From Lachnospiraceae bacterium (GTDB lineage: Bacteria > Bacillota > Clostridia > Lachnospirales > Lachnospiraceae): a stretch of 56,831 bases of DNA. The notes under the pieces are model-generated. The model did no database searches. It saw only the letters and a list, made by a program, of their open reading frames with translations, and was not told where the DNA came from. Below, piece after piece: positions 1 through 56,831 of the stretch. The position numbers and the translations under genes are program-made. Positions within the stretch are counted from its first letter, which is position 1. Each line of letters begins with the position of its first letter. Location of the stretch: contig SVFT01000010.1 in the NCBI GenBank assembly GCA_015056735.1, forward strand, positions 1-56,831. Direction: 5' to 3'.

Positions 1-75
1 ACCGCCGTGTACCGAACGGTACGCACGGTGGTGTGAGAGGTCGGGGGATTATTCAAATCTCCCTCCTACTCGATT
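1..75 (+). mobile_element. Group II intron, 3' end only (domains V and VI)
   Basis: The first 32 bases fold as a domain V hairpin: ACCGCCGTG-TACCG pairs with CGGTA-CG-CACGGTGGT around a short AA-containing loop, with the two-base CG bulge on the 3' side that is diagnostic of group II intron domain V. A second imperfect hairpin follows (GTCGGGGGATT against AATCTCCC...), ending CCTACTCGATT, which has the form of domain VI with an unpaired branch-point A at about 68. The intron should end near 73-76. The reverse transcriptase and domains I-IV would lie left of the window. It is inserted against the 3' end of the oppositely oriented gtrA-like gene, whose last codons are read from intron sequence. 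The structural class was not assigned. Confidence 0.8.
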
Positions 76-508
76 GATGAGGGGCGGAAAAGACGAATAA
101 GCGTTGACCTAGATAGTTAAGCATAACAAAAAGCCCCATGCCGGCTATCATGGATATATTGTCACGAACCTGTAGATTATACTCAGACAGAATCCAATAA
201 ATCACTTTCTGCGCGATTCCGTAAGCAAGAAAGTAACAAACAGAAATATTTAAAACAAAGCGAATGACTTTCTTGAATCCTCTTTCATAATCGCGGAAAG
301 TAAAATATTTGTTCAGAAAATAACTGACTATACTGCCAATAATATAGTTCAAGGCGGAGGATATCCAATACCCGCAGCCAATTAAATTATAGGCAACAAA
401 CATAACGGCAGTTCCAACCGCTGTATTGATCAGGCCTACAATAATAAATCGCGAAAAAGAACAGTTGAAAATATGGAATAAACGTTTAATTTTTGCGCTG
501 GTAGACAA
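53..508 (-). CDS. GtrA-like small membrane protein
   Basis: A 151-residue protein with four predicted membrane helices and the conserved GtrA pattern (FIIVGLINTAVG near the start, then NYIIGSIVSYFLNKYFTF). GtrA proteins are thought to help move lipid-linked sugars across the membrane for surface-glycan decoration. I chose a TTG start at 508 because AAGGAG lies nine bases upstream. The first ATG, at 625, would give an N-terminus read from the upstream gene in another frame. The start overlaps the end of the upstream GT-C-like gene by 23 bases, so translation is probably coupled. The last residues (about HQSSRREI) are encoded by the antisense of the group II intron end, so the original C-terminus may be altered. 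Confidence 0.8.
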   Translation of the reverse strand: MSTSAKIKRLFHIFNCSFSRFIIVGLINTAVGTAVMFVAYNLIGCGYWISSALNYIIGSIVSYFLNKYFTFRDYERGFKKVIRFVLNISVCYFLAYGIAQKVIYWILSEYNLQVRDNISMIAGMGLFVMLNYLGQRLFVFSAPHQSSRREI

Positions 509-1949
509 TCCAGATATCTCCTTCCCATATCTTGCAGAAACCATCGGGCGTTTCGTCGTACAGCTTATTCGTAATGATATAATCTGAATGCTTTTTGTCC
601 CACGGGGTGTCCACGGGGTAATCATTTAGTGGATAGCAATCTGCATTCTCGTCAATGCCAAAGAAATAACAGCGTAAGCCGTCGTGGGAAGCATATTGCT
701 CAATCGAAAGGCATGTTTCCTTGGCCCAGTGGTCAACAACAACCACAGAGTTGGGCCCGATATGAGATTCAATGAAATCCATCAATGCGCCGTTGGCCTG
801 ATCATTGAATGCATAGTCTTTGGCTCCGCTAATACTATATATGAAGAAGCAGACAATCAGATACAACACCGGAACAGAAGTCCAAATAGCCTCATTTATA
901 TTTATAAATACCGCTGTCCAAACCAATATGAGCGAAAAAGCAAACGGAAGATAGTATCGACCGAACATCCCGCTTTTGTTATAAATAAAAAGCTGAGATA
1001 GCACTAACAGTACAGCGGGTATTAAAAGCCATCCGTTATGTAACGAATGATTCTTGATTCTAAGAGCCAAACAGAACACGATTCCAATGAGCAAGAGAAG
1101 AAAGGGAATCCAATCGGAAGTGAGAATCTGCAGAGTGCCATAAATGTATGAGTTTAGCCCACTTTTGGTATCCACGCCGGCATAACCAATTCCAAGTAAT
1201 GTAGTTTTTTTGATCACGATATAGGCATTAATAAGTGTGACTACCGTAAGAACAACATGGAACAGTATTGTTCGACGAATTGCATACAAAATTTTGGAAA
1301 AGAGGCTGTCCGAACCGGAATTCAATCCGACGCTTAGTAATACAACGTAAATCATCAAAACCGGTACAAGAACGGCAAAAGATTCTTTGCACCATGTAGA
1401 TAATACAGAAGAAACAATGCAACAGGTACACCATGCTTTCGAATACCGTGGGGGGGTATTTAAAGATGCAGACTTAAGCCATTGATCTGCTGCAATCAGG
1501 GCAAGAACCAAGAATAGAGTTCCTTCAATTTCCTGCGGGCCGAGTCTATACCAGACTTCAGATTGCGGACCAATAAGGCCTAAGCAAACCAAGAGAACAG
1601 AAAGCGCGGTGCGGAGATTTTGCAGCCGTGCCCAAACGAAGATCAGAGTTCCTGTAAGAGCCGTTAAAAATGCATGCCATAGATGCCACAAGAAAAAGTT
1701 CTCGCCAAACGCTAGTTTCTTACAGATTCTAAACAAAACGTATAAAGGTCGAAAACGCCCAATGTGAATATCGCCTTTAAATATAGAAATAATGGAAGAC
1801 AAACCGTCAATTGTCCATGTTACGGTCTCGTGATCGTCGACAAACTGTCCTCTATGTGTCATGCATCCGGTGAGAAAAAGGAACGCGAGCACAAAAGAAA
1901 ACAAGATAATAAAAAACAGAATAGATTTCTTTGCTTCCTGCGTGTTCAT
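486..1949 (-). CDS. Polytopic membrane protein, GT-C glycosyltransferase-like
   Basis: A 487-residue protein with about ten hydrophobic segments. After the first helix is an extracytoplasmic loop with the acidic motif FVDDHE, followed by a conserved RFRPLY segment, the layout of GT-C enzymes that take sugars from polyprenyl-phosphate donors. The C-terminal ~90 residues are soluble and probably outside the cell. The ATG has GGGAG seven bases upstream. It lies 22 bases after the DUF2304 gene and overlaps gtrA, so the three form one operon. The function is inferred from topology and neighbours; the exact sugar or acceptor cannot be read. Confidence 0.6.
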   Translation of the reverse strand: MNTQEAKKSILFFIILFSFVLAFLFLTGCMTHRGQFVDDHETVTWTIDGLSSIISIFKGDIHIGRFRPLYVLFRICKKLAFGENFFLWHLWHAFLTALTGTLIFVWARLQNLRTALSVLLVCLGLIGPQSEVWYRLGPQEIEGTLFLVLALIAADQWLKSASLNTPPRYSKAWCTCCIVSSVLSTWCKESFAVLVPVLMIYVVLLSVGLNSGSDSLFSKILYAIRRTILFHVVLTVVTLINAYIVIKKTTLLGIGYAGVDTKSGLNSYIYGTLQILTSDWIPFLLLLIGIVFCLALRIKNHSLHNGWLLIPAVLLVLSQLFIYNKSGMFGRYYLPFAFSLILVWTAVFININEAIWTSVPVLYLIVCFFIYSISGAKDYAFNDQANGALMDFIESHIGPNSVVVVDHWAKETCLSIEQYASHDGLRCYFFGIDENADCYPLNDYPVDTPWDKKHSDYIITNKLYDETPDGFCKIWEGDIWIVYQRKN

Positions 1950-1971
1950 AAGTAGACTCCCGATAAATGTG

Positions 1972-2340
1972 TTATGTTTCCTTGGAAGATTGCGTCTCTA
2001 ATTCCCTGATTCGCGCTTCTAAACGAGAGGTTAATTGAATCAACTGGCGGATTTTACTATTCTGCCTTGAAACAATCGATGTTAGAGACAGTAAGATACA
2101 TATTACAAAGCCTAAGGCCCATATGAACAGGCCGTTCATGACGCTTTGTATTCCAAGAAGGCTATTTAGCCATACAAGCGTTTCCGGAAAAACCACAAGA
2201 ATTGCCATCATAAGTCCGGCTAAGAGCCAGAGAAGAACATACTTCAGCGAAAGAACCTTGTTTTTGAGTAGAATGCATATTACTATAAAGTAGGTAATGA
2301 CTATAAATAAGAGAACCATTTGGAGACGTTCCGGAATCAT
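1972..2340 (-). CDS. DUF2304 family membrane protein
   Basis: A 122-residue protein with three hydrophobic helices and a charged C-terminal coiled-coil tail (about residues 90-122, rich in Leu, Arg, Glu). Size, topology and the LKYVLLWLLAGL segment match DUF2304, a family regularly found beside polyprenyl-phosphate GT2 enzymes and GtrA. I prefer ATG at 2340, with AAAGG eleven bases upstream, over GTG at 2352, which abuts the same AAAGG. It is the first gene of the leftward operon, divergent from the GT2 gene at 2493. Its biochemical role is unknown. Confidence 0.75.
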   Translation of the reverse strand: MIPERLQMVLLFIVITYFIVICILLKNKVLSLKYVLLWLLAGLMMAILVVFPETLVWLNSLLGIQSVMNGLFIWALGFVICILLSLTSIVSRQNSKIRQLIQLTSRLEARIRELETQSSKET

Positions 2341-2399
2341 AGCATTTTGCACCTTTCTTCGATCTTGCCATGTGATTCTGATGTTTAAATAACGCCAAA

Positions 2400-2428
2400 A
2401 TTATATATCAAACGGCGTATTTCTGCAA
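2400..2428 (-). promoter_or_regulatory. Sigma-A promoter of the DUF2304-GT-C-gtrA operon
   Basis: On the minus strand TTGCAG (2423-2428) and TATAAT (2400-2405) are separated by exactly 17 bases, about 60 bases upstream of the chosen start. Confidence 0.65.
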
Positions 2429-2492
2429 TAGAGGTCCACTTTTTGAACAATGTGCAGAGCAATGGATTCAACGGAAATATGGGAAACAGAAA

Positions 2493-3197
2493 ATGAAAAC
2501 ACTGATTATTATCCCTTCATATAACGAAGCTGAGAACATATGTCAAGTTGTTGATAATATCATATTGAATTATCCGCAATATGACTATTTGGTTGTAAAT
2601 GATGCATCCGCGGATGAGACTGCTCGGATTTGCAGAGAACATCATTATTGTTTCCTGGATCAGCCGATTAATCTTGGAATTGGAGGAACCGTTCAAAATG
2701 GCTACCAGTATGCACTTGAGAACGATTATGATATAGCCGTCCAAATAGATGGAGACGGACAACACGATGTACGATTTTTGCCGAAAATGATCGAACTTAT
2801 TGAACAAGGGAAGGCAGACATTGTGATAGGAAGCAGATTTATTACACGTGAAGGATTTCAATCATCTGCTTCCAGACGAATGGGAATCAGCATTTTGAGC
2901 CGATTCATTCAGCTTCTTACCTTCCGGCATATTAAAGATGTGACGAGTGGTTTTCGTGCAGTGAATCAGAAGTTTATTACGATTTATGCACATGATTATC
3001 CACAGGATTATCCGGAACCGGAAGCGATTGTGACCGCAATTATGTATCGAGGAACAATCCTTGAATATCCGGTGGTTATGAAAGAGAGGGCTTTTGGCAG
3101 TAGCTCGATCAATTTCACGAAATCAATGTACTACATGATTAAGGTGATGATTGCTCTGTTTATTCGCCGTATCAGCTTTGGCGTGCGGAGAGGCTGA
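2493..3197 (+). CDS. Glycosyltransferase family 2 (DPM1/polyprenyl-phosphate type)
   Basis: A 234-residue GT-A fold enzyme. It opens with IIIPSYNEAENI, has VVNDASADET for nucleotide binding and the metal-binding D-G-D-G sequence in QIDGDGQHD at about residues 88-96, then GSRF and TSGFRA, all typical of dolichol/undecaprenyl-phosphate sugar synthases. There is no C-terminal membrane domain, so membrane attachment probably depends on partners such as the neighbouring DUF2304 and GtrA proteins. It likely makes the lipid-linked sugar used by the GT-C-like proteins. It is transcribed divergently from DUF2304. The ribosome binding site is weak (GGGAAAC). Confidence 0.85.
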   Translation: MKTLIIIPSYNEAENICQVVDNIILNYPQYDYLVVNDASADETARICREHHYCFLDQPINLGIGGTVQNGYQYALENDYDIAVQIDGDGQHDVRFLPKMIELIEQGKADIVIGSRFITREGFQSSASRRMGISILSRFIQLLTFRHIKDVTSGFRAVNQKFITIYAHDYPQDYPEPEAIVTAIMYRGTILEYPVVMKERAFGSSSINFTKSMYYMIKVMIALFIRRISFGVRRG

Positions 3198-3241
3198 TGC
3201 GACTATTGTTAGATTAAAGGGGATATTGCAAAGAACAGACG

Positions 3242-4336
3242 ATGAAAGTATTACTCCTGGGAGAATTTAGCGGTTTTTATACCAATCTGAAAGACGGATT
3301 GCGAGAACTGGGCGCTACTGTGACACTTGCGGCCAATGGAGATGGATGGAAAAAGATCGAAGGTGCGGATATGCCCCTGTATAAAACAGGAGAGATGTCG
3401 GCGCCTGGTCGTGTATTTCATAAGTTGATCATGCCTGTCATGCAGAAAGGGAAATGGCGTGATTATGATGTAGTACAATTGGTGCATGGATGTGTATTCA
3501 GGCCATATATCAATTCCATCATGATCCGTGCATTGAAGCGGCAGAACGGAAAGCTGTTTGAGAATATTTGCGGAAACTGCTACACACTGTATCAGTCGTG
3601 GCGAAACGGCAAGTTGGGATACTATACATTGGATGATAATCCGGATAAGTGTGAGATGTACACCGGCTCGGGGCTCAGGCAGTATATGACGCGAGCGACG
3701 GAGGAATATGTGGATTCTGTTGCTGACGGGATCATACCGATCATGTATGAATATGCGGTCGGTGTGCGTGAGCGGGAGAATTGCCTTCCGACCATTCAGT
3801 TACCGTTTAATGCGGAGAAAGTTCCGTTTTCCGAGAATAAAGTCGGGAACAAACTGGTCTTCTATCACGGGATCAATAAACCGAAAGATAAAGGCACGGC
3901 GTATATTAAAGAGGCTTTTGAGATCATTCAGTCCAGATATCCCAATGATGTGCAGATGATCGTTAAAGGCGGCATGCCGCTTAATGAGTACTTGGAGGTA
4001 TTGCGCTCAACCAATATACTGGTGGATCAGTGCAAGGAGCACTGCTGGGGCCTGAATGCATGTTATGGTATGGCACAGGGCAAAGTAATCATGGGCGGCG
4101 CTTCGAGGAATTCTCTCAAGGAATTCGGATTACAGGAAAGCCCTGTTATTCATATAAAGCCGGACGTGCATCAGATCGTGCAGCAGATAGAATATGTGAT
4201 CGAGAACCGTGCAAAAGTGAGTGTGTGGGGCGAAGAATCCAGACACTTTGTGGAGACATTTCATGATCATCGCATGGTTGCACAGCGATATTTGGATGCA
4301 TGGGCGAGGAGTGCAAGAAGTGAGGATAACTTATGA
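3242..4336 (+). CDS. Glycosyltransferase, GT-B fold
   Basis: A 364-residue soluble protein. The N-terminal half opens with the GT-B pattern VLLLGEFSGFYTNLKDGLRELG and the C-terminal half has LVFYHGINKPKDKGT, followed by the donor-binding region (NILVDQCKEHCWGLNACYGMAQGK, where a Gly-rich E/Q-x7-like motif is expected). It probably adds a sugar to a surface glycan in the cytoplasm. Its last four bases overlap the next gene as ATGA, showing translational coupling. Assignment to GT1 or GT4 is not secure. Confidence 0.65.
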   Translation: MKVLLLGEFSGFYTNLKDGLRELGATVTLAANGDGWKKIEGADMPLYKTGEMSAPGRVFHKLIMPVMQKGKWRDYDVVQLVHGCVFRPYINSIMIRALKRQNGKLFENICGNCYTLYQSWRNGKLGYYTLDDNPDKCEMYTGSGLRQYMTRATEEYVDSVADGIIPIMYEYAVGVRERENCLPTIQLPFNAEKVPFSENKVGNKLVFYHGINKPKDKGTAYIKEAFEIIQSRYPNDVQMIVKGGMPLNEYLEVLRSTNILVDQCKEHCWGLNACYGMAQGKVIMGGASRNSLKEFGLQESPVIHIKPDVHQIVQQIEYVIENRAKVSVWGEESRHFVETFHDHRMVAQRYLDAWARSARSEDNL

Positions 4337-5955
4337 TAAATAAAATAAGATGCCTATGGCTGCGCATCTGCGCAATCGCTCTTTTGATTACAGGTTTTGT
4401 TTTGAATTTGGTTTACTATTACCGAAATGGGATCGATCTGGTCAACAGTGATTCTTCGTCGGAGATGATTCTTGCAAAGATCTTAAACGACACCGGTGAT
4501 TTTGTGATCACAAAAGACTGGTTCTACAGTTCCGAACTGCGCGTCTTGAATACGCAGTTGATTTATCGGCTGGGCTTATGCTCTTTCCCGGATGATTGGC
4601 ATTTGGCAAGGTTCCTTTCAATTGCGATATTCCTTGTAATCATCTTTGCGACTCTTCTTTACTTTGTAAAGGCATTCCGCTTAGGCGATGAGGGATTGCT
4701 CGTCATGAGTATGCTGATGTTTCCGTTCGGGAACTGGTATGCCTGGAATGTGCTTTATTCTTCATTCTATGTGCCGCATCTTGTAATCTCGATGATATCG
4801 CTCTGCCTTCTTATGCGCTCTGCTGAATTATGGGAGGGGGCGCGTTTTTCCAAGATATACGGTAGTGTTTGCATGGTTTTATTGACTGTACTTGCATTCA
4901 TTTCCGGTCTTGGCGGAGTCAGACAGCTGATGATCTGCTATGCACCGCTTGTATTGGTGACAGTTATTCTCTGTCTATGTTCATATCTGCAGCAGGTGGA
5001 GACAGGTGAGCGTCCGTTGCATCATGCTGTGGCGCGAAACAGTATGATCCTGTCTCTGATCGCGTTTCTTGCAAGTGGCATGGGATACCTTGTTAATCTT
5101 AAGGTTCTCGCAGAGCAGTATCAATTCCACAATTATTCGGATACAACGTTTACGGAGTTTTCTGTTGAGAGCATCATGCGTACGTTAAGCGACTTCTTTG
5201 CTTTGATTGGATGGCAGAATGGGCGAGAAGTCCTGAGCCTTGCGGGCATTGGCTGTATGCTGGGACTTGCGATGATGATCGCCTGCTGCGTGGCTACACT
5301 TTATGCGACCGGGCATATCGCGAAGCTGACCTACGCACATCGGATCATGACTTCCTTTTTTGTGTGCGCCTTTTTTCTGAATCTGCTTATGTTCAGTCAG
5401 ACGTCTGAAGAGAGCAACGGTTCGTACTGGCTGCCGCTGTTTCCGTTTTTCTTTGCGGTAACTGCGATCGCGTTAAAGCTTGCTTTAGAGAAGAAGGCAG
5501 AGAGGTCTGCTTTCCTATACCGCGGTATGGCTGTTATCGGTATGATTGCTGTGCTTTTTACAACGTCCTATACAACGATGGAATATCCGTATGGTTCCTA
5601 TGCGTGGAATGATCTTGCGATCAAGCCTGTTGTGACGTGGCTGCAGGAACATCACTATGCACAGGGGATGGCTACATTCTGGAATAGTAACGTTATTACG
5701 GAGCTTTCCAACGGACACATTGAGATGTGGACGATCAGGGATGATTACGAATACTTTGAAGCGCCCTATAAGTGGCTGCAGCATGTATCTCACGGGAACG
5801 AGCGGCCACAGGGACATTTCTTCATCATCGTTTCGATCAAAGAGTATGATCGGTTCTTTGCATCGAATCCCGCGGTATCAGCGCATATCGTCTATGAGGA
5901 TGAGGAGTATCGTGTGTTGAACTTTAAAGATTGGACGGATTATGCAAATACGTAG
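4333..5955 (+). CDS. Polytopic membrane protein, GT-C-like
   Basis: A 540-residue protein with about ten to twelve hydrophobic segments and a soluble C-terminal domain of ~110 residues. The first extracytoplasmic loop has the acidic cluster NSDSSSEM, where GT-C enzymes place their catalytic Asp/Glu. It starts with ATGA overlapping the upstream glycosyltransferase and ends two bases from the convergent acyltransferase stop. It probably transfers a lipid-linked sugar outside the membrane, but this rests on topology alone. Confidence 0.6.
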   Translation: MINKIRCLWLRICAIALLITGFVLNLVYYYRNGIDLVNSDSSSEMILAKILNDTGDFVITKDWFYSSELRVLNTQLIYRLGLCSFPDDWHLARFLSIAIFLVIIFATLLYFVKAFRLGDEGLLVMSMLMFPFGNWYAWNVLYSSFYVPHLVISMISLCLLMRSAELWEGARFSKIYGSVCMVLLTVLAFISGLGGVRQLMICYAPLVLVTVILCLCSYLQQVETGERPLHHAVARNSMILSLIAFLASGMGYLVNLKVLAEQYQFHNYSDTTFTEFSVESIMRTLSDFFALIGWQNGREVLSLAGIGCMLGLAMMIACCVATLYATGHIAKLTYAHRIMTSFFVCAFFLNLLMFSQTSEESNGSYWLPLFPFFFAVTAIALKLALEKKAERSAFLYRGMAVIGMIAVLFTTSYTTMEYPYGSYAWNDLAIKPVVTWLQEHHYAQGMATFWNSNVITELSNGHIEMWTIRDDYEYFEAPYKWLQHVSHGNERPQGHFFIIVSIKEYDRFFASNPAVSAHIVYEDEEYRVLNFKDWTDYANT

Positions 5956-5957
5956 AG

Positions 5958-6962
5958 TTATTTCTTGCCTTTTCCAAGCATCCACGGTAGCCATTTGATC
6001 ACAATCTCACACGGAATGATAAGGATAACTGCCAGCAGAGCAGTATCACTTAAAGCCCACAGAAGATCATAGGTCTCGTTGCCGACACCGACAAGAGCAT
6101 ATTTTTGAAGAAGCACCGTGAAGAGGCGCTTGGGCTTGCCGTGGAAAGCAAAGTACATGAGAGAATTGCGACCGGCGTATTCGGTGATCCACAGAGAGGG
6201 GAGCACTTGAACAAATGAGAGCATACCGGCGATTCCAAAAACCATACTGAGTATGTAGAAGAGGATAGAGTCCTCGCAGTGGTAGAAATTGTATTGCGTA
6301 TCAGGATAGATTGATCTGGAAAGCCACCACGATGCGGTAAAGCCGATGAACATAGCGGTAAGGAATATTTTACGTGTAAAGATGGGCTTTAAAGTCGATT
6401 CGTGTTCTTTGTAAGCTGCCCCAATTGCCATATAGAAGCATGCGGCACCCCAGATCTGGATGTGCCACGGCAACGCGATTCCGGTAAGGCGGATGAAAGC
6501 AAGGCTCCCGCAAAGAAGCAGGAAGTTGATCGCATAGAAAAGAGGCTTGCTCTTGATGATGCGGTCAAGCCAGTAGTAGAGAATGATGGACATAAACATG
6601 CAGGGGAAGAACCATAGACCATCTGTCTTACCTCTGACCTGAATGAAGAGGTCTATGAACTGATCTGCAAGCGGTTCCTGTTCAGAAAAGGTCAGAATCT
6701 GCGTTAACAGAATATTGAGAGAAGCAAAAAGGAACCAGGGCCACAGGAGGGTCCTGATTTTTTTGATCAAAAACGGCTTAAAATCCTGTTCGGAGCGGAA
6801 CGTATAGCCGGCAGCCACGAAGAAGACAACCAGCATAACAGGGGACGTATACTGTTTTAAGAAGCGGGGCGCGAATTCGATGTGCCCATACATCATAAAG
6901 AGGATGCCCCAGCCTTTGAGGGCGTCGATCCAAGGGATGCGTTTGTTTTTTGGAGAATTCAA
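5958..6962 (-). CDS. Acyltransferase 3 family membrane protein
   Basis: A 334-residue protein with about ten membrane helices. The N-terminus has the family pattern RIPWIDALKGWGILFMMYGHIEF, with the conserved His in the first helix region, followed by VVFFVAAGYTFR. Acyltransferase 3 proteins O-acetylate or succinylate surface polysaccharides and other envelope molecules. I chose TTG at 6962 because AAAGG lies eleven bases upstream; a GTG at 7007 would lengthen it by 15 residues but has no ribosome binding site. It is convergent with the GT-C-like gene and divergent from the defence-like operon, and probably decorates the same glycan. Confidence 0.8.
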   Translation of the reverse strand: MNSPKNKRIPWIDALKGWGILFMMYGHIEFAPRFLKQYTSPVMLVVFFVAAGYTFRSEQDFKPFLIKKIRTLLWPWFLFASLNILLTQILTFSEQEPLADQFIDLFIQVRGKTDGLWFFPCMFMSIILYYWLDRIIKSKPLFYAINFLLLCGSLAFIRLTGIALPWHIQIWGAACFYMAIGAAYKEHESTLKPIFTRKIFLTAMFIGFTASWWLSRSIYPDTQYNFYHCEDSILFYILSMVFGIAGMLSFVQVLPSLWITEYAGRNSLMYFAFHGKPKRLFTVLLQKYALVGVGNETYDLLWALSDTALLAVILIIPCEIVIKWLPWMLGKGKK

Positions 6963-7216
6963 GATAAGGGTTACCTTTCTTTGAAATATCGTGCTTGAAA
7001 AGTGCACAATTTGGCAAAAAGGGATGCACGCAACTTTTCCTAACTTTCTTGAATATACGGTTTAGACTAATCGATGTCAACTGCCCTCAGTTTACCGATG
7101 AACTATCCAGGGCTCAGGCAGAAATGCGCATAAACAAAAAAAACTGTTTAAAACAGATAAAGAAAGTGCAATTTTTAAAAATACGACAACTTAAAACATG
7201 AAATATGATTAAAATA

Positions 7217-7245
7217 TTGTCAACAAGCGCAAAAAGTGATATGAT
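7217..7245 (+). promoter_or_regulatory. Promoter of the AAA-ATPase/TOPRIM-like operon
   Basis: TTGTCA (7217-7222) and TATGAT (7240-7245) are spaced by 17 bases, 28 bases before the ATG of the ATPase gene. The surrounding 200 bases are very AT-rich. Confidence 0.7.
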
Positions 7246-7273
7246 GCTTTTACAGCATGAAAGGAGACTCGTT

Positions 7274-8440
7274 ATGAAGCTTTTGAAGATTTCTGCGGAA
7301 GGATTGATGTTGTTTAAAGGAAAGGTTGAGATTGATTTTTTTGCTGAACAGAGAGTGATGAGCAATAACTGCGATATGCTTTCAAATGTATTTGACAGAA
7401 TTTATACGAATAATATTATTTCAGTTGTTGGTATCAATGCATCGGGAAAGACTTCTTTGCTAAAACTGATTTCGTTTTCATTAGAACTGATTAACGGGCA
7501 ATCATTAAATAATATTATTAATCGTGATGTCTTGTCTGAGTCAAAAAAAGTAAATCTTGAGATTACTTTTTTTGACGAAGAACATGGGGTTTGCAAACTT
7601 CAGTCGGAAATTGTATCTGCTCAAAACAACAACCTTGAACAACGCCTAGTATTTTCAAACGAACAGATATGGGCTAAAAAGATTTCGAAAGTGAAATCAA
7701 AGAAGGATATTGTGGCTTTTGGAGAGAGCGACTTGTTCAAGGAAAGGGATGATCAGGCTGAGTTTTTGCAGGATGATACGAGTATTGTGATTTCGATTAG
7801 TAAGAAACAAAAAATCTTTGTTAGAGATTTGATTAGATATACCAATACAAATCTATTACGCCTGATTGGGGATTTTCCACATCAGCTAATAGCTTTTTTG
7901 GATCCTCGTATTGAATATATCAGATATGATGAAAAGCGGAGTGAAGCAAAGCTTAAATTTTATGATCGTGAGGAAATCCCTCTTTCAAGTCCGCAGGAAT
8001 GTGAACGGTATTTATCATCTGGTACAGTTAAGGGATTAAATGTTTTTATTAATGCGATGATGGTATTTTTAGAGGGCGGCTATCTCTTGATTGACGAGCT
8101 AGAGAATCATTTTAATCGAGAAATTGTTGCAACATTAATTAGATTTTTCGCAAATCCTAGTGTAAATAAAAAGGAGGCAACGCTCATTTTTTCAACACAC
8201 TATTCCGAATTGCTTGATGAGTTTGAACGTTCAGACGATATTTATATTGTTCGTAATAAAGGTGGAATAGCAGCACAGAAACTTTGTGATGTATTGAAGC
8301 GAAATGATATAAAGAAGAGCGAGGCGTTTAAAAGCGGATATCTTGAGGGTACGGTTCCTCTGTACAAGTCATATATGGATTTGAAAGAAGCAATTATCAA
8401 CGCTACCAGAATTGTGGAGACTAATGATGATGGGCACTAG
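7274..8440 (+). CDS. AAA-family ATPase (AAA15/AAA21 type), likely phage-defence component
   Basis: A 388-residue SMC/ABC-like ATPase. It has a Walker A motif GINASGKT (53-60), a long alpha-helical insert, a signature-like LSSGT at about 251, Walker B LLIDELEN (271-278) and the STH switch histidine (307-309). This short architecture matches ATPases paired with small nucleases in AbiL, PARIS, Septu and related abortive-infection systems. ATG at 7274 has AAAGGAG seven bases upstream; an in-frame extension to 7205 runs across the promoter. It overlaps the next gene by 14 bases, so the two products are probably made in fixed ratio. AT-rich composition suggests horizontal transfer. The defence role is inferred. 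Confidence 0.8.
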   Translation: MKLLKISAEGLMLFKGKVEIDFFAEQRVMSNNCDMLSNVFDRIYTNNIISVVGINASGKTSLLKLISFSLELINGQSLNNIINRDVLSESKKVNLEITFFDEEHGVCKLQSEIVSAQNNNLEQRLVFSNEQIWAKKISKVKSKKDIVAFGESDLFKERDDQAEFLQDDTSIVISISKKQKIFVRDLIRYTNTNLLRLIGDFPHQLIAFLDPRIEYIRYDEKRSEAKLKFYDREEIPLSSPQECERYLSSGTVKGLNVFINAMMVFLEGGYLLIDELENHFNREIVATLIRFFANPSVNKKEATLIFSTHYSELLDEFERSDDIYIVRNKGGIAAQKLCDVLKRNDIKKSEAFKSGYLEGTVPLYKSYMDLKEAIINATRIVETNDDGH

Positions 8441-8951
8441 TTTGGTTGCCTGCATTTGCGAAGGTGCGTCGGAAAGGGAAATTATTACCAAACTTCTAGA
8501 TGAAGGTAAGTTGATTTTTGACCGAGCCCAACTACTGGACAAAGAGGTGCTAAGGTGCAGGAGCCCACGTGATTTTGAAGAGAAATATTTGAGCAAAGGA
8601 TTCGATGAAAAAATTACTGTTTACAGGATTCTTGATTCCAGACGTGAAAAGTTTAATCTGAGAGCTGCGTATAGGGATAAAGTCGATGTGATCAGTGTTA
8701 TTACAGCTCCTGAGATTGAAATGCTTGTGATAATAACTGAGGAGAAATTTGCGGATTATGCAAAAGTTAAGAGCACCCAAAAACCAAGCGATTATTGCAA
8801 GACAAGCTTAAAATATCCAAACGTGAAAGATCCGTCATTTAATAAGATGTATTTTAACGATGTAAGGACGTTGATATCGGCAATAAAGAAGTATAAAAAA
8901 TTATCAAAACTTCCAAACAAAGAGAAATGCTTAGCGGATATTTTACGATGA
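8427..8951 (+). CDS. TOPRIM/RloB-like partner of the AAA ATPase (putative nuclease)
   Basis: A 174-residue protein starting in a run of three ATG codons; the second, at 8427, lies seven bases from GGAG. It opens with a beta-strand and the acidic motif ICEGASER (Glu12), followed by ILDSRRE (Asp70, Arg72) and APEIEML (Glu96, Glu98). This order, Glu after strand one and then an acidic strand end, resembles TOPRIM and RloB-type nucleases encoded beside OLD, AbiL and PARIS ATPases. The remote similarity is based on motif reading and is not proven. The 14-base overlap with the ATPase gene strongly supports a joint function. Confidence 0.6.
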   Translation: MMGTSLVACICEGASEREIITKLLDEGKLIFDRAQLLDKEVLRCRSPRDFEEKYLSKGFDEKITVYRILDSRREKFNLRAAYRDKVDVISVITAPEIEMLVIITEEKFADYAKVKSTQKPSDYCKTSLKYPNVKDPSFNKMYFNDVRTLISAIKKYKKLSKLPNKEKCLADILR

Positions 8952-9027
8952 TGTTTGGAGTATAGTATTGCCGTGAAAAGAAGTAAAAAAGGATAGTGAA
9001 CTAAGAAGATGGGGCGTTACATAGCTT

Positions 9028-10218
9028 ATGGAATTGATTCTGAGTTTTGCCATACATGTCTCAGCTTTTACAATTGCATGTAGACCTAAGAGGCGGATGC
9101 TGCAAAAGGCATTTGAGATACTGTATTGCGTGGCGGTTTCATTTCTTCCAGTTTGGTTTGTGTCGATTATATTCTCTTCCTTTTGTGGGAACAAGAATTT
9201 TGCAGAAGTGTTTTTCTGGCTGTATTCTTTAATTGTCGTATCTTTGATATTTTTGACAGTGACACATTTGGGCACAGAAACATGCGTCGAAGAATGCGTG
9301 TTGAAGTCAATGCTGTATATTGATGAGTACCGAAAGGCAAATTCTCGCAGGAAACGACAGCTTGGTATGATCTGTTTCGAGATTATTCTGTTCGTTCTGC
9401 TTTATGTTATTTTGTCCGCTTTGATCGTACGCCTATTTCAGGCGCTATCATTAGATAACTCTCTTTTTTCTACAATCCTAAGTGGGTTTTGGGCATACAG
9501 CTTGTATCTGCTTGGATGCTCTAGACCGGAAACGCGAATGAGGCGTAAAACTTTGCTTGGAATAGGCTTTTCTCTGGTTTGGTTTATCCTTGTTTGCGAC
9601 AGAATTATGGCCTATCAGACGAGCAAGGATGCATTGGGATTGGAGGATATGTTACTTCTTCTGTTTAGTGTAGTATTTACGCTTCCGACAATCCATGGTT
9701 GGATAAAACGTATTCCAGTGCTTCTAATTAGTCCTTATACAGAAATAGTCGAAGAAAGAACGAAAGATTTGATTGGACACTATGTTGAGATCAAAGGAAA
9801 ACTAAAGCGGTTTGGCGCATGTACTTTAAACGGTATGGAAGAAATAAAGATTGCCATAAAGCACAGATGGAATGGTGGACAGCGAAAAGAACTTATTGTT
9901 GCGCTTTTGTTATTAACTACAGCAACCTTCTTTTTTGCTTTCATGATTTACTCATTGTCAGTCATTGAGCGTTGGGCATTTGCACAAATTGAGAGTTGGT
10001 ATATCGGTTTAGATGGCACTCTGAAACATCATATCGAATCTCTGGTTGGATTGTTGTTTTGGATGGCTATGTTTATTCTGATGACGAGAATTATAGTCAC
10101 TAATGTTCGAGCGGAAAAAAGTAAGAAAGAAAAGTTAAAAGGTATTGTGGTTTGTATTGTTGTGGAATTGTTTTTGGGTTACGGTGCCATCACTGCTTTT
10201 CTACAATTGATTGGATGA
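9028..10218 (+). CDS. Unrecognised polytopic membrane protein
   Basis: A 396-residue protein I do not recognise. It has about eight hydrophobic helices: two near the start, a middle group at about 110-235, and three after residue 290. Between them is a soluble, basic stretch (about residues 240-290) rich in Lys, Glu and Arg. It begins 76 bases after the TOPRIM-like gene in the same direction and shares its AT-rich composition, so it could be a third, membrane-acting component of the same cassette. The ribosome binding site is weak. Its 3' end overlaps the convergent gene by 18 bases. Confidence 0.5.
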   Translation: MELILSFAIHVSAFTIACRPKRRMLQKAFEILYCVAVSFLPVWFVSIIFSSFCGNKNFAEVFFWLYSLIVVSLIFLTVTHLGTETCVEECVLKSMLYIDEYRKANSRRKRQLGMICFEIILFVLLYVILSALIVRLFQALSLDNSLFSTILSGFWAYSLYLLGCSRPETRMRRKTLLGIGFSLVWFILVCDRIMAYQTSKDALGLEDMLLLLFSVVFTLPTIHGWIKRIPVLLISPYTEIVEERTKDLIGHYVEIKGKLKRFGACTLNGMEEIKIAIKHRWNGGQRKELIVALLLLTTATFFFAFMIYSLSVIERWAFAQIESWYIGLDGTLKHHIESLVGLLFWMAMFILMTRIIVTNVRAEKSKKEKLKGIVVCIVVELFLGYGAITAFLQLIG

Positions 10219-12012
10219 TTGGTGTTCTTCTAAATCTTCTCGTAAAGACAAGTTGTCGGCAAATGCTCTCCCCACTATGAGCAGCATTACCGGTACGATC
10301 TGCATCAGCACGCGGTTATAGGAATCATCCCAGTTGACCCAGAAGATTTTGTTATCGACATAGCAGTACGAGATCAGATTGAGCAGTGCATATCCGATCC
10401 AGACAAAGTGATCGCCACGCAGATCGAAGCGGACTACAAGCGACAGCATGATGAGAATCCCAAAGAGAACCGCACTTAGTCCCCAGGAAGAAGGATACAG
10501 GAACAGGTTACGGATCGCAAAGTCCCAGTCATCAATTGTAATATCGGGATGGATCTTCAGTACATACAATAGCCCGATAACAAAAGCAAAGTACATAAAA
10601 TCAATCTCGTGAAGGAAGCGAACACGCTCGCAGATCCATGACAGGATCGTATGCCCGATCACAAGATAGAGATAGCACATGACGATCACGGCTACAACCA
10701 GCGTGATATTCTTGTTATTTGCAATCGAAGAGTAGTAGCCTCTGCTGACCCCGACATTCATCCCCAGCCTTACATATGCCAGCCAGGAGAGTGCGAATGT
10801 AGCGGCCGGTGCAAACAGAGCGGCAAGTCTTTTTTTGCTGAAAAGCTCGATGCTGCACATCCACACCATGAAGAAGGCATCATAAATGATCCCGTCCTTG
10901 CGAAGGAGCGCAAGTGCGGCGAGGCATAAGCCGATCAGCAAACTGCCGGCGCCCTGTGAGATGATCTCTTTCCTGCAAAGAACGGTCGTAAGGTACAGGA
11001 AGAAAATATATACCATGCACGGCATGTTGGAGAGGAACCATCCGCTTGTCACGATGTAGCAGGTGGAGGTGGCCAGGATTGTAGAGAGCAGGACTGCGAA
11101 AACAAGTGTTCGGCTTTTGTTGCGGAACAGATTGCCTGCCGCGGATCCTACGCTTATATGGACGCTTTTTGTGCTCGCGGCGCAATCCTGATCATTACCG
11201 GAATCGGGATATGCGATATCGTGCGTGAGGATATGGTACATCCCCGCCCCAAACGCCGCAACCACATTACAAGCCAGAAAAGCATGAATCTGGTATGCCT
11301 GATCCAGCCCCCAGAAGGCGGTATAGCTGCAGACAAGCGGCAGGAACTGTGTGATGTTGGTAAGCGTGAAGCTGTTGGCACCTGCGATCGCATCAAAGCC
11401 TTGATATACAGTCAGAGCTCGTCCGTAGTTGATAAAATAGAACAGACTGTCATAACTGATCATCACATACAGCCAGCCGGTGGAGCAGAGCATGGCGATG
11501 CCAAGGGCAATCAGGTGTAGATGCGAGGTACGCATGTTATCGCGCGCCTGTGGAGTGTCTTTTTTGCTACTGTAAGGACCAGGGGGCCGGTGGACGGATG
11601 CAAAGGCACGCGCTTTTTCCCCGGATCGATCCAAAAGCTCATGGTAGCGTCTTGCGGCAAGATATGTCATGCTAAGGACCATGACAAGAAAGCGCATAGT
11701 GTTATACATGGTATAAGGGAGGCCTGCCAGGAGCGAAACGTAGCTTACAAATACCCATAGACACATACCGATCGGAAAGGCAAACAGTACGCGAAAGATT
11801 GCCTTGAGTCTGGCTGTTGCAAAGCACAGGAACAGATTTCCGATCAGATAGAGAAGCAGGATCGCCAATGCCTGTCTGCACTGATACCATACGACGGATT
11901 CATGTGTGATCGGTTCGAAGTATCCCTTATTGACGATCATACTGATCAGGAAGATCAAAAAACATGCTCCGGCGAAGTAAAGCGGGCCATGTTTTTTTAT
12001 GTTACTGAACAT
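10201..12012 (-). CDS. Large polytopic membrane protein, GT-C-like
   Basis: A 603-residue protein with at least twelve hydrophobic helices. The longest polar stretch (~150-175) precedes a loop with ISYDSLFYFINYGRAL, an acidic-aromatic motif in the place used by GT-C enzymes for catalysis. ATG at 12012 has GGAGG eight bases upstream; the longer reading to 12057 lies inside the preceding gene. It overlaps that gene by 11 bases, so the pair is translationally coupled. It is probably a glycan-assembly membrane enzyme or flippase-like protein; no precise family was recognised. Confidence 0.55.
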   Translation of the reverse strand: MFSNIKKHGPLYFAGACFLIFLISMIVNKGYFEPITHESVVWYQCRQALAILLLYLIGNLFLCFATARLKAIFRVLFAFPIGMCLWVFVSYVSLLAGLPYTMYNTMRFLVMVLSMTYLAARRYHELLDRSGEKARAFASVHRPPGPYSSKKDTPQARDNMRTSHLHLIALGIAMLCSTGWLYVMISYDSLFYFINYGRALTVYQGFDAIAGANSFTLTNITQFLPLVCSYTAFWGLDQAYQIHAFLACNVVAAFGAGMYHILTHDIAYPDSGNDQDCAASTKSVHISVGSAAGNLFRNKSRTLVFAVLLSTILATSTCYIVTSGWFLSNMPCMVYIFFLYLTTVLCRKEIISQGAGSLLIGLCLAALALLRKDGIIYDAFFMVWMCSIELFSKKRLAALFAPAATFALSWLAYVRLGMNVGVSRGYYSSIANNKNITLVVAVIVMCYLYLVIGHTILSWICERVRFLHEIDFMYFAFVIGLLYVLKIHPDITIDDWDFAIRNLFLYPSSWGLSAVLFGILIMLSLVVRFDLRGDHFVWIGYALLNLISYCYVDNKIFWVNWDDSYNRVLMQIVPVMLLIVGRAFADNLSLREDLEEHQSSNQL

Positions 12013-12724
12013 ACTCGGCCCCTCCTTCTGCAGATGATTCTGTATTAGAGCCTTCATTTTCTCTATTGTCTGTCATAGTGCTTTCAGAAGCACCTAAGTA
12101 TCCCTCAAATTTCTTTTTCCCCAGGATATAAACCGCATGGTTATCATCAACAAGACATACAAGCGCATCCTCTTCCTTGGCGGAATTCATATGGATATAG
12201 AGATCCGGTGAAGTATCCGCTTCAAACATTGCAGTGAGCTCCGCGGGAATCGTATCGGACTCTTTTACATAGTCCATGATGCGGAAGGTCTCAAACGTTG
12301 TCTTAAAATCAAACTCCGTTTGATGTGCAAACACGGATTCTTTCGCTCTTTTCTCAAAGAAAGTGGTCTCACATGCGGGCGACAGCAGTTCGAAATACTT
12401 CCGATAATACGGCGCCGATGCATCCAGTATGATGCTGCGGTGCTTTAGGATCGGCTGCAGGATCTCGTCCCGGAAATCCCAGCCGTCGTTATAGGCAAGC
12501 AGGTTCTCGGAAAAGGTTGCAAATCGCCACATTCCGTGGGGCGTTTCCATATAGTAGTCCGGGAACATAACGATGCAGTTATAGATGATCTGCAGTACAA
12601 CACAAAGCCCCAGTACGCTCCAGATGATGATGGAAAGCGCGCGTGGGCTTTTCTTACGGATGATCTTGCAGATCACAAACAGGATCAGAAGGGCGAGGCA
12701 CCCCGCCGCAAATTCTTTGAACAT
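12002..12724 (-). CDS. Hypothetical protein with two N-terminal membrane helices
   Basis: A 240-residue protein with two N-terminal hydrophobic helices (about 4-21 and 32-52) and a soluble, probably extracytoplasmic domain with an acidic, low-complexity C-terminus. ATG at 12724 has CAGGAG six bases upstream. Its soluble domain resembles in composition the C-terminal domains of neighbouring GT-C-like proteins, and it is coupled to one, so it may be an accessory subunit. No known family was recognised. Confidence 0.6.
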   Translation of the reverse strand: MFKEFAAGCLALLILFVICKIIRKKSPRALSIIIWSVLGLCVVLQIIYNCIVMFPDYYMETPHGMWRFATFSENLLAYNDGWDFRDEILQPILKHRSIILDASAPYYRKYFELLSPACETTFFEKRAKESVFAHQTEFDFKTTFETFRIMDYVKESDTIPAELTAMFEADTSPDLYIHMNSAKEEDALVCLVDDNHAVYILGKKKFEGYLGASESTMTDNRENEGSNTESSAEGGAEYVQ

Positions 12725-12761
12725 AAGATACTCCTGAATTTTACAAAAATAATCCATGCAT

Positions 12762-12790
12762 ATTATAAGAAAAAAAGATGCCTGTGTCCA
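12762..12790 (-). promoter_or_regulatory. Promoter of the 12724-10201 operon
   Basis: On the minus strand TGGACA (12785-12790) and TATAAT (12762-12767) are spaced by 17 bases, about 38 bases upstream of the ATG. Confidence 0.65.
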
Positions 12791-12796
12791 CCTTGA

Positions 12797-12858
12797 GGGG
12801 CAGGGCAGGGTACGGGCGGGGCACCGGGGGCCTGCGCAGAACAAGTGCACCACTTGTT
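12797..12858. other. G-run tract and palindrome between divergent promoters
   Basis: Six runs of three or more G lie on the plus strand between 12797 and 12830 with loops of one to four bases, which fits a G-quadruplex-forming motif. Just after it a perfect palindrome AACAAGTG-cac-CACTTGTT (12840-12858) could be a regulator site. Both lie in the 384-base divergent region between the leftward membrane-protein operon and the rightward ABC operon. Confidence 0.4.
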
Positions 12859-12944
12859 TGAAAATTCGAGACAACTGCGGTATGAAATATGCACAAAAAG
12901 GAGTACAAAATACTGTTAAAAACAGAGATATAGCACGAAGAACA

Positions 12945-12999
12945 TTGACGTTTTGTGGGTTTTCGTGGTATAAAGTGTGTAAATAAAGGTTGTCTGACA
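12945..12999 (+). promoter_or_regulatory. Promoter and putative GntR operator of the first ABC operon
   Basis: TTGACG (12945-12950) and TATAAA (12969-12974) are spaced by 18 bases. About ten bases after the expected start point is TGTCTGACA (12991-12999), a palindrome with a central base. The same nine bases occur in the promoters of the GntR gene (28472-28480, reverse orientation) and the PfkB kinase (28273-28281). The leader to the first gene is about 128 bases and contains nothing else I recognise. Confidence 0.65.
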
Positions 13000-13108
13000 G
13001 AGGTATTCAAAGTGACGTCCCGGAGAGAAGAGATGGGACGTGCTCACAGCAGGGGTATCTCTATTTTTTGTCAAAAATCAGACCCAACGATCATGAGGAG
13101 GACGAGAC

Positions 13109-13954
13109 GTGTTCAAAATGTTGAATCCCTGCCGATTCTATCACGCAGTGGGCAGGAAGAAGTTTTTCGAATTCATTTTGCTGGCCGTGTTCATACTGTT
13201 CTTTTACGGACCGCTGCTGAATATGCTGATGCTGGCATTCGCCGACACCTATGAGGTGCCCGCGGTGATCCCGCAGGAATGGGGCGTTAAGTGGTGGCAG
13301 TATATTTTTGGCAAGGACGCGCTGGTATCTTCCATCATCCAGTCCTTCGTAGTCGCGATCGTAACGACGTGCGTTTCGATGGTACTGTGTATCCCGGCAG
13401 CGTACTCGATCGCTCGCTTCAAATATCCGGGGAGAAAACTGTTCATGCTTTCGTTTCTTTTAACGAACGCTTTCCCGAAGCTCGGCATCTACACATCCAT
13501 CGCCGTTCTCTTCTATAAATACGGTTTGATGGGAACTTATCCCGGCGTAGTCATCATCCATATGATCCATTCGATGATGTTCATGGTATGGCTCCCTGCC
13601 AGCGCATTCCGCGCTGTGCACAGGCAGCAGGAAGAGGCCGCAAGAGATGTTGGCGCCGGCCCGATCCGTACATTCTTCAAGGTGACCCTGCCGCTTGCGG
13701 TACCTGGTATCGCGGTCGCAACGCTCTATACCTTCTTAGGATCCATGGAAGAGGCACAAGGTACCATGCTTGTCGGACTTGCGAAAGTCAAGACCATGCC
13801 CGTTACGATGTACGGAATCGTTTTGGATTCGACGGCGGTTCAGATCGGCGCGGTATTCGCGATCATCCTGATCATTCCGTCCGCGTTCCTGATTTGGGTA
13901 ATGAGAAAATACATTGGACCTGAGGCGATCGCCGGTGGCTTCAAGATGAAGTAA
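13109..13954 (+). CDS. ABC transporter permease (PotC/MalG-like)
   Basis: A 281-residue inner-membrane subunit with six predicted helices. The cytoplasmic coupling loop has the EAA-type motif QEEAARDVGAGPIRTFFKVTLPLAVPG at about residues 175-200, which docks on the ATPase. The GTG start at 13109 has GAGGAGG seven bases upstream. It is the first gene of the operon, separated from the ATPase gene by a structured RNA element. It should pair with the permease at 16457. The substrate is unknown. Confidence 0.85.
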   Translation: MFKMLNPCRFYHAVGRKKFFEFILLAVFILFFYGPLLNMLMLAFADTYEVPAVIPQEWGVKWWQYIFGKDALVSSIIQSFVVAIVTTCVSMVLCIPAAYSIARFKYPGRKLFMLSFLLTNAFPKLGIYTSIAVLFYKYGLMGTYPGVVIIHMIHSMMFMVWLPASAFRAVHRQQEEAARDVGAGPIRTFFKVTLPLAVPGIAVATLYTFLGSMEEAQGTMLVGLAKVKTMPVTMYGIVLDSTAVQIGAVFAIILIIPSAFLIWVMRKYIGPEAIAGGFKMK

Positions 13955-14113
13955 CAGCTCATCAGAGACGACGAAGATCAACTCCATGCTTGCATGGAAA
14001 GTTGATCAGAGGAAGGCTATGGAGGAGCGCAAGATCATAAGAACAGCCGGAGTCGCGAAGCGACGAAAGTCCGAAGGACGGGCTGGTCGCATGAAGTTGC
14101 GCGGATGAGCTGT
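13954..14113 (+). ncRNA. Structured RNA element inside the ABC operon (no known family recognised)
   Basis: The 194-base gap between permease and ATPase genes folds into a closed multibranch structure. Closing helix: ACAGCTCATC (13954-13963) with GATGAGCTGT (14104-14113), ten perfect pairs. Inside are a long hairpin GATCAACT-CCATG with CATGG-AA-AGTTGATC (13976-14007); a helix CAGCC/GGCTG (14044-14048/14081-14085) enclosing two GAA-capped hairpins, GTCGC-GAA-GCGAC (14052-14064) and GTCC-GAA-GGAC (14069-14079); and CGCA/TGCG (14088-14091/14098-14101). No U-run follows, so it is not a plain terminator. It may regulate or process the transcript, or be a dispersed repeat. The permease stop codon forms the first base of the closing helix. 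Confidence 0.6.
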
Positions 14114-14148
14114 AAGAACATAAATCAGTATGACTTAAGGAGAGTATC

Positions 14149-15123
14149 ATGGCAAACATTAAGTTGCAGATCAAAGATATGACAAAGAAGTATGACAACG
14201 GTGACGGTGTTGAACACATCGACCTTGACATCTACGAAGGCGAGATCGTCACACTCCTCGGCCCTTCCGGCTGCGGTAAGACAACGATTCTTCGTACGAT
14301 CGGCGGTTTCCTCGATGTGACCGCAGGCGATATCCTCGTGGACGGTCAGTCCATCGTAAAGCTGCCGCCCGAGAAGAGACCGACGGCGATGGTATTCCAG
14401 AGCTACAACCTCTGGCCGCACATGACGATCTATGAAAATCTTGCATTCGGCATGAAGCTTCGCAAGATCCCGAAGGATACGATCGATCGCGACATCAAGA
14501 ACATCCTTGAACTCGTACATATGCCCGGCTGTGAGAAAAAGTATCCAAACCAGCTCTCCGGCGGTCAGCAGCAGCGTATCGCGATCGCGCGTTCCCTGCT
14601 CCTTAAGCCTTCGCTCCTCCTTTTGGACGAGCCGTTCTCCGCACTCGATGCGAAGATCAGACAGCAGATGCGTGAAGAGCTTAAGAAGATCCAGTCTGAC
14701 CTTGGTATCACGGTTGTATTCGTAACACACGACCAGGAAGAGGCGATGGCGCTCTCTCACAGGATCGTTGTTATGAACAAGGGTAAGTTCGATCAGGTAG
14801 GCACACCGGAAGAGATCTACGATAAGCCCGCAACACTTCATGTAGCAGGCTTCATCGGCGAGATGAACTTCGTAGAGCGCGACGGCAAGATCCTTGCGGT
14901 ACGTCCGGAAGATATCACGGTCAAGCTCGGCAACGAAGGCGATCTGCCGGCTCTCGTTCGTACGATCATGCTCCTCGGCCACTACGTTGTCATGACGGCG
15001 GAGGATTCCAAGGGCGAGATCATCAAGTGTTTCATCGACAGAGAACTTGCGGAGCAGCTTAAGCCCGGCAGCCAGGTCAGCCTCTGCCTTGGCAAGCATA
15101 CCGTATTCGAGAAGGAAGCATAA
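14149..15123 (+). CDS. ABC transporter ATP-binding protein (PotA/UgpC/FbpC type)
   Basis: A 324-residue ATPase with Walker A GPSGCGKT (38-45), signature LSGGQ (136-140), Walker B LLLLDEP (about 156-162), the switch histidine in FVTHD near 190, and a C-terminal regulatory (TOBE-like) region starting near VRPEDI. It energises import by the permease pair of this operon. AAGGAG precedes the ATG. Since the second ABC system (29898-32957) has no ATPase gene and may share the same regulator, this ATPase may serve both; that is inference. Confidence 0.9.
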   Translation: MANIKLQIKDMTKKYDNGDGVEHIDLDIYEGEIVTLLGPSGCGKTTILRTIGGFLDVTAGDILVDGQSIVKLPPEKRPTAMVFQSYNLWPHMTIYENLAFGMKLRKIPKDTIDRDIKNILELVHMPGCEKKYPNQLSGGQQQRIAIARSLLLKPSLLLLDEPFSALDAKIRQQMREELKKIQSDLGITVVFVTHDQEEAMALSHRIVVMNKGKFDQVGTPEEIYDKPATLHVAGFIGEMNFVERDGKILAVRPEDITVKLGNEGDLPALVRTIMLLGHYVVMTAEDSKGEIIKCFIDRELAEQLKPGSQVSLCLGKHTVFEKEA

Positions 15124-15209
15124 CGATCACAGGTCTTCGGTGCTCTCCGGGGATTTGAGATAGAACTTGTGGATGTATTTTCACAAAAGAAGAAGAAAGG
15201 GAGAAAGAT

Positions 15210-16442
15210 ATGAAAATGAAAAAACTGTTAGCCATCCTTACAGTTGGCGCAATGGTAGCAGCAACACTCGTTGGTTGCGGCTCCACAGAACAGGCTCCTG
15301 CGGCTGAACCCGCTAAAGAAGAAGCGGCAGCTCCCGCAGCAGAGGCAGCACCCGCAGAAGAAGCGGCATCCGGCGAAGTTCAGAAGATCACGCTCTGGGC
15401 TACCGGTTCTGAGAACGTTAACGCGATCTTTGACACACTGACCAAAGACTTCAACACAAATTCCGAATACGCAGGCAAGTATGAAGTGGAACTGCAGTTC
15501 ATGCTTTCCGGTACAGGTACACAGACACTGACAGATATGCTTGCAGCTGCTAAGAAGGCAGGCGAGACAGATACAGACTACGATATCGTAGACCTTTCCG
15601 GTGATGACCTCTCCAAGATGGTATCCCTGATCGGCGAGGAATCTTTCGTGAAGCTTGACGCTTCCAAGATCCCGAACGCAGCAGGCGTAAAGGCTAAGAG
15701 CTCCATCGCTACAGATTACTGCCAGCCTTATCGTGGCACGACTGTTATCCTGGCTTATGATTCCGCAAAGGTTGCAAATCCTCCGAAGACAGTCGGCGAG
15801 CTTGCAGAATGGATCAAAGCAAATCCGGGACGTTTCGGTTACAACCAGCCGGGTACCGGCGGTGCAGGCGATTCCTTCGCTCGTACAGCAGTTTACAACT
15901 TCCTTCCTGAAGAAGCTCTGACATCCTCCGATGAGAAATGGGTTTCCGAATGGGATGAAGGCTTTGCTTACCTCAAAGATCTTGGCAAGTCCATGTATCA
16001 GTCCGGCGGCGACGTTGTATACGTAGCAAAGAACCAGGGTACTCTTGACCTCTTAAACCAGGGCGAGATCGATATGTGTCCGAACTGGGCTGATATGGTT
16101 CTCTCTCAGAGAGCAAAAGGTGAGATCAAAGACTCCATCAAGATCACACAGCTGACAGATAAGCCTTTCACAGGTTCTCTTCAGTCTCTTGTAATCCCGA
16201 CCTTTGGTTCTCACGAAGAAGGCGCTTACGCATTCATCAACTACATGCTCTCCACACAGGCACAGGAGATCATGCTGAAGCAGATGGCTGCTATCCCGCT
16301 GATCGATGCGAACTCCATGGATATGACAGGTTATGAAGATCTGAAAGAGCTTTCCGTTGATAACTTCCGTCTGATGTCGATCGGTGATCTGTCCACACAG
16401 TTCAACGAGAGATGGGACAACGAAATCGGTGCAGGTAACTAA
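15210..16442 (+). CDS. ABC transporter substrate-binding lipoprotein
   Basis: A 410-residue lipoprotein. A signal peptide ends in LVGC, with Cys23 as the lipid-anchored residue, followed by an Ala/Glu/Pro-rich linker (about 26-52) and a type 2 periplasmic-binding fold starting ITLWATGSE. It resembles iron, polyamine and YnjB-like binding proteins in length and opening. It captures the substrate on the outer face of the membrane. GGGAGAAAG lies upstream of the ATG and the gap from the ATPase gene is 86 bases. The ligand cannot be read. Confidence 0.85.
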   Translation: MKMKKLLAILTVGAMVAATLVGCGSTEQAPAAEPAKEEAAAPAAEAAPAEEAASGEVQKITLWATGSENVNAIFDTLTKDFNTNSEYAGKYEVELQFMLSGTGTQTLTDMLAAAKKAGETDTDYDIVDLSGDDLSKMVSLIGEESFVKLDASKIPNAAGVKAKSSIATDYCQPYRGTTVILAYDSAKVANPPKTVGELAEWIKANPGRFGYNQPGTGGAGDSFARTAVYNFLPEEALTSSDEKWVSEWDEGFAYLKDLGKSMYQSGGDVVYVAKNQGTLDLLNQGEIDMCPNWADMVLSQRAKGEIKDSIKITQLTDKPFTGSLQSLVIPTFGSHEEGAYAFINYMLSTQAQEIMLKQMAAIPLIDANSMDMTGYEDLKELSVDNFRLMSIGDLSTQFNERWDNEIGAGN

Positions 16443-16456
16443 GGAGATTTAGACAC

Positions 16457-17302
16457 ATGGGTAAGAAACTGAAATCATATTTGGTAGCATACGGCCTGGT
16501 ATTTCCGGCATTTATGGTGGTCATGCTGTCCGTAACCTACCCGATCATAACGGCGGTTATGCAGAGCTTTCAGGATGAAAAGACCGGCGAATTCACATGG
16601 GGCAATTACGTGTACTTCTTCACGGAAGAGTCCCAGCGCAACAACATACTTTTCACATTGTATGTCTGCGTGATGACGGTCGTGATCGCGATCTTTGTGG
16701 CATATCTTCTGGCACTTTACCTCCGCTTTGTAAAGTCCAAGATCGCAAAGACCATCGGTACGCTCTATCTGCTGCCTCGTTTCGTACCCGCAATGTGCGC
16801 GGTATATGCGATGATCACGATCATTCGTGATTCCGGTGTGATCAACCGTATCGGACTTCACTTCGGACAGGACTGGACGCTCGGTCTGATGTATCATGCC
16901 AGTGGTATGATCATCATGAACCTTTGGTTCAACATCCCGTTCGCCGCTTTGATGATCACGGCAGGCCTCGGTGCCATCCCGGATTCCATCATTGAAGGTG
17001 CGAGAGATGTCGGCGCGACCAAATGGCAGGTATTCACGCACATGATCCTTCCGCTTTCCATTAAGGATGTTGTTATTGCGGGCACATTCGTCTTCATGAC
17101 CAATGTCGGCTCCTTTACAACCCCTTACCTGATGGGTGGCAACTCGCCGAAGATGCTGGGTATCGCCCTCTTCGACCAGTTCAACAAGTACATGAAGTGG
17201 AACCGCTCTGCAGCGCTTTCCGTGATCATGTTCCTCATCTGTTCCGTATCCGCAGGTGTGTACATCTACACGAACCTGAAAGAGAAGGAATGGGAAGTAT
17301 AG
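16457..17302 (+). CDS. ABC transporter permease (PotB/MalF-like)
   Basis: A 281-residue membrane subunit with six predicted helices and the coupling motif EGARDVGATKWQVFTHMILPL at about residues 177-197. It lies 14 bases after the lipoprotein gene with AGGAG ten bases before the ATG, and forms the heterodimeric channel with the permease at 13109. Separation of the two permeases at opposite ends of the operon is less common than adjacent placement. An intrinsic terminator follows. Confidence 0.85.
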   Translation: MGKKLKSYLVAYGLVFPAFMVVMLSVTYPIITAVMQSFQDEKTGEFTWGNYVYFFTEESQRNNILFTLYVCVMTVVIAIFVAYLLALYLRFVKSKIAKTIGTLYLLPRFVPAMCAVYAMITIIRDSGVINRIGLHFGQDWTLGLMYHASGMIIMNLWFNIPFAALMITAGLGAIPDSIIEGARDVGATKWQVFTHMILPLSIKDVVIAGTFVFMTNVGSFTTPYLMGGNSPKMLGIALFDQFNKYMKWNRSAALSVIMFLICSVSAGVYIYTNLKEKEWEV

Positions 17303-17338
17303 TTACGATCTGATAATAAGAACAGTAGAATTGGAAAG

Positions 17339-17372
17339 GCCTTCCGGATGTTTGCATCCGGGAGGCTTTTTT
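17339..17372 (+). terminator. Intrinsic terminator of the first ABC operon
   Basis: GCCTTCCGGATG (17339-17350) pairs with CATCCGGGAGGC (17355-17366), twelve pairs with one G-U and a four-base loop, followed by six T. Confidence 0.9.
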
Positions 17373-17396
17373 ATGTGTAGGCGGCAAGCCTTGAGG

Positions 17397-17448
17397 TTAA
17401 TATATTAGTAATTTTTGACATTATACAATAAAAGTGTTAATATATTAG
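17397..17448 (+). promoter_or_regulatory. hipBA promoter flanked by two operator repeats
   Basis: TTGACA (17415-17420) and TAATAT (17438-17443) are spaced by 17 bases. The near-palindromic 12-mer TTAATATATTAG occurs at 17397-17408, just upstream of the -35, and at 17437-17448, covering the -10. The copies are 40 bases apart, close to four helical turns, so bound dimers would face the same side. This is the layout expected for autorepression by the HipB-like protein encoded next. A further palindrome, TGAGTACTCA, lies in the leader near 17476. Confidence 0.75.
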
Positions 17449-17565
17449 CAGAAAAGCACAATCCTGAGTGAGCATGAGTACTCATTGGTACGCCTGAGTA
17501 CGAGTGCGAAGCCTAATTTATGTTCCAATTACAATTTCGTAAGAATGAAAAGAGGTACTGATTGC

Positions 17566-17850
17566 ATGGACAACTATGACCAGATCCTGTTTGCACCTTC
17601 TGATGTGGCAAAGGACTTAGCGCAGCGCTTAAAACGTATCCGGAAGAGAAAAAAGATCACGCAGAAGCAGCTATCAGCGCGGAGCAATGTAAGCTATGCA
17701 TCGCTTTGCCGCTTTGAACAGACGGGGCTCATCTCGTTGGAGGGGCTCATCAAGCTGGCGATGGAACTTGGCGTTTTGAATGAGATCAACGATCTTTTTA
17801 CGCGTCCTGTCTACACCAGTATTGAGGAGGTCATAAATGACAGGCGTTAG
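17566..17850 (+). CDS. hipB: HipB-like antitoxin, XRE helix-turn-helix
   Basis: A 94-residue DNA-binding protein. An XRE-type helix-turn-helix (about residues 16-70) is visible in AQRLKRIRKRKKITQKQLS and NVSYASLCRFEQTG. Family members repress their own operon and hold the HipA kinase inactive. ATG at 17566 has AGAGG ten bases upstream; longer readings run into the leader. It overlaps hipA by 14 bases. The two TTAATATATTAG repeats are its probable operators. Confidence 0.8.
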   Translation: MDNYDQILFAPSDVAKDLAQRLKRIRKRKKITQKQLSARSNVSYASLCRFEQTGLISLEGLIKLAMELGVLNEINDLFTRPVYTSIEEVINDRR

Positions 17851-18967
17851 AAAACTCGAGGTGTATTACAAGGGTGAGCCGGTTGGATATCTGGCCGAGA
17901 CGTCCGACCGCATGATCGCTTTTCAATACAGTGACACCTGGCTCAGGAATGGATTTGCAATCAGTCCTTTGTCGCTTCCGCTGGAAAGCGGCGTATTTAT
18001 TCCCCCTGAAAAGTGCCGCGAGCGATTCGACGGATTGTTCGGCGTGTTTGCGGATAGTCTCCCTGATAGCTGGGGGCAGCTTCTGCTTGAGCGCCATCTT
18101 GGAACGCTCGGGATCGATCGAGGCGATATCACGGCATTGGATCGACTTGCCTATATCGGCGGATCGGGGATGGGAGCGCTGGAATACTATCCTGCCAAGG
18201 AGACGGATTTTCGGATAGATGCCGCGGGGCTTAGTTTTGACCGGATCGCAGCTGAGTGCGAAAATCTTCTGGCCTCAAAGCCCTCTGATCAGCTTGATAT
18301 GCTATACCGGATGGGCGGTTCCAGCGGCGGTACGAGACCCAAGGTCCTGCTGCAGGATGGTGGCAAAGAATGGATCGTTAAATTCCCGGCCCCTCAGGAT
18401 CCTTTAATCTGCGGCAAGCGAGAGTATGATTATGCGCGGTGCGCTGCGGACTGTGGCATCATTATGACAGAAACGGCCCTGGTACCGTCTGATGTATGCG
18501 AAGGATATTTTAAGACGCTGCGTTTTGACCGGACAGGTAAGGAGAAGGTCTTCTGCATTACGTTTGCCGGCTTACTTGAAGCTGACTTTCGAGCACCGTC
18601 ATGCGACTACGGCACATACATGAAACTGATCCGTATGCTTACAAGGGATCACGCGGGTGACAAGGAACAGATGTATCGCATTATGTGTTTCAATATCCTT
18701 GCGCACAACCGGGACGATCACACGAAGAATTTTTCTTTCCTGTATACGGAAGAAAAAGGTTGGCATCTTGCGCCTGCATATGACCTGACATATAGTGATA
18801 CATATTGGGGCGAACAGACCACTTCCGTGAACGGAAAAGGGAAGAGTATTTCAGACGGGGATCTCATAAAAACAGGTACGGACGCAGGAATTCCCAAATC
18901 CCGCTGCCTGTCGATCCTGGAAGAGATCCGAGAAAAGGTCAAAACGCTTAACTGCTATTGGGGATAA
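17837..18967 (+). CDS. hipA: HipA-family serine/threonine kinase toxin
   Basis: A 376-residue protein with the HipA N-terminal subdomain (about 1-100) and kinase core: the Gly-rich phosphate-binding SSGGTRPK (162-169), the catalytic NRDDHTKN (291-298) and the metal-binding YDLTY near 315. HipA kinases phosphorylate targets such as glutamyl-tRNA synthetase and cause growth arrest. All key residues are present, so it appears functional. It is slightly shorter than E. coli HipA (440). GAGGAGG lies six bases before the ATG, inside hipB, which couples toxin to antitoxin translation. Its own target is unknown. Confidence 0.88.
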   Translation: MTGVRKLEVYYKGEPVGYLAETSDRMIAFQYSDTWLRNGFAISPLSLPLESGVFIPPEKCRERFDGLFGVFADSLPDSWGQLLLERHLGTLGIDRGDITALDRLAYIGGSGMGALEYYPAKETDFRIDAAGLSFDRIAAECENLLASKPSDQLDMLYRMGGSSGGTRPKVLLQDGGKEWIVKFPAPQDPLICGKREYDYARCAADCGIIMTETALVPSDVCEGYFKTLRFDRTGKEKVFCITFAGLLEADFRAPSCDYGTYMKLIRMLTRDHAGDKEQMYRIMCFNILAHNRDDHTKNFSFLYTEEKGWHLAPAYDLTYSDTYWGEQTTSVNGKGKSISDGDLIKTGTDAGIPKSRCLSILEEIREKVKTLNCYWG

Positions 18968-18969
18968 TG

Positions 18970-18978
18970 TGCTATGAT
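18970..18978 (+). promoter_or_regulatory. Extended -10 promoter of the PfkB gene
   Basis: TGCTATGAT (18970-18978) is an extended -10 element lying just after the hipA stop codon. No good -35 is seen at the usual distance. The start point would leave a leader of about 30 bases. Confidence 0.45.
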
Positions 18979-19017
18979 CGAACCATGTTGAATGAAAAAC
19001 GAAAAACGGAGTTTCCT

Positions 19018-19932
19018 ATGAAAAAGATCCTGTTCATCGGCTCAACGGTAGCCGATGTTATCATCCATATTGACCGCATGCCACGCACGGCAGAGGATGT
19101 TAATACTTCAGGCCAGACTGTAAGGCTTGGGGGCTGTGCATACAATGCGTTCCATGCATGCCGTCTGTTTGGCGTACCGGCCGTTTTGTTCTCTCCGGTC
19201 GGGACCGGCGTGTACGGTGATTTTGTAAGGAAAGCGCTCTCGGAGCGCGGCATTCAGTCCCCAATCCCGCCTGTGCAGAGGGACAACGGCTGTTGCTACT
19301 GCTTTATCGAGCCTTCGGGCGAGCGGACTTTTATCTGCCACCAGGAAGCGGAGTATTATTTTGAAAAGGAATGGTTTGACTGGGTCGATCGAAGTGAACT
19401 TGCAGGCGTGTATGCGTGTGGCCTTGAGATTCATGATAAGTCGACTGCGGGCAATATCGTATCGTTCCTGGAGTCTTTATATGACGTGCCGATCTACTTC
19501 GCGCCGAGTCCGCATATCTGCGAGATCGATGATACGATGATGGCAAGGATCCTGGCATGCCATCCGATCCTGCATGTAAACGAGCGTGAGGCAACAACTT
19601 TTGCCAAGAAGCTGGCGCGTATGCATGGTAAGACGGAGCCTGCCTCCATCGAAGATGCCGCGCAGATCCTGCAGGAGCAGACTTCCAATACCGTTATCAT
19701 CACGCTGGGTGCAGTCGGCGCGCTTCTTTGCGAGAACGGAAAGCGCACGCACATCCCCGGCGTTCCCGCTAAGCAGGTTGACACCACCGGCGCCGGCGAC
19801 TCGCACATCGGCAGTGTCATTGCGAGACGCTCCCTTGGCGACTCCTTCGAGGATGCCATCGCGGCAGCCAATCGCGTATCCGCCGCCGTCGTAGAACATG
19901 TCGGCGCCCAGATCGACAGCTTGCCGAAATGA
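19018..19932 (+). CDS. PfkB-family (ribokinase-like) sugar or nucleoside kinase
   Basis: A 304-residue kinase with the N-terminal family pattern ILFIGSTVADVIIHIDRMP and GGCAYNAFHACRLFG, and the catalytic DTTGAGDS (258-265), where the last Asp is the base. PfkB enzymes phosphorylate sugars, nucleosides or related polyols with ATP; the substrate cannot be predicted. ATG at 19018 has GGAG six bases upstream. The last codons and stop are part of a REP-like palindrome (19923 onward), so the C-terminus LPK was probably reshaped by that insertion. Confidence 0.82.
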   Translation: MKKILFIGSTVADVIIHIDRMPRTAEDVNTSGQTVRLGGCAYNAFHACRLFGVPAVLFSPVGTGVYGDFVRKALSERGIQSPIPPVQRDNGCCYCFIEPSGERTFICHQEAEYYFEKEWFDWVDRSELAGVYACGLEIHDKSTAGNIVSFLESLYDVPIYFAPSPHICEIDDTMMARILACHPILHVNEREATTFAKKLARMHGKTEPASIEDAAQILQEQTSNTVIITLGAVGALLCENGKRTHIPGVPAKQVDTTGAGDSHIGSVIARRSLGDSFEDAIAAANRVSAAVVEHVGAQIDSLPK

Positions 19933-20011
19933 GCCAGGGGGACGGGGTGCATGGCTCATTTCGGCCTGACGGTCGAAGATGAACCATGCACCCCGTCCCC
20001 TAGGCTCACAT
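19923..20011. repeat. REP/BIME-like inverted pair of palindromic units
   Basis: Unit one: perfect 14-base arms GCCGAAATGAGCCA (19923-19936) and TGGCTCATTTCGGC (19952-19965) around the G-rich core GGGGGACGGGGTGCA. Unit two (about 19979-20011) is the same kind of unit in inverse orientation with core TGCACCCCGTCCCC. Together they can form one long hairpin through the GGGGGACGGGGTGCATGG region. Related units occur at 50147-50180 and 51418-51503. Unit one contains the stop codon of the PfkB gene. Confidence 0.85.
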
Positions 20012-20068
20012 GTTATTCGCCTTAAAAATATTTAAAGCAAATAAAAACATAAGCAAAACGAATTTCTG

Positions 20069-20097
20069 TTGACCCATTGCGAATAACAAGCTAGAAT
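20069..20097 (+). promoter_or_regulatory. Promoter of the winged-helix/GHKL gene
   Basis: TTGACC (20069-20074) and TAGAAT (20092-20097) spaced by 17 bases, 24 bases before the ATG at 20122. It lies just beyond the REP-like element. Confidence 0.75.
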
Positions 20098-20121
20098 AAA
20101 TGTGGAAAGGAGCCGAAACAG

Positions 20122-21129
20122 ATGCGATTTGATGATGCAAAAAAGCAGGCAATTATCATATACCTTCTTGAAAAGGTTGAGCAGAATGCGCCCGGGATCT
20201 CCAAGGCTGTGTCTGAGACTTTCTCGGTTAATCAAAATACGATCCACACGTATATTAACGAACTGGTAGATGCCAATGTGATCAGGCGTGTAAAGCGCGG
20301 GCAATACGAGTTGATCACACGGCATTGCGAGTATACGTTATCGCGGGAAAAGGGTGAGCTGGATTCCGACCTGTATGCTTATGATCATTGCATGGCTCCT
20401 TATTTGAAGGAATTTGCTGTAAATATAAGAGATATTTGGAGCTACACGTTCAGTGAGATGATCAATAACGTTATGGATCATTCCAGATCGGAACGGGTAC
20501 GGATCAGGATAGACCAGGACTATTTGAAAACACGTGCTTCCATATTGGACGATGGGGTTGGAATTTTCAAAAAGATCAAAGAATACTTTGGATTTGCCAC
20601 ACTGGACGAAGCGATCTGCGAGTTATTCAAGGGAAAATTGACTACGGATTCTCATAATCATTCCGGAGAAGGTATTTTTTTTACGTCTAAACTGATGGAT
20701 GAGTTTTTCATCGTTTCGAGCGGAAAAGTATTTTCGAACAACCGATTTGATCAGAGTGATATCACAAGTTTTACCGAGGCGGCATTCTCCGGAACGGGAG
20801 TCTTCATGGCGTTGTCTAACCACAGTCAGAAGAGGCCTAAGGATGTGTTTGATCTTTATTCGAATGAGGATGGGAGATTTTCTAAAACAAGAATTCCGCT
20901 GAAGAATATGTTTGATTCGTCTCCGGTGTCGAGATCGCAGGCAAAGAGGGTATGCAATCGCCTGGAGGGATTTCAGGAAGTGATCCTGGATTTTGACGGC
21001 ATCCAATGGATGGGACAAGGGTTTGCACACCAGCTTTTTCACGTATTTGCAAGCGAGCATCCGGAAATTCGGTTGAACCCGGTTAACATGAGCGAGGACG
21101 TCCGAAAAATGTATGTGCACGTTTCTTGA
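20122..21129 (+). CDS. Fusion of winged helix, GHKL ATPase and STAS-like (DUF4325) domain
   Basis: A 335-residue cytoplasmic protein. An N-terminal winged helix-turn-helix (about 1-70) is followed by a GHKL/HATPase domain with an N-box (EMINNVMDHS, about 112-121), a G1 box (DDGVGI, about 143-148) and a G2 box (GEGI near 181), then a C-terminal STAS-like domain (about 265-335, VILDFDGIQWMGQGFAHQL). There is no sensor or membrane domain. The set resembles a SpoIIAB/SpoIIAA-type switch fused to a DNA-binding domain, so it may be a one-protein, nucleotide-dependent transcription regulator. AAAGGAG lies nine bases before the ATG. Targets are unknown; pyrC follows 71 bases downstream. Confidence 0.75.
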   Translation: MRFDDAKKQAIIIYLLEKVEQNAPGISKAVSETFSVNQNTIHTYINELVDANVIRRVKRGQYELITRHCEYTLSREKGELDSDLYAYDHCMAPYLKEFAVNIRDIWSYTFSEMINNVMDHSRSERVRIRIDQDYLKTRASILDDGVGIFKKIKEYFGFATLDEAICELFKGKLTTDSHNHSGEGIFFTSKLMDEFFIVSSGKVFSNNRFDQSDITSFTEAAFSGTGVFMALSNHSQKRPKDVFDLYSNEDGRFSKTRIPLKNMFDSSPVSRSQAKRVCNRLEGFQEVILDFDGIQWMGQGFAHQLFHVFASEHPEIRLNPVNMSEDVRKMYVHVS

Positions 21130-21159
21130 CAAAACTGTGCAAATCCGTTACCGTATACT
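21126..21159 (+). promoter_or_regulatory. Possible pyr operon promoter
   Basis: TTGACA (21126-21131) overlaps the stop codon of the upstream gene and TATACT lies at 21154-21159, but the spacing is 22 bases, longer than the usual 16-18. The TATACT box is followed about 13 bases later by the PyrR-like RNA motif, which fits a short leader. Treat as tentative. Confidence 0.35.
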
Positions 21160-21171
21160 AGAACTTTAAGT

Positions 21172-21195
21172 TGGTCCCGTGAGGCCAGTAAGGAC
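21172..21195 (+). promoter_or_regulatory. PyrR-binding-like RNA motif covering the pyrC ribosome binding site
   Basis: The leader has TCCCGTGAGGCC (21175-21186), matching the PyrR binding-loop pattern TCC-N-G-N-GAGGC-Y, within a hairpin whose base pairs GTCC (21174-21177) with GGAC (21192-21195). The 3' arm is part of the ribosome binding site AAGGAC before ATG 21201. There is no room or sequence for a terminator, so control would be translational, as established for the pyr operon of Mycobacterium smegmatis. pyrR is not in the window. Confidence 0.6.
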
Positions 21196-21200
21196 GAAAT

Positions 21201-22343
21201 ATGACGAGAACAGATATCAGAAAATTGGATAACTATACGATCTTACCCGGTTTCGTAGATGTACATGTGCATCTGCGTGAGCCGGGTTTTTCTTATAAAG
21301 AGACCATCCGGACGGGCACGATGGCGGCGGCGCGAGGCGGCTTTACCGCGGTCTGCGCGATGCCCAATCTGAATCCGGTTCCGGATACGCTCGCACACCT
21401 GAAAGAACAGCTGGATATCATTGACCGCGACGCGTTCATTCCGGTATATCCCTATGGCGCGATCACTTATGGAGAAAAGGGTGAGGCCCTCGCGGATATG
21501 GAAGAGATGGCACCTTATGTGATCGCCTTTTCGGATGACGGACGCGGCGTGCAGAGTGATGTGATGATGGAACAGGCGATGCGAGAAGCAAAGCGCCTCG
21601 GCAAGCTGATCGTGGCACACTGCGAAGATAACACGTTACTTCACGGCGGCTACATTCACGACGGCGCCTATGCAAAGGCGCACGGCCATAAGGGCATCTG
21701 CTCGGCATCGGAATGGAAGCAGGTAGAGCGAGATCTTGAACTGGTGAGAAAAACCGGCTGTGGATACCATGTCTGCCATGTCTCGACGAAGGAGACGGTC
21801 GAACTGATCCGGCGTGCGAAGGCAGAAGGCCTTGATGTGACATGCGAGACAGGTCCGCACTATCTTCTGATGGACGAGTCCGACCTGCAGGAAGACGGCA
21901 GATTTAAAATGAATCCTCCCCTTCGGGAGAAAGCGGACCGTGAGGCGCTTCTTGAAGGAATTAAGGATGGAACGATCGATATGATCGTGACGGACCATGC
22001 GCCGCACACTGCGGAAGAAAAGTCGAAAGGGCTTGCCGACAGCGCGATGGGCGTTGTGGGACTCGAAACAGTCTTCCCGCTTCTCTATACCTATCTTGTA
22101 AAAGAAGGCTTGATCACATTAGAGCGTCTCATGGAGCTCATGCATGACAATCCGTGCGAGCGCTTCGGGATCAGGCAGGATGCGACGCAGTACTACACAG
22201 TATGGGATCTTGACGCTGAGTATACGATCGATCCTGCAGACTTCCTCTCGATGGGGAAAAGTACCCCGTTTGAGGGCTGGAAGGTGTGTGGGAGGTGCAT
22301 CAAGACGGTGACGCCGATGGGTACGGCATATTCTCTTGATTAG
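21201..22343 (+). CDS. pyrC: Dihydroorotase
   Basis: A 380-residue zinc amidohydrolase that cyclises carbamoyl-aspartate to dihydroorotate, the third step of pyrimidine synthesis. The metal-binding VDVHVHLREPG is at about residues 18-28, followed by the substrate segment CAMPNLNP, the metal histidines in HCED and CHVSTKE, and the catalytic Asp in VTDHAPH. This is the class I, long form. It begins the pyr cluster and is probably regulated by the PyrR-like motif that masks its ribosome binding site. A 413-base gap separates it from pyrK. Confidence 0.95.
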   Translation: MTRTDIRKLDNYTILPGFVDVHVHLREPGFSYKETIRTGTMAAARGGFTAVCAMPNLNPVPDTLAHLKEQLDIIDRDAFIPVYPYGAITYGEKGEALADMEEMAPYVIAFSDDGRGVQSDVMMEQAMREAKRLGKLIVAHCEDNTLLHGGYIHDGAYAKAHGHKGICSASEWKQVERDLELVRKTGCGYHVCHVSTKETVELIRRAKAEGLDVTCETGPHYLLMDESDLQEDGRFKMNPPLREKADREALLEGIKDGTIDMIVTDHAPHTAEEKSKGLADSAMGVVGLETVFPLLYTYLVKEGLITLERLMELMHDNPCERFGIRQDATQYYTVWDLDAEYTIDPADFLSMGKSTPFEGWKVCGRCIKTVTPMGTAYSLD

Positions 22344-22756
22344 AAGATATAGTGATATATCTGAAGAGGCCTTACAATTCGGTGCTTTTTTGAAAAATGA
22401 ACAGATAGATTATTCATCACCCTGATGCAGAAACACTTTGGAAAAAATGTAGACGTGCACAGTCTGTATCGGTGGTTGCGCCGACCGAATGAATATTTTC
22501 GAGCAATCAGCCCGTCTCGCTTAGTGAATCGGAATCTTATAAATCTCTCGAGTGCGAAGGCTGATCATGCGCTTCAAGCTCCCCGTTTAAGCAATATCCG
22601 GATTAGCGCAAGAGCAGAACAGCGCCGAGAGAGATTTTGTCATAAGATGAACGATGAACTTAGCGAGATCGGAGCGCGTAGAAAATATTACATCGGCTCG
22701 TAGCGCAACCACATAATACAGTTTACTGATTATGACTGATAAGATAAGGATTTGAA
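22344..22756 (+). other. Gap between pyrC and pyrK without a convincing gene
   Basis: The interval holds a small AT hairpin AGATATA-gtga-TATATCT right after pyrC (about 22345-22362) and an open reading frame of 92 codons (22425-22703). The latter has no ribosome binding site, very basic composition and no recognisable family. TATTATG-like and TGATAAGATA sequences precede pyrK but no clear promoter was found. The gap may be a gene remnant. Confidence 0.4.
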
Positions 22757-23491
22757 ATGAACCAAGGACTATTTACAATCAAAGAAAACACACAGCTCGT
22801 GCCGTACATCTACCGTATGCGCCTTACGGGCGATACGACTGCATTCACGGCACCCGGACAGTTCCTGAATATCAGGCTGGATGGCATGTATCTGCGCCGC
22901 CCGATCTCGCTCTGCGACCTGGAAGGCGATACGATGACGATCATCTATAAGGTGGTCGGACACGGAACGGAAGCGATGGCCGGGATGAAGCCCGGAACAC
23001 AGCTCGACATCCTGACGGGCCTCGGGAACGGCTACGACCTCACGGAAGGAACGAAGCCGATCCTCCTGGGCGGCGGCGTCGGCGTGCCGCCGATGTACTA
23101 TCTGGCCCAAAAGCTGATCGAAAAAGGCTGCGATGTAACGGCGGTTCTTGGATTTAATAAAAAAGAAGAAGTCTTCTATGAGGATGAATTCAAAGCGCTG
23201 GGCGCAAAAACGATCGTCACGACGGCCGATGGATCGTATGGTGTAAAGGGTTTTGTCACCGATGCCATGAAAACGATCGATTATGACTACTTCTATGCCT
23301 GCGGGCCGGAGCCGATGCTGCGCGCTGTGTTCAAGGCATCGGAAACGAGCGGCCAGATGAGTTTTGAAAAGCGCATGGGCTGCGGTTTTGGCGCCTGCAT
23401 GGGGTGCTCCTGCAAGACGATCACCGGCTACAAGCGGATCTGCAAAGAAGGCCCCGTGATGCGAAAGGAGGAGATCCTATGGGAAGACTGA
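22757..23491 (+). CDS. pyrK: Dihydroorotate dehydrogenase electron-transfer subunit
   Basis: A 244-residue FAD and [2Fe-2S] subunit that passes electrons from dihydroorotate dehydrogenase class 1B to NAD+. It has the FAD-binding RRPISLCD, the NAD-binding GGGVGVPPMYYLA, and the iron-sulfur cysteines 209, 214, 217 and 229 in the spacing C-x4-C-x2-C-x11-C. It overlaps pyrD by 13 bases, as expected for a fixed-ratio complex. Confidence 0.95.
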   Translation: MNQGLFTIKENTQLVPYIYRMRLTGDTTAFTAPGQFLNIRLDGMYLRRPISLCDLEGDTMTIIYKVVGHGTEAMAGMKPGTQLDILTGLGNGYDLTEGTKPILLGGGVGVPPMYYLAQKLIEKGCDVTAVLGFNKKEEVFYEDEFKALGAKTIVTTADGSYGVKGFVTDAMKTIDYDYFYACGPEPMLRAVFKASETSGQMSFEKRMGCGFGACMGCSCKTITGYKRICKEGPVMRKEEILWED

Positions 23492-24393
23492 ATGTGACGC
23501 TTTGCGGCATCGAGCTGGATAATCCGATCATTCCGGCTTCCGGTACGTATGGTTACGGATATGAGTTTGCGGACCTTTACAATATCAACATACTTGGGAC
23601 GTTTTCGTTTAAGGGAACAACGAGGGAGCCGCGTTTTGGCAATCAGACGCCCAGAATCGCGGAGGCGCCGTCCGGCATGCTCAACGCGGTTGGGCTCCAG
23701 AACCCCGGCGTGGAGAAGGTGATCAGCGAAGAACTGCCCCGCCTGAAGCAATGTTTTCACAAGCCTGTGATGGCGAATGTGAGCGGTTTTTCGGTGGATG
23801 AGTACACATATGTCTGTGAAAAGCTGGATGCTCAGAGCCAGGTCGGCTGGCTGGAAGTCAATATCAGCTGTCCGAATGTGCACGGCGGCGGGATGAGTTT
23901 TGGCACCGATCCGAAAGCGGCTGCGGAAGTGACACGCGCTGTGAAAAGGGTGACCACAAAGCCTGTGATCATGAAGCTTTCGCCCAATGTCACAAGCATC
24001 GCGGATATCGCGAAAGCCTGTGAAGAAGCCGGCGCGGATGGTATCAGTCTCATCAATACGATGCTGGCGATGCGGATCGACTTAAAGACACGCAGGCCGC
24101 TTCTTGCAAATACGACCGGTGGCCTTTCGGGAAGCGCGGTTTTCCCAATCGCGGTGCGGATGGTATACCAGGTCGCGCAGGCTGTGAAGATCCCGATTGT
24201 GGGGCTTGGCGGCGTGACGACGGCGGAGGATGTGCTTGAGATGATGATGGCAGGTGCGACAGCAGTTGAGGTCGGCGCAGCAAACCTTGTCGACCCTTTT
24301 GTCTGCAAGAAGATCATCGAAGACCTGCCGGCTGCGATGGACCGCTATGGCATCGGGGATATCAAAGAGATCATAGGGGCATCGCTTGCATAA
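23479..24393 (+). CDS. pyrD: Dihydroorotate dehydrogenase, class 1B catalytic subunit
   Basis: A 304-residue FMN enzyme oxidising dihydroorotate to orotate. Family features are NPIIPASGTYGYG near the start, NAVGLQNPG, the catalytic Cys in VNISCPNVHGG, the FMN-binding KLSPNV, and GGVTTAEDVLEMMMAGA near the C-terminus. The ATG at 23479 has AAAGGAGG seven bases upstream, inside pyrK; a longer reading to 23404 is an artefact of the overlap. It works with pyrK. Confidence 0.95.
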   Translation: MGRLNVTLCGIELDNPIIPASGTYGYGYEFADLYNINILGTFSFKGTTREPRFGNQTPRIAEAPSGMLNAVGLQNPGVEKVISEELPRLKQCFHKPVMANVSGFSVDEYTYVCEKLDAQSQVGWLEVNISCPNVHGGGMSFGTDPKAAAEVTRAVKRVTTKPVIMKLSPNVTSIADIAKACEEAGADGISLINTMLAMRIDLKTRRPLLANTTGGLSGSAVFPIAVRMVYQVAQAVKIPIVGLGGVTTAEDVLEMMMAGATAVEVGAANLVDPFVCKKIIEDLPAAMDRYGIGDIKEIIGASLA

Positions 24394-24400
24394 GCGGGCA

Positions 24401-24409
24401 TGATATAAT
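24401..24409 (+). promoter_or_regulatory. Extended -10 element before pyrF
   Basis: TGATATAAT (24401-24409) is a perfect extended -10 box 21 bases before the pyrF start. No clear -35 is visible. It could give internal transcription of pyrFEBI with a leader of about 15 bases. Confidence 0.5.
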
Positions 24410-24429
24410 TAAAAATCAGGAGGATTCAG

Positions 24430-25131
24430 ATGAAACGAGATGTGATCGTGGCGTGTGACTTTGCAGACGCAAAGACAACGCTTGCATTTTTAGACAGGTT
24501 TACGGGCAGAAAGCCGTTTGTGAAGATCGGCATGGAGCTTTTCTACGGCGCGGGCCCGGAGATCGTAAGAGAGATCAAGAAGAGGGGGCACAAGATCTTT
24601 TTGGATCTGAAACTCCATGATATTCCGAATACGGTGAAAAAATCGATGGCCGTACTGTCCGGCCTCGATGTAGATATCTGCAACCTGCATGCGGCGGGCG
24701 GTATCGATATGATGCGCGCGGCGGTAGAAGGGCTGACAAGACCTGACGGTTCGAGACCGCTTCTTATCGCGGTGACGCAGCTGACAAGTATCGACCAGAC
24801 GCGTATGGAGAACGAGCTTCTCATTACGGGCAAGCCTCTTGCGGAAGTCGTCATGCAGTATGCGCGCAACGCAAAAGAAGCAGGCCTGGACGGCGTAGTC
24901 TGCTCTCCGCTTGAAGCGGGCAAGGTGCACGAGACCTGCGGGAGCGAATTCCTGACCGTAACGCCGGGTATCCGCTTTGCGGACGGCGCGGTCGGTGATC
25001 AGCAGCGTGTGACGACTCCTGCTAAGGCAAAAGAGATCGGCTCCGACTTTATCGTGGTGGGGCGGCCTATTACGGCGGCAGAAGATCCGGTTGCGGCTTA
25101 TGAGAGGTGCGTGGCGGATTTTGCTGACTGA
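24430..25131 (+). CDS. pyrF: Orotidine 5'-phosphate decarboxylase
   Basis: A 233-residue TIM-barrel enzyme making UMP from OMP, the last step of the pathway. It starts VIVACDFADAKTTLAFLD and has the catalytic Asp-Lys-x-x-Asp region in FLDLKLHDIPNTV (about 56-68), followed by the phosphate-binding VTPGIRF and VVGRPIT near the C-terminus. CAGGAGG precedes the ATG. It lies 36 bases after pyrD. Confidence 0.95.
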   Translation: MKRDVIVACDFADAKTTLAFLDRFTGRKPFVKIGMELFYGAGPEIVREIKKRGHKIFLDLKLHDIPNTVKKSMAVLSGLDVDICNLHAAGGIDMMRAAVEGLTRPDGSRPLLIAVTQLTSIDQTRMENELLITGKPLAEVVMQYARNAKEAGLDGVVCSPLEAGKVHETCGSEFLTVTPGIRFADGAVGDQQRVTTPAKAKEIGSDFIVVGRPITAAEDPVAAYERCVADFAD

Positions 25132-25250
25132 CTAAGCATCAGGGCGAGAAGGATTGAAACGAATCGTGCCGAAACGGTGAAGAAATAAAAAAAGGCGGCC
25201 GAAATTCAGTTGAATGAATGGCTGCATGCAAATAGAAGGAGACAAAACTA

Positions 25251-25898
25251 ATGGAAAAACTGATCGCAAAAGACCTGCTTTCGATCGGCGCTGTATTCTT
25301 CAGGCCAAACGAACCGTTCACCTGGGCGAGCGGAATCAAAAGCCCGGTGTACTGTGACAACCGTCTGACACTGACGGCGCCGAAGGTGCGCACCGATGTG
25401 GAGAACGGCCTCGCAAAGCTGGTAAAAGAAAACTATCCAGAGGTAGAAGTGCTGATGGGCACTTCGACAGCCGGTATCGCACACGCGGCGATCACGGCGC
25501 ACATCCTGGATATGCCGATGGGCTACGTGCGCGGCAGCGCAAAGGACCACGGCCGTCAGAACAGGATCGAGGGCAAATTGGAAAAAGGCCAGAAGGTTGT
25601 CGTTGTAGAGGATCTGATCTCTACGGGCGGCAGCGTGATCGATGTAGTGGAAGCGCTCCGCGAAGAGGGGGCGGAAGTCCTTGGCGTGGTCAGCATTTTT
25701 ACATATGGCATGAAGAAGGGTCTTGAAAGACTTGCTGCTGCGAATGTGAAGAATATCTCGCTTACGAACTTCGACGTGATCGCGAAGGTGGCAGCTGAAG
25801 AAAACTACATCAAAGCGGAAGATGTAGAGCGACTCTTAAAGTTCCGCGACAACCCGTCCGATGAGAGCTGGATGCACAAAGGAGGCGCGAATGCGTAA
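25251..25898 (+). CDS. pyrE: Orotate phosphoribosyltransferase
   Basis: A 215-residue enzyme that joins orotate and PRPP to OMP. The PRPP-binding signature [13 protein letters not shown] is at about residues 115-127 and the flexible catalytic loop contains [22 protein letters not shown] precedes the ATG. The 119-base gap after pyrF contains only a weak hairpin. It overlaps pyrB by eight bases. Confidence 0.95.
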
Positions 25899-26808
25899 CC
25901 TGATCAATATCATGGACCTGACGCCGATCGAGATCGAGGAGCTCATCTACATTGCGCTCGATATCATCGCGAACCCGAAGAAATATGCACATGTCTGCGA
26001 TGGCAAGAAGCTTGCGACGCTCTTCTTTGAGCCTTCGACAAGAACGAGGCTCTCATTCGAAGCGGCGATGTATGAACTGGGCGGACAGGTGCTTGGCTTC
26101 TCCGAGGCGGCTTCGAGCTCGGCGGCCAAGGGCGAGAGTGTATCCGATACGGTGCGCGTTGTCAGCTACTATGCGGATATCATCGCGATGCGCCATCCGA
26201 AAGAGGGCGCGCCGCTCGTTGCATCGATGAAAGCGGACGTGCCGGTGATCAATGCGGGCGACGGCGGTCACAACCATCCGACGCAGACACTTGCGGACCT
26301 TCTTACGATCTATCGCGAGAAGGGATCTTTTGAGAACCTGACGATCGGCCTTTGCGGCGATTTGCAGTTCGGCCGTACGGTGCACTCGCTGATCGCGGCG
26401 ATGTCGCGCTACCACGGCACAAAGTTCATCATGATCTCGCCGGAAGAGCTGAAGGTACCGCGCTATATTATCTCTGATATTGTTGAGAAAAAGGGCATCC
26501 CCTACGAGGAGACGACAAGCCTGGAGGGTGCAATGCCGAAGCTCGATGTACTCTATATGACACGTGTGCAGCGCGAGCGCTTCTTTAACGAAGCCGACTA
26601 CATGCGCTTGAAAGACAGCTACATCTTAACGCCGGATAAGCTCAAGACGGCAAAAACGTCGCTTTCCATCCTGCATCCGCTCCCTCGTGTCAACGAGATC
26701 GCGGTCGCGGTGGACGATGATCCGCGCGCGTGCTACTTCGAACAGGCGCGGAATGGCAAATACATGCGCATGGCGCTGATCACAAAACTGTTGGAGGTGG
26801 CGTTATGA
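25891..26808 (+). CDS. pyrB: Aspartate carbamoyltransferase catalytic subunit
   Basis: A 305-residue enzyme condensing carbamoyl phosphate and aspartate, the committed step. The carbamoyl-phosphate motif STRTR is at 49-53, followed by [10 protein letters not shown] and HPLPRVNEI. The ATG at 25891 has AGGAGG five bases upstream. It overlaps pyrE by eight bases and pyrI by ATGA, so the catalytic and regulatory subunits are translated together. Confidence 0.95.
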
Positions 26809-27236
26809 TAATCGGACAGATCAAAGACGGGATCGTACTCGATCATATCACGGCGGGCAACAGCATTCGCATCTACGATATCTTAGGCCTCGGCGACCTC
26901 GACTGTACCGTGGCCATGATCAAGAACGCGGACAGCGCCAAGATGGGCCGCAAGGACATCATCAAGATTTTCCGTGTGATTGACATAGACTTCGCGGTGC
27001 TTGGCTACATCGATCCGGGCGTTACCGTGAACATCATTCAGGATGGCAAGATCGTCAAGAGAGAAAAGCTGACCCTGCCGGAGCGGGTTACCAACATCAT
27101 CCGATGCAAGAATCCCCGCTGCATCTCCTCCACAGAGCAGGAACTGCCGCAGGTATTCAGACTGGTGGATCCGGAGAAAAAGCTGTACCGCTGCATTTAC
27201 TGTGACAGCGACGCCCCGAAAGACTTACGGAAATAG
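26805..27236 (+). CDS. pyrI: Aspartate carbamoyltransferase regulatory subunit
   Basis: A 143-residue subunit that binds nucleotides and makes PyrB allosteric. The N-terminal domain has [12 protein letters not shown] and the C-terminal zinc domain has four cysteines in the pattern CKNPRC...CIYC. GGAGG lies seven bases before ATG 26805, which overlaps the pyrB stop. It is the last gene of the cluster, followed by two strong hairpins. Confidence 0.95.
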
Positions 27237-27251
27237 AATAAGAAAAGGAAG

Positions 27252-27280
27252 TGCCGCCCGATATCTGCCGGGCGGCATTT
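27252..27280 (+). terminator. Terminator of the pyr cluster
   Basis: TGCCGCCCG (27252-27260) pairs with CGGGCGGCA (27269-27277), followed by TTTT. Confidence 0.8.
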
Positions 27281-27285
27281 TGCAC

Positions 27286-27323
27286 GAGAAAAGAGCCACG
27301 GCGCAAACCGTGGCTCTTTTCTC
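27286..27323. terminator. Second, bidirectional terminator
   Basis: A perfect 16-pair stem: GAGAAAAGAGCCACGG (27286-27301) with CCGTGGCTCTTTTCTC (27308-27323) around CGCAAA. T-rich and A-rich flanks of the stem allow use in either direction between pyrI and the convergent kinase. Confidence 0.85.
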
Positions 27324-27352
27324 AATCGTGTGTGTATAAGGCTGACAAAATG

Positions 27353-28234
27353 TTAATAGAATTCTTTGATGTAATCGAGAACGTCCTGTCTTGTGCCCAT
27401 GAAAGGTCCGGGCGTTTCCATCTTTAAGGAAACAAGCGCGGTACAATACTGAAGGGCATCCTTGACGCTCGCTCTCTGGCGCTCGGTGATGTAGCCTGCA
27501 AAAGTGGTGTCGCCGCGGCCGGTACGTCCGGAAAGGTTACGCGCCTTGATCGGGCAGGTGTATACTTCCTTGCCGTCGTATGCGAGAACCTCGGTATTGT
27601 GTGTGATCAGGACTTCCTTTGCGCCCCACTCGTGCATCATCTTGGCAGCGGCAACGCGGTCCGTTGTGCCTGTCAGGATCTCTGCCTCTGCGGCATCTGT
27701 CTTAAAGTAATCGATATAAGGAAGATATGTCTTCTTCTCAGCCCAATCGTGAAAGGCCATCGTCTTATCGGGCTCTACATGGCGAAGCAGGCACTGCACA
27801 TCGACAGCAACCTTGCCGTGCTTGGACGCTTCCTTCATCATCTCTCCGTCGAAATCTCCGTAAACAAGACCTGCGAAGTGATAGATCTTAGTCTGGATAT
27901 CAGGCAGCTCATCGAATGTGAAAGGGTCGCATTTGCCCATCGAAGTGCAGGCACGCTTCTCCTTATCTGCCGTAAAATATTGATTCTTAATGGAGCAGGT
28001 CTCTTTGCTTTCTTTAAAGTAAAGATCTGCGCCGGAATCCTTGAATCGTTCGTTGACATCAGCATCTTTGCTGTTCGCCTTTGTGAAAAGTGCGGTGCGA
28101 TTACCGCTCTTTGCTGCAGCAAAACCGGATGCCACAACGGCGCCGCCGAGTTCTTTTCTTTCATTCCCTTGGTAATCGATATTATGGTCCAAAGACACAG
28201 GCCCGATTACAAGAACATCATATTCTTTGCCCAT
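27353..28234 (-). CDS. PfkB-family carbohydrate kinase
   Basis: A 293-residue ribokinase-like protein starting YDVLVIGPVSLDHNIDYQG, with GGAVVASGFAAAKSG and the catalytic GRTGRGDTT, where Asp242 is the base. The usual GAGD is GRGD here. AAGGAG lies six bases before the ATG. It diverges from the GntR gene and its promoter holds the shared TGTCTGACA site, so it is probably part of the same regulon and phosphorylates a product of the imported substrate. The substrate is unknown. Confidence 0.82.
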   Translation of the reverse strand: MGKEYDVLVIGPVSLDHNIDYQGNERKELGGAVVASGFAAAKSGNRTALFTKANSKDADVNERFKDSGADLYFKESKETCSIKNQYFTADKEKRACTSMGKCDPFTFDELPDIQTKIYHFAGLVYGDFDGEMMKEASKHGKVAVDVQCLLRHVEPDKTMAFHDWAEKKTYLPYIDYFKTDAAEAEILTGTTDRVAAAKMMHEWGAKEVLITHNTEVLAYDGKEVYTCPIKARNLSGRTGRGDTTFAGYITERQRASVKDALQYCTALVSLKMETPGPFMGTRQDVLDYIKEFY

Positions 28235-28263
28235 GACAAGCTCCTTCCTGTTTCATTTTTCAC

Positions 28264-28292
28264 ATCATAACATGTCTGACATGAAAAAGCAA
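28264..28292 (-). promoter_or_regulatory. Kinase promoter with GntR-type operator in the spacer
   Basis: On the minus strand TTGCTT (28287-28292) and TATGAT (28264-28269) are spaced by 17 bases. Within the spacer is TGTCTGACA (28273-28281), extended to CATGTCTGACATG. A bound repressor would block RNA polymerase directly. Confidence 0.7.
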
Positions 28293-28430
28293 CAGGAAGT
28301 ATGACAAGTTTACACGCTGTTTACGCAGCGGGATCAAAGGAGATTGTGAAAAAGCAACAAAAAAAGTATAATAAAATTGGTGAAAATCGAAAAAATAATG
28401 ATAAGTGTACGCTTTTTTATACAAACCATG

Positions 28431-28480
28431 TTTACTTTTGATTCCTAAATGGATATAATGAGGGTACCGGATGTCAGACA
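28431..28480 (+). promoter_or_regulatory. GntR operon promoter and operator
   Basis: TTTACT (28431-28436) and TATAAT (28454-28459) are spaced by 17 bases. TGTCAGACA (28472-28480), the reverse complement of the other two sites, lies just downstream of the expected start point, a typical place for autorepression. Confidence 0.7.
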
Positions 28481-28513
28481 AGCGGGTCTGGCAACAACAT
28501 GAGAGGTGACAAG

Positions 28514-29233
28514 ATGCATCAATACCGATATGAGATGATCGCCCGCAATCTGACAGAAAAGATCAAGAGCGGCGAATGGGAAGCAGGGCAGATGATCCCC
28601 GGCGAGATGGAACTGGCGAAGAAGTATCACGTCGGAAGATCTACGATCCGCGAAGCACTGAACATCCTGCAGCAGAAGGGCCTGATCGATAAGAAGCACG
28701 GCCTGGGTACTTTTATCAGAGAGAGCAAACAGCGCATGGACAATTCCATCCTGACGCTCAGCTCGATCGGACGGATGATCGAGGATGCCGGCTATGAAGC
28801 AGGCAGCGTTTTCTACGGGGTATCGTATGAAGCGCCCGATGCGGAGGTAAAGGAACGGCTCGGCCTTGATGCGGATGACCGCGTTGTCATCATCAACCGA
28901 GAGAGAACGGCGGACGGGATCCCGGTTGCTTTTTCCTATTATATATTCCCGGAAAAGCTCGTCGGCGACATGTTCATCCACGGCCTGTCGGGTTCGGTGT
29001 TCAGACTTCTCCGCGAGCAGTGCGGGATCGAGATCGATCATGCGGACACGATGATCAAAGGACTCGATGAGGAGCGGTACTGGGATGCGAAGGCGCTCCT
29101 GTATCTGAAGGGACCGGCGGTTCTGATGGAGCAGCTCCATGTAGATACAAAAGGAAAGCCGATTTTCTTTTCCTACGACTATATCGGAACCAATATCATG
29201 GGCTTACATATCAGGAGAGATATCAATGTCTAA
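28514..29233 (+). CDS. GntR-family regulator, HutC subfamily (UTRA domain)
   Basis: A 239-residue transcription factor. The winged helix is at about residues 5-70 (IKSGEWEAGQMIPGEMELAKKYHVGRSTIREAL) and a UTRA ligand-binding domain follows (about 90-235). HutC-type proteins sense small metabolites, often sugar phosphates. ATG at 28514 has AGAGGTG five bases upstream; an in-frame ATG at 28499 lacks a good site. It overlaps the GDPD-like gene by eight bases. Its likely operators are the TGTCWGACA palindromes at 12991, 28273 and 28472. Confidence 0.88.
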   Translation: MHQYRYEMIARNLTEKIKSGEWEAGQMIPGEMELAKKYHVGRSTIREALNILQQKGLIDKKHGLGTFIRESKQRMDNSILTLSSIGRMIEDAGYEAGSVFYGVSYEAPDAEVKERLGLDADDRVVIINRERTADGIPVAFSYYIFPEKLVGDMFIHGLSGSVFRLLREQCGIEIDHADTMIKGLDEERYWDAKALLYLKGPAVLMEQLHVDTKGKPIFFSYDYIGTNIMGLHIRRDINV

Positions 29234-29897
29234 GATCGTAGTTACCGCACATGCGGGGTGCGAAGGCACCGCAGACAATACATGGAATTCGATCGTGACC
29301 GCAAAGGAGTCGGGATGCGATGTCGTTGAACTCGATGTGCGTAAACGGAACGGCGAGATGCTGTTGTCTCACAACGAGATCAGAGAAGGCGACCGGCCTG
29401 TCAGACTAGAAGATGCATTCAACCTGCTTCGCGACAGCGGCAAGCGCATCAACTGTGATCTCAAAGAAGAGGGCATCTTCGAAGATGTGAAGAAGATGGC
29501 TGAGAAGACGGGCGTGATCGGAAACCTTCTTTATACGGGAAGCGTGACAACGGCCGATATCGAGAAGTTCGAGACGGAACGCGGCAAGATCTTTTTTAAC
29601 GTGGAGAACCTTTTTACAAAAGAAGAAACGGAAAAGCTTCGAGAAGCGGGCGGCTCGCTTGACGAGACTAAGCTTCATGAGGTTTTTGAGACATATAAAA
29701 AGCTAGGCTTGACCGGCATGAACATCTACTTCGGACTGGTAGATGAAAAGCTGCTCGCGGCCGCGAAGGAATACGGCGTTCGCGTGGCGGTATGGACCGT
29801 TGACGAGGAAGCGGATATGAAGACGATGATGAAGCTTCCGATCTTCGGCGTGACGACAAGGCGTGTCAAAAAGTGGATAGAACTGGAGGGCAAGTAG
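29226..29897 (+). CDS. Glycerophosphodiester phosphodiesterase-like protein, divergent active site
   Basis: A 223-residue TIM-barrel protein of the GDPD family, which cleaves glycerophosphodiesters to glycerol-3-phosphate and an alcohol. The catalytic His9, Glu35, Asp37 and His49 are present (AHAG, ELD, SHN). The usual AHRG arginine is Ala10, PENT is ADNT, and HD is HN, so substrate or phosphate contacts must differ. There is no signal peptide, so it acts on imported material. It overlaps the GntR gene and ends at the permease start (29898), which argues for uptake and hydrolysis of a phosphodiester compound. Confidence 0.75.
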   Translation: MSKIVVTAHAGCEGTADNTWNSIVTAKESGCDVVELDVRKRNGEMLLSHNEIREGDRPVRLEDAFNLLRDSGKRINCDLKEEGIFEDVKKMAEKTGVIGNLLYTGSVTTADIEKFETERGKIFFNVENLFTKEETEKLREAGGSLDETKLHEVFETYKKLGLTGMNIYFGLVDEKLLAAAKEYGVRVAVWTVDEEADMKTMMKLPIFGVTTRRVKKWIELEGK

Positions 29898-30740
29898 ATG
29901 AGATCTACAAAAAAGAAAGTTTGGTTCGGCGTAAAGGGAGTGCTTTTATTCATCCTGATGCTTTGGACGCTGTTTCCGGTTTATTGGATGCTTTCGCTGG
30001 CGATCCGCGAGAACTCCGACTTAAAGGGCGGCGCGGGACTTCTGCCGCACAGCTTCACACTGGTGCATTTCGGTGAGCTTTTTACAAAGAAAGGCTTCGG
30101 CGCTGCGATCCAGAACAGCCTGACCGTAACACTGATCGCACTTGTGATCTCGCTGATCTGCGCGATCCCGTGTGCTTATATCTTCTCCAGAGCGAGATAC
30201 AACTACATGCTGAGAAAACCGGCGATGACTTGGGTGCTCCTGACCCGTGTCCTGCCGCCGATCGCATTTGCGATCCCGTTATATACGATGATGAACAAGA
30301 TGAATCTGATGGGTACGATGATCCCGATCATCGCTTCTCATGTGCTTCTGAGCATTCCGTTCATCATCTGGTTCCTGATCAGTTTCTTTGCTGGTATTCC
30401 GGTTGATCTGGAAGAAAGCGCCAAGGTAGACGGCGCAGGCGAGTTCGTGACCTTCTATAAGATCATCCTCCCGCTGATCGCACCCGGCGTTGCGGCCGTT
30501 ACCATCCTGTCATTCATGACATCCTGGAACGAGTACATGTATGCGGTTATCTTCGTGCAGAGCCCCAAGCGCTTCACGATCCCCCTGATTCTTGCAACGA
30601 TGAACAGTGAACAGGAAGTGGCGCAGTGGGGACTGATCGCAGCAGGCGGTATCATGAGTCTGATCCCGATCCTGATCTTTGTACTGTTCGCACAAAATTA
30701 CCTGATTTCCGGCCTGTCTAACGGCGCGGTTAAGGGATAA
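29898..30740 (+). CDS. Carbohydrate ABC transporter permease (MalG/UgpE-like, CUT1)
   Basis: A 280-residue membrane subunit with six helices; the start MLWTLFPVYWMLSLAI is typical of the MalG class. The coupling motif EESAKVDGAGEFVTFYKIILP is at about residues 173-193. It starts immediately after the GDPD-like gene stop, with GGAGG inside that gene, and pairs with the permease at 32085. No ATPase gene is in the operon, a common CUT1 situation where a shared ATPase is used. Confidence 0.88.
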   Translation: MRSTKKKVWFGVKGVLLFILMLWTLFPVYWMLSLAIRENSDLKGGAGLLPHSFTLVHFGELFTKKGFGAAIQNSLTVTLIALVISLICAIPCAYIFSRARYNYMLRKPAMTWVLLTRVLPPIAFAIPLYTMMNKMNLMGTMIPIIASHVLLSIPFIIWFLISFFAGIPVDLEESAKVDGAGEFVTFYKIILPLIAPGVAAVTILSFMTSWNEYMYAVIFVQSPKRFTIPLILATMNSEQEVAQWGLIAAGGIMSLIPILIFVLFAQNYLISGLSNGAVKG

Positions 30741-30768
30741 ATCATTTTTGAGAAAAAGGAGAGAGGGA

Positions 30769-32064
30769 ATGAAAAAGAAATTATTAGCAACAATGTTAGT
30801 AATGGCTATGACAGCTTCCATGGTTGGCTGTGGCCAGACAGAAGAGCCCGCAGCTGCTCCTGAAGCAGCAGCACCTGCAGCAGGCGCGGTTGAGGTTGAA
30901 GCTCCCGCAGCGGCTACAGACACAAGCGAGCACGTAACACTGACGATCGCAGCGCGTGGCGGTTCTCACGTGGACGTTATCGAAGCTGTAAAAGCAAACT
31001 TCGAAGAGAAAAACAATTGTACGATCGAAGTACTCGGCCTCGAGGCAGCTGACTTAAAACAGAACGTAGCACTCGATGCTGCAAACGCAGAAGGCGCTTA
31101 TGACCTTTGCATGATCGACGACCCGGTTATGCCGGAGTTCATGGAAGGCGGTATCCTTCTGAACCTGACAGCAGAAGGCTACAAGGAAGATGAAGACTTC
31201 ATCAAAGCATCCCGTGCAGTGGGCAAGAACCCTTACGGTACAGGCGATACATATGCACTTCCTTTCAACGGCAATGTGCAGCTGTTCTTCTATAACAAAG
31301 ACGCTCTTGAAAAAGTAGGCGGCACGATCCCGACATCCTGGGAAGAGGTGCTTGAGCTTGCTAAGAAGGGTAAAGCAGCAGGTCTGAACGGTTATGTGAT
31401 CCGTGGTCAGCAGGGCAACCCGATCGTATCCGATTTCCTTCCGATCCTTTGGGCTTACGGCGGAAACGTATTCGATGACCAGATGAATGTTATCGTTGAT
31501 TCTCCTGAAGCAAAGGCTGCTCTTCAGATGTATCTTGACCTTCTTGCACAGGGCGCTAACTTCGAGAAGAACGACATCGTTGCTTCCGTAGCAGACGGTT
31601 CTTCTCTGATGGCACTCGGCTGGCCTTCATGGTTCATCTCCGGTGCAGATGCATCCGCAGCATACGCAGCGATCCCGTCCAAAGCAAACGGCCAGGAGCA
31701 CCCGACAGGTATGATCGGCAACTGGATGATGGGCGTTACAGCGAACACAACACACAAAGAGCTTGCGATCGAGCTCCTGAAATACTTAACCAGCGCAGAA
31801 GTTCAGAAACAGACTGTAGATGCAGGCTGCGTACCGACAAGATACTCCGTATCTCACGATGCAGAAGTTACTGCTAAGTATCCTCATCTTGCAGAGATCT
31901 GCGATGCAACAGACAACTCTGTAGTAAGACCGAGAACTCCGAAGTGGTCCACCATCGAGGAAGTTTGGGGCGCAGAGCTTTCCAACGTAGTATCCGGTAC
32001 CAAGACTATAGAGCAGGGTCTCGCAGATTCCAAGGTTGCGATCGAAGCCGAGATGGCAAAATAA
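30769..32064 (+). CDS. Carbohydrate ABC transporter substrate-binding lipoprotein
   Basis: A 431-residue lipoprotein: the signal peptide ends in MVGC (Cys21), followed by an Ala/Pro/Glu-rich linker and a CUT1-type binding fold starting VTLTIAARGGSHVD, with ALPFNGNVQLFFYNKD and PTSWEEVLELA typical of sugar or glycerophosphate binders. AAGGAG lies seven bases before ATG 30769; a TTG at 30748 would add seven residues that spoil the signal peptide. The substrate is inferred only from the GDPD-like neighbour. Confidence 0.87.
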   Translation: MKKKLLATMLVMAMTASMVGCGQTEEPAAAPEAAAPAAGAVEVEAPAAATDTSEHVTLTIAARGGSHVDVIEAVKANFEEKNNCTIEVLGLEAADLKQNVALDAANAEGAYDLCMIDDPVMPEFMEGGILLNLTAEGYKEDEDFIKASRAVGKNPYGTGDTYALPFNGNVQLFFYNKDALEKVGGTIPTSWEEVLELAKKGKAAGLNGYVIRGQQGNPIVSDFLPILWAYGGNVFDDQMNVIVDSPEAKAALQMYLDLLAQGANFEKNDIVASVADGSSLMALGWPSWFISGADASAAYAAIPSKANGQEHPTGMIGNWMMGVTANTTHKELAIELLKYLTSAEVQKQTVDAGCVPTRYSVSHDAEVTAKYPHLAEICDATDNSVVRPRTPKWSTIEEVWGAELSNVVSGTKTIEQGLADSKVAIEAEMAK

Positions 32065-32084
32065 TTTTGAAGTAGGGCGAAAGC

Positions 32085-32957
32085 ATGAAGACAAAATACA
32101 GATCTTTTATATATGAAATGACGGTTCCGGCTTTGATCATCCTGACAGGCCTGTCCCTGTTCCCGTTCATCTATACGATCGGCAGCAGTTTTACGGATTA
32201 TTATCTGCTTGCAAAGGAACCTGCAAAGTTCATCGGGCTCGACAACTACATCGAGATCCTGAAGGATGATTACTTCCGGGTTGCTTTGAAGAATACCGTA
32301 CTGTTCACGATCCTGTGCGTGTTCTTTGAGACGGTTCTGGGATTCCTGTTTGCGCTGTTCGTAAACTCGATCAAGCGCTGCAACAAGCTGATCCGTACGC
32401 TTGTATTGGTTCCGATGCTGCTCCCGCCCGTTACGGTAGCACTGATCTGGCAGACGATGCTGTCCAATAACAACGGTATCATCAACCAGATGCTGAATGC
32501 CATCGGGATCGGTTCCTTCAACTGGCTGATGGACGTGAAGCTTGCGTTCGGTACGATCGTTGTGATCGATATCTGGCAGAACACACCGTTAACCTTCCTT
32601 CTTTGCTATGCGGCAATGCAGAGCATTCCGCAGGATCAGTACGAAGCTGCTGATATGGAAGGCGCAAACGGATTGCAGAAACTGTTCTACATCACGATCC
32701 CGAACATGATCGCAGGACTCACGATGGTCATCCTGCTCCGTACGATCGATACGTTCCGACTGTTCGATAAGGTCAACATCCTGACAAAAGGTGGACCTGC
32801 GAACTCTACGACGACGATCACGCAGTACATCTACCAGTTCGGTACAAGGAAGTTCCAGATGGGTTACGCTTCCGCAACTTCGGTCATCATGACCGTGATC
32901 GTGCTCCTTCTGTCAGCGTTCTACCTGTATAAGAACCTGAAAGAAATGAGCGAATAA
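32085..32957 (+). CDS. Carbohydrate ABC transporter permease (MalF/UgpA-like, CUT1)
   Basis: A 290-residue membrane subunit with six helices, the family segment VPMLLPPVTVALIWQTML and the coupling motif YEAADMEGANGLQKLFYITIP at about residues 186-206. It forms the channel with the 29898 permease. It ends the GntR operon and is followed by a terminator. Confidence 0.88.
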   Translation: MKTKYRSFIYEMTVPALIILTGLSLFPFIYTIGSSFTDYYLLAKEPAKFIGLDNYIEILKDDYFRVALKNTVLFTILCVFFETVLGFLFALFVNSIKRCNKLIRTLVLVPMLLPPVTVALIWQTMLSNNNGIINQMLNAIGIGSFNWLMDVKLAFGTIVVIDIWQNTPLTFLLCYAAMQSIPQDQYEAADMEGANGLQKLFYITIPNMIAGLTMVILLRTIDTFRLFDKVNILTKGGPANSTTTITQYIYQFGTRKFQMGYASATSVIMTVIVLLLSAFYLYKNLKEMSE

Positions 32958-32971
32958 GCAAATCAAGATCG

Positions 32972-33010
32972 GCCGGGCGGTTCGAATGAACCGTCCGGCT
33001 GTTTGTTTGC
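32972..33010 (+). terminator. Terminator of the GntR-ABC operon
   Basis: GCCGGGCGGTTC (32972-32983) pairs with GAACCGTCCGGC (32988-32999), twelve pairs with one G-U and a GAAT loop, followed by a T-rich tail interrupted by G. Confidence 0.8.
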
Positions 33011-33035
33011 CTTTCCTATGGGAATGATGTATAAT
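33007..33035 (+). promoter_or_regulatory. Promoter of the exopolysaccharide cluster
   Basis: TTGCCT (33007-33012) and TATAAT (33030-33035) spaced by 17 bases, 39 bases before the GTG start. Confidence 0.7.
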
Positions 33036-33073
33036 TTGATAGATTATGGATGCAGTTTTGGAAGAGGTGCGAA

Positions 33074-34501
33074 GTGCAGTCTGAACGAAAGAGCAATTTG
33101 ATCGAGATCTATACAGTACTCCTTGTGGACCTCGTTGTTGTGGCACTGGCGTATCTGCTCGCAATGTGGATCCGTTTCGGTGACGCTGCGGATATCGCGC
33201 ATCGGGAGACGCATCTGACGGTCATGGCGTGGATGTTCGTCTTTACCATCCTGTACAACGTACTGATAGGAGCGGGGCGCAACTTTTTAAAACGCGGCTA
33301 TTTTGTGGAGTTTAAGTCCGTATTTAAGCATATCGCCTGCATGGGGATCTTTCTTGTGCTGGCGCTTTTTGTGTGGAAAGAGGCGGAGAATTTCTCCCGT
33401 CTGGTATTCGGTTACTTCCTGGTCGCTGAGTTCATTCTGATGTTGAGCGCACATGCACTTCTGAAAAAAGGGCTTCGTGCGCGGCGCAAGATCGACCGGG
33501 GCAGAAGCAAGATCATGCTGATCGTACATGCCGATGAGGCAGAGCTTTTCATTAAGACATTAGCGGCCGAGACGCGCTACGACTGCGAGATCACAGGGCT
33601 TGCGCTTTGGGAAAACGGTGCATGCGCAGATGCTGTTTCAAATATTCCGGTGATCGCATGCGCTGCGGATGAGGCAGCGATCGTGGAGAGCCTTAGGACG
33701 ATGGCGATCGACGAAGTCTTTATCCATCTGCCCGATGTTGAGAAGAGTGTGATCGGTACACTGATCACCGAGATCGAGACGATGGGTATCAGCTGCCATT
33801 ACCATATCGGGATCATGGAAAGTGAAGGACACACGGGACGTCTGGATGATTTTGGCGGATTCCCTGTCATCACGTATGAGATCCATACGCCCGATCAGAG
33901 AAGGAACATGATCAAGCGACTGATCGATATCGTCGGTGCGCTTGTGGGGCTTCTGATCACTGCGATCGCCTATATTTTTGTCGGGATCGCGATCAAGCTC
34001 GATTCACCGGGGCCGGTGGTCTTTTCTCAGGTTCGGATCGGCAAGAACGGCCGCCGCTTCAAAATCTATAAATTCCGTTCGATGTATATCGATGCGGAGG
34101 CGCGCAAGAAAGAACTGGAAGCGCAGAATGAGATGCAGGGGCTGATGTTCAAGATGGAAGACGATCCGCGTGTAACGAGGGTCGGACGCTTCATCCGTAA
34201 GACCAGCATCGATGAGCTGCCGCAGTTCTGGAATGTATTAAAAGGCGATATGAGCCTTGTCGGTACCAGACCGCCGACAGAAGATGAGTTTGAAAAGTAT
34301 ACGCCGTACTACAGACGACGTCTTTGCATGACGCCGGGACTGACGGGATTGTGGCAGGTGAGCGGCCGCAGCAATGTCGATAATTTCGACGATGTCGTAA
34401 AGTACGATCTGCATTATATCGATCACTGGTCGCTCAGCCTGGATATGAAGATCCTGTTCCAGACAGTATTCGTTGTGCTGTTTGGAAAGGGCGCAAAATA
34501 A
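33074..34501 (+). CDS. Undecaprenyl-phosphate sugar-1-phosphate transferase (exopolysaccharide priming enzyme)
   Basis: A 475-residue polyprenyl-phosphate sugar transferase. Four N-terminal helices (about 10-130) precede a CoA-binding-like domain (about 140-260), one further helix near 285-305, and a C-terminal catalytic domain with [39 protein letters not shown] and [12 protein letters not shown]. It moves a sugar phosphate from UDP-sugar to undecaprenyl phosphate at the inner membrane face and starts polymer assembly. GTG at 33074 has GAGG six bases upstream; the ATG at 33050 has no site. It leads a three-gene cluster. Confidence 0.9.
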
Positions 34502-34580
34502 GAAGTGCAGAGTGTAACGGAAGTTTGCTAAGAACTGCAAAGAAAAAGAAAACAGAAGTAAAAGAAGTTGAAGACATTAC

Positions 34581-35786
34581 ATGAATGATAGAAATAATCG
34601 TAAGATCTTAATCATCGTAGAAAACCTGCCGGTGCCGTTTGATACGCGTGTATGGCAGGAAGCGACAACACTGGTGGAGAACGGCTACACGGTATCCGTG
34701 ATCTGCCCGAAGGGCAAAGGGTACGAAGCCGAGAAGGAGACGATAGACGGTGTGCATATCTATCGCCACGATCTGCCGACGGAAGGAAGCGGCCCGATCG
34801 GATACTGGAGAGAATATACGACAGCACTTCGTGAGGAGTACCGTCTCGCAAAGCAGTGCTACGAAGAGGTCGGTTTTGATGTGATCCAGGGATGCAATCC
34901 GCCGGATGATATCTATATGGTCGCAAAGAAGTTCAGAAAGTACGGCGTACAGTATGTATTCGATCATCACGACGTATGTCCCGAACTGTTTATCGCAAAG
35001 TTTGGAAAGAAAGGACTTCTCTATCGTTCGCAGCTCTATTTTGAGCGGCAGACATATAAGCACTGCACGTTCGCTTTTGTCACGAACGAATCCTACAAAA
35101 GAGTCGCAATCGAACGCGGTAAGATGGATCCGAAGGATGTTCTGATCCTGCGAAGCGGCCCGAAGCTGGAGCGCTTGAGGATTCAGGATCCGAAGCCGGA
35201 GTTAAAGAAGGGCCGGAAATACATGATCGGGTACCTCGGCGTCATTGGCAAGCAGGAAGGGATCCCTTACCTTCTGGAAGCTGCGAAGTATATCCGCGAT
35301 ACGCTGCATCGCGACGATGTCTGCTATGGGATCGTCGGCGGCGGTACATCGCTCGAAGAATTGAAAAAGCTGTCCCACGACATGGGGCTTGATGATATCG
35401 TCACATTCACGGGACGTGCGCCGGATGATGTGATGCTGGATTACCTGAACACAGCGGATGTGTGCGTGAATCCGGATGAATGGAACCCGATGAATGACAA
35501 GTCGACCATGAATAAGGTCCTTGAATATATGGCGCTTGCAAAGCCGATCGTGCAGTTCGACTTAACGGAAGGCAGGTTTTCCGCACAGGAAGCTTCCCTT
35601 TACGCGAAGCCCAATGACAGCGTGGATATGGCGAAGAAGATCGTTGAGCTTCTGGATGACGAGGAAAAGCGCCGCAGGATGGGTGCATTCGGCCGCAAGC
35701 GTGTTATGGAAGAGCTCTCCTGGGAGCATACGAGCAAGGTGCTTTTGGAAGGGTATGACCGGTTCTTTAAGAAAATCGGAAAATAG
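34581..35786 (+). CDS. Glycosyltransferase family 4
   Basis: A 401-residue GT-B enzyme with NLPVPFDTRVWQEATTLVENGY at the start (the DTRVW segment is typical of exopolysaccharide GT4 proteins), HDVCPELF in the middle and the donor-binding region with MNKVLEYMALAKPIVQFD near residues 310-330. It probably adds the next sugar to the lipid-linked unit made by the upstream enzyme. No strong ribosome binding site precedes the ATG. Confidence 0.88.
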   Translation: MNDRNNRKILIIVENLPVPFDTRVWQEATTLVENGYTVSVICPKGKGYEAEKETIDGVHIYRHDLPTEGSGPIGYWREYTTALREEYRLAKQCYEEVGFDVIQGCNPPDDIYMVAKKFRKYGVQYVFDHHDVCPELFIAKFGKKGLLYRSQLYFERQTYKHCTFAFVTNESYKRVAIERGKMDPKDVLILRSGPKLERLRIQDPKPELKKGRKYMIGYLGVIGKQEGIPYLLEAAKYIRDTLHRDDVCYGIVGGGTSLEELKKLSHDMGLDDIVTFTGRAPDDVMLDYLNTADVCVNPDEWNPMNDKSTMNKVLEYMALAKPIVQFDLTEGRFSAQEASLYAKPNDSVDMAKKIVELLDDEEKRRRMGAFGRKRVMEELSWEHTSKVLLEGYDRFFKKIGK

Positions 35787-35847
35787 GACCGAAACAGAAG
35801 ATCGGTTTTGAACGAACCGAAAAGAAAGAGTAACAGGACGGACAGAG

Positions 35848-37221
35848 ATGAATATCAGTATTTTTGGACTGGGATATGTGGGCTGCGTCGGCGCTGCGTG
35901 CTGCGCGAAACTGGGACATCACGTGATCGGCGTGGATGTTTCCGAACATAAAGTGGAGCTGATGAGCAGCGGTAGACCCACGATCATTGAGAAAGATATC
36001 GATGATCTGACGAAAGTGGCACATGATGCGGGCAGACTGGAAGCGACAACGGATGCGGGCTATGCGGTTATGCATTCCGAGATCTCTTTTATCGCGGTCG
36101 GTACGCCCAGCAGCAAAGAAGGTCACTTAAACCTTGACTATATCTATAAGGTTGCAAAGCAGATCGGCGAAGCACTGAAGACCAAGGATTCGTTTCATAT
36201 CGTGGCGATCCGCAGCACCGTACTTCCCGGCACGAACGCAAAGCTTGGCGAGATCATCGAAGAAGCATCCGGCAAGAAGCGCGATACGGATTTTACCGTT
36301 GTATCCAATCCGGAATTCCTGCGCGAAGGAACGGCGGTACACGACTACTTAAATCCGCCGCTTACACTCGTCGGTTCTGACAACGAGACGGCCATTGGCA
36401 GGATGCGTGAGCTGTACAAGGATATCCCCGGCGAGTTCATCGCGACCGATATCAAAGTCGCGGAGATGATGAAATATATCAACAATACATATCATGCGCT
36501 CAAGATCGTATTCGGCAATGAGGTCGGCAACATCTGCAAGGCGCTTGATGTCGACAGCCATAAAGTGATGGAAATCTTCTGTAAGGATAAGCAGCTCAAC
36601 ATTTCCCCGTACTACTTTAAGCCAGGTTTTGCGTACGGCGGCTCCTGTCTTCCTAAGGACTCCAAGGCGCTCCGCACACTGGCCCGCGACTATTACGTGG
36701 ATGTTCCAGTCATCAACAGCATCGAAGAGTCCAACGAGATCCAGAAGCGCAACGCCGTATCGATCATCATGGAAAAGGGCAAGCGCAAAGTCGGTATCCT
36801 AGGCCTTTCTTTCAAGGCAGGTACGGATGACCTCCGCTGCAGTCCGATCGTGGATGTCGTAGAGTCTCTTCTGGGAAAAGGGTTCGAGCTGCGGATCTAC
36901 GACAAGAATGTCAAGCTTTCCGAGATCACGGGGACCAACAAGGATTTTATCATGGCAAAGATCCCGCATCTGCAGCACTTCGTATATGACGATCTTGACA
37001 AAGTGATCCGTGAATCGGATGTGCTCGTTGTAACGAATAAAGAACCTGAGTTTGATAATATCTTGAAAGACTATCCCGGCAAGATCATCGTGGACCTCGT
37101 ACGTGCCTGGAAAGATGTGGACTACGAAGGCAACTACGAAGGGATCTCCTGGGGCAACATCAATACGAACAAGGCACAGGACACTGCTATCCGCAAGGAT
37201 ATGGCAGGAACTGAGTTCTAA
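35848..37221 (+). CDS. UDP-glucose or GDP-mannose 6-dehydrogenase
   Basis: A 457-residue NAD-dependent dehydrogenase making a sugar acid nucleotide. The N-terminal Rossmann motif is GLGYVG (7-12), the catalytic Cys267 is in GGSCLPKD, and KAGTDDLRCSP marks the C-terminal domain. The opening FGLGYVGCVGAA and KPGFAYGGSCLPKD are closest in style to AlgD/GDP-mannose dehydrogenases, but the two activities cannot be separated by eye. It would supply uronic acid for the polymer. A strong terminator follows. Confidence 0.88.
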   Translation: MNISIFGLGYVGCVGAACCAKLGHHVIGVDVSEHKVELMSSGRPTIIEKDIDDLTKVAHDAGRLEATTDAGYAVMHSEISFIAVGTPSSKEGHLNLDYIYKVAKQIGEALKTKDSFHIVAIRSTVLPGTNAKLGEIIEEASGKKRDTDFTVVSNPEFLREGTAVHDYLNPPLTLVGSDNETAIGRMRELYKDIPGEFIATDIKVAEMMKYINNTYHALKIVFGNEVGNICKALDVDSHKVMEIFCKDKQLNISPYYFKPGFAYGGSCLPKDSKALRTLARDYYVDVPVINSIEESNEIQKRNAVSIIMEKGKRKVGILGLSFKAGTDDLRCSPIVDVVESLLGKGFELRIYDKNVKLSEITGTNKDFIMAKIPHLQHFVYDDLDKVIRESDVLVVTNKEPEFDNILKDYPGKIIVDLVRAWKDVDYEGNYEGISWGNINTNKAQDTAIRKDMAGTEF

Positions 37222-37233
37222 CTGAAAGAGATG

Positions 37234-37271
37234 AAAAAGGAATTTGCCGCATGTGGCAAATTCCTTTTTTT
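37234..37271. terminator. Bidirectional terminator after the exopolysaccharide cluster
   Basis: AAAAAGGAATTTGCC (37234-37248) pairs with GGCAAATTCCTTTTT (37255-37269), fifteen perfect pairs. The T and A runs at the two ends allow it to serve both this cluster and the convergent gene. Confidence 0.88.
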
Positions 37272-37311
37272 CTGGCTGCTTCGGGAAGCGTTGAAGAAAG
37301 CGCTTCCTCCC

Positions 37312-39603
37312 TTATTCTGCCGAGATCTCATAAAGTGACATCATCAGCTTGTAATCCACGTAATTGAGCGGGATCGGGGTAAACGGATTCGTGATATTGT
37401 GCGGATCTAAGTTGCTTAAGTGATTCTCTTCATGGAGCACGCGCTCTACCGACAGGCTCTTAATGATATCGGAAGCACCCCAGTTATCTTCAAAGGCCGT
37501 ATCATAATCCATGTAATATACATGTTCATACTGCGAGGCAAGTTTTGCAAGCTCAGTATCCAGATGTTCGTAATCCGCGTGATATACATCACATCCTGTA
37601 AGGAACTTCACCGGGAAGATGAACAGGATCTGCTGCTCATCGGGGCCGACAACGAACGCGTCACGATCGGAGATGGGGGCGCATACTTTTGCCAGATAAT
37701 CCCAGTGACAGCGCGTGTGATCCTTCTGCGTGAGGAGCCCCTTGTTATAGGGAAGGAAGGATACAAGCACGATGATCCAGACGGCTGCGGCGCCGTATTT
37801 GCGGACTTTTTCGCTCTTTGCAAAATGATCGAAGATGATCCCGGCAAGGAGGAAGATCAGTACGAGGAACACCGCGACATAGCGCGCATAATAGTAATAG
37901 TAGATGAGCCGTACGCGCATGATTATGGAATAGACAACGACCATGTAAAGGAAAAGGAGCGACAGCTGCAGATGCAGCGGCTTCTTCATAAACAGCGTCG
38001 GCTTTAAAAATAAAACGATATAGATCAGCGGGACAAGGACAAGCCCTGAGAAGTAGATATACGTGCTGATCTGCAGGTATTCGAAGGCGGTTCGTGTCTC
38101 TGCCGTCAGGACCCCTTTATAGAAGAAGAACAGGACGGAGATAACGAGGAAGATGCGGATGCCCCAGGCGAGTACCCCTTTCCACGGCGCAGGTGCCGAC
38201 TTGGATTCTGTACGATCTGTATTTATAGAATCTGAAAAGCCTGCTGTGCGAACGTCTTCCGTAACGATTGACGCATTTTGTGGTTCCCGAATAGATAAAG
38301 TCACGGCGGGATAATGGGTAACAATCCGATGCAGAATATAGCTGATCACCGGCATCGCAAAGAACACGGCGATGATAAAAGGCGCCTGCCGTTCGGCCGT
38401 CAAGATACCGCCCGTAACTTTGGTCAGGAACGTGTAGTTACCGTATGTATAGTAGGGCGCGATGGAAAAGGCCCAAAGTGCGCTGATGCAGAATCCCCAG
38501 CTTGCCAGCACAGATGCGACGAGTTCGCGCGGATCACGCCTATACGCGTAGCGGATCCAGGATACGAGCACGAAGACCGGCATGAACGCAAACAGGCTGA
38601 TATGGATGAACGAAAAAAGAATGAGCGGCAGCGCCGTATAGTACGGATGTCGGTCGGATGTCAGGAAGTAGAGGTAGATGCAGATCGTGACAGCCAGAAA
38701 GAGCTCCGTCAGGGTAGACTTGGAGAGCCAGATCACGATCGGACTGAAACCGCAAAGGAATGTAATGGCAAAATTTGTGATACGCCTAAGATGCAGGTTC
38801 TCACAGATCATCGAGACAAGGCCGATATAGCATAGGAAGAGGATCGTCTGAATATCGAACATGCGCGCATAACCAAAGATCGCTCCCCAGAGTGCAAGAA
38901 GCGCAGAGTACGTCGGGACGCCGTGGATCGTGCCGACGATCCTGTCAAAATGAGTCGCATCATAGTCTGTCTCCCATTCATATTTCGGAAGATAGAGATT
39001 GTTCTGTGCGTAGATAAAATCGAGATACTGCTGACGCTCGTCGTCTGTATCGAGCTTTGTAAACTCGGTCATTTCAATATAATTATGGGTATCGCCGGAG
39101 AGAAGCTGCAGCGCCTTGACCTGGTACGTACCCTGGTCCTGTCCCATGCTGTAGAGCTCGAACTTATTACAGGTAAAGGGGATCAGGATGAGGCAGGCAA
39201 GTAATACGATCGAGTTTTTTCTGATGGTAGAAATTAAAAGATTTCTAAGATTTCTAAGGCTATTGGAACGTTCGGAAGGGATCGTAGATAGAGTTTGTTT
39301 TACATTCTCGTTGCTTGCAAATTGAGTCGTAAACCCGAGCTTTGCGGCAAACTGAGAGCCGGGCACGATTTTCACAAGAAGCGCACCCGCGCAGGCCGCT
39401 ACGTTACAGCAGACCATCACAGGCACGAAAGCAAATCTGTCGACCGCAAAAAATGCGGCGCTGACAAGCGTATAGACAGACAGAAAACCGATCACGGAAA
39501 ACAGAAAGATGCGGACAAGGTCACTGCTTCCGCTCAGCTTCCGTACGCTGCATCCGCAGATCAAAACGCATGAGATCATTAAAATAAACAACAGGATCGA
39601 CAT
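37312..39603 (-). CDS. Large GT-C-like membrane protein
   Basis: A 763-residue protein with at least twelve hydrophobic helices and a soluble C-terminal domain of ~120 residues. After residue 145 an extracytoplasmic loop has MGQDQGTYQ, an acidic motif in the position GT-C enzymes use for catalysis. A low-complexity polar insert lies near residues 425-455. AGAGGG precedes the ATG. It may assemble a surface glycan with the neighbouring exopolysaccharide genes or decorate flagellin next door; neither is shown by sequence. Confidence 0.6.
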   Translation of the reverse strand: MSILLFILMISCVLICGCSVRKLSGSSDLVRIFLFSVIGFLSVYTLVSAAFFAVDRFAFVPVMVCCNVAACAGALLVKIVPGSQFAAKLGFTTQFASNENVKQTLSTIPSERSNSLRNLRNLLISTIRKNSIVLLACLILIPFTCNKFELYSMGQDQGTYQVKALQLLSGDTHNYIEMTEFTKLDTDDERQQYLDFIYAQNNLYLPKYEWETDYDATHFDRIVGTIHGVPTYSALLALWGAIFGYARMFDIQTILFLCYIGLVSMICENLHLRRITNFAITFLCGFSPIVIWLSKSTLTELFLAVTICIYLYFLTSDRHPYYTALPLILFSFIHISLFAFMPVFVLVSWIRYAYRRDPRELVASVLASWGFCISALWAFSIAPYYTYGNYTFLTKVTGGILTAERQAPFIIAVFFAMPVISYILHRIVTHYPAVTLSIREPQNASIVTEDVRTAGFSDSINTDRTESKSAPAPWKGVLAWGIRIFLVISVLFFFYKGVLTAETRTAFEYLQISTYIYFSGLVLVPLIYIVLFLKPTLFMKKPLHLQLSLLFLYMVVVYSIIMRVRLIYYYYYARYVAVFLVLIFLLAGIIFDHFAKSEKVRKYGAAAVWIIVLVSFLPYNKGLLTQKDHTRCHWDYLAKVCAPISDRDAFVVGPDEQQILFIFPVKFLTGCDVYHADYEHLDTELAKLASQYEHVYYMDYDTAFEDNWGASDIIKSLSVERVLHEENHLSNLDPHNITNPFTPIPLNYVDYKLMMSLYEISAE

Positions 39604-39695
39604 ATTTTTCCCTCTTCGAACCTTTCTCTTCCTGATTCTTTTCCTATCATATCATGCACTTTGCAAAAAAACTTCACAAAAATCGAAAAATTCCC

Positions 39696-39722
39696 TAAAG
39701 TTCTCCCGATTTTCTCCGATAA
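39696..39722 (+). promoter_or_regulatory. Sigma-28 promoter of flgM
   Basis: TAAA (39696-39699), 15 bases, then TCCGATAA (39715-39722) matches the flagellar sigma-28 consensus TAAA-N15-GCCGATAA except for one base. Confidence 0.8.
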
Positions 39723-39770
39723 ACTTAATAGGAAAAAGCGATAGTATCATCCATGGAAGGAGGAATACAC

Positions 39771-40046
39771 ATGCGTATCGAGGCTTATAATCAGGTACAG
39801 CAGCTTTTCCAGGCAAAACAAACGGCAAAGCAGGAGAAGGTCGCAAAGGGCGGTTTTTCCGACAAACTTCAGATCTCCAACTTGGGAAAAGATCTGCAGG
39901 TGGGGAAACAGGCTGTCAGAAATGCGTCTGACATTCGTAAAGAACTGGTGGATCCGATCAAGAAGGCTGTTCAGAACGGCACATATTCGGTTACACCCGA
40001 AAGCTTTGCAGCAAAGCTTATGGAAAAGTACGATGAAATGAGGTAG
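39771..40046 (+). CDS. flgM: Anti-sigma-28 factor FlgM
   Basis: A 91-residue protein with a basic, flexible N-terminus and the family's C-terminal helical region (IRKELVDPIKKAVQNGTYSVTPESFAAKLMEKYDEM). FlgM holds sigma-28 inactive until the hook is complete and is then exported. ATG 39771 has GGAAGGAGG seven bases upstream. Its sigma-28 promoter gives negative feedback. It heads the late flagellar operon. Confidence 0.88.
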   Translation: MRIEAYNQVQQLFQAKQTAKQEKVAKGGFSDKLQISNLGKDLQVGKQAVRNASDIRKELVDPIKKAVQNGTYSVTPESFAAKLMEKYDEMR

Positions 40047-40051
40047 AGATC

Positions 40052-40570
40052 TTGGCAAGTCTGATCGGAGAACTGGTTTCCGTATTAAATAGGGAAAACG
40101 AAGAATACGAGCAGATGCTGGCATTATCTCAACGCAAGACACCTGTGATCGTTCAAGGCGACATTGCGACATTACAGGAGATCACGGAAGAAGAACAGAA
40201 AAGAATCGACGTGATCACGCAGCTCGAAAAAGATCGAATGGCGTGTCTCGTTGATATTGGAAAAGTGATCGGCAGGGAGGCCGAGACCATCATGCTGGCT
40301 GATTTGGTCCGCGCCTTGGACCGGAGCCCTGCGGATCAACGGGAGCTTGACGATGCTCACAGGAAACTGAAAGAGACCTTGAAGCATCTGCATGAGATCA
40401 ACTCCCGCAACCGTGAACTTCTATCAACTGCACTGGAAATGGTGGAGTTTGATCTCAATATAATGCGTGCTTCCAAGCAGGCACCGGAGACAGCGAACTA
40501 CAATAGGGGCGCTTACAATGCCGGGTCCATGTTGGGGGCCGGGCGTAGCGGCTTTGATGCAAAAAGCTGA
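40052..40570 (+). CDS. flgN: FlgN-type flagellar export chaperone
   Basis: A 172-residue, mostly alpha-helical protein with long heptad-like helices and the FlgN pattern LVSVLNRENEEYEQMLALSQRKTPVIVQGD near the start. It keeps hook-associated proteins FlgK and FlgL export-competent, which fits its place just before flgK. The TTG start at 40052 has GAGG eight bases upstream, at the end of flgM. The C-terminal 25 residues are Gly/Asn-rich. Confidence 0.82.
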   Translation: MASLIGELVSVLNRENEEYEQMLALSQRKTPVIVQGDIATLQEITEEEQKRIDVITQLEKDRMACLVDIGKVIGREAETIMLADLVRALDRSPADQRELDDAHRKLKETLKHLHEINSRNRELLSTALEMVEFDLNIMRASKQAPETANYNRGAYNAGSMLGAGRSGFDAKS

Positions 40571-40585
40571 TCTTGAGGTGATTTT

Positions 40586-42280
40586 ATGCCGTTAATGGGA
40601 AGTCTGCACATTGGCAAGTCGGGTTTACAGACAAGCCAGAATGCATTAAATACAACATCACATAACATTTCCAATCTGGATACCCAAGGATATACGAGGC
40701 AGCAGGTCTCATTGGGCACCAAGGACTACTCAAAGCTCGCAGCCAACGCGACGGGCTCGGATGTCCGCCAGTACGGTCTCGGCGTCGACTATGTCGAGAC
40801 GAGACAGGTCAGGGACTACTTCCTTGACAAGACCTACCGCAAGGAATCCGGACGAAATGCTTTTTTTGCAAATTCATATACGGCTCTGACGGAGGTCGAG
40901 ACCATACTCGGTGAACTGTATGGCGCGACCTTCAATGATTCTTTGGGAGATCTCAAAGAGGCGCTCGATGAACTGGCCAAGACGCCGACCGATTCGGTGG
41001 TACAGGGGCTCGTGGTTCAGCGTGCGTCCGCTTTTCTCGACAGCGCAAAAGCTGTCTACAACGGTCTGTCCGATTATCAGGACAACTTAAATCTCCAGGT
41101 GAAGACCAAGGTTGATCAGTTAAATGAATACGCACATAAGCTTCACGATCTGAACGTAGCGATCCTGAAAGTAGAGGCGGCAAACGTAGAGCATGCGAAC
41201 GACTTAAAAGACGCGCGCAATCTGATCCTTGATGAGATGGGCGAGCTCGCCTCGATCACGTATCACGAAGATATCTACGGCAATGTGATCGTGCAGGTTG
41301 AAGGACACGATTTTGTATCCAAGGATCTTGTGTACGACATTGAACTCTACCAGGATGATGTGACCGGATTCTACACGCCGTTCTGGCAGATGGATGCAAC
41401 GTACAAGACAGATTCCTTCGGCGTGAAGCATTATAATATAGAGGGCGCGGAAGTTTTTGACACAACGCGCACGATCTCTTCGGAATTAAATACCGATATC
41501 GGCGGGATCAAGGCACTGCTCTATGCAAGGGGTGACCACCGTGCGGATTATACGGATCTTGCGGATGCGGATTACTATAATAAGAACATCGCCCAGTCGA
41601 TCATCATGAACGTGCAGGCGGAATTCGACCAGCTCGTTCACGGGATCGCAACGGAGATTAACAGAACACTGGCGGAAGCGGCGGATACCGAGACGGGCTA
41701 TCTGTGCTACGCATTTGAGAAAAACGGTGTTACCACATACCAGCCGATCCAACTTTTCCAGAAAGTGGTAACGGACGGCTATCGATATAACGAGGATACT
41801 TTCGCGTGGGAATTCGTTCCGGAAGAAGCTGACAAAAAGGAAACACTCTACAGCGTATCCAACTTAAATGTCAATGCGGACTTAAAGAAGTCCCCGACCA
41901 AGCTGAGCTACAAAAAGCCGGACGGGTCGGATGATTACGAACTGGCGGCAAAGCTGGCAAAGCTTTTCCAGGGTGGAGAGAATGACGAAAGTACGCTGAC
42001 ACTGAATCCGAACGTTGCGACCAGGGCGAACTTCATGGGCTACTATAATGATCTTGTAAACCAAATCGCGAATTCGGGACAGGTTTTCAAGAGCTTCTGC
42101 GAGAGCCAGCAGAAAACAGTTGATGCAACGGCTTATGCAAGAGAAGAGATCGTCGGCGTATCCTCCGACGAAGAATTATCCAACATGATCCGTTTTCAGA
42201 ATGCATACAATGCATCCAGTAGATACATCAATGTTATTGATGAGATGATTGAACACATCATCAATACGTTCGCAAGATAG
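40586..42280 (+). CDS. flgK: Flagellar hook-associated protein 1 (first copy)
   Basis: A 564-residue filament-hook junction protein. The N-terminal flagellar rod motif is NALNTTSHNISNLDTQGYTRQQ (helical, about 18-39) and the C-terminal signature is DEELSNMIRFQNAYNASSRYINVIDEM. It is exported by the flagellar system. It is followed 45 bases later by a second, divergent flgK. The two share terminal domains but differ in the middle. Confidence 0.92.
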   Translation: MPLMGSLHIGKSGLQTSQNALNTTSHNISNLDTQGYTRQQVSLGTKDYSKLAANATGSDVRQYGLGVDYVETRQVRDYFLDKTYRKESGRNAFFANSYTALTEVETILGELYGATFNDSLGDLKEALDELAKTPTDSVVQGLVVQRASAFLDSAKAVYNGLSDYQDNLNLQVKTKVDQLNEYAHKLHDLNVAILKVEAANVEHANDLKDARNLILDEMGELASITYHEDIYGNVIVQVEGHDFVSKDLVYDIELYQDDVTGFYTPFWQMDATYKTDSFGVKHYNIEGAEVFDTTRTISSELNTDIGGIKALLYARGDHRADYTDLADADYYNKNIAQSIIMNVQAEFDQLVHGIATEINRTLAEAADTETGYLCYAFEKNGVTTYQPIQLFQKVVTDGYRYNEDTFAWEFVPEEADKKETLYSVSNLNVNADLKKSPTKLSYKKPDGSDDYELAAKLAKLFQGGENDESTLTLNPNVATRANFMGYYNDLVNQIANSGQVFKSFCESQQKTVDATAYAREEIVGVSSDEELSNMIRFQNAYNASSRYINVIDEMIEHIINTFAR

Positions 42281-42325
42281 TCTGCCGCGCTGCGTGGCAG
42301 GAACGATACGAAAGGAGCGTGCGAT

Positions 42326-44323
42326 ATGCCGTCAACATTTTTCGGACTGAATACTGCATACCTGGGATTAACGGCAGCAAATGCTTCCCTGAATACGACG
42401 TCGAACAATATCTCCAATGTTCAGACAGAAGGATACAGCCGTCAGCATACGGTACAGCAGGCAGCGGATGCGATCCGCGTGTTTTCACAGTACGGCAGCG
42501 CCGGCGCCGGTGTTGAGACGCTTGCGATCGAACGCTACCGTGATGAGTTCTATGATGTAAAATACTGGAATAACAATGCGAACCTCGGCGAGTATGAGGC
42601 GAAGCAGTACTATATGAAGCTGGTCGAGAAGTACTTTGCGGACGGTGATAATGTGGAAGGCTTTTCCACAATTTTTTCAGACATGTTCGATTCGCTCCAG
42701 GAGCTTAAAAAGTCGGCAGGCGAATCCTCGACGAGAACGCAGTTTTTAAGCAAGGCCATCAACCTGACTGAGTATTTTAATACGATGCAGAAAAATCTGC
42801 AGGATATGCAGAAGGATCTAAACGAAGAGATCAAAACATACGTATCGCAGATCAACTCGTATGCATCGGAGCTGGCGACAATGAACCAACAGATCAATGT
42901 CATTGAGATGTCGGGCGGCACAGCGAACGAACTTCGCGACAGACGTGCGCTGATTATCGACAAGCTTTCCGAGATCGTATCGGTGGAGTGTGAGGAGCAA
43001 AAGGTCGTGGACCTCAATAACCCCGATCATGAGACCGGCGCGACAAGATATATTGTGAAAATTGCGGGCGGGCAGCCGCTCGTTGACGATACCAGCTATA
43101 ACACGATCAACCTGATTGCACGTGAAGCATACGAGTCCGCAAATCAGTCGGATGTTGTCGGCCTGTACGACTTAAAGTGGGACAACGGGAATTCATTTCC
43201 ACTGACCAATGCCGAGATGGGCGGCAGACTTCGCGGTCTGATCGACCTTCGAGACGGAAATAACGCCGAGTACTTCCACGGTACGGCGACCGGCGTCGGC
43301 AAGATGACGGTCGGCGAGGAGACGAGAAGCACCGTAACGATCACGGTAGATGATGAATATCTGACGGACTTAAACAAGATCACATTGCCGGAAAACGGCA
43401 AGATCAAGGTCGGCGGCCGCGAGATCTTTTTTGACCAATGGACATTTAACTGTGAAGTAAACGAAAAGACCGGAAAGGCTGTATATTCTTATACCTTTGT
43501 CATGAGTGACCGTAACGAGGATGTGGGCCTGGCGGGGCTGCAGGGCAAAGAGGCGTCTGTCGGCAACAAGATCGGTTACCAGGGGATCCCGTATTATCAG
43601 GAGCAGATGAATGAGTGGGTACGGTGCTTTGCACAGGCCGTGAACGGGATCATCACGCAGGACGGTTCGATCGACAACTACGGAAATGCGGCGACAAAGC
43701 TCCTTCTGGCGGACAAGGCGACCGATGAGACGCAGTGGCTTTTTGACGGTGTCCCGGCGACAACAAAGACTGTGATGGAGCCGAAGCTCGATCCGATAAC
43801 CGGCCTTCCGATGACTGATCCGGATACGGGCGATCCGCTTTACAATACCTACGAGGTGCCGATCTCTTACAAGGTCTCCTGCAAGGATGATACCTACTAC
43901 TGGCTGACGGCGTCCAGCTTTAACGTTTCGAAGTCGATCCGAAGCGATGCAAACCTGCTGGCGACAAGGTCCGGCCAGGTGGGCGATGCGAGCGACGAGA
44001 GCAAGTATGATATCGTGGATCAGCTCCTCGATCTGGAAAAATCCAGAGAAAAGATGTCCTTCAGAGGCGCATCCGCGGGTGAATTCCTGCAGTGCATCCT
44101 GTCTGACATCGCGCTCAATACGCAGAACGCAGACACGTTTTCCAAGTGTTATACGACGATCGGGAAGAGTGTGGAGAATCAGCGTCTGTCGATCTCCGGC
44201 GTTGATGCGGACGAAGAAGCCGTGAACCTTGTGAAGTACCAGAATGCGTACACACTGGCATCCAAAATGATCCAGACATTGACTGAGGTCTATGACAGGC
44301 TGATCTTGCAGACGGGCGTATAA
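42326..44323 (+). CDS. flgK: Flagellar hook-associated protein 1 (second copy)
   Basis: A 665-residue FlgK paralogue with NTTSNNISNVQTEGYSRQH near the start and DADEEAVNLVKYQNAYTLASKMIQTL at the C-terminus. It is 101 residues longer than the first copy, mostly in the central surface-exposed domain. AAAGGAG lies eight bases before the ATG. Both copies are intact, so a hook junction built of two proteins, or alternative use, is possible. A terminator-like hairpin with an embedded sigma-28 promoter follows. Confidence 0.9.
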   Translation: MPSTFFGLNTAYLGLTAANASLNTTSNNISNVQTEGYSRQHTVQQAADAIRVFSQYGSAGAGVETLAIERYRDEFYDVKYWNNNANLGEYEAKQYYMKLVEKYFADGDNVEGFSTIFSDMFDSLQELKKSAGESSTRTQFLSKAINLTEYFNTMQKNLQDMQKDLNEEIKTYVSQINSYASELATMNQQINVIEMSGGTANELRDRRALIIDKLSEIVSVECEEQKVVDLNNPDHETGATRYIVKIAGGQPLVDDTSYNTINLIAREAYESANQSDVVGLYDLKWDNGNSFPLTNAEMGGRLRGLIDLRDGNNAEYFHGTATGVGKMTVGEETRSTVTITVDDEYLTDLNKITLPENGKIKVGGREIFFDQWTFNCEVNEKTGKAVYSYTFVMSDRNEDVGLAGLQGKEASVGNKIGYQGIPYYQEQMNEWVRCFAQAVNGIITQDGSIDNYGNAATKLLLADKATDETQWLFDGVPATTKTVMEPKLDPITGLPMTDPDTGDPLYNTYEVPISYKVSCKDDTYYWLTASSFNVSKSIRSDANLLATRSGQVGDASDESKYDIVDQLLDLEKSREKMSFRGASAGEFLQCILSDIALNTQNADTFSKCYTTIGKSVENQRLSISGVDADEEAVNLVKYQNAYTLASKMIQTLTEVYDRLILQTGV

Positions 44324-44341
44324 CAATTTCGAAATGACTCT

Positions 44342-44368
44342 TAAGAAAACCCCGGTTCCTGCCGAAAT
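44342..44368 (+). promoter_or_regulatory. Sigma-28-like promoter of flgL embedded in a terminator
   Basis: TAAG (44342-44345), 15 bases, then GCCGAAAT (44361-44368) fits the sigma-28 pattern with two substitutions. Its spacer is the 5' arm of the terminator hairpin. A transcript starting near 44376 would lack that arm and so escape termination before flgL. Confidence 0.5.
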
Positions 44369-44398
44369 ACTATTCGTAGGAACCGAGGTATTTTTTTT
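44350..44398 (+). terminator. Intrinsic terminator between flgK and flgL
   Basis: CGGTTCCT (44353-44360) pairs with AGGAACCG (44378-44385), extended by ACC/GGT across a mismatch, with a 17-base loop and eight T (44391-44398). flgL begins only 18 bases later. Confidence 0.8.
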
Positions 44399-44416
44399 AA
44401 GGAATTGGAGGACAGC

Positions 44417-46021
44417 ATGCGAATTACCAACAAGATCATACAAAACAATTCCCTCTACAACATCAATATCAACAAGGAAAACGAAGATACGCTGAACACC
44501 AAGATGGCGACCGGCAAGAAGATCACAAGACCGTCCGAGGACCCTGTCATCGCGATCCGTGCGCTGCGCCTTCGCAGTTCCCTTGCGGACATCACACAGT
44601 ATAACGACAAGAACGCGGAAGACGCGGAAAGTTGGCTGGACGTAACGGAAGGTTCTTTAAAGACGATCTACGATCAGCTTGAGGATATGTATGAACAGTG
44701 CAACACGGGCGTGAACTCTTATCTCTCCACGGAGAACCGAAACGCCGTTGTGGCAGCATTAAAGCAGCTTCGTTATTCCGTATATGATGCGGGCAACGCA
44801 GACTATGCAGGCCGCTCTGTTTTTACGGGATATCGCACCGGCATGACGCTGACCTTCCCGGAACAGGAAGAAAAGCAGTATACGATCACGGAAGCACGCG
44901 ATGCAACCTTTCTGGATGATATCACCTTCATACAGACCGAGAAGCAGACGGGTGGGACCAAGGAGTGCATGACGGATATCAATGCCGGAAACTATCAGAC
45001 AAGTACCCTGACAGAGCAGGATATGTCAACAACGACAATCCACAGGATCCGCCTTGCATATAATAACCTCGATACCGATGTTGATGTCTCGTCAAAAGAC
45101 GGTGGCCAGGCACTTACATTCAAGTATTGGGGAGAGACCGGCTGGACAACGATGGGCGATGATGCAGGCGAGATCGAGACAGTCAGCCTGTACGGCACGG
45201 ACAATCCGTATGAAAAAATGGCGGAATACAATAAGACGCATGCCGGTGCTACAGCTGCCGACTATGCAATCTTCGTTCCCGAAACGGGTGAACTGCTTCT
45301 GAGCGATTCCATGTATGCAAAGCTCAACGCAACGAAGGATAATCCGAAGACAGACAATAAAGATGAGGGCCGGATCAGCATTACCTACAGCAAGACCAAG
45401 TGGGAAAAAGGCGATCTGAAGCCGGAACATTATTTTTACTGCGAATCCGACAAGATCAAGTATAATGAAGAAAAGCTCGGCGTTCGCGACACGAGACAGG
45501 ATATCTGTTACGATCTCGGATCGAATCAGGATATTCAGGTGAATACGCTTGCGGAAGATGCGATCGTACATGCGATTGGCCGCGATGTTGACGATATCAT
45601 CCAGGCGATCGAAGATGTTGAAAAGATGGAGCAGACCATCAAGTCGCTCGAGAGCGCAAGTCCCGAGTCTGATACCGACAAGGAGACACTCCAGCGCAAT
45701 CTTGACGCGGCGAACAAGGCGCTGACGTATCTTCAGGATAAGCTTAAGAACCTGTTTGAAGGCGGCATTACCAAGATGCAGGGCCACATGGACCGCGTAG
45801 TGCTCGCGCAGACGGACCTTGGCACGAGAGGCAGTAAGCTCGATCTTGTCAAGAAGCGCTTAAGCGATGAGAAGACGACGTTCAAGGAACTCGTCAAAGA
45901 GAATGAACAGGTGGATACCGCAGAAGTTGCGACCGATCTGGCAAGCGCAAAGAACGCGTATGATGCCGCGCTGATGGCAACAAGCAAGGTGATCCAGAAC
46001 AGCCTGATGAACTACATATAA
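44417..46021 (+). CDS. flgL: Flagellar hook-associated protein 3
   Basis: A 534-residue protein with the FlgL/flagellin-like N-terminus MRITNKIIQNNSLYNININ, GKKITRPSEDPVIAIRALRLRS, and the helical C-terminus LASAKNAYDAALMATSKVIQNSL. FlgL joins FlgK to the filament. It is much longer than the usual ~300 residues because of a ~230-residue central insertion. GGAGG lies five bases before ATG 44417. Confidence 0.9.
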   Translation: MRITNKIIQNNSLYNININKENEDTLNTKMATGKKITRPSEDPVIAIRALRLRSSLADITQYNDKNAEDAESWLDVTEGSLKTIYDQLEDMYEQCNTGVNSYLSTENRNAVVAALKQLRYSVYDAGNADYAGRSVFTGYRTGMTLTFPEQEEKQYTITEARDATFLDDITFIQTEKQTGGTKECMTDINAGNYQTSTLTEQDMSTTTIHRIRLAYNNLDTDVDVSSKDGGQALTFKYWGETGWTTMGDDAGEIETVSLYGTDNPYEKMAEYNKTHAGATAADYAIFVPETGELLLSDSMYAKLNATKDNPKTDNKDEGRISITYSKTKWEKGDLKPEHYFYCESDKIKYNEEKLGVRDTRQDICYDLGSNQDIQVNTLAEDAIVHAIGRDVDDIIQAIEDVEKMEQTIKSLESASPESDTDKETLQRNLDAANKALTYLQDKLKNLFEGGITKMQGHMDRVVLAQTDLGTRGSKLDLVKKRLSDEKTTFKELVKENEQVDTAEVATDLASAKNAYDAALMATSKVIQNSLMNYI

Positions 46022-46047
46022 ACCGTTAGAAGAAGGAGAACAGAACT

Positions 46048-46506
46048 ATGAAAGCGAAAACAAGGTTATTTGGTGAAATCGAGATCGCAGATGACAAGAT
46101 CATCCATTTCGAGAACGGCATCGTCGGATTTCCGGATCTTACGGATTTCGCGCTGATCCATGATGCAGAGAGAACAAACGGCATTATCAGATGGCTGCAG
46201 TCTTTCCAGGAGCCTAACTTTGCGATGCCGGTTATGGATCCGCTTCTTGTAAAAAAAGATTATAATCCGCAGGTCGAAGAAGAACTGTTAAAATCGATCG
46301 GGAAGCTCGACGACGAGGAGATCTTCGTACTCGTGACCGTGACCGTTCCGGAGAATATCAAGGATATCAGCGTGAACCTTCGCGCACCGATCGTGATCCA
46401 TGCAAGCAACTGCAAGGCAGCACAGATCATTGTTGACGATGAACAGTATCAGGTGAAGTTCCCTGTTTACGAACAACTCCAGTCCATGAAGAAAGTGGGT
46501 GAATAA
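46048..46506 (+). CDS. fliW: Flagellar assembly factor FliW
   Basis: A 152-residue protein with the FliW pattern FGEIEIADDKIIHFENGIVGFPDL near the start. In Bacillus subtilis FliW binds either flagellin or CsrA; when flagellin has been exported, free FliW removes CsrA from flagellin mRNA. Its position directly before csrA and upstream of the flagellins fits that role. GAAGGAG precedes the ATG. Confidence 0.93.
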   Translation: MKAKTRLFGEIEIADDKIIHFENGIVGFPDLTDFALIHDAERTNGIIRWLQSFQEPNFAMPVMDPLLVKKDYNPQVEEELLKSIGKLDDEEIFVLVTVTVPENIKDISVNLRAPIVIHASNCKAAQIIVDDEQYQVKFPVYEQLQSMKKVGE

Positions 46507-46508
46507 AT

Positions 46509-46724
46509 ATGTTGGCGTTATCAAGAAAGAAAAATGAAGCACTCATGATCAACAACAACATCGAGATCACAGTGCTGGAAGTAAAAGGGGAGCAGGTTAA
46601 GCTCGGCATCTCCGCTCCGAGAGAAGTATCCATCTATCGTAAAGAAGTATACCTGCAGATCCAGGAAGCGAACAAGGAAGCGATGAGTGCGGACAGCTTG
46701 GACGCTTTGAAAGGCCTTTTATAG
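46509..46724 (+). CDS. csrA: Carbon storage/translation regulator CsrA
   Basis: A 71-residue RNA-binding protein, with MLALSRKKNEALMINNNIEITVLEVKGEQVKLGISAP and REVSIYRKEVYLQIQ covering both RNA-contact regions. It binds GGA motifs in hairpin loops and blocks translation. It starts two bases after fliW, with a weak ribosome binding site that suggests coupled translation. The likely targets are the three flagellin leaders, each with AAGGA in a loop and at the start site. Confidence 0.93.
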   Translation: MLALSRKKNEALMINNNIEITVLEVKGEQVKLGISAPREVSIYRKEVYLQIQEANKEAMSADSLDALKGLL

Positions 46725-46761
46725 GATTTTATAAAAATTTAAGAATTAAACATGTAAAAAG

Positions 46762-46803
46762 AAGGAAAATGTTTGGAAACCATCTAAACCTTTTCCTTTT
46801 TTT
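46762..46803 (+). terminator. Terminator after csrA
   Basis: AAGGAAAA-GTTTGGA (46762-46777, one mismatch) pairs with TCTAAAC-TTTTCCTT (46783-46798), followed by a T run to 46803. Confidence 0.8.
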
Positions 46804-46812
46804 GTCCGATAA
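46785..46812 (+). promoter_or_regulatory. Sigma-28 promoter of the flaG-fliD operon
   Basis: TAAA (46785-46788), 16 bases, then TCCGATAA (46805-46812), identical to the -10 of flgM. The -35 lies in the 3' arm of the csrA terminator. Confidence 0.7.
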
Positions 46813-46860
46813 AATCTCTAGATAACCATTGAAACCAAGATCACACGGAGGTGATATGAG

Positions 46861-47286
46861 ATGACTCTAGAACCGATCAGCAGTGCAATGACATATCAGG
46901 CACAGACACAGGCACCCCGCGCTAGTGAGAGCGCACCTAAGGTAAACACGGATGTGACACCGGATGCCCCGAAGATGGTCGACACCAAGACAGTATACGT
47001 AAAAGAATCCCGGATGAAGGACGACGAAAACGGCGGCAGAGAGAACGAAGCACAGCAGCGTCAGCCTTCTAATGAAAATATCAAGAAAGCGGTTGAGAAT
47101 CTTGCCAGCAAGATCGGCAACTCGGAAGCGATCTTCGGTATCCATGAAAAGACGAATCGTGTCACGATCAAGATCGTGGACAAAGATACCAAAGAAGTGA
47201 TCCGCGAATTCCCGCCGGAAAAGACACTTGATATGATCGCAAAGGCATGGGAACTCGCCGGTATCATGGTAGACGAGAAGAGATAG
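46861..47286 (+). CDS. flaG: FlaG family flagellar protein
   Basis: A 141-residue protein with a variable, Gln/Asn/Glu-rich N-terminal half and the conserved FlaG C-terminus TIKIVDKDTKEVIREFPPEKTLDMIAKAWELAGIMVDEK. FlaG influences filament length in several bacteria. GGAGG precedes the ATG. It starts the sigma-28 operon with fliD and fliS. Confidence 0.85.
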   Translation: MTLEPISSAMTYQAQTQAPRASESAPKVNTDVTPDAPKMVDTKTVYVKESRMKDDENGGRENEAQQRQPSNENIKKAVENLASKIGNSEAIFGIHEKTNRVTIKIVDKDTKEVIREFPPEKTLDMIAKAWELAGIMVDEKR

Positions 47287-47298
47287 GAGGATACCGAT

Positions 47299-49074
47299 AT
47301 GCCGATGAGAATCACCGGACTTGCTTCCGGACTCGATACAGAATCAATGGTAACCGAGCTCGTCAAAGCTTCCAGCGGTAAGAAAACCAAGCTCGAAAAA
47401 GAGCAGACCAAGATGGAATGGAAGCAGGACGCCTGGAAATCCATCAATACAGAGATCAAGAATTTCTATACACAGCAGACCGCAAAGCTCAAATTCTCCA
47501 GCGCATATGCGAAGAAGAAAACGACCGTGGCGGACAGCAGGATCGCAACGATCGTTGCAGGCGATAATGCAGTAAACGGTTCACAGACGCTTTCCGTGCA
47601 GTCTTTGGCAAAGACGGCATACTTAACGGGCGGTAAGATCAAATCCACTTCCGGCGTTAAGAGCGATACCAAGCTTTCCGACGTACTTGGGATCGGAGCG
47701 GATGAAGAGATCACCTTTACCCTGAATAACGGGAAGGAAGATAAAGAGATCAAGCTGACCGGCAACCAGACGATCGGCGAGCTTGCTGCTCAGATGACAA
47801 AAGCGGGTGTGAATGCAACGTTTGATGAGAAGAATCAGAGATTCTTCGTCAGCGCACTCGAAAGCGGCGCAGAGAACGATTTCACGCTTACGGCGACAAA
47901 CGCAAACGGCCTGAACGCACTTTCCAAGTTAGGGCTTTTGACAAAAGATGACTTGACCTCCAATGCACAGCTTGATGCGGCAAGGGCAACACTCGCTATG
48001 AGTGATGACGAGATCAAGGATACGCAGGAATACAAAGATCTGTACCTTGCAAAGGTGGCAGCTCTTGAAGAAGCCGATACGGAAGGGACCAGAACACCGG
48101 AAGATATCGCGGCAGAGGCTGAGTCTTCCATTCTGGCACAGATGAAAGCTTCCGCACAGGCAGCGGTCGATGCATCGAATGATGTAGCAAGCGCAGGCGC
48201 AGTCAAGATCAAAGGACAGAACGCACAGATCACCTTAAACGGTGCGGTGTTCGAATCCAATACAAACTCCTTCTCCATCAACGGTCTTACCATTACCGCA
48301 ACGGCAGTGAGCGAAGTGACCGGAACGGACAGCGAAGGAAATAAGATCTACGCCGAGACCGCGATCAATACAGCGGACGATGTAGATGCGATCTACGATA
48401 CGATCAAATCTTTCTTCAAGCAGTACAACGAACTCATCACAAAGCTCGACAAGCTTTACAATGCAGAGTCTTCCAAAGGGTACGAGCCTCTGACGGATGA
48501 CGAAAAAGAAGCGATGAGCGATGATGAAGTCGAGAAGTGGGAAGCGAAGATCAAGGATGCGCTCCTTCGAAGAGACGGCAACTTAAATACGATCATCAAC
48601 ACCTTAAAGACCGGCATGCTTGACAGCTTTACGGTCGGTGATGAGAAGCTTTCGCTCTCAACATTCGGTATCGCGACACTCGGATACTTCGATGCGGCTG
48701 ACAATGAGCACGGCGCATACCATATCGCAGGTGATCCTGATGATACGGCGGTTACCGACACAAAGGATAAATTAAAAGCGGCGATCGCAGAGAACCCGGA
48801 GCGTGTAACAAGCTTTTTCCAGCAGTTAACATCCTCTCTGTACAACAAGCTCAATAAGCTCTCCGCACATACGGAGAACAGATCCTACGGTTCGTTCTAC
48901 GACGATACCAAGCTTTCCAAGGACTATAAGGAATACAAGTCCAAGATCAAGAAAGCGCAGGATGAGCTGACGGACATGGAAGACCGCTACTATAAGCAGT
49001 TTGCCAATATGGAATCTGCACTTCAGAAACTGAATTCACAGCAATCTTACGTAAGCCAGCTGTTCGGCAACTAA
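47299..49074 (+). CDS. fliD: Flagellar filament cap protein FliD
   Basis: A 591-residue cap that folds flagellin subunits into the growing filament. The N-terminus MRITGLASGLDTESMVTELVKA and the C-terminal QLFGN with coiled-coil (about 540-591) are typical. The central domains contain Ala/Asp/Glu-rich helices. AGGAGG lies eight bases before the ATG. Its chaperone candidates fliS and the FliT-like gene follow. Confidence 0.93.
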   Translation: MPMRITGLASGLDTESMVTELVKASSGKKTKLEKEQTKMEWKQDAWKSINTEIKNFYTQQTAKLKFSSAYAKKKTTVADSRIATIVAGDNAVNGSQTLSVQSLAKTAYLTGGKIKSTSGVKSDTKLSDVLGIGADEEITFTLNNGKEDKEIKLTGNQTIGELAAQMTKAGVNATFDEKNQRFFVSALESGAENDFTLTATNANGLNALSKLGLLTKDDLTSNAQLDAARATLAMSDDEIKDTQEYKDLYLAKVAALEEADTEGTRTPEDIAAEAESSILAQMKASAQAAVDASNDVASAGAVKIKGQNAQITLNGAVFESNTNSFSINGLTITATAVSEVTGTDSEGNKIYAETAINTADDVDAIYDTIKSFFKQYNELITKLDKLYNAESSKGYEPLTDDEKEAMSDDEVEKWEAKIKDALLRRDGNLNTIINTLKTGMLDSFTVGDEKLSLSTFGIATLGYFDAADNEHGAYHIAGDPDDTAVTDTKDKLKAAIAENPERVTSFFQQLTSSLYNKLNKLSAHTENRSYGSFYDDTKLSKDYKEYKSKIKKAQDELTDMEDRYYKQFANMESALQKLNSQQSYVSQLFGN

Positions 49075-49115
49075 CCGGCTGCCGGACAGAAACAGCGAAT
49101 AAGGAGGTTCACTTT

Positions 49116-49499
49116 ATGGCATTACCCAACGCATACGCACAGTACCAGAACACAAAGATCCAGACCGCATCCAAGGCGGACCTTACACTTCTTCTTTATG
49201 AAGGCGCCATCAGATTCTGCAACATCGCGATCATGGGCGTGGAAGAAAAAAATATCCAGAAGGCACACGATAACATCCGCAAGACGCAGCGAATCATCGA
49301 GGAGTTTAAGTACTCTCTGGATCATAAGTATCCCGTAGCAGAAGACTTCGAGCGCGTATATGATTACATGCTTTTCCGTCTGCAGGAAGCAAACCTCCAC
49401 AAAGACCGCGAGGATCTTGAAGAAGTATTAAAGCACCTTCGCACCATGCGCGATACATGGAAAGAAGTTATGAGGACGGCGCACAGCAACGCTTCATGA
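49116..49499 (+). CDS. fliS: Flagellin-specific chaperone FliS
   Basis: A 127-residue helical protein with NAYAQYQNTKIQTASKADLTLLLYEGAI at the start and LKHLRTMRDTWKEVM near the C-terminus, both typical of FliS. It binds the C-terminal helix of flagellin in the cytoplasm and prevents early polymerisation. AAGGAGG precedes the ATG. Confidence 0.93.
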   Translation: MALPNAYAQYQNTKIQTASKADLTLLLYEGAIRFCNIAIMGVEEKNIQKAHDNIRKTQRIIEEFKYSLDHKYPVAEDFERVYDYMLFRLQEANLHKDREDLEEVLKHLRTMRDTWKEVMRTAHSNAS

Positions 49500-49515
49500 A
49501 GAGAAGAGGGACAGC

Positions 49516-50010
49516 ATGACGGAGCAGGAAAGTAACGGCATCAAGGGGTACCTTGATATCCTGATCGACAGTCTGGAGCGCAAGAAGGAGATCCTTGAGC
49601 TGATCCGGGCTGAGAACGAGAAGCAGGCTGAAACGCTGAAAAAAGAAGAAGGCCTTGCGACTTTTGACGAATGTGTCAAAGAAAAGGAAAAACTTTTGGA
49701 GAAGCTCGAGAAGCTGGATTCCGGTTTTGACACGGTCTACGCAAGGATTCACGATAGATTGATCGAGACCAAGGCGGCATTCCCGGTAGAGATCCGGGAA
49801 CTCCAGCGGCTCATCACGGAAGTAACGGAGATCGGTGTGTCGATCACCGCTTCCGAGCAGCGCAACAAAGTCCTTGTGGAGAATTACTTCTCTTATCTGA
49901 AACAGCAGAACACGGCTGCAAAGCGCAGCGTGCAGGTTGCGACGCAGTATTACCGTTCGATGAGCGGCGCGGCGTATCCGGCGGACAGTCAGCTTGACTT
50001 TAAAAAATAA
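49516..50010 (+). CDS. FliT/FlgN-like helical flagellar chaperone
   Basis: A 164-residue protein composed largely of long charged helices (about 5-130) with heptad repeats, a loose FlgN/FliT-like composition and a short polar C-terminal tail. Its position right after fliS is where fliT (FliD chaperone) is usually found. The sequence does not identify it firmly, so I leave the symbol blank. GAGGGA precedes the ATG. Confidence 0.6.
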   Translation: MTEQESNGIKGYLDILIDSLERKKEILELIRAENEKQAETLKKEEGLATFDECVKEKEKLLEKLEKLDSGFDTVYARIHDRLIETKAAFPVEIRELQRLITEVTEIGVSITASEQRNKVLVENYFSYLKQQNTAAKRSVQVATQYYRSMSGAAYPADSQLDFKK

Positions 50011-50018
50011 ACGTGCAT

Positions 50019-52508
50019 ATGAATAAGCCAATTCTATCAATAGGGATCCTTGTATCGGGTCCCTATTATCAGGTTAAGAAAACGATTGAATCGCTTGCGC
50101 CGATCCGGCGCGCGATCCCGTGCCAGCTGATCATCACCGACACCCGAATGAGCCAGGGGGACGGGGTGCTTGGTTCATCTTTCGATGCGCTCACAGCATA
50201 TTTGAAAAAAGAGGCGGATGTCTACGATACCTTCACGTGGGTCAACGACTTTGCCGCAGCGCGCAATGCGAATCTAAAGCATGCGACAGGCAAGTGGTAC
50301 CTGTACCTCGACGATGACGAGGTGCTCACGGAAGGTATCGAGGATTTTGTCGCCTTTTTTCGTGGGGATGAGATCGATGCGTACGACAGCGGCGAGTACA
50401 TCCAGCGTAACCATACGGACAGGACGGGCGTACACTACAATGATTACTATGTGCAGCGTATGAAGCGCCTGACGCCTGAAACAAGATTTGTCAGCAGGAT
50501 CCATGAGTATATGGTGCCGTACCCTGACCGCGTGGTCGTGTTCGGTCTCGTGGCGGATCATTATGGATACGTGTACGATACCGAGGAGGAGAAAACGGCG
50601 CATGCCAGGCGCAACCGCGATCTTCTGCTGGCGCTTAAGGCCGACGAGCCTGAAAATTTAAGGTGTCGCCAGCAGCTTCTTTTAGAAATGGCACACGATG
50701 CGGACCTTCCCGGATTTGCCGCGATGGCGCTGGAAAATCTCTCGCATATTCCGAGACATGATGAAAAGCACGAGATCCCGATGATCTGGGACCTCTACGG
50801 CGGCGCGGTTTACGGCCTTACACGGCTGCTCAGCCTGCCGGATGAAGAGGACGAGGAGGCGTGGCATCTTGACGGTATAGGGGAAAACGCAGCAGGCGGG
50901 AAGTCTGCCGACTCGTTGGATGCGGATCAAAACGGAACGGCCGGTCTGCTTGAAGAAATCGGTGTGGCCGACGGCCGGATGATCAGTTTTCCCAAATTGT
51001 ATGAAGCGATCGAACGTATCTGCCGGGAGGGCCTTGCCTACAAAGATGCCGGCAATATGATGAAAGCCATGATGGAGCGTGGCCTTGCGATCATGTATGC
51101 ACACGCGGGGCGATACGGCGATGCCGCGGCTGCGAGAGCACGGTTTGAAGCTTGCCGACTGGCGGCGCTTGCGGATACGAATGCGCTCCAGAGAGAGAAG
51201 ACGGCTTCTTTTATCATGCTTGCATCGAAGAACCCGTTTGCGGATCGGCAGTGGTTTTCGGGTGACTTTGGAGAAAAGGGTGCAGGCCTTAAGCCTCCAG
51301 TCCTCTCGATCGGCATGCTTGTTTCTGACAGCAAAGGAACGGCGAAGACGGCGCTTGATGCGCTCCGGTATCTTCGGAGCGTGCTGCCATGCGAGCTTGT
51401 TGTGACTGACACGCGCAAAATGAGCCAGGGGGGACGGGGTGCCTGGTCCATTTTGGAAAATGAGACAGAAATGGACCAGACACCCCGTCCCCGTGGCTCA
51501 TTTGTGTATCATACATTTGCGTGGTGCGATGACTTTGCAGCGGCGCGCAATGCGAACCTCGCGCAGGCGAGCGGCGAGTGGTACATGTTCCTGGATGATG
51601 ACGAGCTTCTGACGGATGTATCGAATCTGGTCGGATTTTTTGAGAGCGGCGCGTATCGGGATGCGGATGCGGGCGAGATCGTAATCCGCAGTTATGATGA
51701 CTACGAAAGAAGCGGTTATAGCGATGCGTGGCTTACGAGGCTCCGGAAGCGGACACCGGATCTGCATTTTGAAGACTGCATTCATGAGCATTTTGAGCCG
51801 CGGCCGGAACGATCTGTCCGAATCTCCGTGATCGCCGATCATTTCGGCTATGTCTATCCGGATGAGGCGGCCAGGCAGGCGCATATGAAACGGAACCGTG
51901 ATCTGCTCCTTAAGATGCTTGAAAAGGACCCAAAGAACCTTCGTGCGAGAGAGCAGATGCTTTTGGAATATGATACGGCGGGAGACTTCGAAGGGCTTCT
52001 TGCCTTTTCCAAGGAGTCGCTGGAGATCTCCAAAGGCATGACGGGGCGTTATGAGATTCCGTGCGTGTGGGCCTTTATGGGCGCCGGCGCAAGAGCATTG
52101 TCTGAACTGGAGCGATTCGAAGAGCTGGAAACGTGGTGCGAGACATGTCTTTCCGATGGAAGACTGGACGCGATGTGCAGAGGCCTTCTTCTTGGGACCC
52201 TTGCCGAGATCCGCTTTGGCGGGAAGCGCTACGAGAGTGCCCTAGCCCTGATCAAAGAATATGAAAAGGTCCATGATTCGGAGGATCCCGCAAGCGACTA
52301 CTACCATATGGAGGAAGGTGTACCGTTTATCGGCGCAGCCTTTTCTCGAGGGTGGACGGATCGGATCGGGAAAATGCGTGCGGAGTGCGAACAGCTTCTA
52401 TATATGAAGAAAGAACTCCTTGGCAGGATCGAAGCGCTGGAAAAAGCAGGGCAGCAGGATGTTGCGTCCACGCTTCGGGCGCAGCTGGCACAGCTTTTCT
52501 GCGATTAA
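50019..52508 (+). CDS. Tandem glycosyltransferase family 2 protein with REP-derived insertions
   Basis: An 829-residue protein made of two homologous halves, each a GT2 domain plus a helical TPR-like tail (about 1-370 and 430-829). Domain one opens PILSIGILVSGPYY and has DDD in LYLDDDEVL near 97; domain two opens PVLSIGMLVSDSKG and has MFLDDDELL near 523, so both keep the metal-binding Asp cluster. After the ITDTR/VTDTR strand, the conserved GSTDGT-type loop and following helix are replaced by residues encoded by REP-like palindromes (50147-50180, residues about 43-54; 51418-51503, residues about 467-495). Its position between chaperones and flagellins suggests flagellin glycosylation. ATG 50019 lacks a strong ribosome binding site. 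Confidence 0.75.
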   Translation: MNKPILSIGILVSGPYYQVKKTIESLAPIRRAIPCQLIITDTRMSQGDGVLGSSFDALTAYLKKEADVYDTFTWVNDFAAARNANLKHATGKWYLYLDDDEVLTEGIEDFVAFFRGDEIDAYDSGEYIQRNHTDRTGVHYNDYYVQRMKRLTPETRFVSRIHEYMVPYPDRVVVFGLVADHYGYVYDTEEEKTAHARRNRDLLLALKADEPENLRCRQQLLLEMAHDADLPGFAAMALENLSHIPRHDEKHEIPMIWDLYGGAVYGLTRLLSLPDEEDEEAWHLDGIGENAAGGKSADSLDADQNGTAGLLEEIGVADGRMISFPKLYEAIERICREGLAYKDAGNMMKAMMERGLAIMYAHAGRYGDAAAARARFEACRLAALADTNALQREKTASFIMLASKNPFADRQWFSGDFGEKGAGLKPPVLSIGMLVSDSKGTAKTALDALRYLRSVLPCELVVTDTRKMSQGGRGAWSILENETEMDQTPRPRGSFVYHTFAWCDDFAAARNANLAQASGEWYMFLDDDELLTDVSNLVGFFESGAYRDADAGEIVIRSYDDYERSGYSDAWLTRLRKRTPDLHFEDCIHEHFEPRPERSVRISVIADHFGYVYPDEAARQAHMKRNRDLLLKMLEKDPKNLRAREQMLLEYDTAGDFEGLLAFSKESLEISKGMTGRYEIPCVWAFMGAGARALSELERFEELETWCETCLSDGRLDAMCRGLLLGTLAEIRFGGKRYESALALIKEYEKVHDSEDPASDYYHMEEGVPFIGAAFSRGWTDRIGKMRAECEQLLYMKKELLGRIEALEKAGQQDVASTLRAQLAQLFCD
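50147..50180 (+). repeat. Single REP-like unit inside the glycosyltransferase gene
   Basis: AATGAGCCA (50147-50155), core GGGGGACGGGGTGCT, TGGTTCATCT (50171-50180). Same family as 19923-20011. It is read in frame as about MSQGDGVLGSS. Confidence 0.85.
51418..51503. repeat. REP/BIME-like inverted pair inside the glycosyltransferase gene
   Basis: The left unit runs from AAATGAGCCA (51418-51427) to TGGTCCATTT (51444-51453) and the right unit is its inverse, AAATGGACCA (51469-51478) to TGGCTCATTT (51494-51503), with cores GACGGGGTG and CACCCCGTC. Together they form an ~85-base palindrome, yet the reading frame stays open. Confidence 0.88.
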
Positions 52509-52596
52509 AGACCGACGCCCGCACTGCACACTTCGTGGATCAAAGCGTAAAATCGCATTTTTTTGAAAAAAATAATAAAAAAACTTCATATTATGT

Positions 52597-52624
52597 TAAG
52601 GAAATGAAAATCATCGGTCGATAT
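52597..52624 (+). promoter_or_regulatory. Sigma-28 promoter of flagellin 1
   Basis: TAAG (52597-52600), 16 bases, then GTCGATAT (52617-52624). The 88 bases before the TAAG, back to the glycosyltransferase stop, contain A/T runs and a weak hairpin but no gene. Confidence 0.6.
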
Positions 52625-52659
52625 ATAAAGTGAGTAATTCATCAATTACTTTATCAACC

Positions 52660-52742
52660 GATGATTTTGCTTGTGGTGCGTACGATCATTAGAAAATCAT
52701 CCATCTGAGTGGCAAGGATGCCACCTGACAAATTCAAGGAGG
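52660..52742 (+). promoter_or_regulatory. Flagellin 1 leader: long-range stem, CsrA hairpin and second CsrA site
   Basis: GATGATTTT (52660-52668) pairs with AAAATCATC (52693-52701). The hairpin GTGGC-AAGGAT-GCCAC (52709-52724) shows AAGGA in its loop. AAGGAGG (52736-52742) is both the ribosome binding site and a second GGA site. This copies the two-site CsrA arrangement known for the B. subtilis hag leader. Confidence 0.7.
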
Positions 52743-52748
52743 AAAAAT

Positions 52749-53927
52749 ATGGTAGTACAACACAATATTACAGCTATGAATGCCAACAGAATGTTGGGCG
52801 TAACGACAGGAATGCAGGCGAAATCTTCTGAGAAGTTATCTTCCGGTTTTAAAATCAACCGAGCAGCAGATGATGCAGCAGGCTTAACTATATCCGAAAA
52901 GATGCGTAAACAGATCAGAGGTCTCGACCAGGCTTCCACCAACGCCAGCGACGGTGTTTCGGCAGTGCAGACAGCAGAAGGTGCATTAACCGAAGTACAC
53001 TCTATGCTTCAGCGTATGAATGAACTGGCAGTTCAGGCAGCGAACGGCACGAACAGTAAAGATGACCGCGAAGCCATCCAGGCGGAGATCGATCAGCTTA
53101 CAACTGAGATCGACCGTGTTGCTGAGACAACCAAGTTCAATGAGACGTACCTGTTAAAGGGTACCGACGCTACAAGCGGCACGACTACGAAAGCGATTAC
53201 TTTGAATGTACATGATGCAGGTATCAAGGGTCAGATGGCTGAGAAGCCCGCTGCCGACGGTTCCTACACATTCAAGATCGAAAACTTCGGCGAAGGCAAG
53301 ACAGTCAGCATTGCAGGTCAGACATTTAAGATTAACAGCACGAACACCAAGACTGATGGCTCTGAAGTAAATCTTGCAACAGCGAAAGATCTGGTAGCAA
53401 GAGCACTCAGAGAAGCAAACGAGATCGGCGGCGCTACACCGCAGATCGGTACCGTAGGCGATGACGGCGAAGTAAAAGTTACACCCGGCACAGTAACCGT
53501 AGCTAAAGCTCTTCAGTTCAACCTTCATGTGGGCGCCGATGCCGATATGACCAATAAGATCGGTGTTGAGATCGAAACCATGACATCCAGATATCTGGGC
53601 GTTGAAGGAATTGACGTAGTAGGTAAAGACGATGCAGTCGGCGGCACAACAGCAACCTATGCTATTGACGCGATCGCAGACGCTGTTGCCAAGGTCTCCG
53701 CGCAGAGATCCGCATTGGGTGCTATCCAGAACAGACTGGAGCACACGATTGCCAACCTCGACAACGTCGTTGAAAACACCACCGCAGCTGAGTCCCGTAT
53801 TCGCGATACGGACATGGCGAAAGAGATGGTTACCTACAGCAAGAACAACATTCTTGCACAGGCAGGCCAGTCGATGCTGGCGCAGGCTAACCAGAGCAAC
53901 CAGGGCGTTATGTCCTTATTACAGTAA
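52749..53927 (+). CDS. fliC: Flagellin 1
   Basis: A 392-residue filament subunit with conserved ends: VVQHNITAMNANRMLGVT and the D0/D1 pattern KLSSGFKINRAADDAAGL at the N-terminus, and RIRDTDMAKEMVTYSKNNILAQAG...LSLLQ-type end (here MSLLQ) at the C-terminus. The central domain (about 155-300) is shortened and diverges from flagellins 2 and 3. It starts 240 bases after the glycosyltransferase gene with a conserved leader. Exported by the flagellar apparatus with FliS. Confidence 0.95.
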   Translation: MVVQHNITAMNANRMLGVTTGMQAKSSEKLSSGFKINRAADDAAGLTISEKMRKQIRGLDQASTNASDGVSAVQTAEGALTEVHSMLQRMNELAVQAANGTNSKDDREAIQAEIDQLTTEIDRVAETTKFNETYLLKGTDATSGTTTKAITLNVHDAGIKGQMAEKPAADGSYTFKIENFGEGKTVSIAGQTFKINSTNTKTDGSEVNLATAKDLVARALREANEIGGATPQIGTVGDDGEVKVTPGTVTVAKALQFNLHVGADADMTNKIGVEIETMTSRYLGVEGIDVVGKDDAVGGTTATYAIDAIADAVAKVSAQRSALGAIQNRLEHTIANLDNVVENTTAAESRIRDTDMAKEMVTYSKNNILAQAGQSMLAQANQSNQGVMSLLQ

Positions 53928-53959
53928 TCTGTTGACGAATTACTCGAAGTTGTATAACC

Positions 53960-53987
53960 GAAGGGCGGGGATTTGTCTCCGCCCTTC
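53960..53987 (+). terminator. Hairpin after flagellin 1 (probable terminator)
   Basis: GAAGGGCGGGGA (53960-53971) pairs with TCTCCGCCCTTC (53976-53987), twelve pairs with one G-U. No T run follows, so termination efficiency is uncertain; the hairpin may instead protect the 3' end. Confidence 0.6.
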
Positions 53988-54067
53988 TGCCGTCTATACA
54001 CAGTTCTGACACAAAACCCCATACAGATTATTTTGAAAAAATCCTTCAAAAAAATGTACTTTCGGAC

Positions 54068-54094
54068 TAATCTTATAAATAATTTGTCCGATAT
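54068..54094 (+). promoter_or_regulatory. Sigma-28 promoter of flagellin 2
   Basis: TAAT (54068-54071), 15 bases, then TCCGATAT (54087-54094). Confidence 0.7.
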
Positions 54095-54173
54095 ACATAT
54101 TGAGTAGTAGACTACTTATTAATCAGTGACCCCAAAAACGGTATGGCCAACCGGCGAGGGATCATCCAACAGA

Positions 54174-54207
54174 GTGGCAAGGATGCCACCTGACAAATTC
54201 AAGGAGG
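54174..54207 (+). promoter_or_regulatory. Flagellin 2 leader: CsrA hairpin and second CsrA site
   Basis: GTGGC-AAGGAT-GCCAC (54174-54189) and AAGGAGG at the ribosome binding site (54201-54207) repeat the flagellin 1 arrangement. Upstream, TGACCCC near 54127 can pair imperfectly with GGGATCA near 54158, at the place of the long-range stem of leader 1. Confidence 0.7.
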
Positions 54208-54214
54208 AAAAAAT

Positions 54215-55384
54215 ATGGTAGTACAACACAACATTACAGCTATGAATGCCAACAGAATGTTGGGCGTAACTACGGGGACACAGGCGAAGTCTTCTGAGAA
54301 GTTATCTTCCGGTTATAAGATCAACCGTGCAGCAGATGATGCAGCGGGCTTGACGATTTCCGAAAAGATGCGTAAGCAGATCAGAGGCCTTGACCAGGCT
54401 TCCACAAACGCACAGGACGGTGTATCCGCAGTGCAGACAGCAGAAGGTGCTCTTACAGAAGTACACTCCATGCTGCAGCGTATGAATGAACTGGCAGTTC
54501 AGGCAGCAAACGGCACGAACAGCAAAGATGACCGCGAAGCCATCCAGGCAGAGATCGATCAGCTCACAACTGAGATCGACCGTGTTGCAGAGACAACCAA
54601 GTTCAACGAGACATACCTGTTAAAAGGTACAGATGCGAAGTCCAACAACACCAAGACGATCACATTGAATGTACACGATGCAGGCATCAAAGGCACCATG
54701 GGTGACAAGGATGCAACAGGCAAGTACGCATTCACGATCGACAACTTCGCTGAAGGCAAGACTGTTACGATCGCAGGTGAGACCTTTAAGATCAACAGCA
54801 CGAACACCAAGACTGACGGCTCCGAGAAGTCTCTTACAGATGCGACAGCACTTGCTAAGAAGGCACTCGAAGATGCAAACAAGATCGGCGGCGCTACACC
54901 GACAGTTACAGCAGGTAGCACAGGTGTATTTAACATCACACCCGGTACTGTAACCGTAGCGAAGGCTCTGAACTTCAACCTTCACGTTGGTGCTGATGCA
55001 GATCTTACCAACAAGATCGGCGTTTCCATCGATACGATGAGCTCCAAGTTCCTCGGCATCGAAGGTATCGACGTAGTCGGCAAGGACGATGTAGTTGGTG
55101 GCACAACCGCTACATACGCGATCGATGCGATCGCAGACGCTGTTGCGAAAGTATCCGCACAGAGATCCGCACTCGGTGCTATCCAGAACCGTCTGGAGCA
55201 CACAATTGCCAACCTCGATAACGTAGTTGAGAACACCACAGCAGCTGAATCTCGTATCCGTGATACAGATATGGCTGAAGAGATGGTTGAGTACAGCAAG
55301 AACAACATTCTTGCACAGGCAGGTCAGTCGATGCTGGCTCAGGCTAACCAGTCCAACCAGGGCGTTCTGTCTCTGCTTCAGTAA
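54215..55384 (+). CDS. fliC: Flagellin 2
   Basis: A 389-residue flagellin with the same ends as flagellin 1 and a different central domain (about 155-300). The protein equals flagellin 3 over the whole part visible; the genes differ by seven synonymous bases in the first 175 nucleotides only and are identical from 54389 on. The stop codon lies in the hairpin 55381-55400. Confidence 0.95.
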   Translation: MVVQHNITAMNANRMLGVTTGTQAKSSEKLSSGYKINRAADDAAGLTISEKMRKQIRGLDQASTNAQDGVSAVQTAEGALTEVHSMLQRMNELAVQAANGTNSKDDREAIQAEIDQLTTEIDRVAETTKFNETYLLKGTDAKSNNTKTITLNVHDAGIKGTMGDKDATGKYAFTIDNFAEGKTVTIAGETFKINSTNTKTDGSEKSLTDATALAKKALEDANKIGGATPTVTAGSTGVFNITPGTVTVAKALNFNLHVGADADLTNKIGVSIDTMSSKFLGIEGIDVVGKDDVVGGTTATYAIDAIADAVAKVSAQRSALGAIQNRLEHTIANLDNVVENTTAAESRIRDTDMAEEMVEYSKNNILAQAGQSMLAQANQSNQGVLSLLQ

Positions 55385-55400
55385 TCTGCTGGCAGATTAC
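55381..55400 (+). other. Hairpin spanning the flagellin 2 stop codon
   Basis: GTAATCTGC-TG-GCAGATTAC, nine perfect pairs, with the TAA stop inside the 5' arm. Flagellin 1 has a weaker relative (GTAAT/ATTAC) at the same place. Confidence 0.5.
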
Positions 55401-55416
55401 AAAAGTTGTATGACCG

Positions 55417-55448
55417 AAAGGGGCGGAGGGCCATCCTTCGCCCCTTTT
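55417..55448 (+). terminator. Terminator of flagellin 2
   Basis: AAAGGGGCGGAGG (55417-55429) pairs with CCTTCGCCCCTTT (55435-55447) with one G-U, ending in T. Confidence 0.8.
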
Positions 55449-55521
55449 ATACCCTGAAACACCTGAAAATGCAGGCTTAGCGCACCTTAAAAACTTTTTC
55501 GTAACTTTTTCAAAATAGGAC

Positions 55522-55548
55522 TAAAGTATCCGTCGAAACAGACGATAT
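55522..55548 (+). promoter_or_regulatory. Sigma-28 promoter of flagellin 3
   Basis: TAAA (55522-55525), 15 bases, then GACGATAT (55541-55548). Confidence 0.75.
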
Positions 55549-55580
55549 ATATATTGAGTAAAAACCTTACTTACCAACCG

Positions 55581-55664
55581 GTGAACCTCCAGACGGTGCG
55601 CGCGACCGGGAACGAGGTTCACTCAACGGAGTGGCAAGGATGCCACCCGACAATTTCAAGGAGG
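55581..55664 (+). promoter_or_regulatory. Flagellin 3 leader: long-range stem, CsrA hairpin and second CsrA site
   Basis: GTGAACCTC (55581-55589) pairs with GAGGTTCAC (55614-55622). GTGGC-AAGGAT-GCCAC (55631-55646) and AAGGAGG (55658-55664) follow. The long-range stem differs in sequence from leader 1 but is in the same place, suggesting the structure is conserved. Confidence 0.7.
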
Positions 55665-55671
55665 AAAAAAT

Positions 55672-56831
55672 ATGGTAGTACAACACAACATCACAGCTAT
55701 GAATGCCAACAGAATGTTGGGCGTAACAACAGGAACACAGGCGAAGTCTTCTGAGAAGTTATCTTCCGGTTATAAGATCAACCGTGCAGCAGATGATGCA
55801 GCAGGCTTGACGATTTCCGAAAAGATGCGTAAACAGATCAGAGGTCTTGACCAGGCTTCCACAAACGCACAGGACGGTGTATCCGCAGTGCAGACAGCAG
55901 AAGGTGCTCTTACAGAAGTACACTCCATGCTGCAGCGTATGAATGAACTGGCAGTTCAGGCAGCAAACGGCACGAACAGCAAAGATGACCGCGAAGCCAT
56001 CCAGGCAGAGATCGATCAGCTCACAACTGAGATCGACCGTGTTGCAGAGACAACCAAGTTCAACGAGACATACCTGTTAAAAGGTACAGATGCGAAGTCC
56101 AACAACACCAAGACGATCACATTGAATGTACACGATGCAGGCATCAAAGGCACCATGGGTGACAAGGATGCAACAGGCAAGTACGCATTCACGATCGACA
56201 ACTTCGCTGAAGGCAAGACTGTTACGATCGCAGGTGAGACCTTTAAGATCAACAGCACGAACACCAAGACTGACGGCTCCGAGAAGTCTCTTACAGATGC
56301 GACAGCACTTGCTAAGAAGGCACTCGAAGATGCAAACAAGATCGGCGGCGCTACACCGACAGTTACAGCAGGTAGCACAGGTGTATTTAACATCACACCC
56401 GGTACTGTAACCGTAGCGAAGGCTCTGAACTTCAACCTTCACGTTGGTGCTGATGCAGATCTTACCAACAAGATCGGCGTTTCCATCGATACGATGAGCT
56501 CCAAGTTCCTCGGCATCGAAGGTATCGACGTAGTCGGCAAGGACGATGTAGTTGGTGGCACAACCGCTACATACGCGATCGATGCGATCGCAGACGCTGT
56601 TGCGAAAGTATCCGCACAGAGATCCGCACTCGGTGCTATCCAGAACCGTCTGGAGCACACAATTGCCAACCTCGATAACGTAGTTGAGAACACCACAGCA
56701 GCTGAATCTCGTATCCGTGATACAGATATGGCTGAAGAGATGGTTGAGTACAGCAAGAACAACATTCTTGCACAGGCAGGTCAGTCGATGCTGGCTCAGG
56801 CTAACCAGTCCAACCAGGGCGTTCTGTCTCT
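55672..56831 (+). CDS. fliC: Flagellin 3, cut by the window end
   Basis: 386 complete codons are visible; by comparison with flagellin 2 only the last three codons and the stop are missing. The protein is identical to flagellin 2 over its visible length, with a 986-base stretch (55846-56831) identical in DNA to 54389-55374. Its promoter and leader differ from those of flagellin 2, so it is a separate transcription unit. Confidence 0.95.
   Translation, partial: MVVQHNITAMNANRMLGVTTGTQAKSSEKLSSGYKINRAADDAAGLTISEKMRKQIRGLDQASTNAQDGVSAVQTAEGALTEVHSMLQRMNELAVQAANGTNSKDDREAIQAEIDQLTTEIDRVAETTKFNETYLLKGTDAKSNNTKTITLNVHDAGIKGTMGDKDATGKYAFTIDNFAEGKTVTIAGETFKINSTNTKTDGSEKSLTDATALAKKALEDANKIGGATPTVTAGSTGVFNITPGTVTVAKALNFNLHVGADADLTNKIGVSIDTMSSKFLGIEGIDVVGKDDVVGGTTATYAIDAIADAVAKVSAQRSALGAIQNRLEHTIANLDNVVENTTAAESRIRDTDMAEEMVEYSKNNILAQAGQSMLAQANQSNQGVLS

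Follow-up and report, generated by a model that had tools for sequence, protein, structure and literature searches.

A family of short palindromic, REP-like repeats has entered a two-domain GT2 glycosyltransferase gene at the homologous loop of each half in two Lachnospiraceae genomes, and the units inside the gene are in each genome of the type that prevails among the host's other copies. The gene keeps an open frame and evolves under purifying selection outside the loops, and its two repeat sites are among a larger set of repeat sites that the two genomes share. We consider it rather probable that the insertion is old, that the loop tolerates it, and that changes of type in the repeat family have since overwritten it where it stands without loss of phase. 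The stretch of DNA analyzed (the window) comprises 56,831 nucleotides of a Lachnospiraceae bacterium (GCA_015056735.1, contig SVFT01000010.1), and the following features of it are used below.

50019 to 52505, plus strand: gene of a two-domain GT2 glycosyltransferase, GmaR/SunS-like (PF00535 profile, sequence matches to GmaR and SunS)
50147 to 50182, plus strand: single REP-like unit in half one, encoding MSQGDGVLGSSF after TDTR (repeat model E 1.1e-8)
51418 to 51455, plus strand: half-two inverted pair, left unit, encoding KMSQGGRGAWSIL (model E 3.2e-7)
51468 to 51503, minus strand: half-two inverted pair, right unit, approximately EMDQTPRPRGSF in the sense of the gene (model E 1.0e-7)
51415 to 51506, plus strand: whole inverted pair of half two, a 92-nt hairpin that stands in for about 14 canonical loop and helix residues
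19927 to 20010, no strand assigned: second inverted pair of the repeat family in the window; it supplies the TGA that terminates ORF 18958-19932, the usual type of place

The gene encodes in a single open frame a protein of 829 amino acids with two GT2 halves. PF00535 (GT2) is detected in two stretches of this protein by a Pfam scan, the profile match having an E-value of 2.5e-13 (50.7 bits with a cut-off of 23.3; best stretch 74-157). The solved structures nearest in sequence are GmaR (22ao, E 2.6e-9) and SunS (7msp, E 1.4e-6), and with TIGR04195, the model for SunS peptide S-glycosyltransferases, the protein reaches 40.6 bits, below the equivalog cut-off of 350. Each half contains a DDD motif (YLDDDEV and FLDDDEL) and an IHE motif is present as well. 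Upstream of the gene lie ORFs matching FliD and FliS together with an ORF with a sub-cut-off match to FlgN, and flagellin genes are located downstream. Only this flagellin neighbourhood and the similarity to GmaR point to a putative role as flagellin glycosyltransferase. The products of two tandem flagellin genes (window 54215-55384 and 55672-56829, the second of which exits the window) are identical across the 386 residues seen, and a third, divergent flagellin gene (52749-53927) adjoins this pair.

The preliminary description of this DNA had placed a single repeat unit in half one and an inverted pair in half two (51418-51503) within an open frame with intact DDD motifs, and this arrangement is confirmed in all its parts. 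Its claim that the peptide is repeat-encoded is borne out too, as the three units are recovered, at the E-values listed above, by a repeat model built without them (31 copies, sequence only). The unit in half one itself encodes about 12 residues. The two units of half two are separated by 12 nt, and as RNA the pair folds at -63.8 kcal/mol (z -9.9). Because the left unit contains one extra G, giving a 3-nt spacer, its frame departs from that of half one after MSQG; six G before ACGG are also seen in 2 of 59 other window-genome copies, there, as we read them, by base change at the usual spacer length. The units of the two halves are positioned within one codon of each other, and among 68 sequence-fetched copies of the window genome only the three in this gene have homologous domain sequence on both sides.

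The site corresponds, as had been claimed, to the DTG(STDxT) loop of GT2 domains: GmaR and SunS can be aligned across it with a canonical relative from the genus. In contrast to GmaR, which reads DTGSTDST at the loop, the 829-aa protein has two such domains and both read TDTR plus a repeat-encoded stretch and not a DTG-type loop. The preliminary description had named the same peptide in orthologues lacking the repeat family as evidence that would speak against it; the insert is absent from all 39 related domains compared (37 loci). The residue after T is G in 31 and R in 0 of these 39 domains, and their stretch from DT to W..DF measures 21-24 residues (21 in L116 and L121). The corresponding stretch of the window gene counts 31 residues in half one and 36 in half two, and that of the orthologous gene introduced below 47 and 18, respectively; TDTR is found in all four domains. 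About 10 residues have been added to half one of the window gene and its tail, DALTAYLKKEADVYDTFT, still spans the canonical loop and helix. Half one, with 31 residues versus 21-24 in relatives, has thus gained the unit ahead of a stretch that is essentially intact. Half two lacks about 14 canonical residues in both species. The claim that the peptide replaces the loop in both halves therefore holds for half two, whereas half one shows an insertion. The segment of the helix that follows the DTG loop, as expected from the family, would be retained in half one and lost in half two. In a tree of 43 rows with the loop omitted, the four domains (two halves in two species) form one clade (100/99.8), so that, within the set of genomes sampled, the domain duplication can be assigned to this lineage. 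Elsewhere in the family there are further two-domain genes (L131).

The repeat unit of the window genome is approximately AAATGAGCCAGGGGGACGGGGTGCNTGGYYCATTTT, a 36-nt hairpin (z -5.8). Its core GGGGACGGGGT, allowing at most one mismatch, occurs five times in the window, each time exactly, compared to a mean of 0.39 and a maximum of 3 in 100 shuffles, and the exact 12-mer GGGGACGGGGTG is present 34 times in the window genome versus 0 times for the reversed control. When 150 of the 272-881 candidates per genome were scored with the model at E <= 0.05, at least 69 matches were obtained in the window genome, at least 38 in its nearest relative and none in eight other genomes of the genus. The exact 11-mer is found a single time in each of two of these eight genomes, no more often than its reversed control (0-2). 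The window genome has one Y1_Tnp gene (40.4 bits, cut-off 23), scoring 76.5 bits with the model of REP-associated tyrosine transposases (NF047646), under its cut-off of 80. This RAYT-type transposase gene (L070 8277-9047) has repeat units on both sides. A search for a RAYT in the nearest relative and the eight other genomes found none, which for the former, 83% complete, is not evidence of absence. The family shows the traits of REPs and REPINs: a short palindrome in many copies that mostly lie outside genes, a RAYT gene flanked by units, and inverted doublets, namely the pairs at 51418-51503 and 19927-20010 of the window and further pairs among the model matches. By eye, the terminal GTAG/CGTC tag is absent from the listed units, which have the ends AAATGAGCC...GGCTCATTT and carry CGTC mid-unit on the complementary strand, and for this reason we name them REP-like and not GTAG/CGTC REPs.

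Many copies are situated at the ends of genes. Of 54 window-genome copies whose foot is TGAG, 16 terminate an open frame of 120 codons or more (one of the 16 being the antisense frame of an in-gene copy), versus 27 of 1080 TGA picked at random from the loci concerned; the numbers for the nearest relative are 3 of 17 versus 9 of 340. At some sites where the repeat supplies the stop codon, a terminator-like stretch follows the repeat, as judged by eye. The repeat is open in 2 to 5 of the six frames, and in 4 or 5 for 43 of the 55 full-length window-genome copies. In both species a sequence starting with CAATGTCATTTAGATA... is found after a broken repeat core (L070 9100-9178, L022 1-73, L103 1-36 and L077 after 1660), often at contig ends; it may represent an insertion element that targets the repeat.

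The nearest relative of the window genome is a Lachnospiraceae MAG (hereafter G009, probably the same genome as L086), which is fragmented (about 200 contigs, 83% complete, 7% contamination) and supplies the only orthologue found, so that this form of the gene is present in 2 of 10 genomes of the genus. Depending on the method, the two genes share 76-81% identity (81%, 77% and 76%). G009 carries repeats at both gene sites, in the variant of its own host and in copy numbers that differ from the window gene (G009:C136 2512-2588, two units, and 1255-1289, one unit; both flanks align to the window gene). In half one, two tandem units 42 nt apart are read EPSGTG in G009, versus one unit read QGDGV in the window gene, resulting in the peptides LEPSGTGLMAHFSGDEPSGTGSVAHFSH and MSQGDGVLGSSF, respectively. 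The tract of G009 is here 48 nt longer, which we read as 42 nt of tandem unit and 6 nt of small indels flanking the core; consequently, the inside frame shifts and the flanks are in phase. At the half-two site of G009 there is a single worn unit (KMSSEGRGSGL) versus the inverted pair of the window gene, with 11 versus 29 repeat-encoded residues; the codon at which the units start, and their frame, are common to both species (AAA ATG AGC).

The encoded peptide thus differs between the species in sequence and length at both sites, and at half one also in frame. The notion of a creation of protein sequence, as put forward initially, is literally correct in that the peptide is repeat-encoded, but the peptide is not the same in the two species at either site. 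The feature that is kept is an open, in-phase loop rather than a particular peptide. This bears on the idea that the repeat-encoded segment was recruited for a function such as acceptor choice, donor choice or a protein contact. Repeat-encoded residues in both halves of both species and purifying selection on the rest of the gene would agree with such an adaptive peptide, yet its sequence is not conserved (MSQGDGVLGSSF versus LEPSGTGLMAHFSGDEPSGTGSVAHFSH in half one, 29 versus 11 residues in half two), and we regard the idea as quite improbable. It is still harder to believe that the inverted pair persists by virtue of a strong hairpin that tunes transcription or translation of the second half: the stability of the window pair is what such an effect would predict, but no equally strong hairpin is conserved in G009, where the half-two unit folds at -17 kcal/mol (z -2.4) and half one has a z of -0.6.

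Outside the loops, dN/dS between the window gene and its G009 orthologue is 0.118 over 778 codons (Nei-Gojobori; with dS about 1 this value is rough). The two GT halves give 0.103 and 0.102, and three neighbouring flagellar ORFs 0.02 to 0.11. The gene thus looks to be in use and under purifying selection outside the loops. The suggestion that the repeats are damage tolerated in a gene that is being lost draws on the alteration of the DTG loop in both halves, at a position where 31 of 39 relatives have G after T. Against it, dN/dS is about 0.10 in both halves, the frame is open in both species, and the DDD and IHE motifs are kept. The phase of decay considered in the preliminary description is accordingly not what these values indicate, and we judge loss of the gene highly improbable.

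The type of the in-gene units follows the host. With the gene copies included, the core GGGGACGGGGT is followed by G in 34 of 40 window-genome copies versus 1 of 24 copies of G009. By mean alignment score to non-gene copies, all in-gene units (6 of 6) are closer to the other copies of their own host. In a leave-one-out comparison from which non-gene copies shorter than 28 nt were dropped (6 of 65 in the window genome, 9 of 35 in G009), 52 of 59 window-genome copies and 24 of 26 copies of G009 fit their own host, and 7 of 59 and 2 of 26, respectively, fit the other. Among the loci fetched, 15 of 30 repeat clusters of G009 have a flank that matches a repeat site of the window genome. Two of these 15 were dropped as they match only via a short shared repeat (24-36 nt), leaving 13 shared sites, i.e., the two in the gene and 11 outside it. 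Own-host type is found in both genomes at 8 of the 11 sites outside the gene, although at several of the eight the G009 unit is short (20-25 nt) and the score difference small (-1.2 to -3.5). The three exceptions are C156/C22 (both leaning to G009-type or neutral), C166/C2 (both of G009-type) and C158/C13 (both of window-genome type). Most shared junctions rest on one aligned flank, with both flanks aligned at C127, C132, C156 and C73 and at the two gene sites, and the shared junctions could partly reflect reinsertion beside stop codons, a preferred place. In G009:C158 (L105 1-250), a stretch 98.6% identical to one window-genome locus is joined at a repeat to a gene orthologous to another locus, which is possibly a chimera or a repeat-mediated exchange.

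Units of host type in both species would also be obtained if each species' own family had independently hit the same loops, either as a tolerant place or as a preferred DNA target. The different frame in half one and the copy numbers of one versus two (half one) and two versus one (half two) fit such independent insertions as well. However, the half-two units share their start codon and frame across the species, and sites outside the gene are also common to both genomes, for which inheritance is the simplest explanation. We therefore hold independent insertions to be unlikely.

Under replacement in place of an old insertion, a RAYT-associated REP-like repeat would have inserted into the DTG loop of the GT2 domain prior to the split of the window species and G009, with both sites filled by that time. 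Its persistence there would be due to the loop, which is presumably exposed and can accommodate additional residues, and to the repeat being open in most frames. The in-gene units would then track the repeat population of their genome instead of drifting as private sequence: when the family changes type in a lineage, they would change too, like most shared units elsewhere, and small indels would hold the downstream reading frame. The agent of the replacement may be RAYT action or recombination between units. The history may have begun with one insertion before the domain duplication or with two after it, and later exchange between units would mask which. With somewhat more doubt than conviction, we extend this to the proposal that concerted evolution of mobile repeats overwrites codons, such that the ruling repeat type would set the loop sequence in both domains and selection would keep the phase only. 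The data suggest that a protein whose gene has remained in use is written in part by a selfish repeat.

Counting only copies located 25 residues or more within an open frame of at least 130 codons, 27 of the 106 sequence-fetched matches remain (107 listed in both genomes, the one without sequence being C6:602-625 of the window genome): six in the glycosyltransferase gene of the two species and 21 in 16 other ORFs. A Pfam scan of these 16 ORFs (at least 130 aa) yielded matches in four. The ORFs in L011, L068 and L070 were rejected as further in-domain cases, the repeat being located upstream of the Pfam domain, and no Pfam domain extends across the repeat in the other window-genome ORFs of at least 130 aa that span a copy. 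As far as these scans reach, the glycosyltransferase gene is the only one found in the window genome with a repeat inside a conserved domain. In a GT4 gene of G009 (L077, G009:C53 1467-1490; model E 2.8e-5) a repeat-like SHGGTGLMVHV is found versus KDGETGLLVPV, of the same length, in the window genome. It was not accepted as a clear overwrite, with 29 of 44 bases agreeing with the window-genome gene versus 79% around the stretch, and either overwrite or convergence may have produced it.

Nunvar and colleagues are said to have tied switches of REP type to orthologous RAYTs. In the orthoswitch described for fluorescent pseudomonads and stenotrophomonads, the REP type linked to an orthologous RAYT changes between relatives, with the new type spreading and perhaps displacing the old one in part, by a mechanism only open to speculation (PMC3686654). 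Whereas old copies stay and decay in the orthoswitch model as set out there (PMC3686654), the units at shared sites in the two Lachnospiraceae, including those in the gene, are mostly of the host's current type. Replacement in place would account for these units and for the orthoswitch data alike.

In-frame palindromes are already known from Rickettsia genes, and REPs from inside the genes of several species (PMC3733652). The Rickettsia RPEs are palindromic, about 150 bp long and in frame in genes of likely functional proteins, with a conserved peptide (PMC10969869), and RPE-4 and RPE-6 are equated with CGTC REPs (PMC3733652). The likeness to our case lies in palindromic repeats in frame inside genes (PMC10969869, PMC3733652), but the Lachnospiraceae unit is 36 nt long, tied to a RAYT and read in several frames, and its peptide, unlike that of the RPEs as described (PMC10969869), is not conserved. 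GTAG/CGTC REPs occur singly or paired inside genes, with 20-30 residues encoded by dimers or groups; in two Xanthomonas species, differing REPs occupy roughly the same position in recB, and REP ends often provide stop codons (PMC3733652). Single or paired units within genes and unit ends that supply stop codons are shared with our family; its differences from the REPs in that account are the lack of an end tag, the Lachnospiraceae host, the location in the homologous loop of both domain copies, and the examination of host-matched type (PMC3733652). In the open-licence literature, in the text accessible, no report of such a repeat in a glycosyltransferase or in Lachnospiraceae was found. New are a RAYT-tied repeat in Lachnospiraceae, its presence in the homologous loop of both halves of an enzyme, and the host-matched type at sites shared by two species.

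These genomes serve as a readable natural experiment on changes of type in REP populations that hold their genomic places, a process whose mechanism is described as speculative (PMC3686654). The protein frame acts here as a sensitive recorder: because no replacement may disturb the phase, the units within the gene can show how long the replaced tract is and where it is bounded. The case also bears on the extent to which mobile palindromes contribute protein sequence outside Rickettsia, and it suggests that a GT2 enzyme can have the DTG loop of both its domains displaced while its gene stays under purifying selection.
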